IMG/VR virus record: IMGVR_UViG_3300017788_002882
Coordinates: 1 to 64,000 of that record
Length of the DNA stretch: 64,000 bases
Origin: a virus
Direction: 5' to 3' (one strand)
Under the pieces are notes generated by a model. That model was not told the DNA's origin, ran no database searches, and worked only from the letters and a program-made list of their open reading frames with translations. Positions 1 to 64,000 of the stretch are shown here, piece by piece. Each line of letters opens with the position of its first letter. Positions within the stretch are counted from its first letter, which is position 1. Position numbers and translations under genes: made by a program.

Positions 1-144
1 AGGTCTTGCGAATGAATTTCGGTATAAATCAACTACTTCAACCAATTCACCATTTTTTTCTAATTCATCCTTAATTGTTTTGAAAATACCATTATAACAA
101 AATGATTCTTCATTTGGATGACCTATTACGATTAAGTTTCGCAT
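1..144 (-). CDS. Flavodoxin_2-type NAD(P)H oxidoreductase, C-terminus cut by window edge
   Basis: Only the first 48 codons lie in the window; the gene continues past position 1. The ATG is at 142-144. The visible part begins MRNLIVIGHPNEESFC and reaches VDLYRNSF, a pattern typical of the Flavodoxin_2 family (NAD(P)H quinone reductases of the MdaB/KefF/YwrO type). There the GHP loop and the following Ser help bind FMN phosphate. Such enzymes reduce quinones with NAD(P)H in the cytoplasm. The assignment rests on the N-terminus alone, so family confidence is moderate and substrate is unknown. Confidence 0.6.
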   Translation of the reverse strand, partial: MRNLIVIGHPNEESFCYNGIFKTIKDELEKNGELVEVVDLYRNSFARP

Positions 145-248
145 TATATTTGATTTACATCATATGCTTTGGGTGATGGTAAACCACTATACTCACAAAA
201 CAACTCTTGTCAAGTCGGACTCTGTCAATTTGATTATTTTTGTCATGA

Positions 249-620
249 TTAGTATTTTAGGGTCAAAAGGTATTTCGATTTGTTTATTGTCGCCAGCATT
301 TCATCTCGAATGTTCAATAAATCTGTATCGTATCTTTGGTCTAATTGGTCTGAAAAACTAACTAAAAATTCTGTGATTCCATCCAAAAAGTTCTGCATAC
401 TAATTGCAGTTATGTCTTGAAACATTAAAGCAAACTCAGGTTCGAATTCAGGTCTCCCGTACTTTCCCATCATTACCTCCGTAAATTCGTCAATCAAATC
501 TCCAAGTCCTTCGTAGATTTTTCCATAGATTCTATGTTTCGCATCTCCATATGTTTGCCAATGTAAAAATTTCCATTGAAGTTGCATTTGAACCAGTTTT
601 TTAATTAATTCTTCTTTCAT
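249..620 (-). CDS. Dps/ferritin-like small phage protein (DUF5856-like)
   Basis: This 123-residue, mainly helical protein has near its N-terminus the segment QWKFLHWQTYGDAKH, then YEGLGDLIDEFTEVMMGKYG. In Dps proteins an equivalent HWxxxG helix and a D/E-rich second helix build an iron site, and phages of the T4-like type often encode such DUF5856-like proteins. The likely role is ferritin-like iron binding or DNA protection in the cytoplasm. It is shorter than true Dps (about 160 residues), so loss of the ferroxidase function is possible. It is the last gene after a terminator and has its own TATTTAT-type element upstream. Confidence 0.6.
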   Translation of the reverse strand: MKEELIKKLVQMQLQWKFLHWQTYGDAKHRIYGKIYEGLGDLIDEFTEVMMGKYGRPEFEPEFALMFQDITAISMQNFLDGITEFLVSFSDQLDQRYDTDLLNIRDEMLATINKSKYLLTLKY

Positions 621-622
621 GA

Positions 623-632
623 CAATAAATAT
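623..632 (-). promoter_or_regulatory. TATTTAT-type upstream element
   Basis: ATATTTATTG on the minus strand, two bases before the ATG of the Dps-like gene. It matches the element at 45320-45329 exactly. It could be a phage promoter core or an AU-rich translation signal. Confidence 0.35.
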
Positions 633-641
633 AATATAAAC

Positions 642-666
642 AAAAAAAGGTCCGTGAAGACCTTTT
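642..666 (-). terminator. Rho-independent terminator after the DNA methyltransferase gene
   Basis: On the minus strand, AAAAGGTC pairs with GACCTTTT around a six-base loop and is followed by a T run. The stem overlaps the stop codon (665-667) of the methyltransferase gene and separates it from the Dps-like gene. Confidence 0.75.
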
Positions 667-1528
667 AAGTTTGAGGAACTGTAAAATCAAATTCATGTTG
701 TTTCTTACTATCAATGAAAAACTGAACTCTTTTTCTCCCAACTTCACAATAGTTTGTGCTCAATTCGATTCCAATCCATCTACGACCCAAAATTTCTGCA
801 CTGACCAATGAGGTTCCTGAACCAGCAAAAGGATCTAAAACTACATCATTCTTGTAAGTTAAAATTTTAATTGCTTTCGAGGGAATATCCATTGAGAATG
901 TGGCCTTTGTTTGTTGTTTTGTGTCAGCAAAATATTCCCACTGACCATAAACTAAACTCATAAATTCTTTCTTATCCTCTTCTTTATATACAGTTTTCTT
1001 CTTAACGGAACCATCCTCTTGCTCTATGTCCATTATTTCGGAATCCCATTGAGATTCCCCCTTCAACTTCTTGATTCTATCTTTCTTGTATGCAAGAATC
1101 ACACATTCTTTGGGATTGTAGATATATGGACTCGATGGAGACATCCATGAACCCCAAGCTGTGGTCTTACTTCTGTGAGGTGAATTCTCATCCAAATCTA
1201 CAAGTCCATAAAACTTGAACCCGACTTTTTTCATGATGGACCAAAACTCAGCCATGAATAATACTCTACCTCCACGGTCTTGAACGTTGACTTCATAAGG
1301 AATGTTTATTGCAATCCTACCATCATCTTTGAGAATTCTAAAAGCCTGAGTCAACCAATCATCAGTAAACCTCCAGTACAAATCCATAGATTGATTGTCA
1401 TCATGAACATCATAATCAATCCCGACATTATATGGTGGTGATGTGACAATCAAGTCGATTGATGACTCGGGAAGTTTACCCATCTCCTCTGCACAATCTC
1501 CATTTATAATTCTATTTGTTTCTAACAT
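665..1528 (-). CDS. DNA methyltransferase, beta class with TSPPY motif
   Basis: This 287-residue protein places the catalytic motif TSPPYNVG near residue 30 and the SAM-binding motif DPFAGSGTS, followed by RRWIGIE, near residues 235-255. This order (motif IV before motif I) defines beta-class amino methyltransferases. The TSPPY form is usual for N4-cytosine enzymes but also occurs in N6-adenine ones, so the modified base is not settled. It probably methylates phage DNA in the host cytoplasm, against restriction or for regulation. The start ATG overlaps the upstream nucleotidyltransferase gene by seven bases, and a terminator follows. Confidence 0.85.
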   Translation of the reverse strand: MLETNRIINGDCAEEMGKLPESSIDLIVTSPPYNVGIDYDVHDDNQSMDLYWRFTDDWLTQAFRILKDDGRIAINIPYEVNVQDRGGRVLFMAEFWSIMKKVGFKFYGLVDLDENSPHRSKTTAWGSWMSPSSPYIYNPKECVILAYKKDRIKKLKGESQWDSEIMDIEQEDGSVKKKTVYKEEDKKEFMSLVYGQWEYFADTKQQTKATFSMDIPSKAIKILTYKNDVVLDPFAGSGTSLVSAEILGRRWIGIELSTNYCEVGRKRVQFFIDSKKQHEFDFTVPQT

Positions 1529-1929
1529 CGTAATTTACCTTCGTTTCTTAATTGTTCTCTAATCTTAGTCGCAGATATGTCAGAAACTTCTTGGGGTGGA
1601 ATATGTTCTATAATATCGTATCCAACTCCTCTTCCGAAGTTTATCGATTCAATATCAGGTATTATCATAACTCTAACTCTACCATCCTTAATTAAGTCTA
1701 AAAGTTCTCCAGCAATTCTATTCTCAACCTCTTGTGAAGTATAAGGATTTTTATCGTCAGGTTCAATGTCCCTAATACAAATTAGAACATTTTTACCTTC
1801 GTCTAATATTTCATTAACAATCCACCTATGTCCCGCGTGAAAGGGTTGAAATCTTCCCACAAACATGGAATATTGTTTCCCACCAGTATTTTTTAACTTT
1901 GGGTCTCCCTCAACGTGAATTTTTTGCAT
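1522..1929 (-). CDS. NMN adenylyltransferase-like nucleotidyltransferase
   Basis: This 135-residue protein has the nucleotidyltransferase signature SMFVGRFQPFHAGH (HxGH, residues about 21-34) and ISATKIRE (ISxTxxR) near the C-terminus. Both bind ATP phosphates in NadM/CoaD-like enzymes. It probably transfers AMP from ATP to a small substrate such as nicotinamide mononucleotide, feeding NAD synthesis. It overlaps the APS-kinase-like gene upstream by 20 bases, suggesting coupled expression. An internal Met (MFVGRF) is a possible alternative start. The exact substrate cannot be read from the sequence. Confidence 0.75.
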   Translation of the reverse strand: MQKIHVEGDPKLKNTGGKQYSMFVGRFQPFHAGHRWIVNEILDEGKNVLICIRDIEPDDKNPYTSQEVENRIAGELLDLIKDGRVRVMIIPDIESINFGRGVGYDIIEHIPPQEVSDISATKIREQLRNEGKLRC

Positions 1930-2353
1930 ACTCTGAAACTTTTTTTACTGACTCTTCAATACTATCGTTTGTTGTGTCTAATCTGAGATACTTTTCAGTT
2001 GGTGCTTCATATTCATTTACGAAGTAGTCTTCTCTACCTCTAATCTCACTCGTATAAAGATAAACTTCGAAAAGATTATCCCCCATCTTTGATTTGAACT
2101 TATCTCTTTGGTCTTTGTATGGAGACACTAAGGAAACAAATACGTGTTTACCTTTGTTATGAAGATATTCTGAGATTTGTTGAGCAAGTTCAATGTTTTT
2201 TCTACGTCCAACTTCAGAGTAATCCTTGTTTTCGAATAAATCCCTGAGATCATCACCATCTATATGAAATACATCTGACCCCATGTTCAACATCATTTGT
2301 TTACATAAGGTTGTCTTACCTGAGCCAGGTTGTCCTGTGAGCCAAACTATCAT
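1910..2353 (-). CDS. Adenylylsulfate (APS) kinase-like P-loop kinase
   Basis: This 147-residue protein has Walker A GQPGSGKTT at residues 7-15, then FHIDGDDLRDLF, GRRKNIELAQ, VSLVSPYKDQRD and YEAPTEKYLRLDTT. This succession is characteristic of APS kinases (CysC), which phosphorylate adenylylsulfate to the sulfate donor PAPS. CysC is usually about 200 residues, so this is a trimmed form and might act on another nucleotide. It is co-transcribed with a nucleotidyltransferase. A sulfotransferase-like gene at 60733-61293 would need PAPS, which makes a sulfation route possible but unproven. Confidence 0.7.
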   Translation of the reverse strand: MIVWLTGQPGSGKTTLCKQMMLNMGSDVFHIDGDDLRDLFENKDYSEVGRRKNIELAQQISEYLHNKGKHVFVSLVSPYKDQRDKFKSKMGDNLFEVYLYTSEIRGREDYFVNEYEAPTEKYLRLDTTNDSIEESVKKVSEYAKNSR

Positions 2354-2574
2354 TTTTCTGAATTTTTAATCCTACGGTTCAAATAAAAAGCAGCTTTTTT
2401 GAGATCTTCTAATTCCTTTGTTTGGTCTTTTACACCAGCTCTTGCTACATATTTTACCACGTTGAACAAGTAAGCATCGTGGTCCAACCCCCAAGCTTCG
2501 CAAACTTTAATTACTTCATAAACATTATCTTTCCCACCATAATGGTTGGGATGATTAACCATATCATTCTTCAT
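2350..2574 (-). CDS. DUF3310 phage protein
   Basis: This 74-residue protein carries the DUF3310 pattern VNHPNHYGG, YEVIKVCEAWGL, VVKYVARAGVKD and ELEDLKKAAFYLNRRI. The family is widespread in tailed phages and is sometimes annotated as a nucleotide-kinase-associated protein. Its biochemical role is not established. It overlaps the downstream kinase gene by ATGA, so the two are probably translated together. Confidence 0.85.
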   Translation of the reverse strand: MKNDMVNHPNHYGGKDNVYEVIKVCEAWGLDHDAYLFNVVKYVARAGVKDQTKELEDLKKAAFYLNRRIKNSEK

Positions 2575-2704
2575 TCTTATCCCCCCATTTTTTTTCTAAG
2601 TACTCGACATATCTATCGTACTTGTTTGGATTGTATAACATCCAAACAAAATATACATCGATGAACCATTCAATTTTTTTAAAAAATGAATTTATCTTTT
2701 CCAA
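2564..2704 (-). CDS. Small 46-residue protein with probable TTG start
   Basis: This ORF runs from TTG (2702-2704) to TGA (2564-2566), overlapping the end of the upstream gene and the start of the DUF3310 gene. Its product has EKINSFFKKIEWFIDVYF then YNPNKYDRYVEYLEKKW, a composition that looks protein-like, and it fills an otherwise empty gap between two close-packed genes. No ATG is available except an internal one at the Met before LYNPNK, which would give a 25-residue peptide. The function is unknown. The call rests on protein-like composition and operon packing. Confidence 0.45.
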   Translation of the reverse strand: MEKINSFFKKIEWFIDVYFVWMLYNPNKYDRYVEYLEKKWGDKNEE

Positions 2705-2903
2705 AATATTTTTCTAAAGTTTCGATTCTTTCATCAGCATCTATCAACATTCTTAGAGCTTCTTCAGCATTTTCATAAAAATCTTTAGTCGAGTGGTCAC
2801 CAATACCAACACCAGTGTTTCCCATCAAATCCAAAGTTAGAAGTGCTTTTGCTTTATCAGCTTCCGCTGAGGTTCTTAACATATTAATCAAGTTCGCGTT
2901 CAT
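2679..2903 (-). CDS. Conserved-looking small phage protein, unknown function
   Basis: This 74-residue acidic helical protein contains ADKAKALLTLDLMGNTGVGI, GDHSTKDFYENAEEAL and ERIETLEKYFG. I recognise this as the kind of short protein found in T4-like phages of aquatic bacteria, but no function is known to me. It sits in the tight minus-strand run ending with the DNA methyltransferase. Confidence 0.65.
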   Translation of the reverse strand: MNANLINMLRTSAEADKAKALLTLDLMGNTGVGIGDHSTKDFYENAEEALRMLIDADERIETLEKYFGKDKFIF

Positions 2904-2909
2904 GTATTT

Positions 2910-3092
2910 TTAATTTATAATTTTGATTATTTCTGATTCAGATTTGCCTTGAAGATACAACTTATAGATGGTTAAGCTAATGTTGTTGTCAAACATTAAC
3001 ATATCACTTTTCCCAAAGTATTCTCCTAATTTTCCATCTTTGAGGGCTTGAACACACTGGTCCAATCGAACCCATCTTTTGTTGAAACTCAT
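2910..3092 (-). CDS. Small hypothetical protein (60 residues)
   Basis: This short basic-to-neutral protein begins MSFNKRWVRLDQCVQALKDG and ends in GKSESEIIKIIN. It lies six bases upstream of the next gene in the same operon. I do not recognise a family. The pattern of short helices could suit a small DNA- or protein-binding factor, but nothing in the sequence decides this. Confidence 0.55.
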   Translation of the reverse strand: MSFNKRWVRLDQCVQALKDGKLGEYFGKSDMLMFDNNISLTIYKLYLQGKSESEIIKIIN

Positions 3093-3110
3093 TTGGAAAA
3101 TATAATAAAG

Positions 3111-3890
3111 TTATTGTTGAGAGTCAAAATTATTTAGTTTCTCAAAATTTACCACCTGAAAAATATATGACATTACTTTCCTTTTGATAATTGGAATCAT
3201 TGTTTGCTCGAATGGAAAGTTTTGATTACATTTGATTTCGAATATGGGAAGCTCTTTAAAATATTCTGTTTGGTTCCAACTTGAATTTGTATCGATGATT
3301 TCTGTAAGAGTTTTATCATCGATATTTCCTTCAGAAATCAACTGCAGTTGTGTTCTATTTGTTGATTTGTCTCTCTTATCAGTTTTGATTTCATATTCCC
3401 AAACATACAACTTTTCCTCGAACTTACGATAGAAAAAAATGTATCCCGAACCCGATATTAAGTTGTTTTTATTTTTTCTTAAATATAAATCAATAGATTC
3501 AAAAGCAATATTCCATATTGATTTGGCAATGTTGAAAGCATCAAATAATTTGGGGCCAGAGAATCTGAGGGTTTTATCCAATTCCTCTTCTTCTTTGTCA
3601 GTAAGATTTCTTGGTTTTTTTTGGGTAAGTTCTTTTACTAAAATTTCATCATCAGGAGATTCGAATTTCTTGTTGGTAAGTAACAGTGTATTTTCTTTCG
3701 ATATGGATTGTATGTTTGCTAAATGTAAGGACAGTTCAACAAAATCAGGGTACAATTCAAACTTGTCGAAACTTTTGTCGCACTTTTGAAGATAGTCCAA
3801 TAATGTATATTTGTTGTATTCGAAATCTAAAGGTTCTTTGTACATCCACTCAGGATTTAGTTTGAATGGAATTTTTTTCTCTCTCCCCAT
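3111..3890 (-). CDS. Hypothetical protein (259 residues)
   Basis: This is a soluble, charged protein rich in Lys, Glu and aromatic residues. Landmarks are FKLNPEWMYKEPLDFEYNKY near the N-terminus and FYRKFEEKLYVWEYEIKTDK in the middle. No signal peptide, membrane segment or catalytic motif is visible and I do not recognise the family. It follows the 281-residue acidic protein on the same strand with a 26-base gap, so they are likely co-transcribed. Confidence 0.6.
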   Translation of the reverse strand: MGREKKIPFKLNPEWMYKEPLDFEYNKYTLLDYLQKCDKSFDKFELYPDFVELSLHLANIQSISKENTLLLTNKKFESPDDEILVKELTQKKPRNLTDKEEEELDKTLRFSGPKLFDAFNIAKSIWNIAFESIDLYLRKNKNNLISGSGYIFFYRKFEEKLYVWEYEIKTDKRDKSTNRTQLQLISEGNIDDKTLTEIIDTNSSWNQTEYFKELPIFEIKCNQNFPFEQTMIPIIKRKVMSYIFQVVNFEKLNNFDSQQ

Positions 3891-3916
3891 GTAAAAATTA
3901 TAATGGTCAAAAATTA

Positions 3917-4762
3917 TTAATCAATTCTCATTATATAAAATAACTCACCATCTGCATAAACTTCATGTGCGTCTCCATCGTACCTAGCAAGAAAATGACC
4001 GTAACCATCCAAATTGATAGCTTCTTCAATCATCTCGTCTTTATCGATAAATTCTTCCCAATCGACTGAGTATTCATCAATATATTGCCAAGGATTTTTT
4101 GAAGCCCAAAGTACGTTTTCTTCTACTTTTTTTTCAATAAGTTCATCAGGGAAATCACCTTGTGGATCGCTTTGAATATCCAAAATTTCTTCCTCATACT
4201 CAGTTATTACTTCATTAAACTCTGCAATTTTCTTTTGGAACCATTCAGAATTGGGACCATCCGACCTTTCCTCAAACTGTTGAATACTTTGTTTCAATCT
4301 ATCAAGTCTCATTTGTAGAATTTCGACCTGTTCTCTTTGTTTGTTAGACAACATCCTGTCTTCTTCATCGAAATAACCCTCAGGATAGTTATAAATGTCA
4401 TCACTGAAAAAGTCGGCAGCATAATTTTGCAAATCTTTCTTGTCGAGAAATTGTTTTACAAAATCTGTATTGAAAGATTGAATCCCATCAGTTTCAATGA
4501 TATTTTCAATATATTCTTTACAGCTTTTATCGGTTTCATATTCGGTTCCAATAGCATATTCCATCATTCCCACCGCGAATAAATCCATATCATAATAGTC
4601 TCCACGAAAAGTCAATTCATTTAAGGTCTCATCTTCATCCACTTCTCCAACGTCTTTCAACCAACTTAAAAGCAGTTCCGCTTTCAATTTTAGTGAGGGG
4701 GTATTTTCCATAAATAATCGAGTTCGCTCTTGAGCAGATTCTGTTTGTTGAGAAAAATTCAT
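3917..4762 (-). CDS. Acidic coiled-coil-rich hypothetical protein (281 residues)
   Basis: The protein is strongly acidic. A central helical segment (residues about 140-200, with QVEILQMRLDRLKQSIQQFE) is likely to form a coiled coil. The C-terminus has GHFLARYDGDAHEVYADGEL, which resembles the end of other phage proteins of unknown role. There is no membrane segment. It starts a minus-strand run and has a TATTTAT-type element upstream; a plus-strand gene diverges from the same 85-base gap. Confidence 0.6.
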   Translation of the reverse strand: MNFSQQTESAQERTRLFMENTPSLKLKAELLLSWLKDVGEVDEDETLNELTFRGDYYDMDLFAVGMMEYAIGTEYETDKSCKEYIENIIETDGIQSFNTDFVKQFLDKKDLQNYAADFFSDDIYNYPEGYFDEEDRMLSNKQREQVEILQMRLDRLKQSIQQFEERSDGPNSEWFQKKIAEFNEVITEYEEEILDIQSDPQGDFPDELIEKKVEENVLWASKNPWQYIDEYSVDWEEFIDKDEMIEEAINLDGYGHFLARYDGDAHEVYADGELFYIMRID

Positions 4763-4773
4763 CAGTTTTTATT

Positions 4774-4783
4774 TAATAAATAT
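4774..4783 (-). promoter_or_regulatory. TATTTAT-type upstream element
   Basis: ATATTTATTA on the minus strand, eleven bases before the ATG of the 281-residue gene. One of ten similar elements found just upstream of starts in this window. Confidence 0.35.
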
Positions 4784-4811
4784 TATTGTACAATATAATT
4801 AGAAATGTCGA

Positions 4812-4821
4812 CTATTTATAA
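4812..4821 (+). promoter_or_regulatory. TATTTAT-type upstream element
   Basis: CTATTTATAA on the plus strand, 26 bases before the ATG at 4848. On the opposite strand it reads TATAAATA, the T4 late-promoter core, so it could also serve the divergent minus-strand gene at 4762. Orientation is undecided. Confidence 0.35.
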
Positions 4822-4847
4822 ACATAAACGAATTAAATTCTATTACC

Positions 4848-4997
4848 ATGGGATGCGGATGCAAAAATAATCAACAAGCACAACCTCAGGTTCAACAACC
4901 ACAGCCTGCGACTCCTCAACAACAAAATGAGAGTGTAAAAGCAGCAATAAAAAAAACTGTTGAGAAGTATTATAACGTAAACAAATCTTCCAAGTAA
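4848..4997 (+). CDS. Small Cys- and Gln/Pro-rich protein (49 residues)
   Basis: ATG at 4848-4850 and TAA at 4995-4997. The product begins MGCGCKNNQQAQPQ, continues through a Gln/Pro-rich stretch and ends in a short helix, VKAAIKKTVEKYYNV. Short MGCGCK proteins occur in many large phages and in some bacteria, without known function. A strong terminator follows 24 bases after the stop, and divergent minus-strand genes lie upstream, so this small gene looks like its own transcription unit. Confidence 0.7.
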   Translation: MGCGCKNNQQAQPQVQQPQPATPQQQNESVKAAIKKTVEKYYNVNKSSK

Positions 4998-5021
4998 AGA
5001 CACTTGTAAGGGATGTATGAG

Positions 5022-5048
5022 AAGGGACAATTTTTTTGTCCCTTTTTT
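5022..5048 (+). terminator. Rho-independent terminator
   Basis: AAGGGACAA (5022-5030) pairs with TTGTCCCTT (5036-5044) around a five-T loop, followed by more T. It lies between the 49-residue gene and the next plus-strand gene. Confidence 0.85.
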
Positions 5049-5058
5049 GTATTTATCA
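5049..5058 (+). promoter_or_regulatory. TATTTAT-type upstream element
   Basis: GTATTTATCA ends two bases before the ATG at 5061 and directly after the terminator. The position suggests restart of transcription, or an AU-rich translation signal. Confidence 0.3.
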
Positions 5059-5060
5059 TT

Positions 5061-6053
5061 ATGAATTTCGATAGAATAATAGACCAATTTCATCAAGGAG
5101 AGTTCGACCCCGAAGAGTGGTTTGGGGATTACGAAACATTTTTCAAAATTTTACAGAAAAGAAAGTTAATACACAAATTGGATATTGAGGATTCCGATAT
5201 TCAAAATCGTCTTTTACTATGGTTACGTGAGGACAAACCCTCTGAGTTTTATGATTTCCTCACGGACAAATTGACTGACTTAGAAATTGATGAAAATGGT
5301 GTAGTATATTTGGACTTGGACGACCCATCCGATTTATCCAAGTTATTTTGTAGCAACTCAAGAAATGGAATCTCAAGAGATGGTGTGGAATCTATCTTAT
5401 CAGGCGAAAGATATTATGATTGGTTTTCTGATACAACTGACGATGTATACCGAGATGTAATCGATAATTTAAATTCAAGAAATCGGAAATTTCTTGAGGA
5501 GAATATTGTCGAAACTTTACAAAATCAATCCATTCAGCCCGCAACACCCGAATTGATAGAAATTGCTCAAGAACAAGGTCACAATGAATATGCCACAATT
5601 GACCAATCTGTTGTAAGTAGAGTTGTTGATGATGAAGAATCTATGAATTATTTACTCGAAGACTACCTTTCTAGCATCAACTCTGATTTATTAACAATTC
5701 ATTCCAACGCATACGAAACTGCATTCGAAGACGAAGTTTTGGAAAGTATTTGGAGTGAACTTCAGGAGTATGTGGATGGAAGAGGTGAATTTTATTCAAG
5801 ACCTCATCGTTTCAAGAAAGATACAATGACCCAAAGATTCAGAATTCCTGTTGCGTCGAACTTCAAAGATATAATTGTGAATTATTTGGAGGACGGAAAG
5901 AGGAGAGGTTCCCGTGGGTTATTAGAATTTTGGGGAGATTACCTTTCCCTAATTGAAGGAGAACTCGATTGTTTGACAGTAAGGCCGAGTGATTATCCTG
6001 ACCATAGGAAAGTAATTTATTATATGAATGAAATTTTCACGGATTATATATAA
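5061..6053 (+). CDS. Hypothetical acidic protein (330 residues)
   Basis: The open frame extends upstream to 5013, but that part crosses the terminator stem, so the ATG at 5061 (MNFDRIIDQFHQGEFDPEEW) is chosen. The protein is acidic and has no signal peptide, membrane segment or catalytic motif that I recognise. The C-terminal third contains FKKDTMTQRFRIPV and YLSLIEGELDCLTVRPSDYP. It is one of few plus-strand genes in the left half. The function is unknown. Confidence 0.6.
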   Translation: MNFDRIIDQFHQGEFDPEEWFGDYETFFKILQKRKLIHKLDIEDSDIQNRLLLWLREDKPSEFYDFLTDKLTDLEIDENGVVYLDLDDPSDLSKLFCSNSRNGISRDGVESILSGERYYDWFSDTTDDVYRDVIDNLNSRNRKFLEENIVETLQNQSIQPATPELIEIAQEQGHNEYATIDQSVVSRVVDDEESMNYLLEDYLSSINSDLLTIHSNAYETAFEDEVLESIWSELQEYVDGRGEFYSRPHRFKKDTMTQRFRIPVASNFKDIIVNYLEDGKRRGSRGLLEFWGDYLSLIEGELDCLTVRPSDYPDHRKVIYYMNEIFTDYI

Positions 6054-6110
6054 TAATTCTATTCTTTTTATACATGTAAATTCGTATCATTCTACAAATC
6101 AATAATTTGA

Positions 6111-6854
6111 ATGATATTAAAAAGTAAAAGTAGTAGGATATTCACAATCAACTTGTTCGCCGATTTTTTATTGACAAAAACTCCAAACGCAGAATCAATT
6201 TTTTCATTAGTAGATTGTAAAAATTTTGTAGTAATCAAAGGGAAAACTACACAGAAAGAAATTTTGGACATCAGTTCAATACTGAGTGAATTCAATGAAA
6301 AATATAAACCCTCACATCCGATTTCCCATACAATAGATTTGATTGAGTATGATTATAAATTTTCCAAAGTCAATCAATTGGAATTTGTTCTACACAAATC
6401 AGATAATTGTTCATATCACAAACAACAAATCGAAAGGTTTAAATCCAATTCCAACTCATGCGATTTCAAGTCCTATCCCATTGAAATTAATGACGATGAT
6501 TTTATCGCAGTGTCAGAATTCCCCCATGGTTACTCATTAACTCAAGGAAGATTGATTTATCTTTATGGTAAACACATTTTTTATAATATTCCAACTAATT
6601 ATTTCGATTCCTCACTTTTGATGAATATTTCATTAGAAAAAAACGAAGAAAATGAAAATATCATTTCCATAATCAATTTGGAAAAAAACTCAGAGGATGA
6701 GAAACTCAAATCCGCGATTTTAGATGTATTCGATTTCGACATGTCATGGATTTCCAATGAAATGAAAAAAGTGGATTGGAGCGTCGAACTCACAAATCCA
6801 CTCGAGGATTATTCTTTTATCAAAAAGAAAAATAAAGATTTTATTATTTTTTAG
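6111..6854 (+). CDS. Hypothetical protein (247 residues)
   Basis: This soluble protein has many Ser, Asn and Lys residues; landmarks are VAVSEFPHGYS-like SEFPHGYSLTQGRLIYLYG near residues 140-160 and a C-terminus ending KKKNKDFIIF. It faces the glutaredoxin gene convergently with a four-base overlap and no obvious terminator between them. I do not recognise a family and no active-site motif stands out. Confidence 0.55.
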   Translation: MILKSKSSRIFTINLFADFLLTKTPNAESIFSLVDCKNFVVIKGKTTQKEILDISSILSEFNEKYKPSHPISHTIDLIEYDYKFSKVNQLEFVLHKSDNCSYHKQQIERFKSNSNSCDFKSYPIEINDDDFIAVSEFPHGYSLTQGRLIYLYGKHIFYNIPTNYFDSSLLMNISLEKNEENENIISIINLEKNSEDEKLKSAILDVFDFDMSWISNEMKKVDWSVELTNPLEDYSFIKKKNKDFIIF

Positions 6855-7150
6855 AGTAATCCTACATTCTTCCTGTGTTCTTTGATTATCTGTACTGCCT
6901 CTGTTAATTCATTGTAATTTCTCTCAGGGGCATAAAGAAAGGATTTATATTTTTTTCCATTACCTTCGATAATAAGTAATGCTGGAATCATGTCATTGTC
7001 GATTACTTCACTGAACACATCGTATTCGTCTTTATATTCATCGATGTCTCTATCGAAAAATTCAATTCCCTCTTCATTCAACATTTTTTTGAAGTCGACA
7101 CAGAATGGACATCCTTTCATTGTATAGACGATTACATTCAGATCTTTCAT
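6851..7150 (-). CDS. Glutaredoxin-like protein
   Basis: This 99-residue thioredoxin-fold protein has the redox motif CPFC (GCPFCVDFKKML) at residues about 14-17 and the cis-proline loop NDMIPALLII. It probably reduces disulfides or ribonucleotide reductase in the cytoplasm using glutathione or thioredoxin reductase. The gene lies three bases downstream of the thioredoxin gene, forming a redox pair. T4 similarly encodes its own glutaredoxin (NrdC); no ribonucleotide reductase gene lies in this window. Confidence 0.85.
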   Translation of the reverse strand: MKDLNVIVYTMKGCPFCVDFKKMLNEEGIEFFDRDIDEYKDEYDVFSEVIDNDMIPALLIIEGNGKKYKSFLYAPERNYNELTEAVQIIKEHRKNVGLL

Positions 7151-7153
7151 AAC

Positions 7154-7477
7154 TTAATCCAATTGTCTTAGAACTTGATCTGGAGACATAATACCTGCTT
7201 TTGAAAATACTTCCTCTCCTTCTTTGAATATTTTGATTGTGGGAACTCCTCGAACACCCCATTTTTTCATTAAATCCATATCTTCTTCAATATCGAACTT
7301 ATATACACCGAACTTAGGATTTCCATTAGATTGTTCAATAAGAGAATCATTAACTTTCTCTAAATTTCCCAACATTATTTTGCATGGCCCACACCATGTT
7401 GCAAATAAATCGAGAACAAAGTTTTCTTTAAGCTCAATTTTTTGTTTTAATTCTTCACTCGTTAATTGTTTTGTCAT
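7154..7477 (-). CDS. Thioredoxin
   Basis: This 107-residue protein has the classical active site FATWCGPCK at residues about 25-33, VYKFDIEEDMDLMKKWGVRG, and the cis-proline motif GVPTIKIFKEG. Length and motif order match standard cytoplasmic thioredoxins, so disulfide reduction is expected. It overlaps the upstream gene by 23 bases and is followed closely by the glutaredoxin gene. It probably supports phage reductive metabolism or serves as a partner protein, as host thioredoxin does for T7 polymerase. The latter is analogy only. Confidence 0.92.
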   Translation of the reverse strand: MTKQLTSEELKQKIELKENFVLDLFATWCGPCKIMLGNLEKVNDSLIEQSNGNPKFGVYKFDIEEDMDLMKKWGVRGVPTIKIFKEGEEVFSKAGIMSPDQVLRQLD

Positions 7478-7799
7478 TGTTAAATTGTTTTAATAATTGT
7501 GTAATAAAAATTGTTAATTCACTTTCTTGATTCTGTTTATAATAAACAAGTAAATTCACATTGGTGGTATTCATTGATAAATACAGATAGAATCCTTGTT
7601 TTGTTTTGAAAATTATTTTTTCAACTATAATTTTTCCTGTCCCTGTGTGTATATCCGAGAGACCCTGACTCCAAGCGACTTCGAAACTTCTTCTATTCAA
7701 AAATTTGAAAATAGAATCGTCAGGAAAATTTATTTTGAGTGATGAAAGAACTCCTAAAGTTTTTTCATTACGTTTTATGAACTTAGGTTTTTTTATCAT
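7455..7799 (-). CDS. Hypothetical protein (114 residues)
   Basis: The frame is open further upstream, but the ATG at 7797-7799 gives an ATGA overlap with the stop of the PcfJ-like gene, the arrangement used throughout this genome. It would start MIKKPKFIKRNEKTL. The protein is small and basic, with a beta-rich centre (TGKIIVEKIIFKTKQGFYLYL). No family is recognised. Its 3' end overlaps the thioredoxin gene by 23 bases, so it belongs to the same operon. Confidence 0.6.
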   Translation of the reverse strand: MIKKPKFIKRNEKTLGVLSSLKINFPDDSIFKFLNRRSFEVAWSQGLSDIHTGTGKIIVEKIIFKTKQGFYLYLSMNTTNVNLLVYYKQNQESELTIFITQLLKQFNNDKTINE

Positions 7800-9484
7800 A
7801 ACCATTGGTATTGGATTGTATGTGGGCCATCGATTGTTTTGTGGGTCCATTTAATTGAACCATCCTCATCCCAATATGAATCAGAATGAAGTTCAATTCC
7901 ATTTGAACATTTTTTAGTAATCTTAACAGTTTCAAAATCTTTGTGGTTTATGTAATCTGACATTCTTGAGTCCAACTTCAATATATAATATAACCAAGTT
8001 TCAGGTAATTTTCCATTGTATTTTCCCAAACTTTGAATTCTTCGATACTCGATCTTGTTTCCAACTTTAGATAGTTGATATTCAATCGTAGCCCTTTCAT
8101 TAGAATCCCTTGAACCTTTTCTGATTGATATTATTATACTCGAAGGTTTTCCAATATATGATTTGACACAATTGGATTGCACTGAAGTTTCTTCATTGTA
8201 GTTGACTGAAGAATTCAATACAACAGGATAATAATTCAATATTGGTTTTTCCAAAACTTCATAAGTGTAAATCGGATAAATCCTTTCATAATTACCCAAT
8301 TTATAAAAACTTAACTTGTCAGTCCAATCTAAGTGTTCATTTCTGAATGCAGGACCCTCAACATCAGTAGCCGTCCATTTCAAATCTGTTTCTCCATACA
8401 TTTTCAAATCCGTATATAAGTTGATATGGTCAATGAAAGTGTATGAGTCCATAAGATTTTCGAAAAAAACTTTCTTAAATGTATGAAAAACTTTCCTTAA
8501 TTCATCCTTACTGACTAAATCAATAAATTCATTCGGAATCGATCTGTCTCCAATACCGTACTCACAATTTAATGTGTTCGAAATAAAATTTTCATCTTGA
8601 TTAATCCAATCATCCCCAAATAACTTCTTTGTTTTTTTGTATAAGTCAATGTTCAAACGTGAACAAGTGTGTAATGCCTGTTTCAACTTTTTCCCATTCA
8701 AGTTGTTGTATCCCATAAACGTATCAACTAACCTGTAATCATTTTTTTTTAGGAGTTTTCTTATCTTGGGGCCAATTAGTTTGGAAGAATAAAGATGAAA
8801 GTTGTTAGGATATTTAATCCCTTTTTTATCCAAATAGAATTTGAACAATCTTTTTTCATAAGTCAACTCATCAGAATCAGACCTTCCATCGATTTCATAA
8901 ATAAATTTTGAGACGGATTCCATTATTACCTCACCGTGATTATGGATGTAAGACCAAACGCAATCTCTTATGGACAACATAAATGAATTGATTGGTTCAT
9001 CTCCAAAGAAATTCTTACAAATTTTCTTAGTAAATTTTTTCTTTTTTTGGTAGTTTTTCAAATACCCTGTATATACATCACCAGTTTTTGTGTTGACCGT
9101 AATAAAAGTTACATTTCTTGAATTTTTGAACCAAGTGTTCCCCACCTTTCTTTCCCTCAAACCATTATATAACTTCATAGAGACCTTATCTCCATCCCGA
9201 TCGACTACTACCATTACGTAAGACTTTAAAACCCTACAGAGAGGATTTCCATAGTGTTCTATATAGTCTTGTTCGACATGAGAAGTATAATTTTCTAAGA
9301 ATAATGGTCCTGGTTTTCTTTTTGTTTTCGGGGAAGATACTTCATCGAATCTTTCAAGAATTTCATCCTCAATTTCTTTTTTCCAATATGAGTTGGTAGG
9401 ATGAGGAAAATCAATCGGCATAATATCATTATACATTGTCATTGTATAAGATTCGTAATTAACTTTGAAAATTTCTTGTTTCAT
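7796..9484 (-). CDS. PcfJ-like protein (562 residues)
   Basis: The C-terminal third holds the pattern VQSNCVKSYIGKPSSIIISI, then SNERATIEYQL and RIQSLGKYNG. This resembles the PcfJ family (xxHCVxxY, IFSIR, RxTIE, Q.xGxxN), found on conjugative plasmids and phages. The family's function is unknown. The N-terminal two thirds are basic and carry no recognised domain. The gene starts its own operon right after the terminator at 9500-9528, and runs into the thioredoxin and glutaredoxin genes. Note an Asn where PcfJ proteins usually have His before the Cys. Confidence 0.55.
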   Translation of the reverse strand: MKQEIFKVNYESYTMTMYNDIMPIDFPHPTNSYWKKEIEDEILERFDEVSSPKTKRKPGPLFLENYTSHVEQDYIEHYGNPLCRVLKSYVMVVVDRDGDKVSMKLYNGLRERKVGNTWFKNSRNVTFITVNTKTGDVYTGYLKNYQKKKKFTKKICKNFFGDEPINSFMLSIRDCVWSYIHNHGEVIMESVSKFIYEIDGRSDSDELTYEKRLFKFYLDKKGIKYPNNFHLYSSKLIGPKIRKLLKKNDYRLVDTFMGYNNLNGKKLKQALHTCSRLNIDLYKKTKKLFGDDWINQDENFISNTLNCEYGIGDRSIPNEFIDLVSKDELRKVFHTFKKVFFENLMDSYTFIDHINLYTDLKMYGETDLKWTATDVEGPAFRNEHLDWTDKLSFYKLGNYERIYPIYTYEVLEKPILNYYPVVLNSSVNYNEETSVQSNCVKSYIGKPSSIIISIRKGSRDSNERATIEYQLSKVGNKIEYRRIQSLGKYNGKLPETWLYYILKLDSRMSDYINHKDFETVKITKKCSNGIELHSDSYWDEDGSIKWTHKTIDGPHTIQYQWL

Positions 9485-9499
9485 GAATCAATTATAATA

Positions 9500-9528
9500 A
9501 AAAAAAAGGGGGTAATAAACCCCCTTTT
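9500..9528 (-). terminator. Rho-independent terminator after the DUF932/945 gene
   Basis: On the minus strand, AAAAGGGGG pairs with CCCCCTTTT around a seven-base loop, followed by a long T run. It sits directly after the stop codon at 9530. Confidence 0.9.
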
Positions 9529-9529
9529 A

Positions 9530-10279
9530 TTAACAATAAGACTCCGCCAGTTCCCAAAGATTAGTATTAATCTTGTTGATGGATTGGAAGTTTTTCAACT
9601 CTTTCATCGAGTTGAACCTCCCCTTTTCAGTTTGATATCTCAAACCCCCTCTAACAAACTTCTCTTGAACCACGTTGAAGGTTTTCCAAACTGAGTTCCC
9701 CGAATCCTCATGTCTCAAAGGACGAAGAAAATCTTCAACATTGATTTTGGGAACTGACCCTTTTTCCCAACGAAGGACAGCAGCTTTACTCACAAAATCT
9801 ACCATCTTTTCCTCATTCAAAAAAGTGGTTTCCATCTTACCCACAGACCTTTGGATTACTGGCAGTCTCTCCGCAAATTGGTCTGTGATTTCTCTAACCG
9901 CTCCCAAGTCGAATCTCATATGTCTGACAGAGATTTTATCCGAGATGGACGTTGGTACTGTCAAACCATTTGAACAAACGAGTCTATGAAGTCCCGCACT
10001 TACTGAGAATGAACTCATTCCATTGTGAGAATTTTTGATGACCGCCTCAACCAAGGAATCACCGACCTGTGGGAATTCCACATTACGTAGCCTTAACTGA
10101 TGAAGGGCAAAATTTCCTTGACCAACTTGTTTGGCGGAAAACACATTCCATCCTTCCTTCTCGAAGTTCTCGAGAATTTCCAAAGTCGAAACAAACGTAT
10201 ATTTGTTCGACATTTTTGGGGATGGAGAAGTGGTGAATACTGATGGAGCGATTCTCTTGAGGTTGTCTGTTGTCATCAT
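9530..10279 (-). CDS. DUF932/DUF945-family protein
   Basis: The central segment, FSVSAGLHRLVCSNGLTV followed by an ISVRHMRFD stretch, matches the DUF932/DUF945 phage and plasmid family, in which R-LVCSNG is the hallmark. The product is 249 residues, near the lower end for the family, and its role is not established. The gene is flanked by its own Bacteroidota-type promoter and a strong terminator, so it is a single-gene transcription unit. That fits early expression by host RNA polymerase. The start is one of two adjacent ATGs. Confidence 0.75.
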   Translation of the reverse strand: MMTTDNLKRIAPSVFTTSPSPKMSNKYTFVSTLEILENFEKEGWNVFSAKQVGQGNFALHQLRLRNVEFPQVGDSLVEAVIKNSHNGMSSFSVSAGLHRLVCSNGLTVPTSISDKISVRHMRFDLGAVREITDQFAERLPVIQRSVGKMETTFLNEEKMVDFVSKAAVLRWEKGSVPKINVEDFLRPLRHEDSGNSVWKTFNVVQEKFVRGGLRYQTEKGRFNSMKELKNFQSINKINTNLWELAESYC

Positions 10280-10298
10280 GTCTTATCGATTTAGACTT

Positions 10299-10330
10299 CA
10301 AAGATATGATAAGAAATTTGATTTGCCAAA
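10299..10330 (-). promoter_or_regulatory. Bacteroidota-type promoter for the DUF932/945 gene
   Basis: On the minus strand TTTG (10330-10327), 20 bases, then TATCTTTG (10306-10299). This fits the Bacteroidota primary-sigma consensus TTTG-N19-21-TAnnTTTG exactly. The ATG lies 20 bases downstream. Confidence 0.8.
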
Positions 10331-10331
10331 C

Positions 10332-10616
10332 TTAATTCAAAAAAATAAATCCGAATTGTGTTTTTTGTACAAAATTTTTCGAAATTTCTTCTTCAACCTT
10401 TTCCTCATACTTATTGATTTCCGAACACACAGAAATTAGTTGGGATTGAGTCAAACTAACATCATCACCTTTTTGGTAGTTTTCCAAAGAAACTTCTCTA
10501 ATCTTCCGATATAATAGTTGTTCTTTTTCTTTGGGCACCAAGTTCAACAAATCATTCGGATTTTCTTTGAAAAATTTAATAATGTTACTCAAATAGATTT
10601 CTACATCTACGCTCAT
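10332..10616 (-). CDS. Hypothetical helical protein (94 residues)
   Basis: This small acidic protein begins MSVDVEIYLSNIIKFFKENP and has an amphipathic helical C-terminal half (KYEEKVEEEISKNFVQK). Six bases separate it from the LRR-type gene upstream, so they form one operon. I do not recognise a family; the style (short helical protein with NDLLNLVP) is common among phage accessory proteins. Confidence 0.6.
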   Translation of the reverse strand: MSVDVEIYLSNIIKFFKENPNDLLNLVPKEKEQLLYRKIREVSLENYQKGDDVSLTQSQLISVCSEINKYEEKVEEEISKNFVQKTQFGFIFLN

Positions 10617-10622
10617 AAACTA

Positions 10623-11966
10623 TCAGTCTTCTTCTAATTCTGGCTTGAAATCCCACATACCTTTACCCATGTCCTCAGCCTTTTGTTGTACTTCTTTTGG
10701 AATTTGAACGTTAGTACTTCCTTTCACATTCAAGAACAAAAGATTTGGTAAATCAGCTATACAACCTGGTAAAGTTCTCAATCCAGGACAGTTCATAAAT
10801 GCCAGGAATTCCAAATTATCCAAATCACAAATACTTTCAGGACATTCCGAAGTAACATTATCCATAAGGATTTGCTTCAAATTTTTGAATCGACCTATAT
10901 CTTGAGGTAATGTAATATTAACATTGACATCTTTATCCCTGTTGGCAATGTAAATATTCTCTAAGGTTGGGGGTAAGCTTTCAATCAAATCATCAAAACC
11001 ATACAACGCAATAAATTTACCCACACTTCCTGAACTAAAACTTTCGATTTTCAAATTTGTTCCTCCAACTGAAATATTTTTTGCAAATTCAGGTCTAAAG
11101 AAGTCTTTTAACTCCTCCATCGGTCCGTTCAAGTATTGAATCAAATCAATTCTTCGGTCATCTTTATCCATGAATTGGTTGTCTTGGAAATGGAACTGAT
11201 ATCGTTCAACAGGAAGACCAGTTGCAGGTTGAATATTAGGATCATCCGTTTTATAGATTACATAAAGAGGTCCTTTAGTAATATAATAGTTGAATTGTCC
11301 TCCACCTGGAGCTGCAGTACACCAATTTGTCTCTTTAGGGGTTTGTGCTCCACCTCCATAGAAACATGCAGCTTCTTGACCTAACTTTCCTTTATCTTCG
11401 ATTTTGATTACTCTCCAATTTGGTCCTTCGAACGCCAATTCAGCACCTGGGTGCACTGGTAGTTTTTTTCTTTCCGCTTTTGTAGTTGTAGCCAAAGTCA
11501 AATCGAAACCTTTTATTGCGTCAAACAATTGGTTGGGGGTCAATTTATTAATGTCCCTCATTTCTTGAGGAAGTCTACCCTTGAATCTATCAAATTTAAC
11601 GAGGTCCTCAGTAATTTTGTAAAGATCCTCGATGAAAACTTCCTTCGCTCTCTTCAAATCTTTCTCGTAAGTTCTGTCACCAGGACTAGTTTCGGTCATT
11701 GGAAGAAGATAATGCTTAATCAACCATGGAACATAACTACCTGCTTTGATTTTGGTGAGCTCCTCAGGAGTTGCGTTCTCAATCTCAACATTGTTCAATC
11801 TAGTTGTAGGGTCAGCTAATACCAGTTGAATAAATTCCTCTTTGGAAAGTTTTGGTTTTGTTTTGTTCCCTTCCTTGTCTTTTCCAGGTTTTGTTAAAGC
11901 GTTCATCAAAATTTCAAATCTTGAGTTTTCAACTATTAACGATTTAAGTAACGAAGTAAATTTCAT
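10623..11966 (-). CDS. Leucine-rich-repeat phage protein with a NWCTA-type domain
   Basis: The protein has 447 residues. A central domain carries KETNWCTAAPGGGQFNYYI and GPLYVIYKTDD near residues 210-245. The C-terminal 110 residues form leucine-rich repeats, for example LENIYIANRD, LKQILMDN and LEFLAFMNCPGLRTLP. The WCT...F..Y...LY.I pattern recurs in the 32513-33403 protein, so it is a phage domain family. Role unknown; LRRs usually mediate protein binding. The N-terminus MKFTSLLKSLIVENSRFEIL is typical of large-phage virion-associated or accessory proteins. Confidence 0.65.
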   Translation of the reverse strand: MKFTSLLKSLIVENSRFEILMNALTKPGKDKEGNKTKPKLSKEEFIQLVLADPTTRLNNVEIENATPEELTKIKAGSYVPWLIKHYLLPMTETSPGDRTYEKDLKRAKEVFIEDLYKITEDLVKFDRFKGRLPQEMRDINKLTPNQLFDAIKGFDLTLATTTKAERKKLPVHPGAELAFEGPNWRVIKIEDKGKLGQEAACFYGGGAQTPKETNWCTAAPGGGQFNYYITKGPLYVIYKTDDPNIQPATGLPVERYQFHFQDNQFMDKDDRRIDLIQYLNGPMEELKDFFRPEFAKNISVGGTNLKIESFSSGSVGKFIALYGFDDLIESLPPTLENIYIANRDKDVNVNITLPQDIGRFKNLKQILMDNVTSECPESICDLDNLEFLAFMNCPGLRTLPGCIADLPNLLFLNVKGSTNVQIPKEVQQKAEDMGKGMWDFKPELEED

Positions 11967-11981
11967 TTAATATTAATTTAT

Positions 11982-11991
11982 TAATAAATAT
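11982..11991 (-). promoter_or_regulatory. TATTTAT-type upstream element
   Basis: ATATTTATTA on the minus strand, 15 bases before the ATG of the LRR-type gene. Same motif as at 4774-4783. Confidence 0.35.
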
Positions 11992-12010
11992 ATTGGTCCT
12001 GCAAAAATAA

Positions 12011-12850
12011 CTAATAATTCAATATGAGTAACTCCTCACCCATATTTTGTTTTGTACCCTTTTTGGCCGCAGCGGCTTTATTGAATTCTTTCTTCTCCCA
12101 ACGAAATCTGTTTTCAGGGAACCAATCGTATAATAACTCGAAATCATAATATGATAAACTGAATCTTCCTTGAATCTTGTTAAGAACAATTGCAAGTCGT
12201 TCATGGTCATCTCTATCGAAATCATGATTACTGTAATAGTTCTCAGTTTTCCAATAAGGTGGGTCAACATAGTTGTAAGTGGATGGTGAATCATATTTCT
12301 CAATTACACTCTGAAAATCCATATTCTCTACATCCGTGATTTTAAGAAAATGGTCAACCCAATTTGGTTTACTCAACTTATCTCTGAACGCCAAGTACTT
12401 CGATCTGTATTTTCCTTTTAAGTCTATAAAATTTGATGTCTCGGGTTTACTTCCACTAAAAACTTGGGACAAAACATAAACATATTTTGCCGCCACAAGA
12501 TAATCATTCTTCTCAACTTTGAATCCCTCACCAAAAATTTCGGACTGAAATGTGGTAAATTTTTCTCTAAATTCGATTGGAGTGTCGACTACCCCAAATT
12601 TTTGAACCTCTATTTCATCCATCGCTTGTTGAAGCTCGGATGGATTTCGGACACATTGAAATAAATTGTAATTTAATGGATTAAAGTCATTATAAACGAC
12701 TTTCTTAAGGTTTGGATACTTCTCCAAGTCCATGTTGAAAAAACACCAAAACATACCCGAAAATGGTTCTACGTACGTTTCTATGTCTGTGGGATAAAAT
12801 GGAACTATCCACTTACCTATTTTTGATTTACCTCCGATATAACTTATCAT
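12011..12850 (-). CDS. dam: Dam-like DNA N6-adenine methyltransferase (D12 class)
   Basis: The protein has 279 residues. The SAM-binding N-terminus reads ISYIGGKSKIGKWIVP, followed by YVEPFSGMFWCFFN, and the catalytic motif is NYVDPPYWKTENYY near residue 200. This order (motifs X, I, IV) and length match alpha-class D12 adenine methyltransferases such as T4 Dam (259 residues). It probably methylates adenine in phage DNA to resist restriction. It is a single gene in a region of small genes; no cognate restriction enzyme is adjacent. Confidence 0.9.
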   Translation of the reverse strand: MISYIGGKSKIGKWIVPFYPTDIETYVEPFSGMFWCFFNMDLEKYPNLKKVVYNDFNPLNYNLFQCVRNPSELQQAMDEIEVQKFGVVDTPIEFREKFTTFQSEIFGEGFKVEKNDYLVAAKYVYVLSQVFSGSKPETSNFIDLKGKYRSKYLAFRDKLSKPNWVDHFLKITDVENMDFQSVIEKYDSPSTYNYVDPPYWKTENYYSNHDFDRDDHERLAIVLNKIQGRFSLSYYDFELLYDWFPENRFRWEKKEFNKAAAAKKGTKQNMGEELLILNY

Positions 12851-12885
12851 TCCCTAATGATAATAAAAAAATCTAACAAAGGCAA

Positions 12886-13059
12886 TTACTTATAACAATT
12901 TTTGTAAGGACGACATGATGCTTTTTGAGTAAATCCCATCTCGTCACATGGAGTTGATTTACAATACGATTTACTATATTTACGAGGTTTTTTATATTTT
13001 CCTTGTTCCTTCTCGTCGAGGTACATATAAAGAATTCTTCGAATTTGTTCACTTAACAT
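12886..13059 (-). CDS. Small Cys-rich phage protein (57 residues)
   Basis: ATG at 13057-13059, TAA at 12886-12888. The product contains KYKKPRKYSKSYCKSTPCDE, then MGFTQKASCRPYKNCYK, with four cysteines (residues 33, 38, 49 and 55) in a basic context that suggests a small metal-binding or disulfide fold. I recall near-identical tails (SCRPYKNCY) in T4-like phages of aquatic bacteria, but no function. It diverges from a plus-strand mini-gene ten bases away. Confidence 0.75.
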   Translation of the reverse strand: MLSEQIRRILYMYLDEKEQGKYKKPRKYSKSYCKSTPCDEMGFTQKASCRPYKNCYK

Positions 13060-13069
13060 ACTTATAATT

Positions 13070-13207
13070 ATGTCTGAATGTAAAAAATGTAATCAAAAAC
13101 CTACAAGTAAATCTCAATATCTTACAATAGCAGCAGGATTTTATTTGTTAGGTTCATCAATATATGGTACTGTAAAAATTGTAGAATATCTTGTTAATTT
13201 ATTTTAA
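13070..13207 (+). CDS. Small membrane protein with N-terminal CxxC (45 residues)
   Basis: ATG at 13070-13072, TAA at 13205-13207. The product starts [16 protein letters not shown], a possible half zinc knuckle, then has one hydrophobic segment [16 protein letters not shown]. It would place a short Cys-containing head on one side of the membrane. The stop overlaps the convergent DnaJ gene by four bases. Similar ECKKC-plus-TM mini-proteins exist in Bacteroidota phages to my recollection; the role is unknown. Confidence 0.55.
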
Positions 13208-14118
13208 CTGATTCTTTCGAATTTTACGTTCAATTTTACATACATATCTCCTCCGTTATATCCCTTACCTCGTAACCTGAGAGGTTTAGATGAATCAAAC
13301 ATTTTTGGTGAATCAATTCTTAGCTCACCATCAGGATGTGGGATAATGTATTTATCTTTTTGTAAATCTTCAAGGTTCAAAAATAAATTGTAAATCAAAT
13401 CATTGTTGAATTTTTCGAACCCATCCTTGGGTACAACTTCGATTTGAATTACCAAATCCCCATAGTCCCCATTTTTGAAGTCTCCCGCTCGTTCTATCTT
13501 GAGATATTGTCCACTGTCAATACCTTTTGGGACCATGAATTTAAGGTCACCAGCGGTCTGTTTAGTACCTCTTCCGTCACATCCGTAACATTTATGAACC
13601 AAAGTATATCCTCTACCTCCACAGGTTGGACAAGCGGTTCTGATTTGTTGATTCATGAAACCTGTCCCGAAATTTTTAATAAATGATCCTTGTCCATTAC
13701 AACTAGCACAAGTTTGTTGTTCTCCACCTGAACCACTGCAAACGTTGCAGTGAGTATCTTTCATATATTGAATCCTTTTTTCCTCACCTTTGTATGATTC
13801 AATTGGATTAATTTGGACTCGAACTATCTTGTCAGGTGCCGCCTTTCTTCTTTGTTGTTGGAATCCTCCACCAAACACTTGTGAAAACATTTGCTCATAA
13901 GCAGTACCTTGAAATGGATTACTCCCTCTGTTGTCATATTGAGACCTTTTTTCAGGATTACCAAGAATTTCATATGCTTCAGCAATTTCCTTAAATTTTT
14001 CCTCTCCCTGTGGATTTTTATCAGGATGGTATTGAGCAGCAAGTTTCCTGTAGGATTTTTTTATTTCGTCTTGAGAAGCTTTCTCTTCAACTTCTAAAAT
14101 TTTATAGTAATCTTTCAT
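13204..14118 (-). CDS. dnaJ: DnaJ co-chaperone with J domain and zinc fingers
   Basis: The protein has 304 residues. The J domain (residues 1-70) has the HPD triad in [16 protein letters not shown], followed by a short G/F region. Four zinc motifs follow: [27 protein letters not shown] and CYGCDGRG. The substrate-binding C-terminal domain is shortened relative to host DnaJ (about 375 residues). It should stimulate host DnaK ATPase and steer it to phage clients; no DnaK is encoded here. Its start codon lies two bases from the start of a divergent gene, so each promoter must lie in the other coding region. Confidence 0.93.
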
Positions 14119-14120
14119 GT

Positions 14121-14765
14121 ATGGAGAACTACTTGGTAGTATTGTTTAAGGATAAAAAAAAGAAGAAAATTATAAAGAAATTTATAACTTTAAGTCGTGC
14201 TAAACAATTCTATGACAAACTCATGGGAAAATCAAATGATGTTGTTTTCGAAGTAAAAGTTGAAGCTGGTAGGGAATGTAAGTATGAGTTAGGGTTGGTG
14301 GAATTGAGTGGAAGACAATTGATTCCTGTTTATATGACTGACGAGTTCGGTAGGAATATCAAAGTCAAACTTGATGAAGATGGAATGACTCTTCTAAAGA
14401 TCGAACCTTATAAAAAGCAGGAATTAATCTATGACATCAAAGAGGGTAAGAAAATTTCAACTGATTTTTTTATAAAAAAATATTTGAAAGGTGATGGTTT
14501 GAAAATGGTTTCTGTCTTGAATAACAAAATAGTTGTTCAAGAAGATGAAAAAATTTATTTGTTCACATTGAAATCTGAAAATGAATCCTCGAGATTTGCC
14601 GACAATTTGTCTTCTTATTTTTTCAAAATAAAACGAGGAGATTGTTTGTTTGTGAAGGACTATTCCACGGCTCAGAGAAAGTCTTTGTATTCTCTGTTAG
14701 AAACCGCTGGAATAGATAAAAAAATATTATACAGAAAGTTTACGACTTTACCTCAGTCAAAATAA
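14121..14765 (+). CDS. Hypothetical protein (214 residues)
   Basis: The ATG at 14121 ([20 protein letters not shown]) is preferred over upstream ATGs that would run through the DnaJ start. The protein is basic at the N-terminus and beta-rich later ([20 protein letters not shown]). T4-like phages carry similar proteins, but I know of no function. The 3' end overlaps a convergent small gene by 26 bases. Confidence 0.6.
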
Positions 14766-14970
14766 AGTGAAACTCTGTTCCTGAAATATCTATAGAAAAT
14801 TGCTTGTGATGTCTATCGACCTCTCTGAAATGATTAATAACACTTGTATATTCTCCCTTCGGTAATTCGAAAACAATTGTTGCCTTTCCACTGAATATTG
14901 ATTGACATGATTCAGCAATTAGTGCCAACTTTTCTAATTCCCCAAGAGGAGTATTTTGAGTTTCTGCCAT
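14740..14970 (-). CDS. Small hypothetical protein (76 residues)
   Basis: It begins MAETQNTPLGELEKLALIAE and has a compact alpha/beta look, with TIVFELPKGEYTSVINHFRE and [10 protein letters not shown]. It overlaps the next upstream gene by 37 bases and the convergent plus-strand gene by 26. No family recognised. Confidence 0.55.
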   Translation of the reverse strand: MAETQNTPLGELEKLALIAESCQSIFSGKATIVFELPKGEYTSVINHFREVDRHHKQFSIDISGTEFHFILTEVKS

Positions 14971-15128
14971 AATGTTAATTTTTTTGGTTGCTTGAATATT
15001 TCTTCTTTTTTTAGTCCTTTGATTTCTTGAATGTATTTTTTTTTTACATTTTCAACTTCCTTACTGTCTTTAAGTTTTTCACTTTCGAACCATCTAAGTA
15101 TCGATTGGTTTTTTGTCGTCTTGCTCAT
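14934..15128 (-). CDS. Small basic protein (64 residues)
   Basis: A Lys-rich, helical protein starting MSKTTKNQSILRWFESEK and ending in LTLWQKLKILLLGN, a short amphipathic or hydrophobic tail. It overlaps both neighbours by about 35 bases, a sign of translational coupling. Function unknown; the pattern of a charged helix with a hydrophobic end could suit membrane attachment. Confidence 0.5.
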   Translation of the reverse strand: MSKTTKNQSILRWFESEKLKDSKEVENVKKKYIQEIKGLKKEEIFKQPKKLTLWQKLKILLLGN

Positions 15129-15549
15129 ACTCTAAATCATCTTCATCTTGTAAATCTACGTTCAACTCAGGGGTCTCGTCTTCTTCGTTGAAATCGAAAT
15201 AAAGATTTTTAAGTTTATCCAAATCATTTTTTTCGAAGGTACTCTTTAACTGCTCAACAGCTTCTTTGAAAAGTTTTTCTTTCAATTCCTTTTCTTTGTT
15301 CAACTTTATAATTTTGGAAATTTTAGTCAGGGTCTTGGAAACTTCTAATTCCTCGATAGGGGAAACGAATGAAATACCTTTGTGATTTTGGTTTTCAGTT
15401 TCGAATCCAACAATCTGTCCTTCTTCAACAATACTTTTTGGAATAGACCATTTATTTGGAAAAACCATGTCAAAACTCAGATATGATTTCAACTTCCTAA
15501 TGGAGTGAATGTATTCAACGAACGGAACTAATTCTTTATATAAAGTCAT
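15094..15549 (-). CDS. Hypothetical protein with acidic C-terminus (151 residues)
   Basis: The N-terminal part MTLYKELVPFVEYIHSIRKL, SYLSFDMVFPNKW and a basic helix are followed by a strongly acidic tail (FDFNEEDETPELN, DEDDLEYEQDD). The layout, an alpha/beta head with coiled helix and acidic tail, is seen in T4-like phages infecting Bacteroidota as far as I recall, without function. It overlaps the small membrane gene upstream by ATGA. Confidence 0.6.
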   Translation of the reverse strand: MTLYKELVPFVEYIHSIRKLKSYLSFDMVFPNKWSIPKSIVEEGQIVGFETENQNHKGISFVSPIEELEVSKTLTKISKIIKLNKEKELKEKLFKEAVEQLKSTFEKNDLDKLKNLYFDFNEEDETPELNVDLQDEDDLEYEQDDKKPIDT

Positions 15550-15734
15550 GATACAAAAATAAATGTAATTATGTAACTAATTGATAATGCTAAAATTAAA
15601 AGTTCCCTGTTAGTATAGACCAAAGGTTTTGGTTGTTTATCTAACAGGGCAACTAATACTTTCGAAGCATTTTTCAATGCAACTAATATTGAAAATACAA
15701 ATACAAAAAAATATATTGTATCAATATTATGCAT
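15546..15734 (-). CDS. Small two-helix membrane protein (62 residues)
   Basis: The ATG at 15734 (MHNIDTIYFFVFVFSILVAL) is preferred because it overlaps the H1-like gene only by eight bases. Two hydrophobic segments flank a polar loop (LLDKQPKPLVYTNRE), and the second is LALSISYIITFIFVS. This is a likely inner-membrane protein of unknown role. A holin function is conceivable but it is 5 kb away from the lysis block. Confidence 0.6.
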   Translation of the reverse strand: MHNIDTIYFFVFVFSILVALKNASKVLVALLDKQPKPLVYTNRELLILALSISYIITFIFVS

Positions 15735-15909
15735 TTTTATCACTTTTACTTTGTTCAAGAATTTCAGTTCTGAATTGTTGTAGCAAAGCTTTCAGTTCCT
15801 GTGCAGATTTTCTTGCTCTTGTTCCTGCACTCTTATTTCCTTTATAGAATTTTACAGTATCAACTGACAATAATTCGGTAAGTTCTTTGATTTTTTCTAA
15901 TGTTTCCAT
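15727..15909 (-). CDS. Histone H1-like DNA-binding protein (Hc1-like, Bacteroidota type)
   Basis: The 60-residue product contains VDTVKFYKGNKSAGTRARKS followed by AQELKALLQQFRTEILEQ. The core KGNKxAGTRARKxxQELKxLxxxFRxEI is characteristic of the short histone H1-like proteins encoded in Bacteroidota chromosomes (PF07432). Those bind and compact DNA. A phage copy may condense phage DNA or compete with the host protein. The length matches host versions. It heads an operon of small genes. Confidence 0.75.
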   Translation of the reverse strand: METLEKIKELTELLSVDTVKFYKGNKSAGTRARKSAQELKALLQQFRTEILEQSKSDKNA

Positions 15910-15991
15910 TTCTAATCGGTTTGTTATTTATAGTTTATCTTTCCCAAAAATAAGTTTATTTGGTCTTGTGTAAATAGAGTAATGAATTTTT

Positions 15992-16468
15992 TCATTTAAC
16001 ATTTTTATCCATCATCTTATAAATTTCAGTAATCATCTCCAAATCTGATTTGCTAAATGGTTTTGACATATCAAATATTTCTGCCAAGAAAATAGAAACT
16101 GACATTTTTACCTTTTTATCACTTTGATTGTAATAAGTGTCCATGTAAAAAGATTTCAAATATTCTTTGTGTTCCCCCTCAGAGGTGATAATAATATTTT
16201 CTTTGACAAAATTATCTACCATTTTTCCCCAACACCAATCAAAGTGAGATTCTTTATCTTGTTGAGATAAAATAATTTTAGTCTCAACTGAATCTACGTT
16301 TGTGTCACCCATGTAAGTGTCTTCAATCAAATAATCGAGTGATTTGAAAATGTCTCCAAACAGTTCAACTTTTTCGTGTATCATGTTGTGTGCGTCGAAC
16401 CACATTGCCACTTCTTCATTCGGAAGTGGTTTAGTGACCCAATTAAAAAAATTCTCCATAGAGTTCAT
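15992..16468 (-). CDS. Hypothetical protein (158 residues)
   Basis: An acidic, aromatic-rich soluble protein starting MNSMENFFNWVTKPLPNEEV, with FDWCWGKMVDNFVKENII in the middle. It resembles a helical adaptor but I recognise no family. It lies downstream of the 564-residue gene on the same strand with a 39-base gap. Confidence 0.6.
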   Translation of the reverse strand: MNSMENFFNWVTKPLPNEEVAMWFDAHNMIHEKVELFGDIFKSLDYLIEDTYMGDTNVDSVETKIILSQQDKESHFDWCWGKMVDNFVKENIIITSEGEHKEYLKSFYMDTYYNQSDKKVKMSVSIFLAEIFDMSKPFSKSDLEMITEIYKMMDKNVK

Positions 16469-16507
16469 CTATGGAGAATATATTAACTATTCAGAAAATG
16501 TGAATTT

Positions 16508-18202
16508 TTATTGAGTTTTTCTGTTGTATTGGATTAGATTTTTCATCTTTTCCATCTCTTCTGAGATTACTTTTCGTTTTTTGTCTTGTGTAGACTCCAA
16601 TTGGTTCATAATTTTCTCAGCCTTTGCAGTTGAATTTTTCTTCAAACCACCTGATTGTTTCTTATCACCAGCGATGTCAACAGGTTGAGGTTGTCTCTTG
16701 TAAGATACATTCATTTGTTCTGCTCCATACAAATTTTCATCAAAATTTTTCTTGAATCTTTCTCCTGTCTTTTCACTTCTTTTCGAAACATTCCCTAATG
16801 CTTTACCATCAGATCCAGTAACAGCGTTTCCATTCTTTACATCTCCTTTGATTTGTTTTGAAATCATTTCATCATCAGGTTTGATTTCATCATAAACTAA
16901 GTTTGTCATGCCTGGATACGCGAAAGCTTCAATGTATTCTTCTACCGCATCTGATGGATGGTATTTTTTCTCATTATGTTCTTTTTCCATGTCGTAATTA
17001 CTTTGAGGGAAGTCATCGGGGTTTTCATCATAACCTTTGCCACCCGAAACCATATCCTTCATGTAATCCTTCATTTTCTTAACAACCTCTTTAGCATAAT
17101 CTTCGTTTTCTTTTCTGTTTTGTCCCAAAACTTTCTCAGTCTTTTTCAAACCTTCAGGACTTTTCTTGGTAATATTTTCTTTCTCAGCAATATCTTTTAC
17201 TTGTTGTTCTAAAACGATTTGTTCAATCATATCAATCAATTCATCTTCGGTTACAACCAAAGAGGATTTTGTACTTTCTTTAACCTTTTTCAGAGTAAGT
17301 GCTAAATTCACTTGCTTGAGAAGTTTAGCGTCAGCTGCTGAAAGTTTTTTATCTCCTTCACCTTTTTTCATTAATTCACTTTTGAGTGATTTCAATTTGG
17401 ACACAGGGATTTTTTCTCCTTCAGGTATTCCCAATTTCTTGTGAAGAGCTCCTTTTTCCATATCAGTTTTCTGTATCCACTTTTCTTCAGCCTCTTTAAC
17501 ACTGAATTTTTTACCGTCAACCTCGAAAGAATCTTTACCTTTTTCTTTTGCTTGAGCCAAAGCTCCCGTGAATGCATTACCTTCTTCTGTTTCAGCCTCT
17601 TCCATATCTTTACGGAGTCTAACTTTCATTGGTCCATACTTTTTTCTGTAGATGTCGAAAAACTTTTTACCAGTTTCACCAGGTTCAAAAAATCTTTGTC
17701 TATCCCCAAACTTTGACATAAATGTGTCAAAATCTTCAATATCCTCTTCTTCATAATCGAAATCAAAATCACCAGGATATGACCTTTCATATTCGTCGAA
17801 CCATCCTGATGGGTCATCAGGGAATGACGCGAACATTTGAGCAGGTTTGTTGTCACTTAATCCTCTTCCAACATAAGTTGGTTCCTGAGCAGACAACTCC
17901 TCCGCTTCTTCCTCTTCTCCCTCATCACCTTCATAGTCACCTGGTGTCGATACATCATCAGCACTGTAGTAAAATTCTTTTGTCTCTTCCTTTTTGCTTC
18001 TGAGTTTCTCGAAATCAGCACCAGTTATTTTACCTTTGGGCTCAGCGACATCCAATTTCTTTTGACCCCCATGAAGTTCCTCATCGACTTCGATTTCAGT
18101 CCACTCACCCATTTCTTCAAGAAGTTGTTTTGTTTTATTTTCAATTTCCTCACTCAAAATTTTGGAAACCAATTTGTCTATGTCGTTTTTGAATTTATTC
18201 AT
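16508..18202 (-). CDS. Large charged phage protein, possibly scaffold- or virion-associated (564 residues)
   Basis: The protein is highly charged and low in hydrophobics. It has an acidic tract (EGDEGEEEEAEELSAQ) near residue 90, a module GALHKKLGIPEGEKIPVSKL near residue 250 that recurs in many phage proteins, and a C-terminal part with GMTNLVYDEIKPDDEMISKQ and KKRKVISEEMEKMKNLIQYN. The composition resembles prohead-core or scaffold proteins, but a structural role is inference. It shares a small operon with the DUF5661-like gene. Confidence 0.5.
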   Translation of the reverse strand: MNKFKNDIDKLVSKILSEEIENKTKQLLEEMGEWTEIEVDEELHGGQKKLDVAEPKGKITGADFEKLRSKKEETKEFYYSADDVSTPGDYEGDEGEEEEAEELSAQEPTYVGRGLSDNKPAQMFASFPDDPSGWFDEYERSYPGDFDFDYEEEDIEDFDTFMSKFGDRQRFFEPGETGKKFFDIYRKKYGPMKVRLRKDMEEAETEEGNAFTGALAQAKEKGKDSFEVDGKKFSVKEAEEKWIQKTDMEKGALHKKLGIPEGEKIPVSKLKSLKSELMKKGEGDKKLSAADAKLLKQVNLALTLKKVKESTKSSLVVTEDELIDMIEQIVLEQQVKDIAEKENITKKSPEGLKKTEKVLGQNRKENEDYAKEVVKKMKDYMKDMVSGGKGYDENPDDFPQSNYDMEKEHNEKKYHPSDAVEEYIEAFAYPGMTNLVYDEIKPDDEMISKQIKGDVKNGNAVTGSDGKALGNVSKRSEKTGERFKKNFDENLYGAEQMNVSYKRQPQPVDIAGDKKQSGGLKKNSTAKAEKIMNQLESTQDKKRKVISEEMEKMKNLIQYNRKTQ

Positions 18203-18215
18203 TTCTTTGATTTTA

Positions 18216-18225
18216 ATATAAATAT
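18216..18225 (-). promoter_or_regulatory. TATTTAT-type upstream element
   Basis: ATATTTATAT on the minus strand, 13 bases before the ATG of the 564-residue gene. Overlaps the gap after the DUF5661-like gene. Confidence 0.35.
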
Positions 18226-18227
18226 CT

Positions 18228-18998
18228 TTATTTACCGCTTTTGCTCTTCTTTTGGTATTCCCTCTCCAAAATAGTTACTATCACAGATTCATCAAGATTT
18301 AGTCTTGACGCAACATTCTTAATTGCTTCTTTGACTGATTCGTTTTTCGAAAGTTTAAGATTTGTGATGTCCCCCTGATTACAATATGGGAATCGAGTAC
18401 ATTTTTTCTTTACTTGAACAAATGACCCTCCTTTATACTGAGTTTTCCTGCTTGGTCCCCAATCTTTTTTCTTTGTAGATTTTGCCCACATTGCGGGAGT
18501 TTCATATCCACCAGAAGAACCTGTAGTTGTCGCCTCTTTTGCCTCAACCTTTTCCACTTCGCTTTCTTTTAACTTTGGATTCTCACTTCTACTTCGCTCC
18601 CAAAACTCATCATCACCACCGAATACAGGTCCAACGTAAGCTCCTGAGGAACCAGATCCTGTAGCTTCTTTGGTTTCGATTTTTTTCAACTTATCGTAAT
18701 ATTTTGGGTCTTCGAACAAATGGTCCATAGCGATTTCTTTTGCTTTGGTTTTGTCTTTTGTATGTTCCATTTCAACTTTCATTCCATCATTCAAATGTTT
18801 CTTTATTGATTGAACATCCATTTTATGTTTTTTTGCGATGTCTCCAACAGTTTTTTTATCTGCCAAACCACCCTCTAACTTTTCCTCTTGGAATCCCTGT
18901 TTGTATTTCATATGATCACCTAATGTTGATGAATTTAAGGTTATAGTTGAAAAAGCCTTATCTAAACTGTTTTTAAATAAATCTGCTGAACTTTTCAT
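18228..18998 (-). CDS. DUF5661-like phage protein with duplicated GSSGxY motif (256 residues)
   Basis: Residues about 35-110 contain KKTVGDIAKKHKMDVQSIKK, KVEMEHTKDKTKAKEIAMDH and LFEDPKYYDKLKKIE, the DUF5661 pattern. Two short repeats follow, EATGSGSSGAYVGPVF and EATTTGSSGGYETPAMW, then CTRFPYCNQGDITNLKLSK. Such EATxxGSxGxYxxP segments recur in virion or prohead-associated proteins of large phages, maybe as protease or assembly sites. The exact role is unknown. Confidence 0.65.
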   Translation of the reverse strand: MKSSADLFKNSLDKAFSTITLNSSTLGDHMKYKQGFQEEKLEGGLADKKTVGDIAKKHKMDVQSIKKHLNDGMKVEMEHTKDKTKAKEIAMDHLFEDPKYYDKLKKIETKEATGSGSSGAYVGPVFGGDDEFWERSRSENPKLKESEVEKVEAKEATTTGSSGGYETPAMWAKSTKKKDWGPSRKTQYKGGSFVQVKKKCTRFPYCNQGDITNLKLSKNESVKEAIKNVASRLNLDESVIVTILEREYQKKSKSGK

Positions 18999-19000
18999 AT

Positions 19001-19246
19001 TTAAGCGTTCTTAAGTCTTGGTTCCCAATAACTTCTATTGGTCCACATAAATTGATAAAACTCTCGGAACATCCTCAAAGTAATTTCTTTGACTTCTCCT
19101 TCGAGTTTTCCTCTTTTTATTTCTTTCTGAATTTTGTCCATCAATTGGTCTTCGAATTGTTTGATGGTATTATTATTCATGAAAGATTTTATTTCTTTCC
19201 GAATAAGTGTTTCTATTTCTCTTGTATCTGAACTTGTAAGTGCCAT
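19001..19246 (-). CDS. Conserved small phage protein (81 residues)
   Basis: The ATG at 19246 (MALTSSDTREIETLIRKEIK) overlaps the stop of the upstream gene as TAATG and is preferred over an upstream ATG 60 bases away. The C-terminus EFYQFMWTNRSYWEPRLKNA matches my memory of a conserved short protein in T4-like phages of aquatic hosts. It is helical, without recognised function. Operon position next to lysis and virion-type genes fits late expression. Confidence 0.65.
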   Translation of the reverse strand: MALTSSDTREIETLIRKEIKSFMNNNTIKQFEDQLMDKIQKEIKRGKLEGEVKEITLRMFREFYQFMWTNRSYWEPRLKNA

Positions 19247-19671
19247 TAATTCCCAATAATTAAAACTGTTGTTAATCCAATTCCTAAAAAAGTTCCAACT
19301 TTCCACAACAACGTCTGAGCTTTCTGACCTTTTAGTTCTCTGTTAAGTTTATCAGTCAGTTCCTTTGATAATTTGAGTTGTTCGTCCTTTTTGTTGATTA
19401 TGAATTGGTTATTCTCATCTTTTTGAGTAAGAATCGTAATAATACCGTCTTTCTGAATTTCTCTTTCCTCAACCTTTTGTAGTTTGAGTTTCAATAAGCC
19501 CATTTCTTCCTTCAAACCATCGTACTTCAACAAATCTTGATAAACCAACCTTGCTGTTCTTACACTTAACACTACTTTTGTGGTGTCTATTTCATTGGTT
19601 TGAGTAACGCTCTGCGAAAAGCCTTTCAAGCTCAACATTACCAATAAAAACAACATTATTAACTTTTTCAT
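19246..19671 (-). CDS. Secreted/membrane coiled-coil protein, spanin-like (141 residues)
   Basis: The ATG at 19671 gives a clean signal peptide, MKKLIMLFLLVMLSLKGFSQ. A coiled coil follows (YDGLKEEMGLLKLKLQKVEE), and the protein ends in a hydrophobic segment, VGTFLGIGLTTVLIIGN. Its 5' end is nested in the gene upstream, as Rz1 genes often are in Rz. It has no lipobox cysteine, so it is not a classical o-spanin. Context next to the endolysin suggests a role in disrupting or bridging the envelope; this is inference. Confidence 0.55.
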   Translation of the reverse strand: MKKLIMLFLLVMLSLKGFSQSVTQTNEIDTTKVVLSVRTARLVYQDLLKYDGLKEEMGLLKLKLQKVEEREIQKDGIITILTQKDENNQFIINKKDEQLKLSKELTDKLNRELKGQKAQTLLWKVGTFLGIGLTTVLIIGN

Positions 19672-19945
19672 CAGTTTGTTCTTTGACAGTTTCAATATTA
19701 TTATCGATTTCATGAATTTCCTTAGTGATTGAATTTACAGTTTCTTTTATCACTAATACTTTTTCATCCATCTCTTTGTTTACCGACTGAGCAGAATCTA
19801 TTTCAACTTGGATATTTTCAATCTTTTCTTTGTAGGATTTCACATCTGTCTTTATCCCATTTGTATTCATGATATTCCACAAAGCCAAAATGATTACTAT
19901 GACAAGTAATATGTTTTGTTTGTTGTTGATGATTTTCTCTCTCAT
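19592..19945 (-). CDS. i-spanin-like membrane protein with coiled coil (117 residues)
   Basis: An N-terminal transmembrane segment (ILLVIVIILALWNIM, residues about 12-26) is followed by about 75 residues of probable periplasmic coiled coil (IENIQVEIDSAQSVNKEMDE). This layout is that of Rz-type i-spanins. It overlaps the following secreted protein gene by 80 bases and lies two genes downstream of the amidase. The partner and function are inferred from context alone. Confidence 0.55.
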   Translation of the reverse strand: MREKIINNKQNILLVIVIILALWNIMNTNGIKTDVKSYKEKIENIQVEIDSAQSVNKEMDEKVLVIKETVNSITKEIHEIDNNIETVKEQTDEKVNNVVFIGNVELERLFAERYSNQ

Positions 19946-19946
19946 T

Positions 19947-20519
19947 TTACATTGGTGACTCTTTCGTCTTTTTTCTATTTGCTAAAACTCTACCCCACTT
20001 AGATTTGAACTTTTGGTAAAACTGTTGTAGTTTACTAATCATGTCCAAAAATTCTTGGTCCACTTTAATCATGTCTCCATTGATATAGATTCCACTATCT
20101 TCACCAATGGTAAGACTGAAGTCTATATCTTCATCAATTAATTTACCAGACCATTCCACACTGTTCTTATAAACATTCAATGTGTTAAAATCTGCTAAGT
20201 CAGAAACCTCTTCCACGAATTCATCCATCGTCTCTTGGAATGCAATTTTCTCATCAGTTGTTATGTCCAAATCACTTCTGTCTTTACCATGAAGTTGTAG
20301 GATTCCACCTGAAATTCTATACTTTTGGGATTTATCTTTCGGTGACGGAGTTTCACCCTGAGAAATTTCAGTCTCGGCTGTGTCATATTCAACATCTTGT
20401 TTCATTCTACTCTCAACATCTTTAGCGACGTTTATCTGAGTATCTTGTTCAAAGATTAACTTTGATTTTCGTAAGAGAGACTTAATCTCATCGTACCTTT
20501 CGTTATGCAAATTGTTCAT
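19947..20519 (-). CDS. Hypothetical protein in the lysis block (190 residues)
   Basis: An acidic soluble protein beginning MNNLHNERYDEIKSLLRKSK, with YRISGGILQLHGKDRSDLDI in the middle and KLQQFYQKFKSKWGRVLANR near the end. The N-terminal helix plus RISGG segment reminds me of virion proteins of large phages, but I cannot name a family. It overlaps the endolysin gene by 17 bases and is therefore co-transcribed with it. Confidence 0.6.
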   Translation of the reverse strand: MNNLHNERYDEIKSLLRKSKLIFEQDTQINVAKDVESRMKQDVEYDTAETEISQGETPSPKDKSQKYRISGGILQLHGKDRSDLDITTDEKIAFQETMDEFVEEVSDLADFNTLNVYKNSVEWSGKLIDEDIDFSLTIGEDSGIYINGDMIKVDQEFLDMISKLQQFYQKFKSKWGRVLANRKKTKESPM

Positions 20520-21108
20520 TTTCTAAGAATTTAATAAAGGTTTCAAAATTGAAAGATGGGTTTAGGTCAGTGAAGTTCGAATTATAATTACTTCTTGTGG
20601 TTATTCCTTCGAAGTTTTCTATTCCGTCTACTTTAGTATTATGACCTACACACGTCTTTTCGATTTGGAGAGTATCTGTCAAATGTTTACACAACTCAGC
20701 AGTCATTTCTATTTGTTGAGGAGTGTAAGGTTGCCAGAAATAGTAATCTCTCCATTTCTTTTCATATACCTGCTGATTATAAATACTTCCTTTCCAGTTA
20801 ATATAATTGTTGGATAATGGTTTCTTTTCCAACCATCCCAAATTCTCCAAAGAAACAATTATAGAAAGCTTATTTACGATTACATCCTTGAAAAAATTAC
20901 TGTATCCGTTGTCAGGAAGTAATTGTAACACTTTCCCTTCACGAGTAACGATGTAGTTAGGTATTTTATCGTATTTGGAGTTGTACCTAAATTTAAGGGA
21001 AGCCAGGTATTCCCCGACTTCCCTTGAAGTATGACACAAAATTATTTGTGATTTTGGTTTGTATTTTCCAGTTAGTTTAAAATTTCCGTATTTTTCAATA
21101 TTAACCAT
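20503..21108 (-). CDS. Endolysin: N-acetylmuramoyl-L-alanine amidase (Amidase_2-like)
   Basis: The 201-residue protein has the Amidase_2 order. The first zinc-ligand strand is IILCHTSRE (His26), followed by the substrate-cleft strand YIVTREGKVLQLLPDN, then IIVSLENLGWL, and a second His in CVGHNTKVDG near residue 155. Such enzymes cut the bond between MurNAc and L-Ala in peptidoglycan. There is no signal peptide, so export would need a holin; the upstream membrane protein is the candidate. Some family positions (His before VI, Lys-Asp at the end) differ, so activity is likely but not certain. Confidence 0.75.
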   Translation of the reverse strand: MVNIEKYGNFKLTGKYKPKSQIILCHTSREVGEYLASLKFRYNSKYDKIPNYIVTREGKVLQLLPDNGYSNFFKDVIVNKLSIIVSLENLGWLEKKPLSNNYINWKGSIYNQQVYEKKWRDYYFWQPYTPQQIEMTAELCKHLTDTLQIEKTCVGHNTKVDGIENFEGITTRSNYNSNFTDLNPSFNFETFIKFLENEQFA

Positions 21109-21832
21109 GACTTCTCAAATAACTGAGTCTTTTAGGATTCGAATCATTTTCTTCAAGTTGTATTTCTACATCGAACTCCTGTACAGATTCATCATTCAAT
21201 GTCCCAAATTTTTGTTCATTTAATTTTCTTAACTCTTCTTCCAACTTTTCTAATTCCTCAGGAGTTGGAGTATATTTTTCTTTATCAAGTTCTGCTTCAA
21301 TTTTACCAGCCTCTTTACTCAATTCGTCAATATTGACTACCTGTGGTTCTATTGTTTGAACTTTTTTCTTCTCTTCTTCTTCGAACTTTACCAACATATG
21401 TAGGAAGGAAAGGGAGATGATTGGCAACATTCCACCAGCAAATAATGAAAGGAATCTTTTGTGTCCAACAAAATCACCTGATTCAACTCCCAAGTAAGTC
21501 ACAAATGGATCTACCAAGTCTACCCAATCTCTGAAAGATTCAGAGTTAATATCGATGTATTGATATGCGAAGAAGATGTTTCCAATGAACTGAATCAATG
21601 TAACAATACCAAATGGGAAATATACCTTTGCTCCCATCTGAGCGGAAATAGCCGCTAATGCTGACAACGCAGCAATTTCAATACCCACAGACAAATAAAT
21701 CGCCCAACTCAAAGGATTAGACAATCCATACCATGATGTTACGTGAGATATGGAAACAAAAGCAACTGTCAGAATCGGGACCAAAAATGAAATATAAATT
21801 ATGGTTCTGAAGTTTTTCTGAATCCAATTCAT
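21101..21832 (-). CDS. Multi-span membrane protein, candidate holin (243 residues)
   Basis: Four hydrophobic segments are visible in the first 150 residues: TIIYISFLVPILTVAFVSI, NPLSWAIYLSVGIEIAALS, VYFPFGIVTLIQFIGNIFFA and LFAGGMLPIISLSFLHMLV. A charged, Glu-rich cytoplasmic tail follows. The gene overlaps the amidase gene by eight bases, which suggests a holin or lysis-regulator role. The length exceeds most holins (60-150 residues), so another membrane role is possible. Confidence 0.55.
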   Translation of the reverse strand: MNWIQKNFRTIIYISFLVPILTVAFVSISHVTSWYGLSNPLSWAIYLSVGIEIAALSALAAISAQMGAKVYFPFGIVTLIQFIGNIFFAYQYIDINSESFRDWVDLVDPFVTYLGVESGDFVGHKRFLSLFAGGMLPIISLSFLHMLVKFEEEEKKKVQTIEPQVVNIDELSKEAGKIEAELDKEKYTPTPEELEKLEEELRKLNEQKFGTLNDESVQEFDVEIQLEENDSNPKRLSYLRSHG

Positions 21833-22116
21833 TTAACTTGTGTTTTGAGTTTTTTTATCTGTTCTTCAATTTCTGTTTGTCTTCTGACATCAAGTAATTT
21901 TCTATCAGTTGCTTGAATCATTCTTTTTTCAGCTTCGAGACCAGATATTTGTAATTCTATATTCAGTTCTTGTTTAGTATATGTTGAATCTTTGATTGCC
22001 TCAATCTCTTGTCTCATTTTTGTAAGTTCCCTCGAGTCCCCACAGGATTTGAAAAATCCCAATACAGCAATAACCAATACGATTATAACGAAGTTGTTTT
22101 CAATAAATTTTTTCAT
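21829..22116 (-). CDS. Small membrane-anchored coiled-coil protein (95 residues)
   Basis: An N-terminal hydrophobic segment (FVIIVLVIAVLGFFKSCG) is followed by a helical, charged region likely to form a coiled coil (ELNIELQISGLEAEKRMIQA). The Cys at the end of the hydrophobic segment is not a standard lipobox. It overlaps the candidate holin gene by ATGA and starts the lysis block. An i-spanin or scaffold role at the membrane is possible. Confidence 0.55.
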   Translation of the reverse strand: MKKFIENNFVIIVLVIAVLGFFKSCGDSRELTKMRQEIEAIKDSTYTKQELNIELQISGLEAEKRMIQATDRKLLDVRRQTEIEEQIKKLKTQVK

Positions 22117-22147
22117 TTTGAAATATTTTATGTTTATCCTAAAATAT

Positions 22148-22177
22148 AAAAGGTGTATTAAATAAATACACCCTTTA
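22148..22177 (-). terminator. Probable rho-independent terminator after the sigma-factor gene
   Basis: AATACACC and GGTGTATT form an eight-base stem with a five-base loop (22152-22172), flanked on the minus strand by a T-rich tail. It lies eight bases after the sigma stop. Confidence 0.65.
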
Positions 22178-22184
22178 TTCTATT

Positions 22185-22982
22185 TTACAAATAATCAAAC
22201 AAGACACCCGTCTCATTCCTTAATTTTCTCAGAGCTTTTTCTTTGATTTGTCTAACTCTTTCTTTGGTCAAATCGAAGTCGCCACCAATATCTTCCAATG
22301 TCCGTGTTGAACCTGACAAACCGAAATAGTCTTCGATAATTATCTTCTCCCTCTCATCCAATACATCCAACATACCCAAAAGTTTTCCCTTCAAATTATC
22401 CTCTGTGGACAAATTTTTGTCAGCAGAATCCGCATTTGGATTAACCAATACATCCAATAATGTATCACCCTCCTCATTCAAGGGATTATCCAAATTGATT
22501 GTGTAAGGAAGATTCACCAACTTCTCGGGTAATTCAACTCCCGCTTTTTCAAGTTCTTTCTTGGCCTTATGAAGTTCTTGAACAACATTGACAGGAAGTC
22601 TGATTGTTCTTGCATTCTCATTCAAGGATTGCAAGATTGATTGTCTCACCCACCAAACAGCGTATGAAATGAATCTTAACTTTTTTGTCCAATCGAAATT
22701 CTCAATCGCTTTCATAAGACCAAGGTTTCCCTCAGCAATCAAATCACACAAATCCAATCCTTGATTCTGATATTGTTTGGAGACTGTAATTACGAAACGC
22801 AAATTACCTTCCAACAATTCTTTTTGGATTTCTTTTTTCTCATCTTCTGTAATAACTCCTGACAACATTCTTTCAGCAAGTTCTCTCTCCCTTTCGGGAG
22901 TCATAACTTTAATCTTACGAATGTCTTTCAGGTAATGGCTAATCTCTTCTTGATTAATCGGAATTGAGGATTTTTCTTTCAT
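22185..22982 (-). CDS. Sigma-70 family factor, primary-type
   Basis: The 265-residue protein has region 1.2 (ISHYLKDIRKIKVMTPERER), region 2 (NLRFVITVSKQYQNQGLDLC, LIAEGNLGLMKAIENFD, FISYAVWWVRQSILQSL) and region 4 with the helix-turn-helix LTKERVRQIKEKALRKLR. Unlike T4 gp55 it keeps all promoter-contact regions. The FISYAVWW.RQSILQ and LVNPNADSADK segments resemble Bacteroidota RpoD. It probably redirects host RNA polymerase to phage promoters. It is co-transcribed with the 185-residue gene upstream, from a Bacteroidota-type promoter. Confidence 0.92.
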   Translation of the reverse strand: MKEKSSIPINQEEISHYLKDIRKIKVMTPERERELAERMLSGVITEDEKKEIQKELLEGNLRFVITVSKQYQNQGLDLCDLIAEGNLGLMKAIENFDWTKKLRFISYAVWWVRQSILQSLNENARTIRLPVNVVQELHKAKKELEKAGVELPEKLVNLPYTINLDNPLNEEGDTLLDVLVNPNADSADKNLSTEDNLKGKLLGMLDVLDEREKIIIEDYFGLSGSTRTLEDIGGDFDLTKERVRQIKEKALRKLRNETGVLFDYL

Positions 22983-22983
22983 A

Positions 22984-23541
22984 TTAGTTTTTGCTGTAAT
23001 TTTGAAGTAGAGTTAATTCGTGTTTGGTGAGAGAATCCATTCCTAAGACATTAATCTTATCTAAGATAGTATCTAAAGTTGTTTTCACTGCTGGAGTACC
23101 CATCCATTGTGCAATCTTGGACTTGAATTGTGATTCCAATTCGTTAGAAAAACTCATGTCAATATCATCATCCTCGTCGTAGTCATCATACAAGTCAGTA
23201 TTCTCAACAACACCTCTCATGTCGATTGCATAGTCATTGTTTTGACCAGGATTATCCAAGTCAAATAAATGACCAGATTTTTCGTAAGGGACATGAACTG
23301 ACACTTTGTCAGATACTTCTGTCAAAATTAATATTTCACTATCAACATGGATAAGTCCAGTGATGTAATCAAAGATTTCGTCTTTGGGAACATCTGTTGC
23401 GAAGTACATCATTATAATTCCTCCTCCGAACTGATACTTCATGTTTGGTGATTCCACCAATGGTGCAACTGACATTACCAATTGATTACAACTCTCGTCT
23501 GTGATAAAATTTCCAATGACTGTCGCTAAATAGTTTTTCAT
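22984..23541 (-). CDS. Hypothetical protein upstream of sigma (185 residues)
   Basis: The first half is alpha/beta (MKNYLATVIGNFITDESCNQ, FGGGIIMMYFATDVPKDEIF) and the second acidic (DLYDDYDEDDDIDMSFSNEL). Its C-terminal helices (LTKHELTLLQNYSKN) may bind a partner. It lies two bases upstream of the sigma gene, behind the same promoter, so an anti-sigma or sigma-partner role can be considered; no family is recognised. Confidence 0.6.
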   Translation of the reverse strand: MKNYLATVIGNFITDESCNQLVMSVAPLVESPNMKYQFGGGIIMMYFATDVPKDEIFDYITGLIHVDSEILILTEVSDKVSVHVPYEKSGHLFDLDNPGQNNDYAIDMRGVVENTDLYDDYDEDDDIDMSFSNELESQFKSKIAQWMGTPAVKTTLDTILDKINVLGMDSLTKHELTLLQNYSKN

Positions 23542-23556
23542 GTGTTTGATTTTTTT

Positions 23557-24057
23557 TTACAAAGATACTGATTTAATATTATTAACAAAATAAACTCTTC
23601 CTTTAGTTCCCGAATGTTGCTCGTACCACTTACCTTCTTTATCTTTCCAAACATAAGGATTGGTAGGATCGACATCCCATCGATACTGTGAATAAAAATC
23701 GAAGTCCTTTTTCAATAAATTGGACTTGTGGGAATCATGGAACTTTTGATTACCGAACCAGTCAGGATATTCCACAACCTCATCGATTTCTTCTTTGTCC
23801 ATGGTATTTCTGAAACCACGATTGACCCATTCATCAATACTCGCATTCAAGTACATCTTAAGAAGTGGAACATGGTTTCTCCACATAACAGAGCATGGAT
23901 GGTTTACCCACCCTTTATAGGGGGAACCATCCAACTTAGGTCTGCCAGTAATTGCACTGATGATTTGATAGGTTTCAACTCTTTGTTTGCCGAGTCTTTT
24001 GTCATCGAGGACTCTTAGTGATTCGGTCAAGTCGGCGTATGGTAGGAACGTTTGCAT
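23557..24057 (-). CDS. Pyrimidine-dimer DNA glycosylase-like protein (MSMEG_6728/Pyr_excise type)
   Basis: The N-terminus MQTFLPYADLTESLRVLDD followed by KRLGKQRVETYQII, GWVNHPCSVMWRNH and VNRGFRNTM matches the bacterial MSMEG_6728 family grouped with pyrimidine-dimer DNA glycosylases (PF03013). T4 DenV of this broad group excises UV dimers through an N-terminal threonine; here residue 2 is Gln, so direct DenV-like chemistry is doubtful. A DNA-repair role is likely but unproven. Its promoter lies immediately before the ATG. Confidence 0.7.
   Translation of the reverse strand: MQTFLPYADLTESLRVLDDKRLGKQRVETYQIISAITGRPKLDGSPYKGWVNHPCSVMWRNHVPLLKMYLNASIDEWVNRGFRNTMDKEEIDEVVEYPDWFGNQKFHDSHKSNLLKKDFDFYSQYRWDVDPTNPYVWKDKEGKWYEQHSGTKGRVYFVNNIKSVSL
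23560..23589 (-). promoter_or_regulatory. Bacteroidota-type promoter for the sigma operon
   Basis: TTTG (23589-23586), 18 bases, then TATCTTTG (23567-23560) on the minus strand. The spacer is one base short of the usual 19-21. It is embedded in the 3' end of the glycosylase-like gene, 18 bases before the ATG at 23541. Confidence 0.7.
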
Positions 24058-24061
24058 GACA

Positions 24062-24094
24062 CAAAGATATAAATTAATTTGAGATTAACGCAAC
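24062..24094 (-). promoter_or_regulatory. Bacteroidota-type promoter for the glycosylase-like gene
   Basis: GTTG (24094-24091), 21 bases, TATCTTTG (24069-24062) on the minus strand. The -7 element ends four bases before the ATG at 24057, so the transcript would be nearly or fully leaderless. Confidence 0.6.
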
Positions 24095-24558
24095 ATTAAA
24101 TCTGATAATCCATCAATTTGTATTTTACAAGCTAAATAACTCTCGTAATTCAAATAGGTTGGATTCTGTTTTGCAACAACTGTGACCTTACTGTGTTCTT
24201 CTTTTGATAATTTGACAGTTGAACAATATTTTTTCAATAGTTGAATGAATTGATTCAGTTCCATGTTTTCATTATTATCCAACTCAGAAAATATAAATCT
24301 CATTGCCTTACTTCTCTGTATGAAGTGGTCATCAACCAACTGACTCAACTCAATATCTTTTGCAGACTCAGACATCAACCCAGTCTTGAAAAACTTACAG
24401 TTTGTTAAGTCCCAAATCGGATTTCTGTTTCTAACAAAAAACTGTTTTAATTTGTTTTCATTTCCTCTGATGTTTCTGTAACGAATTAGTAACACCTTGA
24501 AATCTTCCAAAGTTTCTTCAATTTTGGATAATTGATTACGATTTAATTTTGCTTTCAT
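24085..24558 (-). CDS. Hypothetical helical protein (157 residues)
   Basis: A basic, helical soluble protein: MKAKLNRNQLSKIEETLEDF at the start, DHFIQRSKAMRFIFSELDNN in the middle and LACKIQIDGLSDLMLR at the end. It sits behind its own Bacteroidota-type promoter, just after the terminator of the nuclease-methyltransferase gene. No family recognised. Confidence 0.6.
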   Translation of the reverse strand: MKAKLNRNQLSKIEETLEDFKVLLIRYRNIRGNENKLKQFFVRNRNPIWDLTNCKFFKTGLMSESAKDIELSQLVDDHFIQRSKAMRFIFSELDNNENMELNQFIQLLKKYCSTVKLSKEEHSKVTVVAKQNPTYLNYESYLACKIQIDGLSDLMLR

Positions 24559-24563
24559 ATTGA

Positions 24564-24595
24564 CAATTATAGTTGTTTTTTTTTATACTATCAAA
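24564..24595 (-). promoter_or_regulatory. Bacteroidota-type promoter, one mismatch
   Basis: TTTG (24595-24592), 20 bases, TATAATTG (24571-24564) on the minus strand, one base off TAnnTTTG. The ATG of the 157-residue gene lies five bases downstream. Confidence 0.55.
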
Positions 24596-24596
24596 T

Positions 24597-24620
24597 CAAA
24601 ACCCCACCAAAGGGTGGGGT
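24597..24620 (-). terminator. Rho-independent terminator after the nuclease-methyltransferase gene
   Basis: On the minus strand ACCCCACC (24620-24613) pairs with GGTGGGGT (24608-24601) around four bases, followed by TTTTG. The stem is GC-rich and strong. It sits directly before the next promoter. Confidence 0.9.
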
Positions 24621-24626
24621 CTATTT

Positions 24627-27026
24627 CTACTTCTTCAAGAAACCAAGTTCATATACTAATGGTCTCATTCTATCTTCCAACGCTTTGTATAGTTGACGAA
24701 ACTCTTTGAACTCTTCTTGGAAATATTCTTTCCATACAAGTTTTAGTTGAGCATAACCTGCATCCCATGAGTTTAAGTGGTTCTCATCATTTGCCATAAC
24801 TTGACGAAGTTCCATGGACCTTTCAACAAGTTCTGTTGCTTTGTCCAGCACCGCCTTTGCATCGGGAGAAAGTTTGTCGTAGATTCTTTCTTCACCGAAT
24901 AGAAGTTTGTGAACATAACGGTCTGAAGATGTTCTTGCGTCGTTGTAAAGTTCATCATATCCGTTTTGGTCCGCAAATTCTTTCATCTTGTCTACAGACA
25001 TCCAAAAGAATTCGTTTTTGATATCCCATAGTTGGTCTTTGTATTCCACTTGGCGGAGAGAAGATTGTTGAGAACCATTATTGAATAAAGAATAAACAAT
25101 AGAGTCAACATTGAAATTTGAGGAAATTAAAGACTCTTCGTTTGGTGCAAGATATTCATCTTTTTCGTTTATCCAAGTCATTTTGATTGATTTTCTAACT
25201 GTGAATAAAGAAATTACCTTATGAAAATTGAATGGTAGTATATCAACATTAGCATTCAAAGATGAAGGACTTGTTGTTATGAAAACTTCAGTGCCACTTT
25301 TGTATATTTGATTACTATTGTTATTCATAGTTCCAAAAGATTCTTCACTTGTTTTCTTATCCTTCTGACTAACAGTAAGTGAACTACTTAAATTGGGTTT
25401 TACAATTTTTTTTTGTTTTTTTAACCCTTCTCTAACCCAATCACCTGCTGACTTTTGTGTATCACAATTATAAAAAACTTTGTTAGCTACTTTTATAATT
25501 TCCAAATTTTCATTTTTTACCAAAACATCGAAGTTGAAATTATTTTCTGTGCTATTTTTTTTCCAAATACTAAATGATAATCCCCAAGATTTAGTGTCTG
25601 CGAATTCATTAGAATTCATGAGAAATCCATTTTCGAAACCATATTTACATAAAATCTTTTTTCTGAAATCAGTAAACCCCTCACTAGTCAAAAACATTGG
25701 TTTACTGAAAAAAGCAATATTAATATTAGAAGAGATTGAATCAAGTCTCCAAAAAAATTGGGTGTAGAGTTGCTTCTGAGCTTGAGAAAATTTCTCTTTG
25801 GACATTTCTCGCTGAATCATATTTTCAGTAGTTCCTTCTTTACTATCATCAACTTTATTCATATTGGAACTCGTAGCGTAAGGCGGATTCATCAACACAA
25901 TTATTTCTCTACCGCTCTCAATCGCATTTCTCAAACCTACGGGAAGTTTCTCGTAGTCATCATTTAAGAAGTCATATTGAAACTTCACGGCTTCAGGATT
26001 ATATCCCATCTGATTTGCAGTATCAATATCTGATTGATTCAGAGTTGAAACATAAAGTTCTTTGAACTTGTAATCACGGGTAAGATTACCTGTACCCCAA
26101 GCTGGGTCCCAAACAATATACTTCTCCTTCCAATCTTCACCATACACTGATGCAATGTATTCGTGAGCTTTATCCACCCAAATTGCAGGTGTGAAGAACT
26201 CACCTTGTTTACGACGGGTTGTGTCCTCAATAATACGGTCAACCACAGCAGCTAACTTGTGTTTCTGTGATGGAGAGTAGGATGACGCAAAGTGAGCAAA
26301 GAATGATTGAAACGCATCTCTTGATACAATTGAAACCTCCCCAAATGATTTGGTCACAACAGTTTTTCTTTTGTTTACAGGATGAAGGTAATTATCATCT
26401 TTGTTAACAAGGATTTGAATGAAAAGGTTCGCCCTCTCATTAGTTGTAAGTTTGGTTTTTCCCAAAACTTTTTCATCAAAGTAACGGAATACTTCAGTCA
26501 TATTCTTATCAGTAACAAGAACTTTACGTTGAACATTGTCCGTCAAATCCTGAACTTTATCAATACAATCAAGGAAATGATTTGAGGTATAAACAAATGG
26601 ATTGATGGATTCGTCTTTCATAAGGGCAATAACCAACTCACCTATGGTATGAGCTTGTGAAGGAGCAATCGACCAATTGAGGTCCATCTCAAGATACTTG
26701 ATAATATCATTGACGTGGATTGCCACACACTCATTTCTATCTCCGATAAAAATGGTAGATGGTGGAATAATACCCTTGTCATAGAATTTTTTGATATAGA
26801 AAACAGATTGAGCGAGAACCTTGACAAGATCAGCCTTGTTTGAAAGATTCACATCGTCTTTGAACTCCATAAGAGTTCGGACTTTGAAAATTTTTGAAAC
26901 CCCAAACCCATCACATCCGAATGGAGAAGTAATCTCCATATCCTTAAATTTCTTGAGGAAATTGTGACGGTAGGTGTTCTCTACATCTTTTTCGTTTATA
27001 GCGGAAGTCAATACGTTTGTCATCAT
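24627..27026 (-). CDS. Fused PD-(D/E)XK nuclease and N6-adenine methyltransferase, type IIG-like
   Basis: The 799-residue protein has an N-terminal nuclease-like signature: Asp39 (PFGCDGFG), then LMEFK with Glu54-x-Lys56, then AQSVFY (Gln73, Tyr77), fitting the RecB-type D-ExK-QxxxY layout. The gamma-type methyltransferase follows: GEFFTP near residue 277, SAM motif DPAWGTGN near 307 and catalytic NPPY near 380. A C-terminal 350 residues may recognise the target. This order is that of type IIG/ISP-like restriction-modification proteins. It may methylate phage DNA and cut unmodified DNA. A Bacteroidota host copy origin is possible. Confidence 0.75.
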   Translation of the reverse strand: MMTNVLTSAINEKDVENTYRHNFLKKFKDMEITSPFGCDGFGVSKIFKVRTLMEFKDDVNLSNKADLVKVLAQSVFYIKKFYDKGIIPPSTIFIGDRNECVAIHVNDIIKYLEMDLNWSIAPSQAHTIGELVIALMKDESINPFVYTSNHFLDCIDKVQDLTDNVQRKVLVTDKNMTEVFRYFDEKVLGKTKLTTNERANLFIQILVNKDDNYLHPVNKRKTVVTKSFGEVSIVSRDAFQSFFAHFASSYSPSQKHKLAAVVDRIIEDTTRRKQGEFFTPAIWVDKAHEYIASVYGEDWKEKYIVWDPAWGTGNLTRDYKFKELYVSTLNQSDIDTANQMGYNPEAVKFQYDFLNDDYEKLPVGLRNAIESGREIIVLMNPPYATSSNMNKVDDSKEGTTENMIQREMSKEKFSQAQKQLYTQFFWRLDSISSNINIAFFSKPMFLTSEGFTDFRKKILCKYGFENGFLMNSNEFADTKSWGLSFSIWKKNSTENNFNFDVLVKNENLEIIKVANKVFYNCDTQKSAGDWVREGLKKQKKIVKPNLSSSLTVSQKDKKTSEESFGTMNNNSNQIYKSGTEVFITTSPSSLNANVDILPFNFHKVISLFTVRKSIKMTWINEKDEYLAPNEESLISSNFNVDSIVYSLFNNGSQQSSLRQVEYKDQLWDIKNEFFWMSVDKMKEFADQNGYDELYNDARTSSDRYVHKLLFGEERIYDKLSPDAKAVLDKATELVERSMELRQVMANDENHLNSWDAGYAQLKLVWKEYFQEEFKEFRQLYKALEDRMRPLVYELGFLKK

Positions 27027-27060
27027 GATGCTAATGTAATCATAATTAATTTAGATACAA

Positions 27061-27085
27061 AAAAAATCTCACAATTATTGTGAGA
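27061..27085 (-). terminator. Terminator overlapping the gp46 stop codon
   Basis: TCTCACAAT and ATTGTGAGA form the stem (27067-27085). The TAA of the gp46 gene (27075-27077) lies in its centre and a T run follows on the minus strand. Confidence 0.8.
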
Positions 27086-29456
27086 CTTTTGAAATGTTGT
27101 CAGTCTTGGTGATTCTGACCGTGTTGTTAGCCCAGTTATTAACCAGTGGATTGTGAGTGATAACAAATATCTTTTCGAAATAGTCTTTCATCTTTGTGAA
27201 GAATTCTCCAACCATTTCCAAGTTATCATTAGATATCTTTCCGAAGACCTCATCCCAAACAATTACATTTGCCTTTGGTAAGGAACATACTTTAGATAAT
27301 ACCGCTCTTAACGCCATTGCCGCAATTGTTCTTTCATAACCCGATCCCGAAACCATGAGTTTTTCAATACCAGTTGAGTTATCGATCATCATGAACTCCA
27401 CCTCATTTTTGTCATTGATACGAATCTCCAAGTTGAAGTAAGCCGAATCCTGTAAAAGTCTTTGAAGTTCAGAATTAATTAGAGGAATCAAGGTCTTCAT
27501 AATCATTTTAGTAATTCCATTCTTACCATAAACTTCAACATAGATTTTATAAATCTTTTCTCTTTCAAATTCTTCAGCAATTTTCAAGATTAGTTCGTTG
27601 TTCTTTTCGATTCTCGATTCAAGTGTCTCGATACGAGTTGAATTTGTATTTTGAACTTTTTCATACCCTCTTTTCTCCCCAATTAATTCGTCGATGCGTA
27701 ATCCCGCCTTTAACAACTGAGCATCGATGTCGTTGTTCTTTTTGATTTTGTCTTGAACTTCCTCATATCTTTTGAGTTTATCTTTGGCTTGACCCAACTT
27801 TAGTTGAGTGGATTCCAAAGATAACTCATATTTTTCTTTTATGAGTTTGTTTCTTTCATATTCATCAAAATCTTTTTTGAGTTGAGTAAAAGATTGTTCC
27901 TTCTTCTCATACCCATCGATTTCTTCTTTGAAGTCTTGAACTAATCTTTTGAATGAGTCAAGTTGCTTAATCTTTTCATTGATTAACTTTGCTTCCATCA
28001 ATTTGATTCCACAGTGTTCGCATTGAATTCCATCACCATATTTTTCAATAAGGTCTTGGATTTCCTCAACTTTGTTCTCACAAGTAACCAGCTCAGCAAA
28101 TCTAGATTTGATTATTTCTTTTACATTGTCATGTTTGTCCTCATGATAGAATTCTTTAGGTTCAACAATCTTAACCTCTTTGATAAGTCTGATTGTTTTT
28201 TCTTCAGACTCTTCGAGGTCAGAGATTTCTGATTGCAACTTGATTGGATTAAGGGTAATGAGTTCCTTGTCCAAATCTGTAAACTTGGACTTCAACAAAT
28301 TATCTTTATACTCTTGTCCCTTCTGAAGTCTTTTGTCAACATCTGAGATGTTTTTGGACATCTCGATAATCTCATCCTTCATTCTGACAATCTCCTCACC
28401 AGAGGTCTCGTTATCCTGTTTAAGAGACTCCGTATTATAGACATTGGATATCATTCCTTTGGAGAATTGTGAGTAAAGTTCTTTACCTGTTTCCTCCTTT
28501 TTCTTAAGGAACTCAAGTCCGAGGAACCTACTCAATACTTGTCCTCGAGCAGTTGGTTTCGCCTCCAACAAATCCTCAAGATTGGATGCTGTTGTAACAA
28601 TGGTCATCAAGAAGTCTTCCATACTTCCGATGGATTTCTTCATGAAGTTTTCTGTCTCACGTCTTTGTTCACCAGTGAAGTTTTGAAGTTGACCATCAGC
28701 AAGTTTCTTGAAGAACTCAAGATCGGTTTTAATATTCCATTCACCTGCTTTGGATTTCTTTCTTTCAATCTGACGAACAATAACATAATCTTCACCATCA
28801 ATTGTGATATCACCCTTGACACTAACTTTATTCACATCAGTAAATCTGTTGAAGATTTCTTCAGCCTTTTGGGTTTTGGTTGTTGTGTTGAAAAATAAAA
28901 ACAACAGAAGGTCGACGGTTAATACCGTCTTCCCTCCGAAGTTTGGTGGGTCAGATTCAACTACCGTAATCCCATTACACTTTTCAAAATCAATTATTTG
29001 ATTCTGTCCATAAGACAAGAAGTTACTGAATTCAATTTTCTTGATGTACCATCTTTTGAATGGAGTAACTTCAACTTCATCTGCCAACATTTTGTTTTCA
29101 ACCGCAAGGTCGATATTCATTAGTTGGTCAAAATATTGTTCTTGACCTTTGGACTCCAAATAAGTTTTTACCAACTCCTTTTGGTAATTCTTATCCATGA
29201 TGTTTACAGAAACATCAATGGTCTGCATTGAGTCATCATCAGAGGTCTTTACCTTTGTAATAACATTAATGTTTGTTGAAGAATACTTTTTCATAAAGTA
29301 TTGCTTCACAGACTTGATTCTTTCCTGAGTAAAGTTTTCTGGTGTATCTTCCCAAATTACCTGAATGTAAGGATTTTCTAATATAGATACGTCTAAATTA
29401 GTTGGCATATTTGAATAGTTGTAAGTTGGATATGGATTGAATAAATCCCATTTCAT
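27075..29456 (-). CDS. 46: Recombination endonuclease subunit gp46-like (Rad50/SbcC ATPase)
   Basis: The 793-residue SMC-type ATPase has a Walker A loop SDPPNFGGKTVLTVD near residue 170, a long coiled coil with the zinc hook CEHCGIK near residue 478, the ABC signature VSGSGYERTIAAMALR, and Walker B NVIVWDEVFG near the C-terminus. It is longer than T4 gp46 (560 residues) because of an N-terminal extension of about 145 residues. With the gp47 protein it should resect DNA ends for recombination-dependent replication. The T4 arrangement of 47 upstream of 46 is kept, with four genes inserted. Confidence 0.9.
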   Translation of the reverse strand: MKWDLFNPYPTYNYSNMPTNLDVSILENPYIQVIWEDTPENFTQERIKSVKQYFMKKYSSTNINVITKVKTSDDDSMQTIDVSVNIMDKNYQKELVKTYLESKGQEQYFDQLMNIDLAVENKMLADEVEVTPFKRWYIKKIEFSNFLSYGQNQIIDFEKCNGITVVESDPPNFGGKTVLTVDLLLFLFFNTTTKTQKAEEIFNRFTDVNKVSVKGDITIDGEDYVIVRQIERKKSKAGEWNIKTDLEFFKKLADGQLQNFTGEQRRETENFMKKSIGSMEDFLMTIVTTASNLEDLLEAKPTARGQVLSRFLGLEFLKKKEETGKELYSQFSKGMISNVYNTESLKQDNETSGEEIVRMKDEIIEMSKNISDVDKRLQKGQEYKDNLLKSKFTDLDKELITLNPIKLQSEISDLEESEEKTIRLIKEVKIVEPKEFYHEDKHDNVKEIIKSRFAELVTCENKVEEIQDLIEKYGDGIQCEHCGIKLMEAKLINEKIKQLDSFKRLVQDFKEEIDGYEKKEQSFTQLKKDFDEYERNKLIKEKYELSLESTQLKLGQAKDKLKRYEEVQDKIKKNNDIDAQLLKAGLRIDELIGEKRGYEKVQNTNSTRIETLESRIEKNNELILKIAEEFEREKIYKIYVEVYGKNGITKMIMKTLIPLINSELQRLLQDSAYFNLEIRINDKNEVEFMMIDNSTGIEKLMVSGSGYERTIAAMALRAVLSKVCSLPKANVIVWDEVFGKISNDNLEMVGEFFTKMKDYFEKIFVITHNPLVNNWANNTVRITKTDNISKVSQ

Positions 29457-29457
29457 T

Positions 29458-29646
29458 TTATTGGTTTGTTTCAGAAGTTCCGTTTTGTTGTTCTTCTTGT
29501 TTTTTCTTAAACTCTTCCATCTGAAGTTTCATAGTTTCATTGAAAAGTTTTTGAATTGCGGATTGTTGAGTCTTTATGTTTTGATTTCTATTCTCAACTC
29601 TTTTTCTGTGTGCCTTAGCTCCACCTCTTACTTTTGATTTACCCAT
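29458..29646 (-). CDS. Small basic protein (62 residues)
   Basis: A Lys/Arg/Gln-rich protein: MGKSKVRGGAKAHRKRVENR, then a helical Gln/Glu-rich end (LQMEEFKKKQEEQQNG). The basic N-terminus suggests nucleic-acid binding. It lies one base upstream of the gp46 start, so both are surely co-transcribed. No family recognised. Confidence 0.6.
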   Translation of the reverse strand: MGKSKVRGGAKAHRKRVENRNQNIKTQQSAIQKLFNETMKLQMEEFKKKQEEQQNGTSETNQ

Positions 29647-29650
29647 TTTA

Positions 29651-30244
29651 TTAATCGTTTAGCGTAAATAATTGAACGGTCACACCTTTTCCATTGGTCT
29701 CTTGAAAGTCATAATCAACTTCCAGTTCATTCCCTTTGAAGAAAACTTTGTCAATGAAATCATAATCCATGTAGTCAGTTCCTATTGTACCAGGGATGTA
29801 TGAAAAGTCTTTTGGAGTTGGAACTTCTTCAGATTCGAAGTTGAATCCATAAACTACTCCTTTGTTGTCTTCGATGAAAAGCAAAACATTTTCATTTTCT
29901 CCTTCAGATGGATATCCATGATAATCCATACTTTCGTAATTCTCCTCAATCTCATAATGATCGGTCATTTCATCCAATTTGAATGTTGAAATCTCTTCCC
30001 CATTTTCATCTGCAATTATGAAACTAAGCCCATCGTTGTCAAATGGTTTATTGAGAACCCACATGTTTGTGTTAAAAGGTTCATAACCTTCAACAATTGT
30101 TTCTAACTCCCAAGCCATTTCACTCAAGTCTTCATACTCATTCTCTTCTTGATATTCTTGAATATCTTGAACTTGTTGGTCGGTTAAGGATTGTGCGGAT
30201 GCATTCAATTCCCATCCATAAACTTTCAATTGATACTTTGCCAT
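29651..30244 (-). CDS. Acidic hypothetical protein (197 residues)
   Basis: Very acidic: many Glu and Asp, few Lys. Segments are MAKYQLKVYGWELNASAQSL, EEISTFKLDEMTDHYEIEEN and KGVTVQLFTLND. Acidic proteins of this size can mimic DNA or bind basic partners, but nothing in the sequence shows this. It lies four bases upstream of the small basic protein gene; an acidic-basic pair is a curiosity. Confidence 0.6.
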   Translation of the reverse strand: MAKYQLKVYGWELNASAQSLTDQQVQDIQEYQEENEYEDLSEMAWELETIVEGYEPFNTNMWVLNKPFDNDGLSFIIADENGEEISTFKLDEMTDHYEIEENYESMDYHGYPSEGENENVLLFIEDNKGVVYGFNFESEEVPTPKDFSYIPGTIGTDYMDYDFIDKVFFKGNELEVDYDFQETNGKGVTVQLFTLND

Positions 30245-30276
30245 TGTTTTTTTTATTATTTGTTTGTGATTAATTT

Positions 30277-30627
30277 TTACTCTGATTTAGGTCGGTTTAC
30301 TTCGAACCATTCTATGATTGCATTTATTGCCCAAACGGCTCCTGAAGCGAGCATTCCATCAAAGAACCATGAATACCATACTGATTCTCCAAGAAATATA
30401 TTCCAAGGCGAATATACAAAAATTCCAAGAAAGAATCCAACCCATGTGGATGTACACATCATACATCTTAACATATCCGCCAAAAAAATCCAAAAATCTT
30501 GGAATATCGCATCTACATTTGATGCCCATCTGTTGATTGCATTTCTCGGTCTATTAAAAATACTTCCATAAACGAGGATGTTGCTCATACCATAAGCCAT
30601 AATCATCCAAATTAATAATTGTGTCAT
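30277..30627 (-). CDS. DUF1360-like membrane protein (116 residues)
   Basis: Three hydrophobic stretches are visible (LLIWMIMAYGMSNILVYG, TWVGFFLGIFVYSPW and a C-terminal one), with a LRCMMCTSTWVGFF segment (CxxC-x3-W) like that of the DUF1360 family. An inner-membrane location is expected, function unknown. It is embedded between recombination genes, in the same orientation. Confidence 0.6.
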   Translation of the reverse strand: MTQLLIWMIMAYGMSNILVYGSIFNRPRNAINRWASNVDAIFQDFWIFLADMLRCMMCTSTWVGFFLGIFVYSPWNIFLGESVWYSWFFDGMLASGAVWAINAIIEWFEVNRPKSE

Positions 30628-30632
30628 AGTTT

Positions 30633-31532
30633 TTATTTATAAAGTGTGTCGTCCAAATTTGAACCTTTAAGGAATGCTGCTTTTCTATCTTGTTGAAACT
30701 TTTGAATTTCTTGAATAGTTTTTTCGTATTCCATTATTTGTTTATCTTTCTCAATATTGTCCTGTTTTAGTTTCTGTAGTGTAAGTTGAATTGCATCTAA
30801 CTTGGACTTTAATCCAATATCCGTACTTTCTTTCTCAATAACTACTTCCTTGATTACTTCAACAGGGACCTCTTTAATTACCTCAACTATTTTTTCAAGT
30901 GGTGGAGTTTGTCTAAAAATGTCTAAAGAATGTCTAAGTTCGTCTAATTCTTGGTCCTTTTTAGACATTTTATCTCGGAACATATTCTCTATTTCTTGAA
31001 CTTTAGTGGAAAATATTTTACGCTGTTCTTCAAATTCCTGTTCTTTTTGAAAAATTTTTGTCTTCATTTCTTCTTGGTCTGTAACATAGACAATTTTCTC
31101 CACAGGAACCTCTTGAATTATCTCTTTAACTACAACTTTTTCAACTGGTACTTCCTTGATTACTTCAACTACTTTTTCAATAACTCTTTCAACGGGAACC
31201 TCCTTGATAATCTCCATCACCTTTTCAACAGGTATTTCTTTGATGATTTCTTTGAAAACTACTTTTTCAACAGGTTTTTCCACCTCTACGTACTCGATTT
31301 TAACCACCTCTTTGATTACTTCAATTGGAACCTCCACCCGTTTTTCAACTATTACCTCTTTTTCCACCCATTTTTCACTGGTCCCACCCATATTTAACAG
31401 ACCATACCTCTCAATGTTGAATCCTTCAAGGTAAGATTTCTTGATGACTTCACTAATTCTTAAGTCATTAAGATTACAATAAGAGATGAGGTCTTTGTTC
31501 TCGGTGGAAGTGAGGTTAAGTTTATATTCCAT
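30633..31532 (-). CDS. Repeat-rich protein with VPVEK-type repeats (299 residues)
   Basis: Residues about 70-150 and 210-225 contain many copies of a ten-residue-like unit: VIKEVPVEKVV, EIIKEIPVEKVM, VIKEVPVERVI and so on. Charged coiled-coil segments surround them (EEQRKIFSTKVQEIENMFRD). Such repeats build extended, elastic or beta-helical rods in other proteins; the function is unknown. It lies directly between the gp47 and DUF1360-like genes, one base from the former. Confidence 0.65.
   Translation of the reverse strand: MEYKLNLTSTENKDLISYCNLNDLRISEVIKKSYLEGFNIERYGLLNMGGTSEKWVEKEVIVEKRVEVPIEVIKEVVKIEYVEVEKPVEKVVFKEIIKEIPVEKVMEIIKEVPVERVIEKVVEVIKEVPVEKVVVKEIIQEVPVEKIVYVTDQEEMKTKIFQKEQEFEEQRKIFSTKVQEIENMFRDKMSKKDQELDELRHSLDIFRQTPPLEKIVEVIKEVPVEVIKEVVIEKESTDIGLKSKLDAIQLTLQKLKQDNIEKDKQIMEYEKTIQEIQKFQQDRKAAFLKGSNLDDTLYK
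31085..31335 (-). repeat. Tandem VPVEK-type coding repeat
   Basis: About seven imperfect repeats of 30-36 bases encode K-E-[VI]-P-V-E-[KR]-V units. Copies differ by synonymous changes, so this is an older array under protein-level selection. Confidence 0.7.
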
Positions 31533-32312
31533 TTAGAAGTTCACTAATTTTTCATTCCCATCAACTAAGTTGTCAATAGAGTTTATGTAGAATGTTAGAA
31601 ATGGTTTCGGATTAGGTAAATCAACAAAATCATATTGGTCTTGCATTATGTCATAAACACCATATCCATGTTTTGTGACTTTTTCTCCGAAGTTTTGTTG
31701 AATTGTAGATCCGACCATGTACGCTTTTTTATCACCAGGTATATCAAACACTTGTCTCTTATGAATGTCACCACACAGAACCAAATCACATCCCTTGAAT
31801 TTACTCACGTCGAACCCATCTTCAAACTTGTAACCAATGTCGGTATATAAACCTGTAATTGGTCCATGAAACAGTCCGATATTTTTGTTTTTGGACTTTT
31901 GGATGTCTGGTTGGATGTTATGTTCCATCAATGAATAAACACACCAATTGACATTCTCATCTTCATAAACTCCACGATTCTTGTAATAAACAATATTTTC
32001 GTTTTTCAATGAATCGATGATTGGAGTGAGTGCATCCAATCGGGTATTGTTATTTTCGAGGAAGTCGTGGTTTCCAATAATTACTATCGTTTTAGCAATT
32101 TTAGCACACTCAGTCAATATCCAAGCAACAAACTCTACCAACTCAGGTGTCATCTGATTTTTGGAATGAACTAAATCACCAGTAAAAACTATCCTGTCGG
32201 GTTTAAGTGTTTCCCATTCCTTAAGCGCAATCTCAAGTATTCCACGATATAAATCATGGTCCTTGAAAAGTCTAACGTGTAAGTCAGAGAAATGTACTAA
32301 TCTATTTATCAT
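31533..32312 (-). CDS. 47: Recombination endonuclease gp47-like (Mre11/SbcD phosphoesterase)
   Basis: The 259-residue protein has all metallophosphoesterase motifs in order: HFSDLHVR (DxH), VFTGDLVH (GD), IIGNHDFLEN (GNHD), LFHGPITG and LCGDIHKRQ (GDxH). These bind two metal ions in Mre11/SbcD nucleases, including T4 gp47. It is shorter than gp47 (339 residues) and lacks much of the C-terminal capping domain. With the gp46-like ATPase it should process double-strand ends. Confidence 0.9.
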   Translation of the reverse strand: MINRLVHFSDLHVRLFKDHDLYRGILEIALKEWETLKPDRIVFTGDLVHSKNQMTPELVEFVAWILTECAKIAKTIVIIGNHDFLENNNTRLDALTPIIDSLKNENIVYYKNRGVYEDENVNWCVYSLMEHNIQPDIQKSKNKNIGLFHGPITGLYTDIGYKFEDGFDVSKFKGCDLVLCGDIHKRQVFDIPGDKKAYMVGSTIQQNFGEKVTKHGYGVYDIMQDQYDFVDLPNPKPFLTFYINSIDNLVDGNEKLVNF

Positions 32313-32538
32313 TCAACAATACCTTATCCTCTTCGAAGGGATTGAACCCTTTGTTTATGTGCCCGCATGAGTCGCACTTATAGATAGGAAAAGGTACGGT
32401 AGTATCTTCTGCAGATCCTGTCATCAACTTTGGTACAAGTTTAAGGTAAGTTACTTCTCTGAAGTAAACACCTCGACAATTGTCACATTTGATTGTTAGA
32501 ACATCCCTTAAATTAATTTTCGGTTTTTCTAATTGCAT
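32302..32538 (-). CDS. Small zinc-ribbon protein (78 residues)
   Basis: Two CxxC pairs are visible: IKCDNCRGVYF and YKCDSCGHINKG, separated by 35 residues, which fits a four-cysteine zinc ribbon. Similar short ribbons appear in T4-like phages of aquatic bacteria to my recollection. It could bind DNA or RNA polymerase. It overlaps the gp47 gene by 11 bases and the next upstream gene by 26, so it belongs to the recombination operon. Confidence 0.65.
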   Translation of the reverse strand: MQLEKPKINLRDVLTIKCDNCRGVYFREVTYLKLVPKLMTGSAEDTTVPFPIYKCDSCGHINKGFNPFEEDKVLLNDK

Positions 32539-33403
32539 ATTTTGAATTGTTGATAGATTCTATAAATGATTCCACTTTGTTTTTAGCATCCTGTATGAAA
32601 GAGGAATCATTACTTTCAGACAATTTACTCAGGTGCATATCAAACTTTGTAAAATCAAGTTTATTAAGATTGTTCACAAATGAGGTCACAAACTCTTTGT
32701 TATTTTTATTTTCTCTTACTTTAATGAAATAATACCTAAAAGTTGTGAATATCTCAAATAAATCTTCCAATGCCCATCCATCACTCAACATGTATTGCTC
32801 GGTGGTATACTTATCTTTCATGTCATAGAGTTTGATATTATCATTTAACGCTAAAACATTGAACTCATGGTAGAAACCAACCTTTTTATGTTCCCCTGAG
32901 GTACATTCAGTTTTGTCTATAAGATAAAGTAAAAGACCGTTCTTTACATAGTTCTTGAATATGGTTGAGTTATTTTTTGTAGTTGTACACCATTTAGTGT
33001 TTGCTCCATATTTTATTGACCCTTTGTGAGTCAAAGGTTGGAGTAAGATATATCTTTCATTCTCAAGAATTACATTGATGTGTTCTTCTCTATTGAAAGA
33101 TTTTTCTTCTTTGGCTTCCTCAGCCATATCTAAAACTAAAAGTAAATTTCCAAAGTTTCCATAATAATCTTTGGAATAGATGTCTTTGTTTTCGATGAAA
33201 GGTAAAAGATTATGAAACTTGTTTACAGACTCAACAATACTGCCAGTGGTCCTGTAAGGTCCATCAGTTTTCCTGTCTTCCCAAGTTTTCAACATAAAAT
33301 CCAAATATTTTTTGGTTGCAGTTGTGTCTGCTTCCACGAATTTGTTGAAGCTGGAACTGGAAACGGATGAGTATCTTTTTTTCAATTCATCTACCTTTGA
33401 CAT
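32513..33403 (-). CDS. Phage protein with NTKWCTT-type domain (296 residues)
   Basis: The ATG at 33403 (MSKVDELKKRYSSVSSSSFN) is chosen because a Bacteroidota-type promoter lies just upstream and inside the longer frame. Near residue 140 it has YGANTKWCTTTKNNSTIFKN and LLLYLIDK. This is the same arrangement as in the LRR-type protein at 10623-11966. I have seen such WCT...Y..LY.I domains in several large phages, without a known function. It opens the recombination operon. Confidence 0.65.
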   Translation of the reverse strand: MSKVDELKKRYSSVSSSSFNKFVEADTTATKKYLDFMLKTWEDRKTDGPYRTTGSIVESVNKFHNLLPFIENKDIYSKDYYGNFGNLLLVLDMAEEAKEEKSFNREEHINVILENERYILLQPLTHKGSIKYGANTKWCTTTKNNSTIFKNYVKNGLLLYLIDKTECTSGEHKKVGFYHEFNVLALNDNIKLYDMKDKYTTEQYMLSDGWALEDLFEIFTTFRYYFIKVRENKNNKEFVTSFVNNLNKLDFTKFDMHLSKLSESNDSSFIQDAKNKVESFIESINNSKYAIRKTEN

Positions 33404-33427
33404 ATTAATTTGATTTTGAAGTATTAA

Positions 33428-33458
33428 CAAAGATAATAATTTTTTTCCGAAAATCAAA
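33428..33458 (-). promoter_or_regulatory. Bacteroidota-type promoter for the gp47/gp46 operon
   Basis: TTTG (33458-33455), 19 bases, TATCTTTG (33435-33428) on the minus strand: an exact consensus match. The TTTG overlaps the T tail of the preceding terminator. Confidence 0.8.
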
Positions 33459-33477
33459 AAAACCACCCGAAGGTGGT
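33459..33477 (-). terminator. Rho-independent terminator with TTCG loop
   Basis: On the minus strand ACCACC (33477-33472), a TTCG tetraloop, GGTGGT (33467-33462), then TTTTTT. It lies four bases after the stop of the nuclease gene. Confidence 0.85.
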
Positions 33478-33481
33478 GTCA

Positions 33482-34324
33482 TTACTTTAGATATTTTTTC
33501 ATATCCATTCCCATGATGATGTCAACAACTTCTTGAGGTACTTTGTATTCATCGAAGTTTGAATCCTCTTTGAGATGGGAAATCACACATCCATAAAGTT
33601 TAAGATTTTCATACTTTGTGCCCTCCAACATCTTCAATAATAACTTACCATAAAAAGGTAGTTGAAGATAATAGTGACCCAAGGCGGTGTCAGGAAAATT
33701 TTGAAATGGTTCGAACAATCTATTTGTGTATTTCGTAGTCAAAAAGTTTTTTGGTTTATTTGTTTTGTAATCTGTAATTACAAGTCCGAAATCACTTTTA
33801 TCACGATTCATCATTATCCATACTTTATCTGGTTGTCCAACATATCCCAAGTCAGGATCTCCAAGCACCATTTCCGTGTCCAATAGGACAGCTCCCCTTT
33901 CTTCCATCAGGTCCAAGTACTTTTTACCTGCAACAACCATATTATCCCCCTTCATTATCTGTGATAGGTCACAGCGATAGACAGGTTGTCTTAGTTCTTT
34001 ATAACTACCATTCCTCTCAATCAATTCTTTTTCGAGAAGAAAGTGTACTCTTGAACCCATGTTGGTGGAATAGTCACCAGCAGCCGCCCATGATTCTTTC
34101 AATCTTTCAGCTTCCTCGGGGTCTCCACCAGATTTCTTGAGTGCAGCTTCATCTAAAGGAAACTCTTCATAAAACTTCTTGAGGATTTTGGATACTGACG
34201 GGTAATCAGTTCTTCCTCTCATGGTGTAGATGTGATTGTCTTCTTCGAATACCAATCCCAATTGTTGTTGTCTATCAGAAATAATCTCACGAATTTCTGA
34301 TGCAATCATTTTCAAATCTGTCAT
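33482..34324 (-). CDS. PD-(D/E)XK nuclease, RecB/Cas4-like
   Basis: The ATG at 34324 (MTDLKMIASEIREII) directly follows the primase stop and is preferred over an upstream ATG inside it. The protein (280 residues) has the RecB order: GSRVHFLLEKELI (motif with His), GYVGQPDKVWI (Asp), ITDYKTNKPK (D-x-K) and YYLQLPFYGKLL (QxxxY-like). Metal-dependent exonuclease or endonuclease activity is expected, perhaps in replication or host-DNA degradation. It lies in the primase-RuvC operon. Confidence 0.85.
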   Translation of the reverse strand: MTDLKMIASEIREIISDRQQQLGLVFEEDNHIYTMRGRTDYPSVSKILKKFYEEFPLDEAALKKSGGDPEEAERLKESWAAAGDYSTNMGSRVHFLLEKELIERNGSYKELRQPVYRCDLSQIMKGDNMVVAGKKYLDLMEERGAVLLDTEMVLGDPDLGYVGQPDKVWIMMNRDKSDFGLVITDYKTNKPKNFLTTKYTNRLFEPFQNFPDTALGHYYLQLPFYGKLLLKMLEGTKYENLKLYGCVISHLKEDSNFDEYKVPQEVVDIIMGMDMKKYLK

Positions 34325-34325
34325 T

Positions 34326-35240
34326 CTATCTAATTTCGTAATAGTAATCGTCAATTTGACCTTTGAGGTCACAAACGTCTTTGTCGAGTGGTAATTTAAC
34401 AATTTTTATTTTATTATACAACCTTCCTCCATTCAATTCATGATATACTCGGAGTCCATCCTCGAATGCATCCCCATCACAACATATAATAATTTGGGCG
34501 TTTGCCTTGGTATATAATGTTTCGAACAATAATTTACTCATCTTCTTTCCCAACATTACAATCGAATTATCGAGAAAGAACGAATCGAAGGCTCCCTCAC
34601 ACAAATATATATCCTTGTTCCAATCAATCAAACTCTCATTGAAGATAATCTCATCTTTTGGAACTGAAGGGTTTTTGTATTTCATTTTCTTGGAAACCCA
34701 TGCTCGTGCGACAAAGTAGTTGAGAGTCCCTTCCTTATTGAAAGATGGAACAATGATTCTGTACGCGAAGTCACCGCTTACTGTATATCCAATTTTGAAT
34801 CTTTCAATCATTTCGTCGGTCATTCCTCTTGACTGAAGATATTTGTAAGCTTCAATGTGTGGAATGAATCTTGGGTTGGAATCTTTAAATGTGGTGAAAC
34901 CCTCAGGTAATCTGAGTTTGGGTCGTCTGACATCATCCTGTTTGAGTTCTTCAGGTTTAATGAGGTTGTATACCTTCTTCTGACTTTTGGTTGCGTATTG
35001 GTCGAAAAGTTTCCCGAGTGGTCCATGTGTTCCGTGCGTCTCCCCACAAGACCAACACTTATATACATGTTTACCATAATTTATTTCGAGGTTCCCTTTC
35101 CCGTCTCCACTGTCCAATCCTTTTTCTTCTGCACAGACAGGACAGTCAAATGATATTTGACCTTTTGACTCATAGTGTTGGTGTGGGTCACCAAGGAACT
35201 CAGTCAACAATTCTACCAATACATCAACCTCGTCAGACAT
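34326..35240 (-). CDS. 61: DNA primase, DnaG/gp61-like, zinc-binding and TOPRIM domains
   Basis: The 304-residue protein has an N-terminal zinc ribbon (FDCPVCAEEKG and YKCWSCGETHG) and, near residues 215-265, a TOPRIM domain: DIYLCEGAFDSFF with the catalytic Glu, and IIICCDGDAFEDG with the metal-binding DxD. It should synthesise RNA primers on the lagging strand with a phage helicase, as T4 gp61 does. It is slightly shorter than gp61. The gene lies in the operon with the nuclease and RuvC genes. Confidence 0.9.
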   Translation of the reverse strand: MSDEVDVLVELLTEFLGDPHQHYESKGQISFDCPVCAEEKGLDSGDGKGNLEINYGKHVYKCWSCGETHGTHGPLGKLFDQYATKSQKKVYNLIKPEELKQDDVRRPKLRLPEGFTTFKDSNPRFIPHIEAYKYLQSRGMTDEMIERFKIGYTVSGDFAYRIIVPSFNKEGTLNYFVARAWVSKKMKYKNPSVPKDEIIFNESLIDWNKDIYLCEGAFDSFFLDNSIVMLGKKMSKLLFETLYTKANAQIIICCDGDAFEDGLRVYHELNGGRLYNKIKIVKLPLDKDVCDLKGQIDDYYYEIR

Positions 35241-35253
35241 TTATATATTATAA

Positions 35254-35406
35254 TCAATTTTCGGGGTTTAATCCAACCACGTGTTTCCTCCACCACTTCA
35301 TGATTGGATGGGACTCATCAAAATATTTTTCGATGAAGTAAAAACAAATGAGAAAACAAAACGTGATGGCAACGCTTGTCAGGTAGAGATATATTAAGTA
35401 GTCCAT
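35254..35406 (-). CDS. Small membrane protein (50 residues)
   Basis: ATG at 35404-35406, TGA at 35254-35256. One transmembrane segment (LYLTSVAITFCFLICFYFI) is followed by a charged tail with HPIMKWWRKHVVGLNPEN. It overlaps the next upstream gene by 13 bases and lies 13 bases before the primase gene. Function unknown. Confidence 0.65.
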   Translation of the reverse strand: MDYLIYLYLTSVAITFCFLICFYFIEKYFDESHPIMKWWRKHVVGLNPEN

Positions 35407-35759
35407 TTCACTTTAGTTAAATCTGTGATATATTTCAAATCAATTCCGAAAATGAGCACTCGATCTCTTACTCCGTCGAAACAATTTTTTTTCAAAAATC
35501 GATTGAGCTTCACTTTCGAAACTCCCTTACCGAAGGAAACAACTTCTTCGTAACCAAACCACTGTAGTTGCATTCCAATTTGTGCTAAAATTTTACCACG
35601 GAAAATCACATCGACTTCCTCACGTCCTGTATATTTACGATAGCCTGTGATTTGAATTTCCCCTTCCATGTGTTTGGTCTTGATGGGAAATTTGCCATAT
35701 TTTTTGGCAACCTTTTTCAATGTTCTGATTTCGGGAGAGTTTATTGCGTATCGAGCCAT
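35394..35759 (-). CDS. Hypothetical basic protein (121 residues)
   Basis: A Lys/Arg-rich protein with beta-rich centre: MARYAINSPEIRTLKKVAKK, EIQITGYRKYTGREEVDVIF and GIDLKYITDLTKVKWTT. No family recognised; it may bind nucleic acid. It is the first gene behind an exact Bacteroidota-type promoter and heads the primase operon. Confidence 0.6.
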   Translation of the reverse strand: MARYAINSPEIRTLKKVAKKYGKFPIKTKHMEGEIQITGYRKYTGREEVDVIFRGKILAQIGMQLQWFGYEEVVSFGKGVSKVKLNRFLKKNCFDGVRDRVLIFGIDLKYITDLTKVKWTT

Positions 35760-35763
35760 GGGA

Positions 35764-35794
35764 CAAAGATACTAAAAAAAATCAACTTACCAAA
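35764..35794 (-). promoter_or_regulatory. Bacteroidota-type promoter for the primase operon
   Basis: TTTG (35794-35791), 19 bases, TATCTTTG (35771-35764) on the minus strand, an exact match. The -7 element ends four bases before the ATG at 35759. It overlaps the 3' end of the RuvC-like gene. Confidence 0.75.
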
Positions 35795-36389
35795 TTTCTT
35801 TCATCTTCATATAACCAAGTGCTGCACAATAAGCGTCAGTTTGGTCAAAATTTTCTTTTTTCAAAGTATTGTTCTTAGTATATTGCCATGTAATTTGTGG
35901 TTCTCGTTTTGCAACCAATTCCCAAATAACGACCTTCTTGTCAATGTCTTTTGGCATACCACCAAACAAAACATATTTGTCTTTGTCATTGGGTTGAACT
36001 AAGTGAGGAAAAGCGAATTTTCTTGAATTGTAGGTTGAAATGAATTCAGGTACAACACCCAAGACATCGTAAACCTCCTTACAAATGAGGGTATTGAATC
36101 TCATTAAAGCCCCCACGGTGTATACGTTATTAGAATTCAATAATGGTTCTTCAATTACAACATATTGAATTCCCATTCCCTTGTAAGATTCCAACTTTTC
36201 TCGAAAGATTCGACCTTTCAACAATAATTCTTCAATCTTATTTTCTACTTTTGGTTTCGGTATTGGAGAAATGTGGGTTAGTTCTAATAAATTTCCACTT
36301 TCGATGTCAAATAATGACCAACCGATAGTTTTTGTTGATACATCCAACCCAAGTACTTTGGGTGAATCCTTTTTAATTTTTCTTGACAT
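35787..36389 (-). CDS. RuvC-like Holliday-junction resolvase
   Basis: The 200-residue RNase H-fold protein has catalytic motifs VLGLDVSTKTIGWSLFD (Asp16-like), YVVIEEPLL (Glu) and the C-terminal Asp pair in FDQTDAYCAALGYM. These define RuvC-type resolvases, which cut four-way junctions and could replace T4 gp49. The gene lies three bases after the stop of the following structural gene. Its natural partners are the gp46/47 and RecB-like genes of this window. Confidence 0.8.
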   Translation of the reverse strand: MSRKIKKDSPKVLGLDVSTKTIGWSLFDIESGNLLELTHISPIPKPKVENKIEELLLKGRIFREKLESYKGMGIQYVVIEEPLLNSNNVYTVGALMRFNTLICKEVYDVLGVVPEFISTYNSRKFAFPHLVQPNDKDKYVLFGGMPKDIDKKVVIWELVAKREPQITWQYTKNNTLKKENFDQTDAYCAALGYMKMKEIW

Positions 36390-36391
36390 AC

Positions 36392-38578
36392 TTAGAAATC
36401 TAGCTTAACCACAAACTGCTGAATCCCTTGTCTGAGTTCAGGAGATTGTAGTTTAGAAATAACAATAAGATCTTTATTCTGATCGTAAAGCCCAATTTCT
36501 GTTATATATGATTTTGTTCCTCGGGTCCATGTTGGATTCGAGGTATTTGTGAATTGATTGTTATTCAAATTTATCAAATACTTCATTTCATAAATGGTTG
36601 CAGAAATGTCTGTCTCGAAGTTTCCATAAAAATAGTACTCATCACCAAAGTTCAATTCTCCTGTTTCTCCGTTCAACGGAATATCCAAATAGTTTTGTAG
36701 TTGATAAGCTGATGCATTGTTGTAATCATCTAAGTCAATTTGGAAAGTTGTACCAGTCAAAGATGATTGGGTGATGTATCCATTCGAAAGTGTCATTGCC
36801 GATGTCACATCTATTTGTCTCCAAAGAGTTGGTGACGGTCTTGTATCACCAGTAACCATTTGGCAAATGATTTTCATTGAGGTTGCTGTATATCCTGTGA
36901 ATTGATTGGTTCCCAAGAATCCGAATTCTCCTCCAAACCTCACAGCGACATTTTGAGTGTTTGCCGTAACTGTGTTGTTTGCCGCAACCACTGAATAGTA
37001 ATTACAATGTAATGAACTTGTTACACCCGTTTCTGATTCAAATAAATAACTTACCCAAAGTCTTTCCAATGGGTTCGACATCAAACCAGTATTGTTATTC
37101 CCCGTAGCACAAATGTTTGGAGTAATTAAACTCAACTTAGGTGCTGGTAAAGTGAAATTTCTATTTGACTTATAAGATAATGCTGCAACCACTTCCTCAT
37201 CATCGATTACAATAATTTCTTGGTCAGGAAAAACTTTACCAATTCTATTCAGATTATTGTTACTATCAGCATTAGTATCCCACAAATGGAAATATCTTAT
37301 ACCTGGGTCATTCATATCTAAATTTTTTGTAGATTTGATGTAGAATGGTTTACACAAATCGTAGTTTGGTGGGTCGATGTAAAATGTTTGACCGATGGTT
37401 GTTCCTGTCGATTTGTGCCACATCAAAGTTGGGATGTTCAATTTGAAGTGTCTTGCTAATCCAATATCATCCGTAGGATTTTGTGGGTCAAATGGTTGAG
37501 TTGAAAACTTTTCTCCGTATATGTGGTCAATATCCTGATTGGTGTAGTGAATAATAGCAATGGCTTTTTGGTCTTGAGGTCTAACTACAATTTTTTCATC
37601 GAATGAATTGTAATAAAAAACTTGACTCGTATCAGTCTGACCTGATGGTTCGTTGTATCCCAAATATTCTTTAGTACCTATATAAGACACCGAACCGAAC
37701 TTTGTATAATCTTCATAGGTACTACTGAATAGACCTGCTGGACTTTCTGTCCACGGAATGTTCATATTCCAAATGGGAGTATTTTCTCTATTAGATACAT
37801 CACAAGGGGATTCAAAATTCAATGTATCTGTTTGCCAATATGGTGCTGGTGTAACAAAGTCATAGAGTTCTGTCATCCCCGAAGGATAAACATACATTCT
37901 TGCAAAGTTAGTTTGAATCGGTAAGAAATCGTAGGTAGGTAAAGCTCTATCTAACGTCAAAGTGAAAGTACTTCCTGTAGTCCCCGTAACAGGACTCATG
38001 TTTTGGATTCTATACGTTAGGATTTGATTCGTTCCAAAAGTTCCACACCCACCATTACCATCATATACAATAGTCACAAAGTCATTAATGGATGGTGTCC
38101 CTGAGAATAAACAGCTTGTTGGTGAATTGTCAAATTCAATTTGCATTGAGGTTTGGCCTGAAAGGGTTGACATATCAACCCAATAACTTGAGGTCAATGT
38201 GTAAGCCGTTGTTGTCTGAATTTGAGTTGTACCCGTAGTGAAAAATCCCTTCACTCCCGCTGAGTTATAAACCTGTTGGAAGTTACTATCCATGAACGGA
38301 ATACCATAAGTATTACCAGTTGTACCTTGAACGTAGTATGGATACTTAATGTTCTGTTTGTTTGACTGCGGAGAACCTGTGTCGTTTTGTGCGTTGAACG
38401 CTGGCATCAATATATTATTATTGGTTTGGTTGTAATTCGGAACTGCAGTATAACTTACCTCACTATCACCAATTTGAAAATAAGATATGTTGAAATTTCC
38501 CTGAGACAAATTTCTCCTTCCTACATCAGTTAGACGAGTGTTAATCAATCCTGCAGTATTTTTAATAATATATGCCAT
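36392..38578 (-). CDS. Large virion-type protein (728 residues), possibly baseplate or tail fibre
   Basis: Begins MAYIIKNTAGLINTRLTDVG, and is rich in Thr, Ser, Asn and Gly with many beta-type segments (TTAYTLTSSYWVDMSTLSG, GETGELNFGDEYYFYGNFE). There is no signal peptide or enzymatic motif. Composition and location in front of the Thr/Pro-rich proteins suit a tail or baseplate protein; no family is recognised with confidence. A TATTTAT-type element precedes it. Confidence 0.55.
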   Translation of the reverse strand: MAYIIKNTAGLINTRLTDVGRRNLSQGNFNISYFQIGDSEVSYTAVPNYNQTNNNILMPAFNAQNDTGSPQSNKQNIKYPYYVQGTTGNTYGIPFMDSNFQQVYNSAGVKGFFTTGTTQIQTTTAYTLTSSYWVDMSTLSGQTSMQIEFDNSPTSCLFSGTPSINDFVTIVYDGNGGCGTFGTNQILTYRIQNMSPVTGTTGSTFTLTLDRALPTYDFLPIQTNFARMYVYPSGMTELYDFVTPAPYWQTDTLNFESPCDVSNRENTPIWNMNIPWTESPAGLFSSTYEDYTKFGSVSYIGTKEYLGYNEPSGQTDTSQVFYYNSFDEKIVVRPQDQKAIAIIHYTNQDIDHIYGEKFSTQPFDPQNPTDDIGLARHFKLNIPTLMWHKSTGTTIGQTFYIDPPNYDLCKPFYIKSTKNLDMNDPGIRYFHLWDTNADSNNNLNRIGKVFPDQEIIVIDDEEVVAALSYKSNRNFTLPAPKLSLITPNICATGNNNTGLMSNPLERLWVSYLFESETGVTSSLHCNYYSVVAANNTVTANTQNVAVRFGGEFGFLGTNQFTGYTATSMKIICQMVTGDTRPSPTLWRQIDVTSAMTLSNGYITQSSLTGTTFQIDLDDYNNASAYQLQNYLDIPLNGETGELNFGDEYYFYGNFETDISATIYEMKYLINLNNNQFTNTSNPTWTRGTKSYITEIGLYDQNKDLIVISKLQSPELRQGIQQFVVKLDF

Positions 38579-38581
38579 TTT

Positions 38582-38591
38582 CTATAAATAG
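38582..38591 (-). promoter_or_regulatory. TATTTAT-type upstream element
   Basis: CTATTTATAG on the minus strand, three bases before the ATG of the 728-residue virion-type gene. Confidence 0.3.
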
Positions 38592-38604
38592 TTGTTCTGT
38601 TTTT

Positions 38605-41100
38605 TTATGATATAGGTCCGAAGTCACAATTTACCACCACAGTGAGACAAGTCACATTTGATGGGTTGTTAGTATCTCTCAATCCAAGATAAACTGTACC
38701 ATTAGGTACGTAAAGATAATCTTTTGTATCTCCTGGTAATGTGTTGAATACTCCATTCAACGCATCATTACAAGTTAGATAATATGTGTCAGTCATATCG
38801 TATTGTCCTGACCCACCAACTATTCCTGTTACGAATACCGAATTAATTCCCTCGAATCCACAAAGTACCGTTGTGTTTGCAAATAATGGTTTGGATGGAA
38901 CATTACCCGTTGAACTAAATGTTACAGAATTACTGTTGATTGAGTTAGTTCTTGAATCCGCAACAACTGTACAACATTGACATCCATTAACACTTACTTG
39001 AGTAAACTGTGCAAATATTTCTTGTGTCAAGTTAGTAATACAATTACTTTGGGAATTGGTCTGTCCACTTGTTATTGACAACACTGAGGTGTCAGTAATT
39101 AAGACAGGACTGTTGTTAGAAATTTGTAATTGGTAAGTGTCAGCTTCTGTAACAGCAGTGAAAGTTTCAGGACTACAATTAGGTCTGCTTCCAAACTGAG
39201 TCGCAGTTTGTGTAGTTGATGGTGTTTTTGTCACCCCACCCTGTGTGATGTTAAATGTATCAGTAATCAATCCAGTACCAGGACCATTGTAAGTCTTGAT
39301 AGATGATATTGTAAGATTGAAGGACACCGTAACACCTGGTGGTAATGGAGGAGTACTTACAACTTGATAGTAAGTTGTACGTGAATTATAGTTACTCAAC
39401 GAAATCGATTGGGTCGCCAAAGTATTTGCGCTCAATGAAAGTTGATAAGTAATTGGTTGTTGGTTGAAACCAACAGTAGCAGTTACTATTTGTGTATTCC
39501 CCGCTGAGTCTCTTACAGTTATGTTGTAAGTGCCAGCACAAAGATCTTCAAACACATTGGTCGATTGATAAGTTGAACCTCCATTGATGGAGAAAAGGTA
39601 TGGTGCATTTCCGAACCGAACATTTACGGTTATGTCTCCATTACAGTCGGAAACAGTGTCACATGAGTTATTATTTACTGAAAGATTCACTTGCATTGGG
39701 ATTACTGCAGGACACACCCCTTGAGTCATTGTTACACTATAAGTGTTCAATCCACCAGCTATTACCCATCCTGACAATGGTACTGATGCAGAGGAAGTGG
39801 AAATAAATAAACCTCCTCCAACAGGATTGAACGCCACATTCGGGTCAGATCCTCTAACTTCCCATCTCGATTGAGAAGGATTCCATACTATGTTGTATTG
39901 ACCGTCGCTTGTGGTCCACGTAGTTCTTCCATTTCTCATTCCGTTGCAAAGGAACTGTAAAGGTCCATATGCTGTTGATGTACTTACTGCAATCAAACAT
40001 AGTTGAGGACAAACTCCTGAAGGTGTTACAGTCGGTGTCACAGTTGGGCTTGGTGTAATGCTTGGGGTTGGTGGGAACAAACTACATACAGTTGACGCAG
40101 TGTAATCACCATAATAATCTACAACTGTCACTTGATAATTACCCTGTGGAATTCCTACTAATGTTTGAGTTCTTTGACCACCCTCCCAATAAATAGAATA
40201 TGGTGTTGTACCACCAGTTATTGTTAATGACAACACCCCATTTAATGAATTCGGGGAACTTGGAATTGTAATTGGATTACATCTTACTCCCATATCAAAT
40301 AAAGTGAAAACTTCACAATCATTTTTCAACCTAACAACCGCACTGTTACTTGGAGTTGGACTAGAAGATAAAGTTGGTGTCGGAGTTTTTGTGGTTGTAG
40401 GAGTAAATGTTGGAGTGGTAGTATTGGTCGGAGTTAATGTAGGAGTCTGAGTCGGAGATGGGGTCGGGCAACTAACTGATGCGACAACATTTAATTTTAC
40501 AACACCATTCGATGGTTTTGTATAATCCAATGTAACAGACAATCCACTCTGAGTTCCACTTTGAACTACACCACAACAATCAGTATAGAAATAACTTGAA
40601 CCAGGATTGACTGAAGTAAAACCTTGGCCACATAATATAGGGGTCGGACTTGGAGTCGCATTAGGTGTTCTTGTTTGAGTCTGAGTTTGAGTTGGGGATG
40701 TAGTAACGGTAGGTGTGGCTCTTGGGGTTTTGGTCGGAGTTACTGTCGCTGTTTGAGTCTGTGTATTTGTCGGTGTAACTGTAGGTGTGGCAGTTGAAGT
40801 TGGAGTAATCGCAGGATAGCAAGATGAATTATCAGTACATGGATTACCAGTATCAGTTACTATGATTCCCTCAATCAGAAGTGTGTCACCGAAAAATCCA
40901 TACTTGAACGTAGGAGTACCTAATGCAGATGAACAGATGTAAAAAGCAAAAGAACTTCCTAAATTTGTACTTGGTAAATTGAGGGCAATACTACTATCAG
41001 CTTGACCATTACAGTCAGTATAAACCACATATAAATCTTGACCTTCACTAGTGGCTAATGAATAGGGTACTTCAATATAATAACAGGTACAAACCGACAT
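38605..41100 (-). CDS. Cys-rich tail protein with Thr/Pro linkers and SprB-like repeats (831 residues)
   Basis: The N-terminal domain begins MSVCTCYYIEV with YTDCNGQ, a module shared with the 1070-residue neighbour. Thr/Pro-rich linkers (ATPTVTPTNTQTQTATVTPT) connect globular domains. Two SprB-like repeats are visible: TGGTTPYSIYWEGGQRTQTL with GNYQVTVVDYYG near residues 285-335, and NAPYLFSINGGSTYQSTNVF with GTYNITVRDSAG near 500-545. SprB repeats form the gliding adhesin of Flavobacteria. A tail-fibre or receptor-binding role is inferred. The DNA shows many synonymous repeat variants. Confidence 0.6.
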   Translation of the reverse strand: MSVCTCYYIEVPYSLATSEGQDLYVVYTDCNGQADSSIALNLPSTNLGSSFAFYICSSALGTPTFKYGFFGDTLLIEGIIVTDTGNPCTDNSSCYPAITPTSTATPTVTPTNTQTQTATVTPTKTPRATPTVTTSPTQTQTQTRTPNATPSPTPILCGQGFTSVNPGSSYFYTDCCGVVQSGTQSGLSVTLDYTKPSNGVVKLNVVASVSCPTPSPTQTPTLTPTNTTTPTFTPTTTKTPTPTLSSSPTPSNSAVVRLKNDCEVFTLFDMGVRCNPITIPSSPNSLNGVLSLTITGGTTPYSIYWEGGQRTQTLVGIPQGNYQVTVVDYYGDYTASTVCSLFPPTPSITPSPTVTPTVTPSGVCPQLCLIAVSTSTAYGPLQFLCNGMRNGRTTWTTSDGQYNIVWNPSQSRWEVRGSDPNVAFNPVGGGLFISTSSASVPLSGWVIAGGLNTYSVTMTQGVCPAVIPMQVNLSVNNNSCDTVSDCNGDITVNVRFGNAPYLFSINGGSTYQSTNVFEDLCAGTYNITVRDSAGNTQIVTATVGFNQQPITYQLSLSANTLATQSISLSNYNSRTTYYQVVSTPPLPPGVTVSFNLTISSIKTYNGPGTGLITDTFNITQGGVTKTPSTTQTATQFGSRPNCSPETFTAVTEADTYQLQISNNSPVLITDTSVLSITSGQTNSQSNCITNLTQEIFAQFTQVSVNGCQCCTVVADSRTNSINSNSVTFSSTGNVPSKPLFANTTVLCGFEGINSVFVTGIVGGSGQYDMTDTYYLTCNDALNGVFNTLPGDTKDYLYVPNGTVYLGLRDTNNPSNVTCLTVVVNCDFGPIS

Positions 41101-41127
41101 TTATAAATTAATTATTTTCTATAATTA

Positions 41128-41772
41128 TTAACATGTTACGAAATTAAGTATGGTTCCAGATGTATCAACTTGAACCCCGTAATCATTTCCTCCGAATTTG
41201 AATTTAGTGAATTGATTATTTCCGTTGTATGGATTAAATAAAGTACCTCCAAAGGCATTTTGATATATTTTCACACCAATCACGGGTATTGCATCAGCTT
41301 CATTCAAGTAAGTATAATAATACAAGAATGTATAATTGTCACTACAAACATTGTCCGAAGTTTCGAACATACTCTGTCCTCTCTGATGAAGTGAGAACAC
41401 CTGAGTTTGAGTTGGACTTGGAGTATTGGTTGTCGTATTGGTTGGGGTTTGAGTTACTGTTGGAGTCACTGTAGATGTTGGCGAAGGGGTCCTTGTTGTA
41501 GTCTGAGTCACAGTTGGAGTTTGCGTTACAGTTGCCGTAATACTTGGGGTTGGGGTCGGTGTTATACCGATTACCTCCCCATCAATACATCCATTAACGT
41601 CTTCAATCTTTATGACAATACTCGAATTACTATAAGGTGGAGGCACATCAAATGTGTACGGGAAAACTGCCACAGTTGCAACATAAACACAACTTGCACT
41701 CAATGAATCACAATAGTATATTTCAACAGGTGTGTTTGCGGTTACGGAAGTTATTGTGACTTGTTGACTCAT
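41128..41772 (-). CDS. Tail-associated protein with Thr/Pro linker (214 residues)
   Basis: N-terminal about 75 residues (VTITSVTANTPVEIYYCDS, FPYTFDVPPPYS, IKIEDVNGC) are homologous to the whole small protein at 41769-41996. A Thr/Pro-rich linker (PTPTPSITATVTQTPTVTQT) follows, then a C-terminal domain with FYYYTYLNEADAIPV-like TFLYYYTYLNEADAIPV and GVQVDTSGTILNFVTC. Probable tail-tip or fibre component, by context. The stop of the 41769 gene overlaps its ATG. Confidence 0.55.
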   Translation of the reverse strand: MSQQVTITSVTANTPVEIYYCDSLSASCVYVATVAVFPYTFDVPPPYSNSSIVIKIEDVNGCIDGEVIGITPTPTPSITATVTQTPTVTQTTTRTPSPTSTVTPTVTQTPTNTTTNTPSPTQTQVFSLHQRGQSMFETSDNVCSDNYTFLYYYTYLNEADAIPVIGVKIYQNAFGGTLFNPYNGNNQFTKFKFGGNDYGVQVDTSGTILNFVTC

Positions 41773-41996
41773 GATACTACAGCGCTTGTTCCTGATATAA
41801 CACAGTTATTATTATCAATTGCCTTAATCATATAATTCGGTGAGGAATTATATGGTGCAGGAATATCGAAAATATATGGAAACGAAGAGTTTGTAATCGT
41901 TGAAATATAAAAACATCCCGAACCATCCACCTGACAAACATAAATGTCAAATGGAGTTTGTCCTGTAATGTTGGTAATTGTTACTTGTACTTCCAT
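41769..41996 (-). CDS. Small tail-type module protein (75 residues)
   Basis: Consists only of the module found at the N-terminus of the following 214-residue protein: VQVTITNITGQTPFDIYVCQ, SSFPYIFDIPAPYNSS and KAIDNNNC. It probably arose by duplication, without the Thr/Pro linker. The two Cys residues in YVCQVDGSGCF may pair. Four-base overlap (ATGA) with the next gene indicates coupled translation. Virion role inferred. Confidence 0.55.
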   Translation of the reverse strand: MEVQVTITNITGQTPFDIYVCQVDGSGCFYISTITNSSFPYIFDIPAPYNSSPNYMIKAIDNNNCVISGTSAVVS

Positions 41997-42009
41997 ATCT
42001 ATATTTTAT

Positions 42010-45000
42010 TTAACATTGAGTTGATGATAGTCCGATTACAACACCTGACCCATTCAAGTCCCAGTTTGCTCCTTGATGGAACACGTAAGTTTGACTTACC
42101 ACGTTTAATAATGTTGAGTCAACATACAATATACATCCTGAAGCAATTTCTTGGCAGTTGGAAAATAAGGTTTTAGGGTCGATTATTGCGTCAGAACAAG
42201 CATCAAATACGCTTATATCACTCACACCACTATTCCCAAACGTGCCAATATTTGCTGTGGCACAAGTCACACAGTCCGTATAAGTTTGAGTCGGAACTCC
42301 CGTAAAATAATTACCACCAAAGTTTATTGGTGTAACTTTTGCCGAAGGGATATAAGAGGTATTGAATCTTCCAACGTAATACCAACAATTTGCGTCATTG
42401 TCCTTGAATACTTCATTAACTGCTATTGGGAAAGATACTGGTTGTGTTTGAATTACTTGAATAATCGTTCCTCTTCCTCCACCGATACGATTACAGGATT
42501 GGTAAACATATAGGAAATTAGGTGTCACGGAAGGTGACGGTGTAATTGTTTGAGTTGGCGTGTTAGTTGCGGTTGGAGATTTAGTTTGAGACGGTGTTGG
42601 TGGAGGTGTAGTTCCATTGGTCGCAGTTTGTGAAGGAGTTGCGGTTGCAGATGGAGTTACAGTTGGTGTGACTCCCCCTGTAGCTGATGGTGTATTTGTT
42701 GGTGTCGTAGTTGTAGTTGGTGTCGCGGTAGGGATTGTAGTACAACCTCCACAACTTCCATAAAGCTGAATTATGTTTCCGATATTAGTGTTCGATGACA
42801 AATTACTATCATCTCTTGTATAAGTAACACAACGAATTTGTCCATTAACATTCGCTGAAATAGTCATACCAGTTGTGACTGGAATTCCTGAGAATGATAA
42901 TGAGTCAGAAGTATAATACTCTTGACCATCTTGACAGTCAGTAAATACTTTAACGGAAACACAACTGAATGTCTCATCCAACATTTCAAATGTAACATTA
43001 CCTCCAATTGCAACTGTCTTTGTCAAAGTTACTGAAGGAGTCAATGTCACCGTAGGAGTTGACGCATTGTATCCGCTAAGGCTAAAAGATATACCAACCC
43101 CTGAACAGAAATTACCTGTAGGAGATGGTGTCGGGGTGACACCAATTGAATTTAGAAGGAAATTTACATCGTCACAATCAACACTTGGTGTAGGTGTAGG
43201 AATTGGTTCCCAATCACAATCGAAGTAAGCATTGAAATCAAATGTCGAACAATCGATTGGAGTTGGTGTAGGTGTAGGACAAATTCCTCCCGTGAAATCA
43301 GTTGCTGAAATGTCAGGACATTGTGACCTACAAGGGTAGGCTCCTCTCAACAAACAACTTCCTCCCAATGAGGTACTTAGACACCAATATTCGGAGGTGT
43401 AATAAATTACCGCATAAGTTGTACCATCTCCCGAATAATAATTTTTGGAATTGTAAGTACCCGCTAAGCTATAATTTCCATTGTACCCTGAAAATGCAGG
43501 AAGGGTAGTGTACAAACAAAAATCAGAATATGTACAAGCTGAAGGTGATGCGGATACTGTTGGAGTATTCGTTGGAGTTGGTTGTGGTGTATTGGTTGGT
43601 GTAGGAGTTGGAACACATAATATACAATTATCAAAATCAGGTTCTCCGAAATCTGGCCCACCTGGTCCTGAGAATTCCACAAAACTGTAACACTCCCCAT
43701 TGTACAAATATGCCGCACCAACGAAGGCGGTGTCTTCATCTACGTTTGCGTATAAAACTTCACCATTGGAACATTTCGTCAATAATGCCGCAGTCAAAGC
43801 TGTTCTTGGACATAAAGAATCCGCACAAGTTGGAACTTGAGTGAATGTTACTCCAAGCGAATTATATAATGTTCCAACGGTGAATCCACTTACAATTGTA
43901 GCACATCCTTCAAACTCAGTACTTCCTGTAATATAGTATGTGTTTCCGAGTACATCAGGAATACCTGGTCCTCCGAATCTAAAAATATTGGACCCATTTG
44001 TACAATCTTGGAACTGTACGACTTTACTATTTGTTGGACTTGGACTTTGTGTTGGAGTCTGAGTTTGTGTCTGAGTTTGTGTCGGAGTTTCCGTAGGAGT
44101 TGAGGTGTTTGTTGCTGTTTGAGTTGGAGTCTCCGTTTGGGTTGGTGTCTGAGTTTGTGTCGGAGTTTCCGTAGGAGTTGAGGTGTTTGTCGCTGTTTGA
44201 GTTGGAGTTTCTGTAGGAGTACTTGTGTTCGTTGCAGTTTGTGTAGGGGTCTCAGTTGGTGTTTGTGTAGGAGTTTCAGTCGGCGTGTTAGTCGGTGTTT
44301 CAGTTGGTGTTTGTGTTGGAGTTTCTGTAGGTGTTGATGTATTAGTTGGAGTTTGAGTTGAGGTTTCTGTGGGAGTTTGAGTAGGCGTTTCTGTTGGAGT
44401 CTGAGTCGGAGTTTCCGTAGGTGTTGATGTATTAGTTGGAGTTTGAGTAAGCGTTTGTGTTGAAGTCTGAGTAGGGGTTTCTGTAGGTGTTGATGTGTTT
44501 GTTGTAGTCTGAGTCGGAGTTTCTGTATTTGTTGGAGTTGGAGTCGGTGTTAGTACTTCAAAACAACCTCCACAAAAACTTTCATCAACTTGAACAATTG
44601 TTAAACCTGCAGTCGCAGATACACTTCCAAGAATTGCACAAAAATATCCTGTTCCACCAGGGTAGGGTACATTGTTTATTGATTGAGAAACGTGGCTGCA
44701 ATCTAAATAACTTATTGTATTAATCCCACTCGGATCTCCATCATTAGTATATTGAAAACAAACACATCCGTCACCAGATGGAGTTATAGTAGGAGTTGGT
44801 GTTAGAGTGGGGGTTTCTGTAGGAGTGGTTGTTTCTGTGGGCGTTGGTGTTTCGGTATTAGTTGGAGTTGGAGTTGGTGTTTGGTTAGTAGGTGTTTGTG
44901 ATGGGGTTGGATTTGGAGTTGGAGTCACTGGAGCCGCACAACACTCGGTCAAAGTCTGACTTATAGAAGATATAGGCCCAATTATTTGTGTATTATTCTT

Positions 45001-45222
45001 GTAATAATATATGTTTGGTGATGGTGTCCCTGTCGTATCGATACAAAGGTCGTTCAAGAATGTACCTGAAAGTGTGTATAAATCTTGTTGAGAGTTTCCA
45101 CTACAATCTATGTAATCAACGTATACGGTATTGTCAAACTTACCAGGGTCGGTATTACCAATTGCATCATCTAAATCGACTTGGTCGATGACTACATCAT
45201 AATAAAAACACGTACACGCCAT
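42010..45222 (-). CDS. Giant mucin-like Thr/Pro-rich tail protein (1070 residues)
   Basis: The N-terminus [13 protein letters not shown] with [10 protein letters not shown] shares the Cys-rich module of the 38605-41100 protein. Thr/Pro/Gln-rich segments ([16 protein letters not shown]-like) occupy residues about 97-150 and 225-395, with shorter ones near 530-550, 690 and 830-900. They separate Cys-containing domains such as [17 protein letters not shown]. The Thr density resembles mucin stalks and makes it a candidate substrate for the adjacent O-glycosylation genes. Tail-fibre role is inferred from composition and position. Confidence 0.6.
44035..44545 (-). repeat. Thr/Pro tandem coding repeat
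   Basis: About 510 bases encode repeated PTETPTQT and [12 protein letters not shown] units (30-60 bases each). Several copies of about 60 bases are near identical at 44085-44230. Such arrays change length by recombination between generations. Confidence 0.8.
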
Positions 45223-45239
45223 AAAAACTTTTTTGTATA

Positions 45240-45249
45240 ATATAAATAA
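45240..45249 (-). promoter_or_regulatory. TATTTAT-type upstream element
   Basis: TTATTTATAT on the minus strand, 17 bases before the ATG of the 1070-residue gene, inside the 111-base divergent gap at 45223-45333. On the plus strand it reads TATAAATA. Confidence 0.35.
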
Positions 45250-45267
45250 CCTGATTACAGGTTTTTA
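45250..45267. promoter_or_regulatory. Hairpin in the divergent intergenic region
   Basis: ACCTG at 45249-45254 region pairs with CAGGT around ATTA, followed by TTTTT on the plus strand. It sits in the only region from which tail genes and the modification locus diverge. It could be an attenuator, leader terminator or operator; I cannot tell which. Confidence 0.3.
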
Positions 45268-45319
45268 CACATTAGGTAATATAGTTTTATCAAAAAACAA
45301 ATAAAGTGGAGACATCAGA

Positions 45320-45329
45320 ATATTTATTG
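45320..45329 (+). promoter_or_regulatory. TATTTAT-type upstream element
   Basis: ATATTTATTG on the plus strand, four bases before the ATG at 45334. Identical to the element before the Dps-like gene at 623-632. Confidence 0.35.
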
Positions 45330-45333
45330 TTGT

Positions 45334-45507
45334 ATGAAACTTCTAAAGACAATACAAAACATTATTAAGGAAGCTGAGGAACAATATCATCTTGCTTGTG
45401 AATCTTGTGTCCCGATTGAAGAAATAGACAAATTAGAAAAACAATACAAAGATTCTTTAAAACTGATGAAATTGTATCAATCAGAGGAAAAAAAGAAAAG
45501 TAAATAA
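45334..45507 (+). CDS. Small helical protein opening the modification locus (57 residues)
   Basis: ATG at 45334-45336, TAA at 45505-45507. Sequence MKLLKTIQNIIKEAEEQYHL, a Cys pair in LACESCVPIEE, then a charged helix (DKLEKQYKDSLKLMKLYQ). It is the first plus-strand gene after the divergent promoter region. Function unknown; the small helical build could be regulatory. Confidence 0.6.
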   Translation: MKLLKTIQNIIKEAEEQYHLACESCVPIEEIDKLEKQYKDSLKLMKLYQSEEKKKSK

Positions 45508-45543
45508 TAGATTTTCCAACAGTCTTTTGTATATTTCTCCAAT

Positions 45544-46497
45544 ATGAAAGACCCATTATTGGATTTACATTTGTCTAAAGGACTTGGAGATACAATTTCA
45601 TCTACCCCTGTACTTCGTAAATTATTTTTTGCATACGGAAAAAAAATATCAGTACTCACAGACCATCCAGACATTTTTAAAAACAACAACTACGTTGACA
45701 AAATTTTCAACACTTCCGAAGTAAGTCGTGAAGATTTGGCAGAAAATTATGAATTGTTGGTGAGTTTTGCTCCGAATTTGGAAAACCAATACAAATTAGG
45801 ATTACGTCATAATACAATGGACATCCGACAGTTTCATGCATCGGGATTGGGATTTTCACTATTACCTGAGGAATGTCACACGGACTTTATTCCTGACGAA
45901 TGGGAACCGATTCAGGATTTACCTGAAAAATTTGTTGTGATTCATCCTGTTCAAAGTTGGGCATCAAGGACTTGGGATATTGAAAAATGGAAATTATTAA
46001 CCTCAATGTTGAATGACAATGGAATTGCGGTTGTATCTGTTGGGAAGTCTTCGAGCGAAATAGGATTTCATATGGTACAAAAACCCATTTTTGATTTTCC
46101 TATAAAATTTGGTCTGAATCTCATGAATCAAACATCCATATCTCAAACTTGGTGGTTAATCCAAAAAAGTTTGGCAATTATTACGATGGATTCAGGACTT
46201 TTACATTTGGCAGGAACCACAGATGCTCAAATCATTCAATTGGGTAGTTCAATTAATTGGAAATTGAGAGCCCCTTTCCGACACGGAAGACAAGATTATA
46301 AATATAATTATGTCGATGGTGATTGTAAAATCGCTTGCGCTTCTGACATGAGATATGGTGTCAGAGAATGGAATTCAATACGTGGAATCCCACCACTTGT
46401 TGGTTGTTTGGAAAATAAATCAGAATTTGTTTGTCACCCCAATGTGCCACAAGTTTTCAATAAAGTTTTAGAAATTCTGAAAATAATAAACCAATAA
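45544..46497 (+). CDS. GT9-family glycosyltransferase (heptosyltransferase-like)
   Basis: The 317-residue protein has the family-9 N-terminus KGLGDTISSTPVLRKLF, VIHPVQSWASRTWDIEKW (nucleotide-binding region) near residue 140, and DSGLLHLAGTTDAQIIQLGS with the conserved D-x-G-xxH near 220. GT9 enzymes use ADP-heptose or related donors, usually to build LPS core. No membrane segment or signal peptide is seen, so it acts in the cytoplasm. A role in virion or host glycan modification is inferred. Confidence 0.75.
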   Translation: MKDPLLDLHLSKGLGDTISSTPVLRKLFFAYGKKISVLTDHPDIFKNNNYVDKIFNTSEVSREDLAENYELLVSFAPNLENQYKLGLRHNTMDIRQFHASGLGFSLLPEECHTDFIPDEWEPIQDLPEKFVVIHPVQSWASRTWDIEKWKLLTSMLNDNGIAVVSVGKSSSEIGFHMVQKPIFDFPIKFGLNLMNQTSISQTWWLIQKSLAIITMDSGLLHLAGTTDAQIIQLGSSINWKLRAPFRHGRQDYKYNYVDGDCKIACASDMRYGVREWNSIRGIPPLVGCLENKSEFVCHPNVPQVFNKVLEILKIINQ

Positions 46498-46517
46498 ATT
46501 ATAAAATAGTCAAATAT

Positions 46518-47138
46518 ATGAAAAATAGAACCAAATCTCGTATTGATTTGATTATGGAAATGGGAAAAAAATTTCCGATTGGTAAAGGTATTGAAATTGG
46601 TACATTCAAAGGGGAATTTTCTAAGAAAATTGTAGAAAATTGGGGTGGGACATTGTACATGGTAGATGTTTGGAGACCCCTTCCGAATGAGGAGTACTTG
46701 GATTCGAGTAATCACGGTAATTATGAAAATGAAATTTATGTCGAGGCAATGAATAACATAAATGGATTTGAAGATAGAGCAATTATGATAAGGGCTTCGT
46801 CGGAAATTGCTTCGAACATTTTTGAAGATTACTCGTTAGATTTCGTTTACATAGATGCAAACCATGCATATGATTATGTTGTCCGAGACATTGAGTTATG
46901 GTTTCCAAAAGTAAAAAAAGGTGGTTATTTGTGTGGTCATGATTATATTGATATGGATTGGTATAATGACCCTAATTTTTGCGAAAATGGAAAAGACAAA
47001 CACATCTACAGTTCTAACTTTCAGTTTTATCACGGAGTGTTCGGAGTTAATCCTGCTGTTGATGAATTTTGTGAAAAATATAAATATGATTTTCAAATCA
47101 CAAATGAGTGGTTTGGGACATGGTGGTTAGAAAAATAA
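46518..47138 (+). CDS. Class I SAM-dependent methyltransferase
   Basis: The 206-residue Rossmann protein has motif I KGIEIGTFKGEFSKKI near residue 20, then LYMVDVW and FVYIDANHAYDYVVRDIELW near 115, and GGYLCGHDYI. The pattern resembles Methyltransf_24 proteins that accompany glycan or peptide biosynthesis. Its substrate may be a sugar moiety produced in the same locus. Six bases separate its stop from the next start. Confidence 0.75.
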   Translation: MKNRTKSRIDLIMEMGKKFPIGKGIEIGTFKGEFSKKIVENWGGTLYMVDVWRPLPNEEYLDSSNHGNYENEIYVEAMNNINGFEDRAIMIRASSEIASNIFEDYSLDFVYIDANHAYDYVVRDIELWFPKVKKGGYLCGHDYIDMDWYNDPNFCENGKDKHIYSSNFQFYHGVFGVNPAVDEFCEKYKYDFQITNEWFGTWWLEK

Positions 47139-47140
47139 AT

Positions 47141-47863
47141 ATGAAACTTTCAGTTATTGTTTTGTGTTATAATTTCGAAAAATACATTGAACAATGTTTA
47201 TTATCTATTTTGGCTCAGAGGACTACCTTTGATTTCGAAATTTTAATTAGGGATGATTTTTCGTCCGACAAGTCATCATCCATTATAAAACGAATTGCAT
47301 TTTGGAATCCAAATATTAAATTCATCGAAGGAACCGAAAATATTGGGTTTGCAAAAAGTTATAAACAACTTTTAGATTTATCACAAGGTGAATATATTGC
47401 ATATACCGACGGTGATGACTATTGGACTAATTTGTATAAATTACAAAAACAATGTGATTTTTTAGATTTCAATCCTGATTACGTTTTAACTTGTACGGGC
47501 TATTGGCAAAAGGACGAAAATGAAAATTTTATCCCGTCAGAACCAAATTTATGGCTCTGCCCACTCAAACGTGATGTCGATAATAACATTCTTTCTGAAT
47601 ATATGTTAGAAGCGAATCACTCACATTATGGAAAGTTATATCGTAATGTACCACATTTTTTTGAATATATGTACGATTTACCTTTGTTGGACTGGCCGAT
47701 GAATTTTGAACTTTCGTTATTGGGTAAAATTAAATTCTTAGACTACCCAACAGGAGTTTATAGGAAACATTCTCAAGGACTAATGAAGTCCGTAAGTTCC
47801 CAAATAAATGCAGGAGAACAAATTATAACTATCTTGAAAAAAAGGTGGAATGAAATAAATTAA
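47141..47863 (+). CDS. GT2-family glycosyltransferase
   Basis: The ATG at 47141 (MKLSVIVLCYNFEKYIEQCL) is chosen; the frame opens 33 bases earlier inside the preceding gene. The GT-A fold is clear: SVIVLCYN, LSILAQRTTFDFEILIRDDF, YTDGDDYW (DxD-like) near residue 95 and a C-terminal helical part. It transfers a sugar from a nucleotide donor in the cytoplasm, donor unknown. Confidence 0.85.
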   Translation: MKLSVIVLCYNFEKYIEQCLLSILAQRTTFDFEILIRDDFSSDKSSSIIKRIAFWNPNIKFIEGTENIGFAKSYKQLLDLSQGEYIAYTDGDDYWTNLYKLQKQCDFLDFNPDYVLTCTGYWQKDENENFIPSEPNLWLCPLKRDVDNNILSEYMLEANHSHYGKLYRNVPHFFEYMYDLPLLDWPMNFELSLLGKIKFLDYPTGVYRKHSQGLMKSVSSQINAGEQIITILKKRWNEIN

Positions 47864-47868
47864 TAAAA

Positions 47869-48510
47869 ATGGCTAATGGAATTTACAAAATAACTGAGGA
47901 TTTTGAAAAAGCACTTTCGGACTACACTGGGTCTCCGTATGTGGTGACTTTAGATAATATGAGTAACGGGCTTTTCCTTGCGTTATATTATGAACATAAA
48001 ATTAAAGGCAGAACTGAAAAGATAATTACCATCCCATCACGAACTTACCCATCGGTCCCTTGTGAAATTATTCATGCGGGGTTAAAAGTTGGGTTTGAAT
48101 CCGTAGAAGGTAAAACGATAAAAGGAGTATATCAACTTAAAGGCTCTAATGTTTGGGATTCCGCCTTAAGATTCACTGCAGATATGTATATACCAAACAC
48201 TCACATGTGTATATCATTTACTGGTCCATACAAACATTTCAAATTATCCAAGGGCGGTGCAATTTTGACGGATGACCATGAAGCATATCTTTGGTTTAAA
48301 AGAGCAAGATATAGTGGTAGAAGAGAAACTTCATACCATGATGACCATTTTGATATGTTAGGTTGGAACTTTTATATGATGCCAGAGTTAGCTGCTAGAG
48401 GAATATTATTAATGAACCAATTTTATAATTTGGATGGCACTAAAAAACACAATCAAGATTTAGAATTACCATATCCTGATTTAAGTAAATTTGAAATTTA
48501 TACAAAATGA
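47869..48510 (+). CDS. Short DegT/DnrJ/EryC1/StrS-like PLP enzyme (213 residues)
   Basis: Segments typical of sugar aminotransferases are visible: VVTLDNMSNGLFLALYY, ITIPSRTYPSVPCEIIHAGL, NVWDSALRFTAD (PLP-ring Asp) and ISFTGPYKHFKLSKGGAILT (candidate PLP-Lys). The fold's C-terminal small domain is missing: full enzymes have 370-400 residues. It could be a binding or degenerate form or need a partner. It makes or binds an amino-sugar in the locus if active. Confidence 0.6.
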   Translation: MANGIYKITEDFEKALSDYTGSPYVVTLDNMSNGLFLALYYEHKIKGRTEKIITIPSRTYPSVPCEIIHAGLKVGFESVEGKTIKGVYQLKGSNVWDSALRFTADMYIPNTHMCISFTGPYKHFKLSKGGAILTDDHEAYLWFKRARYSGRRETSYHDDHFDMLGWNFYMMPELAARGILLMNQFYNLDGTKKHNQDLELPYPDLSKFEIYTK

Positions 48511-49094
48511 AAAAGGCATTAATCGGCGCAGGAGGGTTTGCAGATGAGATAAAGGCTCAGATGAATGAGTTTGATATGATTTGTTTTGTTGATGATTTTT
48601 ATTACAAAGAAAATAATAAAAATATCCTACCTCTATCAGAATTTAATCCTGCCGAATATGAAGTTTTGGTCGCAGTGGGCGATAGTTTTTTACGAAAAGA
48701 TTTAATTAATAGATTGCCAAAAGAAACTAAGTATTTTACATTCATACATAGTTCTGCACAAATATTAGGAAATGATGTGGAAATTGGCGAAGGTAGTGTT
48801 GTATGTGCGGGAACAATAATAACTACAAATTGTATAATAGGAAAGCATACGCATTTAAACTTACATACAACAATTGGGCACGATTGTAGAATAGATGATT
48901 ACTTTACTACTGCTCCTGGTGCAAAAATATCTGGAAATAATCAAATAGGTGAGTGTGTGTACATAGGAACAAATGCATCAACTAAACAAAAGTTAAAAAT
49001 ATCAGATAATGTAGTGGTTGGGATGAACGCAGCAGTTGTAAAAGATATTTCTGAACCAGGAACCTATGTAGGAGTTCCATCAAGAAAAATATAA
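48507..49094 (+). CDS. NeuD/PglD-type sugar O-acyltransferase
   Basis: The 195-residue protein starts MKKALIGAGGFADEIKAQ, a Rossmann-like head, followed by left-handed beta-helix hexapeptides: NDVEIGEGSVVCAGTIITT, then TTIGHDCRIDDYFT with the catalytic His, and KISDNVVVGMNAAVVKDI. PglD and NeuD acetylate amino sugars (bacillosamine, sialic acid) using acetyl-CoA. It pairs with the DegT-like gene, overlapping it by ATGA, the classical order aminotransferase then acyltransferase. Confidence 0.8.
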   Translation: MKKALIGAGGFADEIKAQMNEFDMICFVDDFYYKENNKNILPLSEFNPAEYEVLVAVGDSFLRKDLINRLPKETKYFTFIHSSAQILGNDVEIGEGSVVCAGTIITTNCIIGKHTHLNLHTTIGHDCRIDDYFTTAPGAKISGNNQIGECVYIGTNASTKQKLKISDNVVVGMNAAVVKDISEPGTYVGVPSRKI

Positions 49095-49103
49095 TTTACA
49101 CAT

Positions 49104-52100
49104 ATGAAGTCATTCATTACTCACACAACCGAAAATTATGAACATATAACATTGAATTTGGTTAAAAGTATTAACAAATATTCTGACTATAAAATTATTG
49201 TTTACACAATAGACTATGATGGTTCTGAAACCCTAAAAAAAGAAACTGAATGTATTAGATTGGATTTGAATCTTCCAAATTTGGACGATTCTAGTTTCGT
49301 TTCAGATTTGAATGGTAATTTATATGTGAATCGAGGACAATTAAGGACTTATCTAACCTTAGGGGCTAAAATTGACGTTATGTTGTCAGCATCGTCGATT
49401 GTTGACGAATGGATTTATATTGACTCAGATAGTATTGTCAATACAAATATTGATGAGTTATTCTATTATTGTGAAAAAATTACAGATTTTCCTTTAGCAA
49501 GTTTAGGGCCCCAACAATACGTTTTAATTGTTGATTCTGATGGTAAAGTGAGGGGAAACCCTTATTGGAAAGAAAACGGAACTATTGATAATGAAAATAC
49601 TTTAGAGTGGCCATTAATGAGATTTATGGGTATGAATCCGAATCAGAGAAGTGATTATAGAACCACAAATTTGATTGTAGGAAATTTCAAAACTAAAGAG
49701 TTTTTGAGGACATGGAAAGAACTCAAAGATTTTTTACCGAAATTTGTATCACTAAAGACCATTGTTCCTTATCACGAAGAAACACTATACAATGTATTAA
49801 CTTGGAAAATTAACCCGAATCATGAAGGGTTGCCTATTTCATACATAAATGTTGATAGTTCCTCCACATTAAACCACTTTTTTTCGTTTGAATCAAAAAA
49901 ATTAACGAGATTAGGAGCCTTTTACACCATACCAGAAAATAAAAATGAAATCAAGATTTTCCACGGAGAAAAACGACAATCAGAAATTGATAAGATGTTT
50001 GAAATAATTGATAGTCAGAAAAAAATCAGAGTATTATTTCTATCCCCCCATCTTTCAACGGGTGGGATGCCATCTTATCTATTAAAGAGAATCGAATCTT
50101 TAATTTCATTGTATTCTGACGTTGAAATTTATGTTGCGGAGTTTTGTGAATATTCAACTCTCTATACAGTCCAAAGGGACAGGATAAAACAACTCATACC
50201 TGAAAATAGATTTTGGACAATTAATACTCTGAGTAATCACACTGTTGAAAATTCAATGAAGGTTATAGACATCATCAAGGAAAATCAAATAGATGTTGTC
50301 CATATTGATGAAATGGTGGAGGGATTCGATTCATTCAATAAAATGCCAAATGAGTTGAAAAACGCTCTATATACTGATGATAGAACATGGAGAGTTGTCG
50401 AGACTTGTCATAATATTTGGTTTGACCCCAACACTTCCAAATCGTTTCATCCCGATGCTTATGCTTTTTGTACTCCATACCATAAGGAAGTTTCTTTCAA
50501 AAACATGCCGTCTCGGAAAGAGGTTTTCGAATTTCCTATCGAAAACCGATTCAGAACTCGTGAAGAACAAGTCCGTTGTTTGGAAACTTTGGGATTGGAT
50601 ACTTTGAAGGTTCACGTTCTTAATGTTGGACTTTGGACTTCAGGGAAAAATCAGAAAGAAGGTCTCGAAATTGCAAGACATTTCCAAAATTACAATGTAG
50701 AATTCCATTTTGTTGGTAATCAAGCATCCAACTTTGAAAGCTATTGGGGACCGTTGATGAACGATTTACCTTCAAACGTCAAAGTTTGGGGTGAAAGAAG
50801 TGATGTTGAAACTTTCATGAAAGCTTCAGATGTTTTGATGTTCAATTCCACTTGGGAATGTAATCCTTTAGTAATCAGAGAAGCTGCTTCATTTGGTCTT
50901 AAGATTATTGCTCGAGATCTGCCGCAATATGTTGGAATGTTCAAGGGACTTATTTGCCCACTCGAGAATGATATACTATCGAATGTCCATTTGTTGAAAA
51001 GGCTCATTTCATCAACACGAAATTATAAAGTTTTGGATGGAATGACCTCGGAATTTGCTAAAAAACATTATGACTTATATAAATCAATTATTACTCAATC
51101 ACCAACGAAGAACGTGAAAAAAAATTCGAATGTGAAAATCAAAAAATACTTCATCACCCAACCTTTCTTAGAAATAATTGGAGAAAGTGATAGTGAGTTC
51201 GAAGTCAAATTTTTCGATGAAAAAGGTATTTGCCATTATAAAAACAAAATAAAGTCAAACCACTGGGTCAGATTGAATAGACAATACTTTACTAAATGGA
51301 ATACAAAGATTTATGAAAATGGTCTTTTGATATATGATAAAACTTTGAATTATAGTGATAAAAGGGTTTTTATTAACTTCGATAGTAAATCTTTGGGTGA
51401 TACTGTTTCTTGGATTCCTTATGCACTCGAATTTAAAAAAGCTCACAACTGTGATGTAGTTGTTTCAACGTTTTGGAACCATCTATTTAAGGAAGTTTAT
51501 CCTGAATTAGAATTTGTCCAACCAGGAACTGTAGTACACAATATTTTTGGGCAATATAATCTTGGGTGGTTTTGGGACGAAAGTAAGGAACCTGAATTAC
51601 CTAATACAATCCCATTACAAAAAGCCGCATCGAATATATTGGGTCTACCTTTTAGTGAAATCAAACCAAGAATCCATTATAAAATAGGTGAAAGACCATA
51701 CTCCGAGAAGTACATTACAATTGCAACAAATTCCACAGCGGGATGTAAATTTTGGACTAAAGAAGGTTGGCAACAATTGATAAATTATCTAAACTCAATA
51801 GGATATAAAGTTGTCAATGTCTCGAAAGAAAATAATCCGTTCGACAACTGTGTAAAATTGCAAGATACTTCTATTGAAAATACAATCAATGTTATTCACC
51901 ACAGTGAATTTTTTATTGGACTCTCAAGTGGATTGTCTTGGTTGTCATGGGGAATTGGAAAACATGTGGTTATGATTAGTAACTTTACAGAAGCCGACCA
52001 CGAATTCACATCGAATTGCACAAGAATTACGAATCCAAGTGTTTGTAACAGTTGCTGGAATAACCCTAACTACAAGTTTGATAAAGGAGATTGGAATTGG

Positions 52101-52196
52101 TGCCCAGTTCATAAAGGAACAACTCGCCAATTTGAATGTCACACATCAATAACATCTGAAATGGTGATAAATAAAATACAACACTTATTAAAATGA
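49104..52196 (+). CDS. Three-domain glycosyltransferase: GT8-like, GT4-like and TibC-type O-heptosyltransferase
   Basis: The 1030-residue protein has an N-terminal GT-A-like domain with IYIDSDSIVN (DxD) near residue 112, a GT-B domain beginning RVLFLSPHLSTGGMPS near 311 with FNSTWECNPLVIREAASFG near 585, and a C-terminal domain from about 756 (INFDSKSLGDTVSWIPYALE) with CNSCWNNPNYKFDKGDWNW, CPVHKGTTRQFECHTSI. The last signature is that of autotransporter O-heptosyltransferases (TibC, Aah), in which cysteines bind iron. These add heptose to Ser/Thr. The natural substrate may be phage virion proteins. Confidence 0.75.
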   Translation: MKSFITHTTENYEHITLNLVKSINKYSDYKIIVYTIDYDGSETLKKETECIRLDLNLPNLDDSSFVSDLNGNLYVNRGQLRTYLTLGAKIDVMLSASSIVDEWIYIDSDSIVNTNIDELFYYCEKITDFPLASLGPQQYVLIVDSDGKVRGNPYWKENGTIDNENTLEWPLMRFMGMNPNQRSDYRTTNLIVGNFKTKEFLRTWKELKDFLPKFVSLKTIVPYHEETLYNVLTWKINPNHEGLPISYINVDSSSTLNHFFSFESKKLTRLGAFYTIPENKNEIKIFHGEKRQSEIDKMFEIIDSQKKIRVLFLSPHLSTGGMPSYLLKRIESLISLYSDVEIYVAEFCEYSTLYTVQRDRIKQLIPENRFWTINTLSNHTVENSMKVIDIIKENQIDVVHIDEMVEGFDSFNKMPNELKNALYTDDRTWRVVETCHNIWFDPNTSKSFHPDAYAFCTPYHKEVSFKNMPSRKEVFEFPIENRFRTREEQVRCLETLGLDTLKVHVLNVGLWTSGKNQKEGLEIARHFQNYNVEFHFVGNQASNFESYWGPLMNDLPSNVKVWGERSDVETFMKASDVLMFNSTWECNPLVIREAASFGLKIIARDLPQYVGMFKGLICPLENDILSNVHLLKRLISSTRNYKVLDGMTSEFAKKHYDLYKSIITQSPTKNVKKNSNVKIKKYFITQPFLEIIGESDSEFEVKFFDEKGICHYKNKIKSNHWVRLNRQYFTKWNTKIYENGLLIYDKTLNYSDKRVFINFDSKSLGDTVSWIPYALEFKKAHNCDVVVSTFWNHLFKEVYPELEFVQPGTVVHNIFGQYNLGWFWDESKEPELPNTIPLQKAASNILGLPFSEIKPRIHYKIGERPYSEKYITIATNSTAGCKFWTKEGWQQLINYLNSIGYKVVNVSKENNPFDNCVKLQDTSIENTINVIHHSEFFIGLSSGLSWLSWGIGKHVVMISNFTEADHEFTSNCTRITNPSVCNSCWNNPNYKFDKGDWNWCPVHKGTTRQFECHTSITSEMVINKIQHLLK

Positions 52197-52864
52197 ACTT
52201 AGACCAATTTGTATGGGAACCAAAATGTTATAATGGATTCCGCGAAACCGTAGAACAAGAAATTTTTATTGATAAAATTTATGAAAGACATGTTCGAGTT
52301 GAAGAAGGTGATGTAGTTTTTGACATTGGAGCAAGTTTGGGGCCATTCACATTTTCTATATTAGATAAATCCCCGTCACAAGTTTTTGCTTTCGAACCAA
52401 GTTACGAAGAATTCAAAACATTGGTCCTTAACACAAGACATGGGAACGTAACTCATATCAATAAGGGCATTAGTAACATTGTAGGAGAATTTAATTTTAC
52501 AGACGTATTCGATTTGACAGGGAATCACAAACTATATTCAACATCATTTAAAAAAGTTATTGAAGATTATGGAATCAAAAAAATTGATTTTTTGAAAACG
52601 GATTGTGAAAGTGGTGAGTATGAGATTTTCACTTTAGATAATTTGTTTTGGATTAAAAACAACGTAAAAAAAATATCAGGTGAGTGGCACTTGAGAACTC
52701 CTGAACTTAAGGAAAAATTTAAGATTTTTAGAGATGTTTACCTACGATTTTTCCCAAACTTCAAAATATTTTCTTTCGATGGAGTTGATATTACTTGGTC
52801 AATTTGGAATGAGGATTTTATTCCGTACTATAATGAAGTTATGATATACATTGATAATAGATAA
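52193..52864 (+). CDS. FkbM-family methyltransferase
   Basis: The 223-residue protein has SAM-binding motif VFDIGASLGPFTFSI near residue 45, then VFAFEPSYEEFKTL, and KKIDFLKTDCESGEYEI near 130, the classical FkbM sequence. Members O-methylate sugars or polyketides. The ATG overlaps the preceding stop by four bases. A sugar or peptide hydroxyl produced by the neighbours may be the substrate; this is inference. Confidence 0.8.
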   Translation: MNLDQFVWEPKCYNGFRETVEQEIFIDKIYERHVRVEEGDVVFDIGASLGPFTFSILDKSPSQVFAFEPSYEEFKTLVLNTRHGNVTHINKGISNIVGEFNFTDVFDLTGNHKLYSTSFKKVIEDYGIKKIDFLKTDCESGEYEIFTLDNLFWIKNNVKKISGEWHLRTPELKEKFKIFRDVYLRFFPNFKIFSFDGVDITWSIWNEDFIPYYNEVMIYIDNR

Positions 52865-52881
52865 AGACTTTGAGTTGCACT

Positions 52882-52891
52882 ATATTTATAC
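52882..52891 (+). promoter_or_regulatory. TATTTAT-type upstream element
   Basis: ATATTTATAC on the plus strand, 21 bases before the ATG of the tandem-Hint gene. Confidence 0.35.
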
Positions 52892-52912
52892 TTAAGGAAA
52901 AAACAAAAAAAT

Positions 52913-55651
52913 ATGAAAGGAACAGTATTCTCAGCCGATTTTGTCAAAGACTCTAACGGAAACTTAAGATTATTAGAACTGAACACGGATACAGGGTTTA
53001 TAGATCAGGAATTAGTAAATTTTGATTTCAATGGATTCTTGACTGTATTGTCTTCTAATAACATCACAACATTAGACATTATTTATAAACCATTTTTGCA
53101 CATTGATTTTGTTAATAAATTGATAGAAGAGGTGAATAATACCTTACCACTTATTTCAATCACCTTACATGATGAAAACATTAATTCAATCTATCCGACA
53201 TCAGTTCCTGATGCCGCAGATAAATTTGTGTTGAGATTAGCTTACGACGAAACTGCAATATTTGATAGTGTTTACTGTAAAAATAGATTGAATGTTTATA
53301 ATTTGTTCACTGAAGGTTCAATTACAGACAACTGTGTTGGTTATTACCATTCTTCATCTTTGGGAACTTTTGACACCTTAACAAAAGAGGTAAATGCCTC
53401 TAATATACCAGATGCCGCGATAAAAGACATTTACGAATCATTCAATCCAATTGATTTTTACAAAATAAATGTTGACAATGGAACAGTTGAAGAAAATTGG
53501 GATAATTTTATTCAAGATAAATCTGCAGAAGATATTCTGATTGAACAATACCATTTTCATTCGTCAACTCTCGATGAGAATAACCACGTTACGTCTATCA
53601 GATTTTTTGCAATAGTATATGGCCCTAATTTAGACATTCTTCCTTTACATAGTTACAAAATAAGTTCAATATTCGAACTACCCACTTCGATTGATTTGGA
53701 AGAAAACTCAAATAAAGTGAAAGATTATCATTTTTATGAATTTGCAACTAATATGTTCAAAAAAGATTCTGCTGGAATCTTATCTTCACACGAAGTTTTA
53801 ATGGGGGACCAAACTTGGGAAGAAATATCCGAGATTCAGGTTGGAGATAGTATTCAATCTTATTTAATTAGTGGTTCACCACAAAGTGAATCTGATTTAA
53901 ATTCTTTGAGTTGGAACTATGAAGGTGACGAATTTCCTGAAGGGTCTTATCTAACAACCTCCAATGTAGTATTCAAAGATGTTGCCAATTTAAAATATAA
54001 TTCTATGATGGAAATGGTAATAGATAGTGATTCATTATTTTCAGGCATTAATAAAAAATATTTAGTCTATGATAGTTTAACTAATAAAAGTAGTTATAAA
54101 TTTATCTCAGAAATCAATGCAATTACAGACTACCTTTATGACATAAATGGACAACTAATTCAAGTTGATGAACTAAATTTTTATGTATCTTCAGAAAATG
54201 GGTTGTCGTTTGTAGAACTTGATGTTGAAGATTCGGACACTTATATTATAAATGGATCTACAGCGTTTCATAGTGTAGTTTCTCATAACGCTCCTTGTTT
54301 TGTAGCAGGAACTCCGATTTTGATGGCAGATGGAAGTCAGTTGAACATTGAAGATGTAAAAATTGGTGACAAAATTTTATCATTCGATTTTAAAAATAAT
54401 GATTCAAAAATTGGACAAGTGCTCAATATATTTTCAAGAAAGGTTAATAAAATTGTCGAATATGAATTTTCTAATGGTGGAATACTCAAATCTACATTGG
54501 ACCATCCATTATATGCTTTAGACAAAGGATGGTCATCATATTCTGAAACCTTATCAAATAATTTGTACAGTTTAGAAGAGTCTGTTAAAAAAATTGAAGT
54601 CGGTGATACTATAAAGTTTTACGATAGTACTTCAACTATTACTCAAATGCAAGTTTTTGATGGAGATTTTACGGTTTACAACTTATCAGAAATCGAAAAA
54701 TACCATAATTACTACGCTAATAATGTCTTAGTCCATAATCGATTTTGTTTTGTAAAAGGTACAATGATTGAAATGGCAGATGGGACATCAAAAAAAATTG
54801 AAGATGTTAAAATAGATGATTTAGTAATTTCTTTTAATGAAGAAACAAAAACTAAGGAATCTCAAAAAGTTACAAAAATAGTTTCCCCAATTCACAACGA
54901 TTTAGTAATTTATCATTTCGAAAACGGTAAAAATATTACTTGTACATTTGACCATCCATTCTATGTAAATGGTTTAGAACTAGCTTCATATAAACCTTCT
55001 TTGACAAACGACAGATATAAACTTGGTGTCGATGTTTCCCAAATAAAAATCGGTGATGTTGTCAACTTAATTGATGATACGTTTACTACAATAACTTCAT
55101 TCGAGGAATTAGAAAAGTCTCAGACTGAAACTTTTATATTTGAAGTAGAAAATAATCATAATTTTTATGCAAACGGTATTCTTACTCACAACAAATTCTG
55201 TTTCATAGCAGGAACAAAAATTTTGTTAGAAGACGATATCGAAAAAAACATAGAAGAAATACAAATCGGTGATGTAGTTTTATCATATAACGAAGAAAAA
55301 AAAACCATCGAACCCAAAAAGGTTACAAACACTTCTTCACCAATACATGATGATTTAGTAGAATATACTTTATCGAATGGGATTAAAATAACTTCAACTT
55401 TTGACCACCCGTATTATGTTAATGGTTTGGAACTTGCGTCTTACAAACCAGAGTGGACCAATGAAAGATACATTTTACCTTCCAATGTGATTGAAATTAG
55501 AGTTGGAGATTTTGTAAATCTGTCTGACAATGAAACTGTAAAAATTGAATCTATAATGGAATTAAGTCGAATTAACACTCGGACGTATATCATTTCTGTG
55601 GAAGACAATCACAATTTTTACGCAAATAAAATTTTAGTACATAACAAATAA
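52913..55651 (+). CDS. Protein with four tandem Hint (intein-like) domains (912 residues)
   Basis: The N-terminal 285 residues (ADFVKDSNGNLRLLELNTDT, a motif resembling the end of ATP-grasp folds) carry no clear enzyme. A degenerate Hint domain (residues about 290-459) ends in VVSHN. Three well-preserved ones follow: Cys462-Asn609, Cys612-Asn760 and Cys763-Asn911. Each has CF[VI]xGT at the start, TxDHP (TxxH block B) in the middle and HN at the end. The linkers are AP, RF and KF, and a single Lys ends the protein. Hint domains self-cleave at both ends; +1 Cys/Ser/Thr directly after HN is absent, so splicing is not expected. Virion role likely. Confidence 0.8.
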   Translation: MKGTVFSADFVKDSNGNLRLLELNTDTGFIDQELVNFDFNGFLTVLSSNNITTLDIIYKPFLHIDFVNKLIEEVNNTLPLISITLHDENINSIYPTSVPDAADKFVLRLAYDETAIFDSVYCKNRLNVYNLFTEGSITDNCVGYYHSSSLGTFDTLTKEVNASNIPDAAIKDIYESFNPIDFYKINVDNGTVEENWDNFIQDKSAEDILIEQYHFHSSTLDENNHVTSIRFFAIVYGPNLDILPLHSYKISSIFELPTSIDLEENSNKVKDYHFYEFATNMFKKDSAGILSSHEVLMGDQTWEEISEIQVGDSIQSYLISGSPQSESDLNSLSWNYEGDEFPEGSYLTTSNVVFKDVANLKYNSMMEMVIDSDSLFSGINKKYLVYDSLTNKSSYKFISEINAITDYLYDINGQLIQVDELNFYVSSENGLSFVELDVEDSDTYIINGSTAFHSVVSHNAPCFVAGTPILMADGSQLNIEDVKIGDKILSFDFKNNDSKIGQVLNIFSRKVNKIVEYEFSNGGILKSTLDHPLYALDKGWSSYSETLSNNLYSLEESVKKIEVGDTIKFYDSTSTITQMQVFDGDFTVYNLSEIEKYHNYYANNVLVHNRFCFVKGTMIEMADGTSKKIEDVKIDDLVISFNEETKTKESQKVTKIVSPIHNDLVIYHFENGKNITCTFDHPFYVNGLELASYKPSLTNDRYKLGVDVSQIKIGDVVNLIDDTFTTITSFEELEKSQTETFIFEVENNHNFYANGILTHNKFCFIAGTKILLEDDIEKNIEEIQIGDVVLSYNEEKKTIEPKKVTNTSSPIHDDLVEYTLSNGIKITSTFDHPYYVNGLELASYKPEWTNERYILPSNVIEIRVGDFVNLSDNETVKIESIMELSRINTRTYIISVEDNHNFYANKILVHNK

Positions 55652-55654
55652 ACT

Positions 55655-55807
55655 ATGGATATTACAAAACACCCAAATCTATATAAAAAGAAACCACTAA
55701 GCGAAGTAAAGAATAGAACAACTTCATATTTGTCTAATACTGAAAAAGCTAGATTAGACAGTGTAATCAACAAGTTTTTTGAATTATTCATCGCTAAACA
55801 TTTGTAA
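55655..55807 (+). CDS. Small basic protein (50 residues)
   Basis: ATG at 55655-55657, TAA at 55805-55807, four bases after the Hint gene stop and overlapping the next ATG as TAATG. Sequence MDITKHPNLYKKKPLSEVKN, with a helix ARLDSVINKFFELFI. Too short for a family call; position implies co-transcription with the SET-domain gene. Confidence 0.6.
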   Translation: MDITKHPNLYKKKPLSEVKNRTTSYLSNTEKARLDSVINKFFELFIAKHL

Positions 55808-56262
55808 TGGATGCATACAATTACATAAAAAATCATGTTTTTGTAAAACTTAAACCAAGCAAAATTTCGGGTGTAGGAGTCTTTGCGATTAAGGAAATTC
55901 CAATGGATACAGAATTGTTTCATGTGTGGGAAGGTAAAACTGGATTCTATCCCATTTCACAGACCGAATTGAATGATTTGGATTCTGATTTACAAAATCA
56001 CATTCATGATTTATTTTTATTATCTACTCAATTTCCATTAGACACTAATATCTATGTTAAGTTGACTAAAGGTTGTCATTGGATTTACACAAATCCATAC
56101 TATTTTGTTAATAGTGGGTTTTATACTAAAAATGCAAACATTGATAAAGAAAGTATGAAATCAATCGAACATATTAGGAAAGGTGAAGAACTTTTGAGTA
56201 ATTACCAAAGACATGAAAAAATAGATACACAATTTTATGGTTCAGTTAATAAAATTATCTGA
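55807..56262 (+). CDS. SET-domain protein (copy 1)
   Basis: The 151-residue protein has the SET N-motif KPSKISGVGVFAIKEIPMDT near residue 20, then VNSGFYTKNANIDKESM and IRKGEELLSNY, which correspond to the SAM-binding NH- and GEEL.NY motifs. SET proteins methylate lysines, mainly in proteins. The classic NHS triad is altered (VNSGF), so substrate or activity may differ. It is paired with the oxygenase-like gene that overlaps it by 26 bases and has a duplicate at 56845-57318. Confidence 0.75.
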   Translation: MDAYNYIKNHVFVKLKPSKISGVGVFAIKEIPMDTELFHVWEGKTGFYPISQTELNDLDSDLQNHIHDLFLLSTQFPLDTNIYVKLTKGCHWIYTNPYYFVNSGFYTKNANIDKESMKSIEHIRKGEELLSNYQRHEKIDTQFYGSVNKII

Positions 56263-56836
56263 TAAATTCACAATTTACAAATCTCACGACGAGAATTTTT
56301 CTAATATCAAAAACGATTGCATCAAATATGTGAAATTAAATGATTCATTAGTTATTCACCCAACTCCACAAAATAAAAACAATTCAATTTGGGTAGAAAT
56401 AAAATCTGAATGTTTTTTAACCATTAACAACTTAATCAAAAGTCATGTGGAAAAAATTTCTGGTGAAAAATTTAAAAATTACGCTGAACATTTTTGGATA
56501 TATACCCAAACTAAAGGGTTTAATTTAGAATGGATGCATCAACATCTATTAGTTCATCCACCTGGAGTATCATTTATTAAAACAGATTATACTTTCACAT
56601 ACTATTTTCAAACCCCAACTGATATAAGTGGAGATGAGGGTCACATAGTATTTGAAACTGAGGATGGTGTAAGACATAAGTTTTTACCTGAAGAGGGAGA
56701 TTTTTTTATTTTTCCAGCAGACATACGACATACTGCAATACCGACTCCTAACTCTGAGATAGATAGAATCGTTTACGCAGGAAACCTATGTTTAAACATT
56801 GAAAATCAACGAGAAATTGGGACAACTTTAATTTAA
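56237..56836 (+). CDS. Putative 2OG-Fe(II) oxygenase (copy 1)
   Basis: The 199-residue protein contains FWIYTQTKGF, EWMHQHLLVH, KTDYTFTYYFQTP, GDEGHIVFETED, EGDFFIFPADIRHTAIPTP and IDRIVYAGNLC. The His of MHQH, the distal His of ADIRH and the Arg before VYAGN match a cupin-fold oxygenase of the 2OG-FeII_Oxy_5 type. It may hydroxylate a peptide side chain. Its paralogue at 57336-57890 shows the same elements. Iron-ligand assignment is inferred. Confidence 0.6.
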   Translation: MVQLIKLSDKFTIYKSHDENFSNIKNDCIKYVKLNDSLVIHPTPQNKNNSIWVEIKSECFLTINNLIKSHVEKISGEKFKNYAEHFWIYTQTKGFNLEWMHQHLLVHPPGVSFIKTDYTFTYYFQTPTDISGDEGHIVFETEDGVRHKFLPEEGDFFIFPADIRHTAIPTPNSEIDRIVYAGNLCLNIENQREIGTTLI

Positions 56837-56844
56837 TAAAAATC

Positions 56845-57318
56845 ATGACACCATTTGAATATATAAAAAACTATGTAGTGAGTGCACTAAAGCCAAGTCG
56901 TATTCACGGAGTTGGATTTTTTGCAATCAGAGATATTGAAATTGGTGAATCAATATTTAATCCTTGGTTTGGTGAAAGTGGGATATATTCTATCGACCAC
57001 GATGAATTATTTCAATTACCAACGGAATTACAAAAAACAATGTTAGAAACTTTTGACAATAAAATATTCTATATTAACAAAGAAAACCAAGAACAATACA
57101 TAGAAAAAGAGTATGGTAAAATTTTCTTCCCATTAGAAAAAGGGTTTCATTGGATTTATATTTGGCCGAAAACTTTTATTAATAGTGGATTAAATAACGC
57201 GAATGTCGATACAATTAATCATGTTAATCCAATTGCATTAAGAAAGATATACAGTGGCGAAGAACTATTAGCGAACTACGGCTCAGAATTTAAGACTACT
57301 CCGAAAAACTTTATATAG
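56845..57318 (+). CDS. SET-domain protein (copy 2)
   Basis: Paralogue of the 55807-56262 protein: KPSRIHGVGFFAIRDIEIGE near residue 20, INSGLNNANVDTINHV, and IYSGEELLANYGSEF near the end. A longer N-terminal half is conserved too (SALKPSRI versus KLKPSKI). The 157-residue length equals the first copy. It probably methylates a protein lysine. It lies 17 bases before its own oxygenase partner. Confidence 0.75.
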   Translation: MTPFEYIKNYVVSALKPSRIHGVGFFAIRDIEIGESIFNPWFGESGIYSIDHDELFQLPTELQKTMLETFDNKIFYINKENQEQYIEKEYGKIFFPLEKGFHWIYIWPKTFINSGLNNANVDTINHVNPIALRKIYSGEELLANYGSEFKTTPKNFI

Positions 57319-57335
57319 AAACCCCTATAAAAAAA

Positions 57336-57890
57336 ATGACACATAATGTAAAATACAATTGGGAGTTCAATAAAGAAGACATACTTCGAAAAGTCTATAA
57401 AAATAAATCCCTACTGAAACAACCAAATGGTAATACATCACAAAACACAGATGAATTAATGTTTTGTTGTAGAGAATTTGACTCCATCAAAAATTTTGTT
57501 GTTAATCAGTATTTTGAATTAAAAAAAACTCAACATGTAGATTATGCGGTCAGTATGTGGTCTTACATCCAAACAAAAGATTTGCCTCCATCGAATTATA
57601 TATGGCACACACACTCAAAATTAGATGGAGGTAGAACCCAACTTAAAACTGATTACACATTTGTTTTCTATGTACAAATACCCCCAAATTTGGAGAATGG
57701 GGAAGGTGACTTATTGATTAAAGATAAAAACAATCATATTCATAGGATTACACCAAAGGAGGGTGAAATCATTTTTTTCCCTGGATATTTATGGCATGTT
57801 CCAACACACACACCAACATCTACTATTGATAGGGTTGTTATTGCGGGAAATATTTCTTCTGAATTTTTATTAAATACCGTTTTAATATAA
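57336..57890 (+). CDS. Putative 2OG-Fe(II) oxygenase (copy 2)
   Basis: The 184-residue protein has SMWSYIQTKDL, YIWHTHSKLDGG, KTDYTFVFYVQIP, GDLLIKDKNN, EGEIIFFPGYLWHVPTHTP and IDRVVIAGN. It aligns block by block with the 56237-56836 protein, with WHTH replacing WMHQH. Same inferred role: oxidation of a peptide or small substrate with 2-oxoglutarate and iron in the cytoplasm. Two alternative His-x-His pairs make the ligand set uncertain. Confidence 0.6.
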   Translation: MTHNVKYNWEFNKEDILRKVYKNKSLLKQPNGNTSQNTDELMFCCREFDSIKNFVVNQYFELKKTQHVDYAVSMWSYIQTKDLPPSNYIWHTHSKLDGGRTQLKTDYTFVFYVQIPPNLENGEGDLLIKDKNNHIHRITPKEGEIIFFPGYLWHVPTHTPTSTIDRVVIAGNISSEFLLNTVLI

Positions 57891-57895
57891 TAAAT

Positions 57896-58372
57896 ATGAT
57901 CACTTACATACCCAACTTCCTAAGTAATTATGAATGTGAATATTATATTAATTTGTTCAAATCAAATGATATAGAGTTTATGGAATGGATTCAAAAAAAA
58001 AATAGACTTGGTGATAATGATGTACTAAAATTTTATTACACAGATATAACAGATAATAAATTTGAGACCGACAAGTTTCCCAATTATATTTTCAAAAAGT
58101 TAAGAATACAAATGGTGAACGAATCAATAGACCAATGTAAAGCTCCACATACTCATGTGAATCCATGGTCGTTTGTCATTTTCCTGAATGAAAATTTCAT
58201 TGGGGGAGAATTAGTTTTCGATAATATCGAATATGAACCAAAAACAGGAGATATGGTTTATTTTTCTGGAGAAGAGAGGCACAAACTTAACAATTGTGTC
58301 GGTGATAGATATACTCTCATTGGAGGGATGCAAAATAATCCTTTAAACGTGAAAACAGGAAAATTAATTTGA
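57896..58372 (+). CDS. Prolyl-4-hydroxylase-like 2OG-Fe(II) oxygenase (copy a)
   Basis: The 158-residue protein has PHTHVNPWSFVIFLNENFIG, GELVFDN, YEPKTGDMVYFSGEERHKLN and GDRYTLIGGM. This is the P4Hc jelly-roll order: first ligand pair, GGE strand, distal His, and 2OG-binding Arg. The usual HxD pair reads HTH here, so an His replaces the Asp ligand. The gene has a paralogue directly downstream (58380). Targets may be Pro/Thr-rich phage proteins, by inference. Confidence 0.75.
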   Translation: MITYIPNFLSNYECEYYINLFKSNDIEFMEWIQKKNRLGDNDVLKFYYTDITDNKFETDKFPNYIFKKLRIQMVNESIDQCKAPHTHVNPWSFVIFLNENFIGGELVFDNIEYEPKTGDMVYFSGEERHKLNNCVGDRYTLIGGMQNNPLNVKTGKLI

Positions 58373-58379
58373 ATGTGGA

Positions 58380-58826
58380 ATGATTGTTTATTATGAAAAT
58401 TTTTTGAATTCATCAGAATGTGAGTACTTTACGAATTTATATAAAATAGAAAACGACCAGTATTGCGATGATGATATTTACAAATTTTATTTTATTAATT
58501 TAATAGGAAGAGAATTAATTACCGATAGGTTTTCAACCTTTATATTCAAGAAGTTTAGAGTTCAAATGCTCAACGAATCAATAAATCAGTCTACTATCCC
58601 ACATCGGCACGTAAATCCTTGGTCTTTCATTATTTTTCTTAACGATAATTTTACAGGAGGTGAAGTAATTTTTGACAAAATAAGCTATACCCCCAAAACA
58701 GGAGATATGATTTATTTTTCAGGTGAAGAAAACCACAAAGTCAATAATTGTATTGGAAATAGATATACCTTAGTTGGATTTATGCACAATAACCCAATGA
58801 ATGTAAAAAAAAACACTCTTATATGA
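58380..58826 (+). CDS. Prolyl-4-hydroxylase-like 2OG-Fe(II) oxygenase (copy b)
   Basis: The 148-residue paralogue of the 57896 gene: QSTIPHRHVNPWSFIIFLND, GGEVIFDK, PKTGDMIYFSGEENHKVNN and GNRYTLVGFM. The pair HRH again replaces HxD. Copies a and b share about half of their residues by eye. The start lies seven bases after the copy-a stop and the end overlaps the SGNH gene by ATGA. Confidence 0.75.
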   Translation: MIVYYENFLNSSECEYFTNLYKIENDQYCDDDIYKFYFINLIGRELITDRFSTFIFKKFRVQMLNESINQSTIPHRHVNPWSFIIFLNDNFTGGEVIFDKISYTPKTGDMIYFSGEENHKVNNCIGNRYTLVGFMHNNPMNVKKNTLI

Positions 58827-59647
58827 AAAAAAAACTTCTATTAACAATGGGATGTTCCTTCACAGAGGGAGTAGGATGTTATGACCCTGAAGTTGTCTCA
58901 TACAAAGTTGGTGATAAAACAAAGTATAAAAAAACAGAAGAAGTTTATTACATTAGTAAAGAAAGATTTCACAAATATTCTTGGCCATCACATCTTCAAA
59001 AACAACTCAATTATGATACTCTAATCAATTTAGGGTTTGGTGGGTCATCCACCTCAGGTAATGTAAAAGTTTGGTTCGAAAAATACTATAATAAAAATTT
59101 TTCTGACGAGTTTGACGTTTTGGTTCTTTGGTTATTACCATCTCCAACTAGATTTTCATTCTACAGAGATTCCACACTGATGAATATAAACCCACTGATG
59201 GAAAAAAACATTTACAATGTTCATAGTTACGAAATCGGAAAAGAATATTTAAAATTCATAAATGATTTAGATATGGACCCAATTCTTGAACAAATTTTTT
59301 ATGTCAAAATTATGGAAGAACATTGTATTTCTAAGAAATACAAATTTCTGTATACTCCAATTGATTACCGTCAAAATACTTTTTTTGAAAAATTTCACAA
59401 TATAAATAATATGATGAAATTTAATCAATCTATTTTCCCTAACTTCGAAGAAAACTCAAATATGAAATCACTTGTTTGTAGTCATCCAAATGAACTTGGT
59501 TATCAATATATCTCTAATAATTTATATAATTGGATTAAAACAAATAATCCCGAAATTATTTCAGATAAAAAACCAAACAAATTTGAATCCAAATGGGATG
59601 GTTATCCAATTTTTAACCATTCACGTGAAGTCAAAATACCTATCTAA
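58823..59647 (+). CDS. SGNH/GDSL hydrolase-like protein (274 residues)
   Basis: The N-terminus TMGCSFTEGVGCYDPEV resembles block I with its nucleophile Ser, NLGFGGSSTSGN is block II, and SHPNELGYQYISNNLYNWI near the end is the block V His region. SGNH enzymes are esterases or acyltransferases acting on acyl groups of sugars or lipids. Together with the transferase genes it could add or remove acyl groups. No signal peptide, so it acts in the cytoplasm. Confidence 0.65.
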   Translation: MKKKLLLTMGCSFTEGVGCYDPEVVSYKVGDKTKYKKTEEVYYISKERFHKYSWPSHLQKQLNYDTLINLGFGGSSTSGNVKVWFEKYYNKNFSDEFDVLVLWLLPSPTRFSFYRDSTLMNINPLMEKNIYNVHSYEIGKEYLKFINDLDMDPILEQIFYVKIMEEHCISKKYKFLYTPIDYRQNTFFEKFHNINNMMKFNQSIFPNFEENSNMKSLVCSHPNELGYQYISNNLYNWIKTNNPEIISDKKPNKFESKWDGYPIFNHSREVKIPI

Positions 59648-59683
59648 TAATGATAAAAAAAAAATTTTTGTTATTATATATCT

Positions 59684-60733
59684 ATGAACTCAGAGGTAGA
59701 CTTAAAAAAATATTTTTGTACAGTACCATTCAAAAACTTGGAGATTCACACTAATGTCTGTTTTGCATGCTGTCCATCTTGGTTGCCAAACAAAATAGAA
59801 ACCTCAGAAATTCCTTTGAAGGAAGTTTGGAATAGTACTCCAATGACTGACATTCGGGAATCAATAATTGATGGATCCTTCAAATACTGTGATAAAGAAT
59901 TATGTCCTTATTTGAGTAAACTTATCAACTTTGGTGAAACATCTGGCCCCGTCCAATTGAAAACTGAATCTACACCTAAATCTCCATTTTTGAATGAAGG
60001 ACCAAAAGTCTTGGTAATGAATTTCGATAGGACTTGTAATTATAAATGTCCATCTTGTAGAGTAGATTTGATTGTAGAGGATAAAAAAGGAATACAACGA
60101 GTAGAAAAAACAATAGAGGAAATAGATTCCTTTTACTCCAAGGACGTTAAGACATTATATATAACAGGTTCAGGGGACCCATTTATATCCGTAGGTTTCA
60201 GAAACTACTTGCGTAATTTTGACCCCAAGAAATATCCTAAACTGAAGTCGATTCATTTTCATACTAATGCATCGATGTGGAATAAAGAAATGTGGGATAG
60301 TATGCCAAATGTTCACAAATACGTCAAAAGTTGTGAGATAAGTATAGATGCTGGGACAAAAGATACTTACGAAAACAAAACAAGATTAGGAGGAAAGTGG
60401 GATAATCTCATAGAAAATTTAAATTTCATAAATACAATTCCGAGTTTGAAATATGTCAAAACATCATTTGTAGTACAAGATTCGAACTACAGGGAGATGG
60501 AATTATTCTACAATATAATGTACTCAATTTTCGGAAAAAAAGTTGGGGTGTTCTTTGGAAAAATAACTAACTGGGGAACATTCGGTGAAGATGAATTTAA
60601 ATCGAAACAAGTATGGGATAATTCGCATCCCGAACATGAATTATTCAAAGAAGAATTCAATAAAATTAGTAAGAACAAATATATGTTCCATAACTTACAC
60701 GAATTTACAGATAAAACCAAAACTTTGATATAA
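59684..60733 (+). CDS. Radical SAM enzyme with N-terminal SPASM-like cysteines (349 residues)
   Basis: FDRTCNYKCPSC near residue 115 gives the CxxxCxxC cluster ligands of radical SAM enzymes, followed by LYITGSGDPFIS and SIDAGTKDTYENKTRLGGKW of the barrel. The N-terminus has Cys12, Cys26, Cys29 and Cys30 (YFCTVPFKN, NVCFACCPSW) plus YCDKELCPYL, a likely auxiliary-cluster region of SPASM type. Such enzymes modify ribosomal peptides or sugars. It lies with oxygenases and a sulfotransferase; the substrate is unknown. Confidence 0.8.
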   Translation: MNSEVDLKKYFCTVPFKNLEIHTNVCFACCPSWLPNKIETSEIPLKEVWNSTPMTDIRESIIDGSFKYCDKELCPYLSKLINFGETSGPVQLKTESTPKSPFLNEGPKVLVMNFDRTCNYKCPSCRVDLIVEDKKGIQRVEKTIEEIDSFYSKDVKTLYITGSGDPFISVGFRNYLRNFDPKKYPKLKSIHFHTNASMWNKEMWDSMPNVHKYVKSCEISIDAGTKDTYENKTRLGGKWDNLIENLNFINTIPSLKYVKTSFVVQDSNYREMELFYNIMYSIFGKKVGVFFGKITNWGTFGEDEFKSKQVWDNSHPEHELFKEEFNKISKNKYMFHNLHEFTDKTKTLI

Positions 60734-61293
60734 TGAAAATATTGGTATTATCTCATACTAGAAGTGGTTCTACTACCTTATGTAAATGGATTTCGAGGGA
60801 GATGAAGATTGAGTTGGATGAAACTCCATATAATAAAAAAACTTTCTATTCAGTTTTTGATAAGAAAGATATAGTTAGAAAAATAGTCATTGAGGAATTC
60901 GCACCTCCGAACCATGTAATTCTTAAATTTGATAAAGTAATTTGTTTGACCCGTGATGATAGTGTTGAAACTGCGATAAGTTTCATCATGGCAAAAAAAA
61001 CTGATAAATGGCATGTCGAATATGATATTACTAATGATTGGATTATTGAAAATAAAAATGAAATAATACGGAGGAAAAATTGGTATGATAGTATGAAATC
61101 AGTCCTAAAAAAATATGATGTACTACAATTAAAATATGAAAACATTTATATCAATAAAACAGAATTGAAATTATTAACTGACTACCTGAATATTACAAGC
61201 CCCCAACATTTACATTTACTTGATTACACTAAAAAATATAGAAAAGATAGATTCCAATTGATTCATGATTTTGAAAGAAAAGATATTATTTAG
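60733..61293 (+). CDS. Sulfotransferase-like protein (186 residues)
   Basis: The N-terminus MKILVLSHTRSGSTTLCKWI matches the PAPS 5'-phosphosulfate loop, and VICLTRDDSVETAISF fits the 3'-phosphate-binding motif (RDxxxxxxS) near residue 78. Sulfotransferases of about 190-270 residues use PAPS to sulfate hydroxyl or amine groups. PAPS might come from the APS-kinase-like gene at 1910-2353. It follows the radical SAM gene with a TAATG overlap and is co-transcribed. Confidence 0.7.
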   Translation: MKILVLSHTRSGSTTLCKWISREMKIELDETPYNKKTFYSVFDKKDIVRKIVIEEFAPPNHVILKFDKVICLTRDDSVETAISFIMAKKTDKWHVEYDITNDWIIENKNEIIRRKNWYDSMKSVLKKYDVLQLKYENIYINKTELKLLTDYLNITSPQHLHLLDYTKKYRKDRFQLIHDFERKDII

Positions 61294-61762
61294 TGCGAAG
61301 GAATGCCAATCCATAATTTGGGACGAAACCAAAAATATAAATAATCATTCCTATGTAAGTGATAGAAGATACAACTCACAGCCAATAAAGTATGATGAAA
61401 ATACTAAATGGATATTCGAAAAACTTTCCGAGTTTTTCCAAGAAGAAACTAAGTTGAAAATCACTGCGATCAAAAATAAAATCCACTTTCATAAATTCGT
61501 TGCAGGAGATTGGTTTGGAAAACATAATGACGCAATTGACAACAGAGTTTATGCGGTTGGGGTTCTATTGAATGAAAATTTTGAGGGGGGTGACTTCAAG
61601 TTGTATAACCCCAACGAATATACATTGAATAAAACCGTTGGCAACGCTTACATATTTGAAGTAAATATAGACCATGAAATCACACCAATTTTAAGTGGAG
61701 AAAGATATTCTTTGTTATGGTTTTTACAGAAAGATAATTTGATTACAAAAACAATAATTTAA
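61265..61762 (+). CDS. Prolyl-4-hydroxylase-like 2OG-Fe(II) oxygenase (canonical HxD)
   Basis: The 165-residue protein has FHKFVAGDWFGKHNDAIDNR (HND = HxD iron ligands), VLLNENFEGGDFKLYN and the distal His with Arg in VNIDHEITPILSGERYSLLW. Unlike the two earlier P4Hc-like proteins the Asp ligand is kept. It probably hydroxylates Pro or another residue in a protein. The start overlaps the sulfotransferase gene by 29 bases. Confidence 0.8.
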   Translation: MILKEKILFSAKECQSIIWDETKNINNHSYVSDRRYNSQPIKYDENTKWIFEKLSEFFQEETKLKITAIKNKIHFHKFVAGDWFGKHNDAIDNRVYAVGVLLNENFEGGDFKLYNPNEYTLNKTVGNAYIFEVNIDHEITPILSGERYSLLWFLQKDNLITKTII

Positions 61763-62929
61763 ATGGAAATAGATTTTTGGTTTACAGATATATTCAAAGG
61801 GTCAGGTATTCAAGAAATGCTCGAAAAAATAGACAGAAATATTTCATTCAAAAATGTTGATACAGACGTAATTGATTCAAATAAATTGAACCTATTAGTT
61901 TTTGTTTGGGAAACAAGTCCAAAACTTCCATACACAACATACACTACTTCGGATGAATTTATAGATTTACTCAAAAAACTTCAGGATAAAAAGTTTTACT
62001 TTATGGCAGATTTTTCAAGAGAAGCCCACAACAGAGTAGATGAACTTAGTTTATCTTTTTTGAATAAATTGAAATCCAACGGAATAGACATCAACCGATT
62101 GGTTCTTGTTAAAAATGACTCCTTGAAAATCGGTTTACACAAAATGAAATATGAGAATTTCACATTAAATACATTTTTCTTTCCCCACTTTTTCTTATCA
62201 ACATATAACCATCTCAAACAATATATTAACCCCGAAAACGAAAGAACAAAAATAGAACCAGATAAAAAATTTCTGTGTTTAAATCGGAGGGTATTTTATC
62301 ACAAGTATCAAATTATTGAAGAGTTGTTCAAAAGAGGTTTATTGGATGAAACACGGCTAACTTGGGTAGACAATTATACCCCTCTCAAAATGATCGATTT
62401 AGATTTGGCACATAAACTAAAATTAAATGGTCTCGAGTTCAAATCCATACAATTAGAAGGCGATGTTATGTACGGTAGTAGACTATCATATCACGACGAA
62501 TTCTTATTTACAATTAATCCAGATTGGTATTATAATAGTAAAGTAGATATAATTACTGAAACCATGTTATATGACGAGGCGATACATATCACCGAGAAAA
62601 CTTACAAATCAATTTATTTAGGATTACCGTTTGTTGTATCCGCAACCAAAGGACATCTAAAACACCTACGAGACATGGGGTTCAAAACGTTCAATTCAAT
62701 CATAAATGAGGATTATGATGAAATGAATGGTAAAAATAAAGTGAAACACGTTATAGATGCTGCTATAGAATTATCGAACGTATATGATAATCCTGAAGTG
62801 ATAGAAATTTGTAAGTTCAACAGAGAACTCTATTTCGATTCTGAATTTCGGAAGAAAATTTGTAAAAAATTTTTTTTGGATAAATTACATGAAATCAAAG
62901 ATAAATCACACCCTAACTCATTAATCTAA
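61763..62929 (+). CDS. Glycosyltransferase-like protein (388 residues)
   Basis: The C-terminal half contains AIHITEKTYKSIYLGLPFVV and HLKHLRDMGFKTFNSIINED, like the nucleotide-sugar part of fucosyltransferase/exostosin-like GT-B proteins. The N-terminal half is less clear. I cannot name a GT family. The gene starts directly after the oxygenase stop. Its likely job is adding a sugar in the same pathway; a moderate-confidence call. Confidence 0.5.
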   Translation: MEIDFWFTDIFKGSGIQEMLEKIDRNISFKNVDTDVIDSNKLNLLVFVWETSPKLPYTTYTTSDEFIDLLKKLQDKKFYFMADFSREAHNRVDELSLSFLNKLKSNGIDINRLVLVKNDSLKIGLHKMKYENFTLNTFFFPHFFLSTYNHLKQYINPENERTKIEPDKKFLCLNRRVFYHKYQIIEELFKRGLLDETRLTWVDNYTPLKMIDLDLAHKLKLNGLEFKSIQLEGDVMYGSRLSYHDEFLFTINPDWYYNSKVDIITETMLYDEAIHITEKTYKSIYLGLPFVVSATKGHLKHLRDMGFKTFNSIINEDYDEMNGKNKVKHVIDAAIELSNVYDNPEVIEICKFNRELYFDSEFRKKICKKFFLDKLHEIKDKSHPNSLI

Positions 62930-62933
62930 ATTT

Positions 62934-63746
62934 ATGGAATCATTAAAATACTGGTCTCCCAATGATTTTGAAATTTCATCATTAAGATATAAACTTAATG
63001 GTCAAAAAAGAGTTAAAGAGTTCAGAACTCCAACAAGCACTGAAACTAAATCCTGTACCTATACCTATAATGATTTAGGATATAGAGGAGACTCAATGCA
63101 TAAAAATGGCTTTCGTATTATGTCAATTGGATGTTCATTGACTGAAGGAGTTGGTATTAATGATGATGAAACATGGCCTAATCAATTTACGAAAATGGTT
63201 ACTAATGGTGTGGATTTAAACTTTGGTTGTGGAGGAAGGAGTAATGATTATATTAGTAGGTGTTTATTAAGTTATTATGATTTAATTAAACCCGATTTAG
63301 TTTTAATCATGTACACTTCTTTGGAAAGACGGGAAGTGTGGACTAAAAGTAATGGTGTGAAACCATTTATGCCCCCTTGTTGGGGCTATTTGCGAGACTC
63401 TGATGAAGGAAGAAACACCTGTAATAATTTGGTTGATTTACAAAACGATAATTCTGATTTCATAAATTGGTATAAAAATCATTTGTTAATAAAATTATTC
63501 TTGGAATCGAAAAAATGTAATTGGATTTGGAATGGTTCGTTTGGAGTTCATAAAGAGTTCAAGGAATATAATAGATTTGACGGAGATTATATGAGTGATT
63601 CATTTATTGACTTAGCATCTGATGAGTCCCATCCAGGCTCAAAACATAATAAAGAATACGTTATTAAATTATTCAATCATTTGAAACAAAACTTTCCGAA
63701 TTATTTATCGAATGATTACCATTCTATTAACCAAAAATTATTTTGA
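62934..63746 (+). CDS. SGNH hydrolase-like protein (paralogue 1, 270 residues)
   Basis: SIGCSLTEGVGINDDETWPN carries the block I Ser, DLNFGCGGRSNDYISRC block II, and SDESHPGSKHNKEYVIKLF the block V His. Its N-terminal leader (SLKYWSPNDFEISSLRYKLN) is repeated in the following truncated gene, so the two form a tandem duplicate. Probably an acyl-ester hydrolase or acyltransferase of sugars. Confidence 0.65.
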   Translation: MESLKYWSPNDFEISSLRYKLNGQKRVKEFRTPTSTETKSCTYTYNDLGYRGDSMHKNGFRIMSIGCSLTEGVGINDDETWPNQFTKMVTNGVDLNFGCGGRSNDYISRCLLSYYDLIKPDLVLIMYTSLERREVWTKSNGVKPFMPPCWGYLRDSDEGRNTCNNLVDLQNDNSDFINWYKNHLLIKLFLESKKCNWIWNGSFGVHKEFKEYNRFDGDYMSDSFIDLASDESHPGSKHNKEYVIKLFNHLKQNFPNYLSNDYHSINQKLF

Positions 63747-63748
63747 AA

Positions 63749-64000
63749 ATGAAATCACTTCAATTTTGGAAACCTGAGACATTCGAAATTTCTTCATACA
63801 AATATCACCTTGACGGTAGGAAAAATAAATCCTTTAGTACATCAGGAAGTGATAATACAGGATTGTGTACATATACATATAATGAATTAGGATTTAGGGG
63901 AGATTCAATCAATAAATCTGGATTCAAAGTAATGTCAATCGGGTGTTCATTAACCGAAGGAGTCGGTGTAAATGACGATGAAACTTGGCCTTACCAATTT
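63749..64000 (+). CDS. SGNH hydrolase-like protein (paralogue 2), cut by window edge
   Basis: Only 84 codons are present. MKSLQFWKPETFEISSYKYH and SIGCSLTEGVGVNDDETWPY repeat the layout of the upstream paralogue almost motif by motif. The gene continues beyond 64000, so its C-terminus is unknown. Confidence 0.65.
   Translation, partial: MKSLQFWKPETFEISSYKYHLDGRKNKSFSTSGSDNTGLCTYTYNELGFRGDSINKSGFKVMSIGCSLTEGVGVNDDETWPYQF

What the first reader, a model, noticed from the sequence alone, without database searches (positions are those of the whole stretch)
52913..55651. Array of four tandem Hint domains separated by dipeptides
The sequence shows three intact Hint domains of 148-149 residues, with the motif C-F-[VI]-x-G-T at each start, T-x-D-H-P in block B and H-N at each end, preceded by a degenerate copy. 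The linkers are only two residues (AP, RF, KF) and one Lys ends the protein. Hint domains are known to cleave peptide bonds at their ends. Canonical splicing needs Cys/Ser/Thr right after HN, which is absent. If each domain cuts at both ends the protein would fall into a head of about 290-460 residues, separate Hint modules and dipeptides. I do not know of a described array like this.
Basis: partly seen in the sequence, partly recalled or inferred. Interest (0 to 1): 0.88.

Follow-up and report, generated by a model that had tools for sequence, protein, structure and literature searches.

The report
Phage protein with tandem self-cutting domains
A large uncultured phage encodes a protein ending in a row of three intact, apparently self-cutting "Hint" modules placed behind a dead fourth one; the same layout recurs in dozens of related phages, and tandem rows of such modules had no description in the papers searched, so it is a natural test case for how these modules cut or join proteins when stacked.

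Summary
ORF 52913-55651 (912 aa) is: head 1-287; degenerate Hint 288-459; intact Hints 462-609, 612-760 and 763-911, separated by AP, RF and KF; final K912. Profiles and fold match Hint/bacterial intein-like (BIL) domains, best to BIL2 of the Tetrahymena BUBL1 locus and a Clostridium BIL. The array is not a quirk: about 49 distinct uncultured relatives share the head and degenerate Hint and carry 0-3 intact Hints; some lie in T4-like contigs of 200-326 kb. In 24 aligned intact copies only nine columns never vary, and five are catalytic (C1, T67, H70, H148, N149). The degenerate copy lost Cys1 and the block-B His but keeps its terminal Asn in 30/30 relatives. Proteins ending within four residues of a Hint's HN have Lys next in 49/50 cases. 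Other tandem arrays sit in unrelated phage proteins, including four Hints separated by single lysines in a tail-protein homologue. The features are those of A-type BILs, which cleave and can splice without a +1 nucleophile. Most likely the array is a self-removing C-terminal cassette leaving a core of about 459 residues, perhaps with a short basic tail. The head is probably GspS/YgiC-like. No activity was tested. New variant of a known kind.

The parts
52913..55651 (+). whole ORF, 912 aa: head + degenerate Hint + three intact tandem Hints + Lys
52913..53773 (+). head, residues 1-287; invariant D9, E22, N24, R108, K123, K171, K184, R230 in 24 relatives; FSADFV...LRLLELNTDT resembles the ExN motif of GspS/YgiC-type ATP-grasp ligases
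   Evidence: hhalign against the YgiC family score 40.7 vs at most 18.8 in 100 shuffles
53774..54289 (+). degenerate Hint, residues 288-459: Gly for Cys1, block-B His lost, terminal Asn kept
54284..54289 (+). His458-Asn459 of the degenerate Hint; Asn in 30/30, His in 27/30 relatives
54290..54295 (+). linker Ala-Pro (AP or SP in most relatives, absent in some: HN directly followed by Cys1)
54296..54739 (+). intact Hint A, C462-N609
54740..54745 (+). linker Arg-Phe
54746..55192 (+). intact Hint B, C612-N760
55193..55198 (+). linker Lys-Phe
55199..55645 (+). intact Hint C, C763-N911
55646..55648 (+). C-terminal Lys912, the whole C-flank of Hint C
   Evidence: Lys follows HN in 49 of 50 proteins that end within four residues of a Hint HN
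55655..55807 (+). conserved partner gene, 50 aa, directly downstream
   Evidence: after nearly every family member; 28 of 28 relatives found in viral contigs lie in family contigs
52881..52890 (+). TATATTTATA; related A/T motif upstream of nearly all family genes, possible promoter element
   Evidence: by eye

Best explanation
The C-terminal half of the protein is a self-processing cassette of A-type BIL-like Hint domains stacked head to tail. Shown from sequence: each of the three intact domains has the residues for both half-reactions (Cys1 plus block-B T-x-x-H for the N-terminal thioester; His-Asn for Asn cyclisation at the C-terminus) and lacks a +1 Cys/Ser/Thr. The first domain has lost the N-terminal machinery but keeps its C-terminal Asn. 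Inferred: after folding, each live domain cuts itself out, mostly by uncoupled N- and C-terminal cleavage and perhaps partly by aminolysis splicing. The product is a core of head plus dead Hint (residues 1-459) with either no tail or a short basic one: complete splicing would leave AP-RF-KF-K. The dead Hint would be a fixed part of the mature core whose retained Asn can still cut the array away. The core probably acts as, or derives from, a GspS/YgiC-like ATP-grasp ligase working with the adjacent 50-aa protein. Copy number changes by recombination between modules.
For: Fold and family. Of nine invariant columns in 24 diverse intact copies, five are catalytic: C1, T67, H70, H148, N149 (same residues). 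Dead first domain: Asn kept 30/30 while Cys1 and block-B His are lost; it matches intact Hints of two other proteins from the same phages along its whole length (E about 1e-11). Core conserved while the cassette varies: head + dead Hint in all; 0 (L070/L071), 1, 2 or 3 intact Hints. Hint-less L070/L071 end in a 7-residue tail after HN (NKLKPYQ or NKLKPST), similar in length to the predicted spliced tail. Modules recombine: head 94% but Hint A 57% identical between window and L004; distant lineages share 82-86% identical terminal modules; L021's last Hint is chimeric. An independent 4-Hint array (L203) sits just before DPLAQTF in a homologue of tail adsorption proteins whose flanks are contiguous in isolated phages. 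A-type BIL chemistry: PMC4031507, PMC5874633, PMC7765530.
Against: No activity data. Block-F His is lost in some copies. Pro at -1 of Hint A in most members would be expected to slow thioester formation (general intein knowledge). Cleavage of the last Hint from a lone Lys has no obvious purpose. The ATP-grasp link rests on a partial profile match (hhalign probability 58%); no Pfam or PDB sequence hit reached significance, and Foldseek gave only weak GSS/YgiC-type matches.
Confidence: 0.6

Rival explanations
1. Conjugation device. The Cys1 thioester is resolved by an amine, such as the epsilon-amine of the conserved +1 Lys, a Lys of the adjacent 50-aa protein or a polyamine, so that the core is joined by an isopeptide or amide bond to a partner, as reported for Tetrahymena BIL2.
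For: Best structural match is BIL2, for which isopeptide formation with Lys of the C-flank is described in PMC8616854. +1 is Lys in 49/50 terminal cases and Arg or Lys in 46/57 internal ones. A conserved Lys-containing 50-aa partner is present downstream. Head is similar to peptide-spermidine ligase YgiC.
Against: Lys +1 also occurs in many single-Hint phage proteins of other kinds, so it may simply suit Asn cyclisation. No ubiquitin-like domain is recognised. Partner conjugation is pure inference.
Confidence: 0.15
2. Passenger modules. The Hints are neutral or selfish domains that spread by recombination and persist because they remove themselves; copy number is of no use to the phage.
For: 0-3 copies with one core; module exchange between distant lineages; chimeric copy; L070/L071 do without.
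Against: No homing endonuclease (copies are 148-149 aa); purifying selection on terminal copies, which a stop codon could remove; the dead first Hint is kept everywhere with its Asn.
Confidence: 0.15
3. Structural repeat. The Hints do not cut; they form a rod or binding module, and the catalytic residues are kept for folding.
For: Hint folds exist without activity (the degenerate copy itself).
Against: The degenerate copy shows the fold persists without Cys1 and the block-B His, yet these are invariant in all intact copies.
Confidence: 0.08

Closest known systems
A-type bacterial intein-like (BIL) domains (e.g. Clostridium thermocellum BIL, PDB 2lwy)
   Same: Hint fold, Cys1, block-B TxxH, C-terminal HN, no +1 Cys/Ser/Thr, sit in variable proteins
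   Different: Here three to four domains are stacked with 0-12 residue linkers behind a dead copy, in phage; single domains are what the held reviews describe
BUBL polyubiquitin-like loci of Tetrahymena (BIL2, PDB 6y75/6tmm)
   Same: Best structural match; BIL domain in a polypeptide of several modules; Lys as nucleophile described for BIL2
   Different: In BUBL1 the BIL2 domain is flanked by ubiquitin-like domains; here BILs abut each other and no ubiquitin-like domain was recognised
Canonical inteins
   Same: Fold and catalytic residues
   Different: No +1 nucleophile, no homing endonuclease, not inside a conserved active site of an essential enzyme
C-terminal Hint of Flavobacteriia RHS-type proteins (Dokdonia L271, Spongiivirga L273)
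   Same: Among the closest cellular Hints found (38-43% identity), HN followed by a short K/R-starting tail
   Different: Single Hint; RHS-like body, no ATP-grasp-like head
GspS/YgiC/YjfC ATP-grasp ligases, also found in T4-like Aeromonas and Acinetobacter phages
   Same: D..........LLExNxDT motif and following region of the head
   Different: The proteins compared have no Hints; only about 102 columns align; rest of the domain not detected

Membership tests
A-type BIL domain | Hint fold | tested here: met
   Pfam, Foldseek
A-type BIL domain | Cys/Ser at position 1 and block-B TxxH | tested here: met
   all three intact window copies and all aligned relatives
A-type BIL domain | C-terminal His-Asn | tested here: met
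A-type BIL domain | no obligatory Cys/Ser/Thr at +1 | tested here: met
   R, K and K in the window; R/K in most relatives
A-type BIL domain | self-cleavage, some splicing | not testable with these tools
   needs expression
Canonical (class 1) intein | +1 Cys/Ser/Thr | tested here: not met
Canonical (class 1) intein | interrupts a conserved protein whose flanks are both needed | tested here: not met
   window array is C-terminal, followed by one Lys; however the separate L203 array does interrupt a conserved tail protein
Hedgehog Hog domain | no C-terminal HN; sterol-recognition region after the Hint | tested here: not met
   HN present and nothing but Lys follows
BUBL-type BIL locus | ubiquitin-like domains next to BILs | tested here: not met
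   linkers of 0-12 residues; no ubiquitin-like Pfam hit
Polymorphic toxin (PT-HINT) | toxin domain after the Hint | tested here: not met
   the protein ends one residue after the last Hint
GspS/YgiC-type ATP-grasp ligase (head) | metal-binding ExN motif | tested here: met
   E22 and N24 invariant in 24 relatives
GspS/YgiC-type ATP-grasp ligase (head) | homology over the whole catalytic domain | tested here: inconclusive
   partial profile match above 100 shuffles, one member weakly hits PF03738 (E=0.053), no PDB profile hit

The most novel reading that the evidence does not exclude
The tandem array is a tail writer: successive splicing by stacked BILs joins the one- or two-residue linkers, acting as miniature exteins, onto a ligase-like core and ends it with a Lys that may serve as an attachment point. 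That would be protein splicing used to build a short sequence rather than to remove a parasite.
Probability: 0.15. Interest if true: 0.88.

Novelty: new variant of a known kind. Interest (0 to 1): 0.64.

Why it matters
Single BILs and inteins are well studied, but my literature searches found no description of Hint domains stacked with 0-2 residue linkers. Such arrays ask whether one domain's Asn cyclisation and the next domain's thioester compete for nearly the same bond, and in relatives where HN is directly followed by Cys1 they target exactly the same bond. The dead first copy, stripped of its N-terminal chemistry but keeping its terminal Asn in every aligned relative, is a natural mutant that isolates C-terminal cleavage. 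The recurrence in large phages, with a strong Lys/Arg preference at +1, also offers many natural modules for protein-cleavage and ligation tools. The array inside a tail adsorption protein homologue (L203) makes splicing versus cutting directly testable.

Tried and rejected
Assembly artefact: rejected (copies 54-62% identical in DNA; same layout in many contigs). Canonical intein: rejected for lack of a +1 nucleophile. AXH (ataxin) Pfam hit 3.2e-35: not pursued; I take it as overlap of that model with the Hint profiles, since the top PDB matches are BILs. Polymorphic toxin: no toxin domain follows. Head: Pfam and PDB profile searches gave nothing significant; PDB and viral Foldseek of a low-confidence model (pLDDT 54.9) had no E below 0.001. 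Head in isolated phages (diverged members matched only through their Hints) and in bacterial/archaeal genomes: none found. Late-promoter idea for TATATTTATA: the gp23 upstream region lacks it, so left open. Literature for tandem Hint/intein arrays: no paper held; the primary BIL papers (2003, 2004) were not found in the library, so an earlier mention cannot be excluded. A family search with a mis-framed stretch of L203 failed and was not repeated.

Full report
What is there. The ORF at 52913-55651 (+) encodes 912 residues. Three stretches match Pfam Intein_splicing, Hint and Hom_end_hint. PDB sequence hits are BIL2 of Tetrahymena, a bacterial BIL and inteins. An AlphaFold2 model of residues 277-912 (modest confidence) matches BIL2 (6y75, TM 0.85 over the target) and the Clostridium BIL (2lwy, TM 0.85) best.

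The degenerate copy is a Hint. Aligned over 30 relatives it matches the intact copies with E=1.2e-8, score 57 against at most 21.5 in 100 column shuffles. It also matches, end to end and including its insert, intact Hints in two other proteins of the same phage group, L118 and L119, at E about 1e-11. It has lost Cys1 (Gly in most) and the block-B His, yet the terminal Asn is present in 30/30 and the penultimate His in 27/30.

A conserved family. The head has no match in 50,697 phage records (two diverged members matched only through their Hints) and none in 84,980 bacterial and archaeal species genomes, but scans of IMG/VR found it in many uncultured viral contigs, about 49 distinct proteins by my count. 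Contigs of 94, 202, 276 and 326 kb carry a T4-type gp23 capsid gene. Every full-length member has head + degenerate Hint. Intact copies number 0 (L070, L071), 1 (e.g. L065, L130), 2 (most) or 3 (window, L004, L009, L010, L011, L129). In one subgroup the last module is a short Hint variant without HN (L012-L014, L016, L017).

Catalytic residues are what selection keeps. In 24 diverse intact copies only nine columns are invariant: C1, F2, G5, E19, T67, H70, L146, H148, N149; five of them are intein catalytic residues. dN/dS is 0.04-0.28 across head, dead Hint and intact Hints wherever dS was not saturated. The exception, 0.58 for window against L012 in the last module, compares two different module types. 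The block-F His is less strict: lost in several copies.

Linkers and ends. By a motif count over distinct proteins, the residue after HN is Arg or Lys in 46/57 internal junctions, Lys in 49/50 proteins that stop within four residues, and Lys in 24/35 followed by longer sequence. The junction after the dead copy is different: Ala/Ser-Pro in most members, nothing in L055, L061, L068, L133, L202, L216 and L218, where HN abuts Cys1 directly.

Modules move. Between the window and L004 the heads are 94% identical but Hints A, B and C only 57, 64 and 82%. The terminal Hint of L059 is 82% identical to that of L015, and that of L055 86% to that of L017, although their heads are from distant branches. 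L021's last Hint starts like a middle copy and continues like a terminal one. Unequal recombination and module exchange explain the copy-number differences.

Not restricted to this head. Other arrays lie in IMG/VR: L158/L161 and L164-type proteins, with a remotely related head (hhalign score 34 against at most 17 in 40 shuffles), again a first Hint without Cys1 and then two or three more Hints; L142, the same plan followed by a long repetitive C-terminal region; L190; and L203, four Hints linked by single lysines. The L203 array lies directly before DPLAQTF in a homologue of tail adsorption (VrlC-like) proteins; the joined flanks match 205 phage records over at least 80% of their length, and the four inspected have no array. 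The insertion is in a variable linker, so cutting there is not excluded, but rejoining would restore the usual protein.

The head. It starts FSADFVKDSNGNLRLLELNTDT. I recognised this as like the ExN motif of GspS/YgiC ATP-grasp ligases and tested it: a profile of 24 heads against 12 GspS/YgiC-type proteins gives score 40.7, probability 58%, over 102 columns; 100 column shuffles reach at most 18.8. Pfam, PDB profile and fold searches do not reach significance. I call it probable, not shown. YgiC is annotated as a peptide-spermidine ligase and homologues occur in T4-like Aeromonas and Acinetobacter phages.

The partner gene. A 43-52 aa ORF (window 55655-55807; Y10, K11, F41, H49 invariant in 15 aligned) follows nearly every family member, even where other neighbours differ. 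A scan with its alignment found 28 loci, all in family contigs. It may be a substrate, a subunit or a chaperone; nothing here decides.

Mechanism. Reviews state that A-type BILs have HN, lack the +1 nucleophile, form the N-terminal thioester, cleave by Asn cyclisation and can splice when the freed amino group attacks the thioester, with cleavage products dominating (PMC4031507; PMC5874633; PMC7765530). All sequence criteria are met. I therefore expect the cassette to cut itself away from a core of 459 residues; with complete splicing the core would end in APRFKFK. The Hint-less members L070/L071 end with seven residues after HN, which fits either outcome. BIL2 can instead form an isopeptide bond with a lysine of the C-flank (PMC8616854), hence the conjugation rival. 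No step of this chemistry was tested for these proteins.

Limits. All relatives outside the comparison sets are metagenomic contigs, mostly incomplete. Structural models had thin alignments. Motif counts are regular-expression based. Novelty rests on an open-access library in which the primary 2003-2004 BIL papers were not found.

Noticed in passing
window 55655-55807: 50-aa ORF, conserved directly behind nearly every family member and not detected elsewhere in viral contigs; function unknown.
   Followed up: yes
window 55807-57890: Downstream genes: a SET-domain-like protein, a 2OG-Fe(II) oxygenase-like one, a second SET-like paralogue and another oxygenase-like gene; SET-like genes also follow most freshwater relatives.
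   Followed up: partly
window 45544-52864: Cluster of glycosyltransferase, aminotransferase-like, acyltransferase-like and FkbM methyltransferase genes, including a 1030-aa protein with at least two glycosyltransferase domains; a carbamoyltransferase and radical SAM genes lie further on in the same contig.
   Followed up: partly
L118 (G004:85500-89500), L119 (G008:77500-82000): Other proteins of these phages, structural-looking by eye, carry a single intact Hint with HN followed by K (long C-flank) or AKGGAPPG (end).
   Followed up: partly
L051:10724-11224: Stand-alone 166-aa Hint protein, ending HNKNL, in the same phage as a family member.
   Followed up: no
L203: Four tandem Hints separated by single lysines in a tail adsorption protein homologue, just before the conserved DPLAQTF stretch.
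   Followed up: partly
L142: Head + Cys1-less Hint + intact Hint followed by a long repetitive C-terminal region that looks like a propeller-type repeat; may be a receptor-binding fusion.
   Followed up: no
window 52881-52890 and upstream of relatives: Recurrent TATATTTATA-like motif 20-50 bases before the start codon; may be a promoter (Bacteroidota-like?), not seen before gp23.
   Followed up: partly
L271, L273: Two of the closest cellular Hints found are at the C-terminus of RHS-type proteins of Flavobacteriia, suggesting gene exchange with such hosts.
   Followed up: partly
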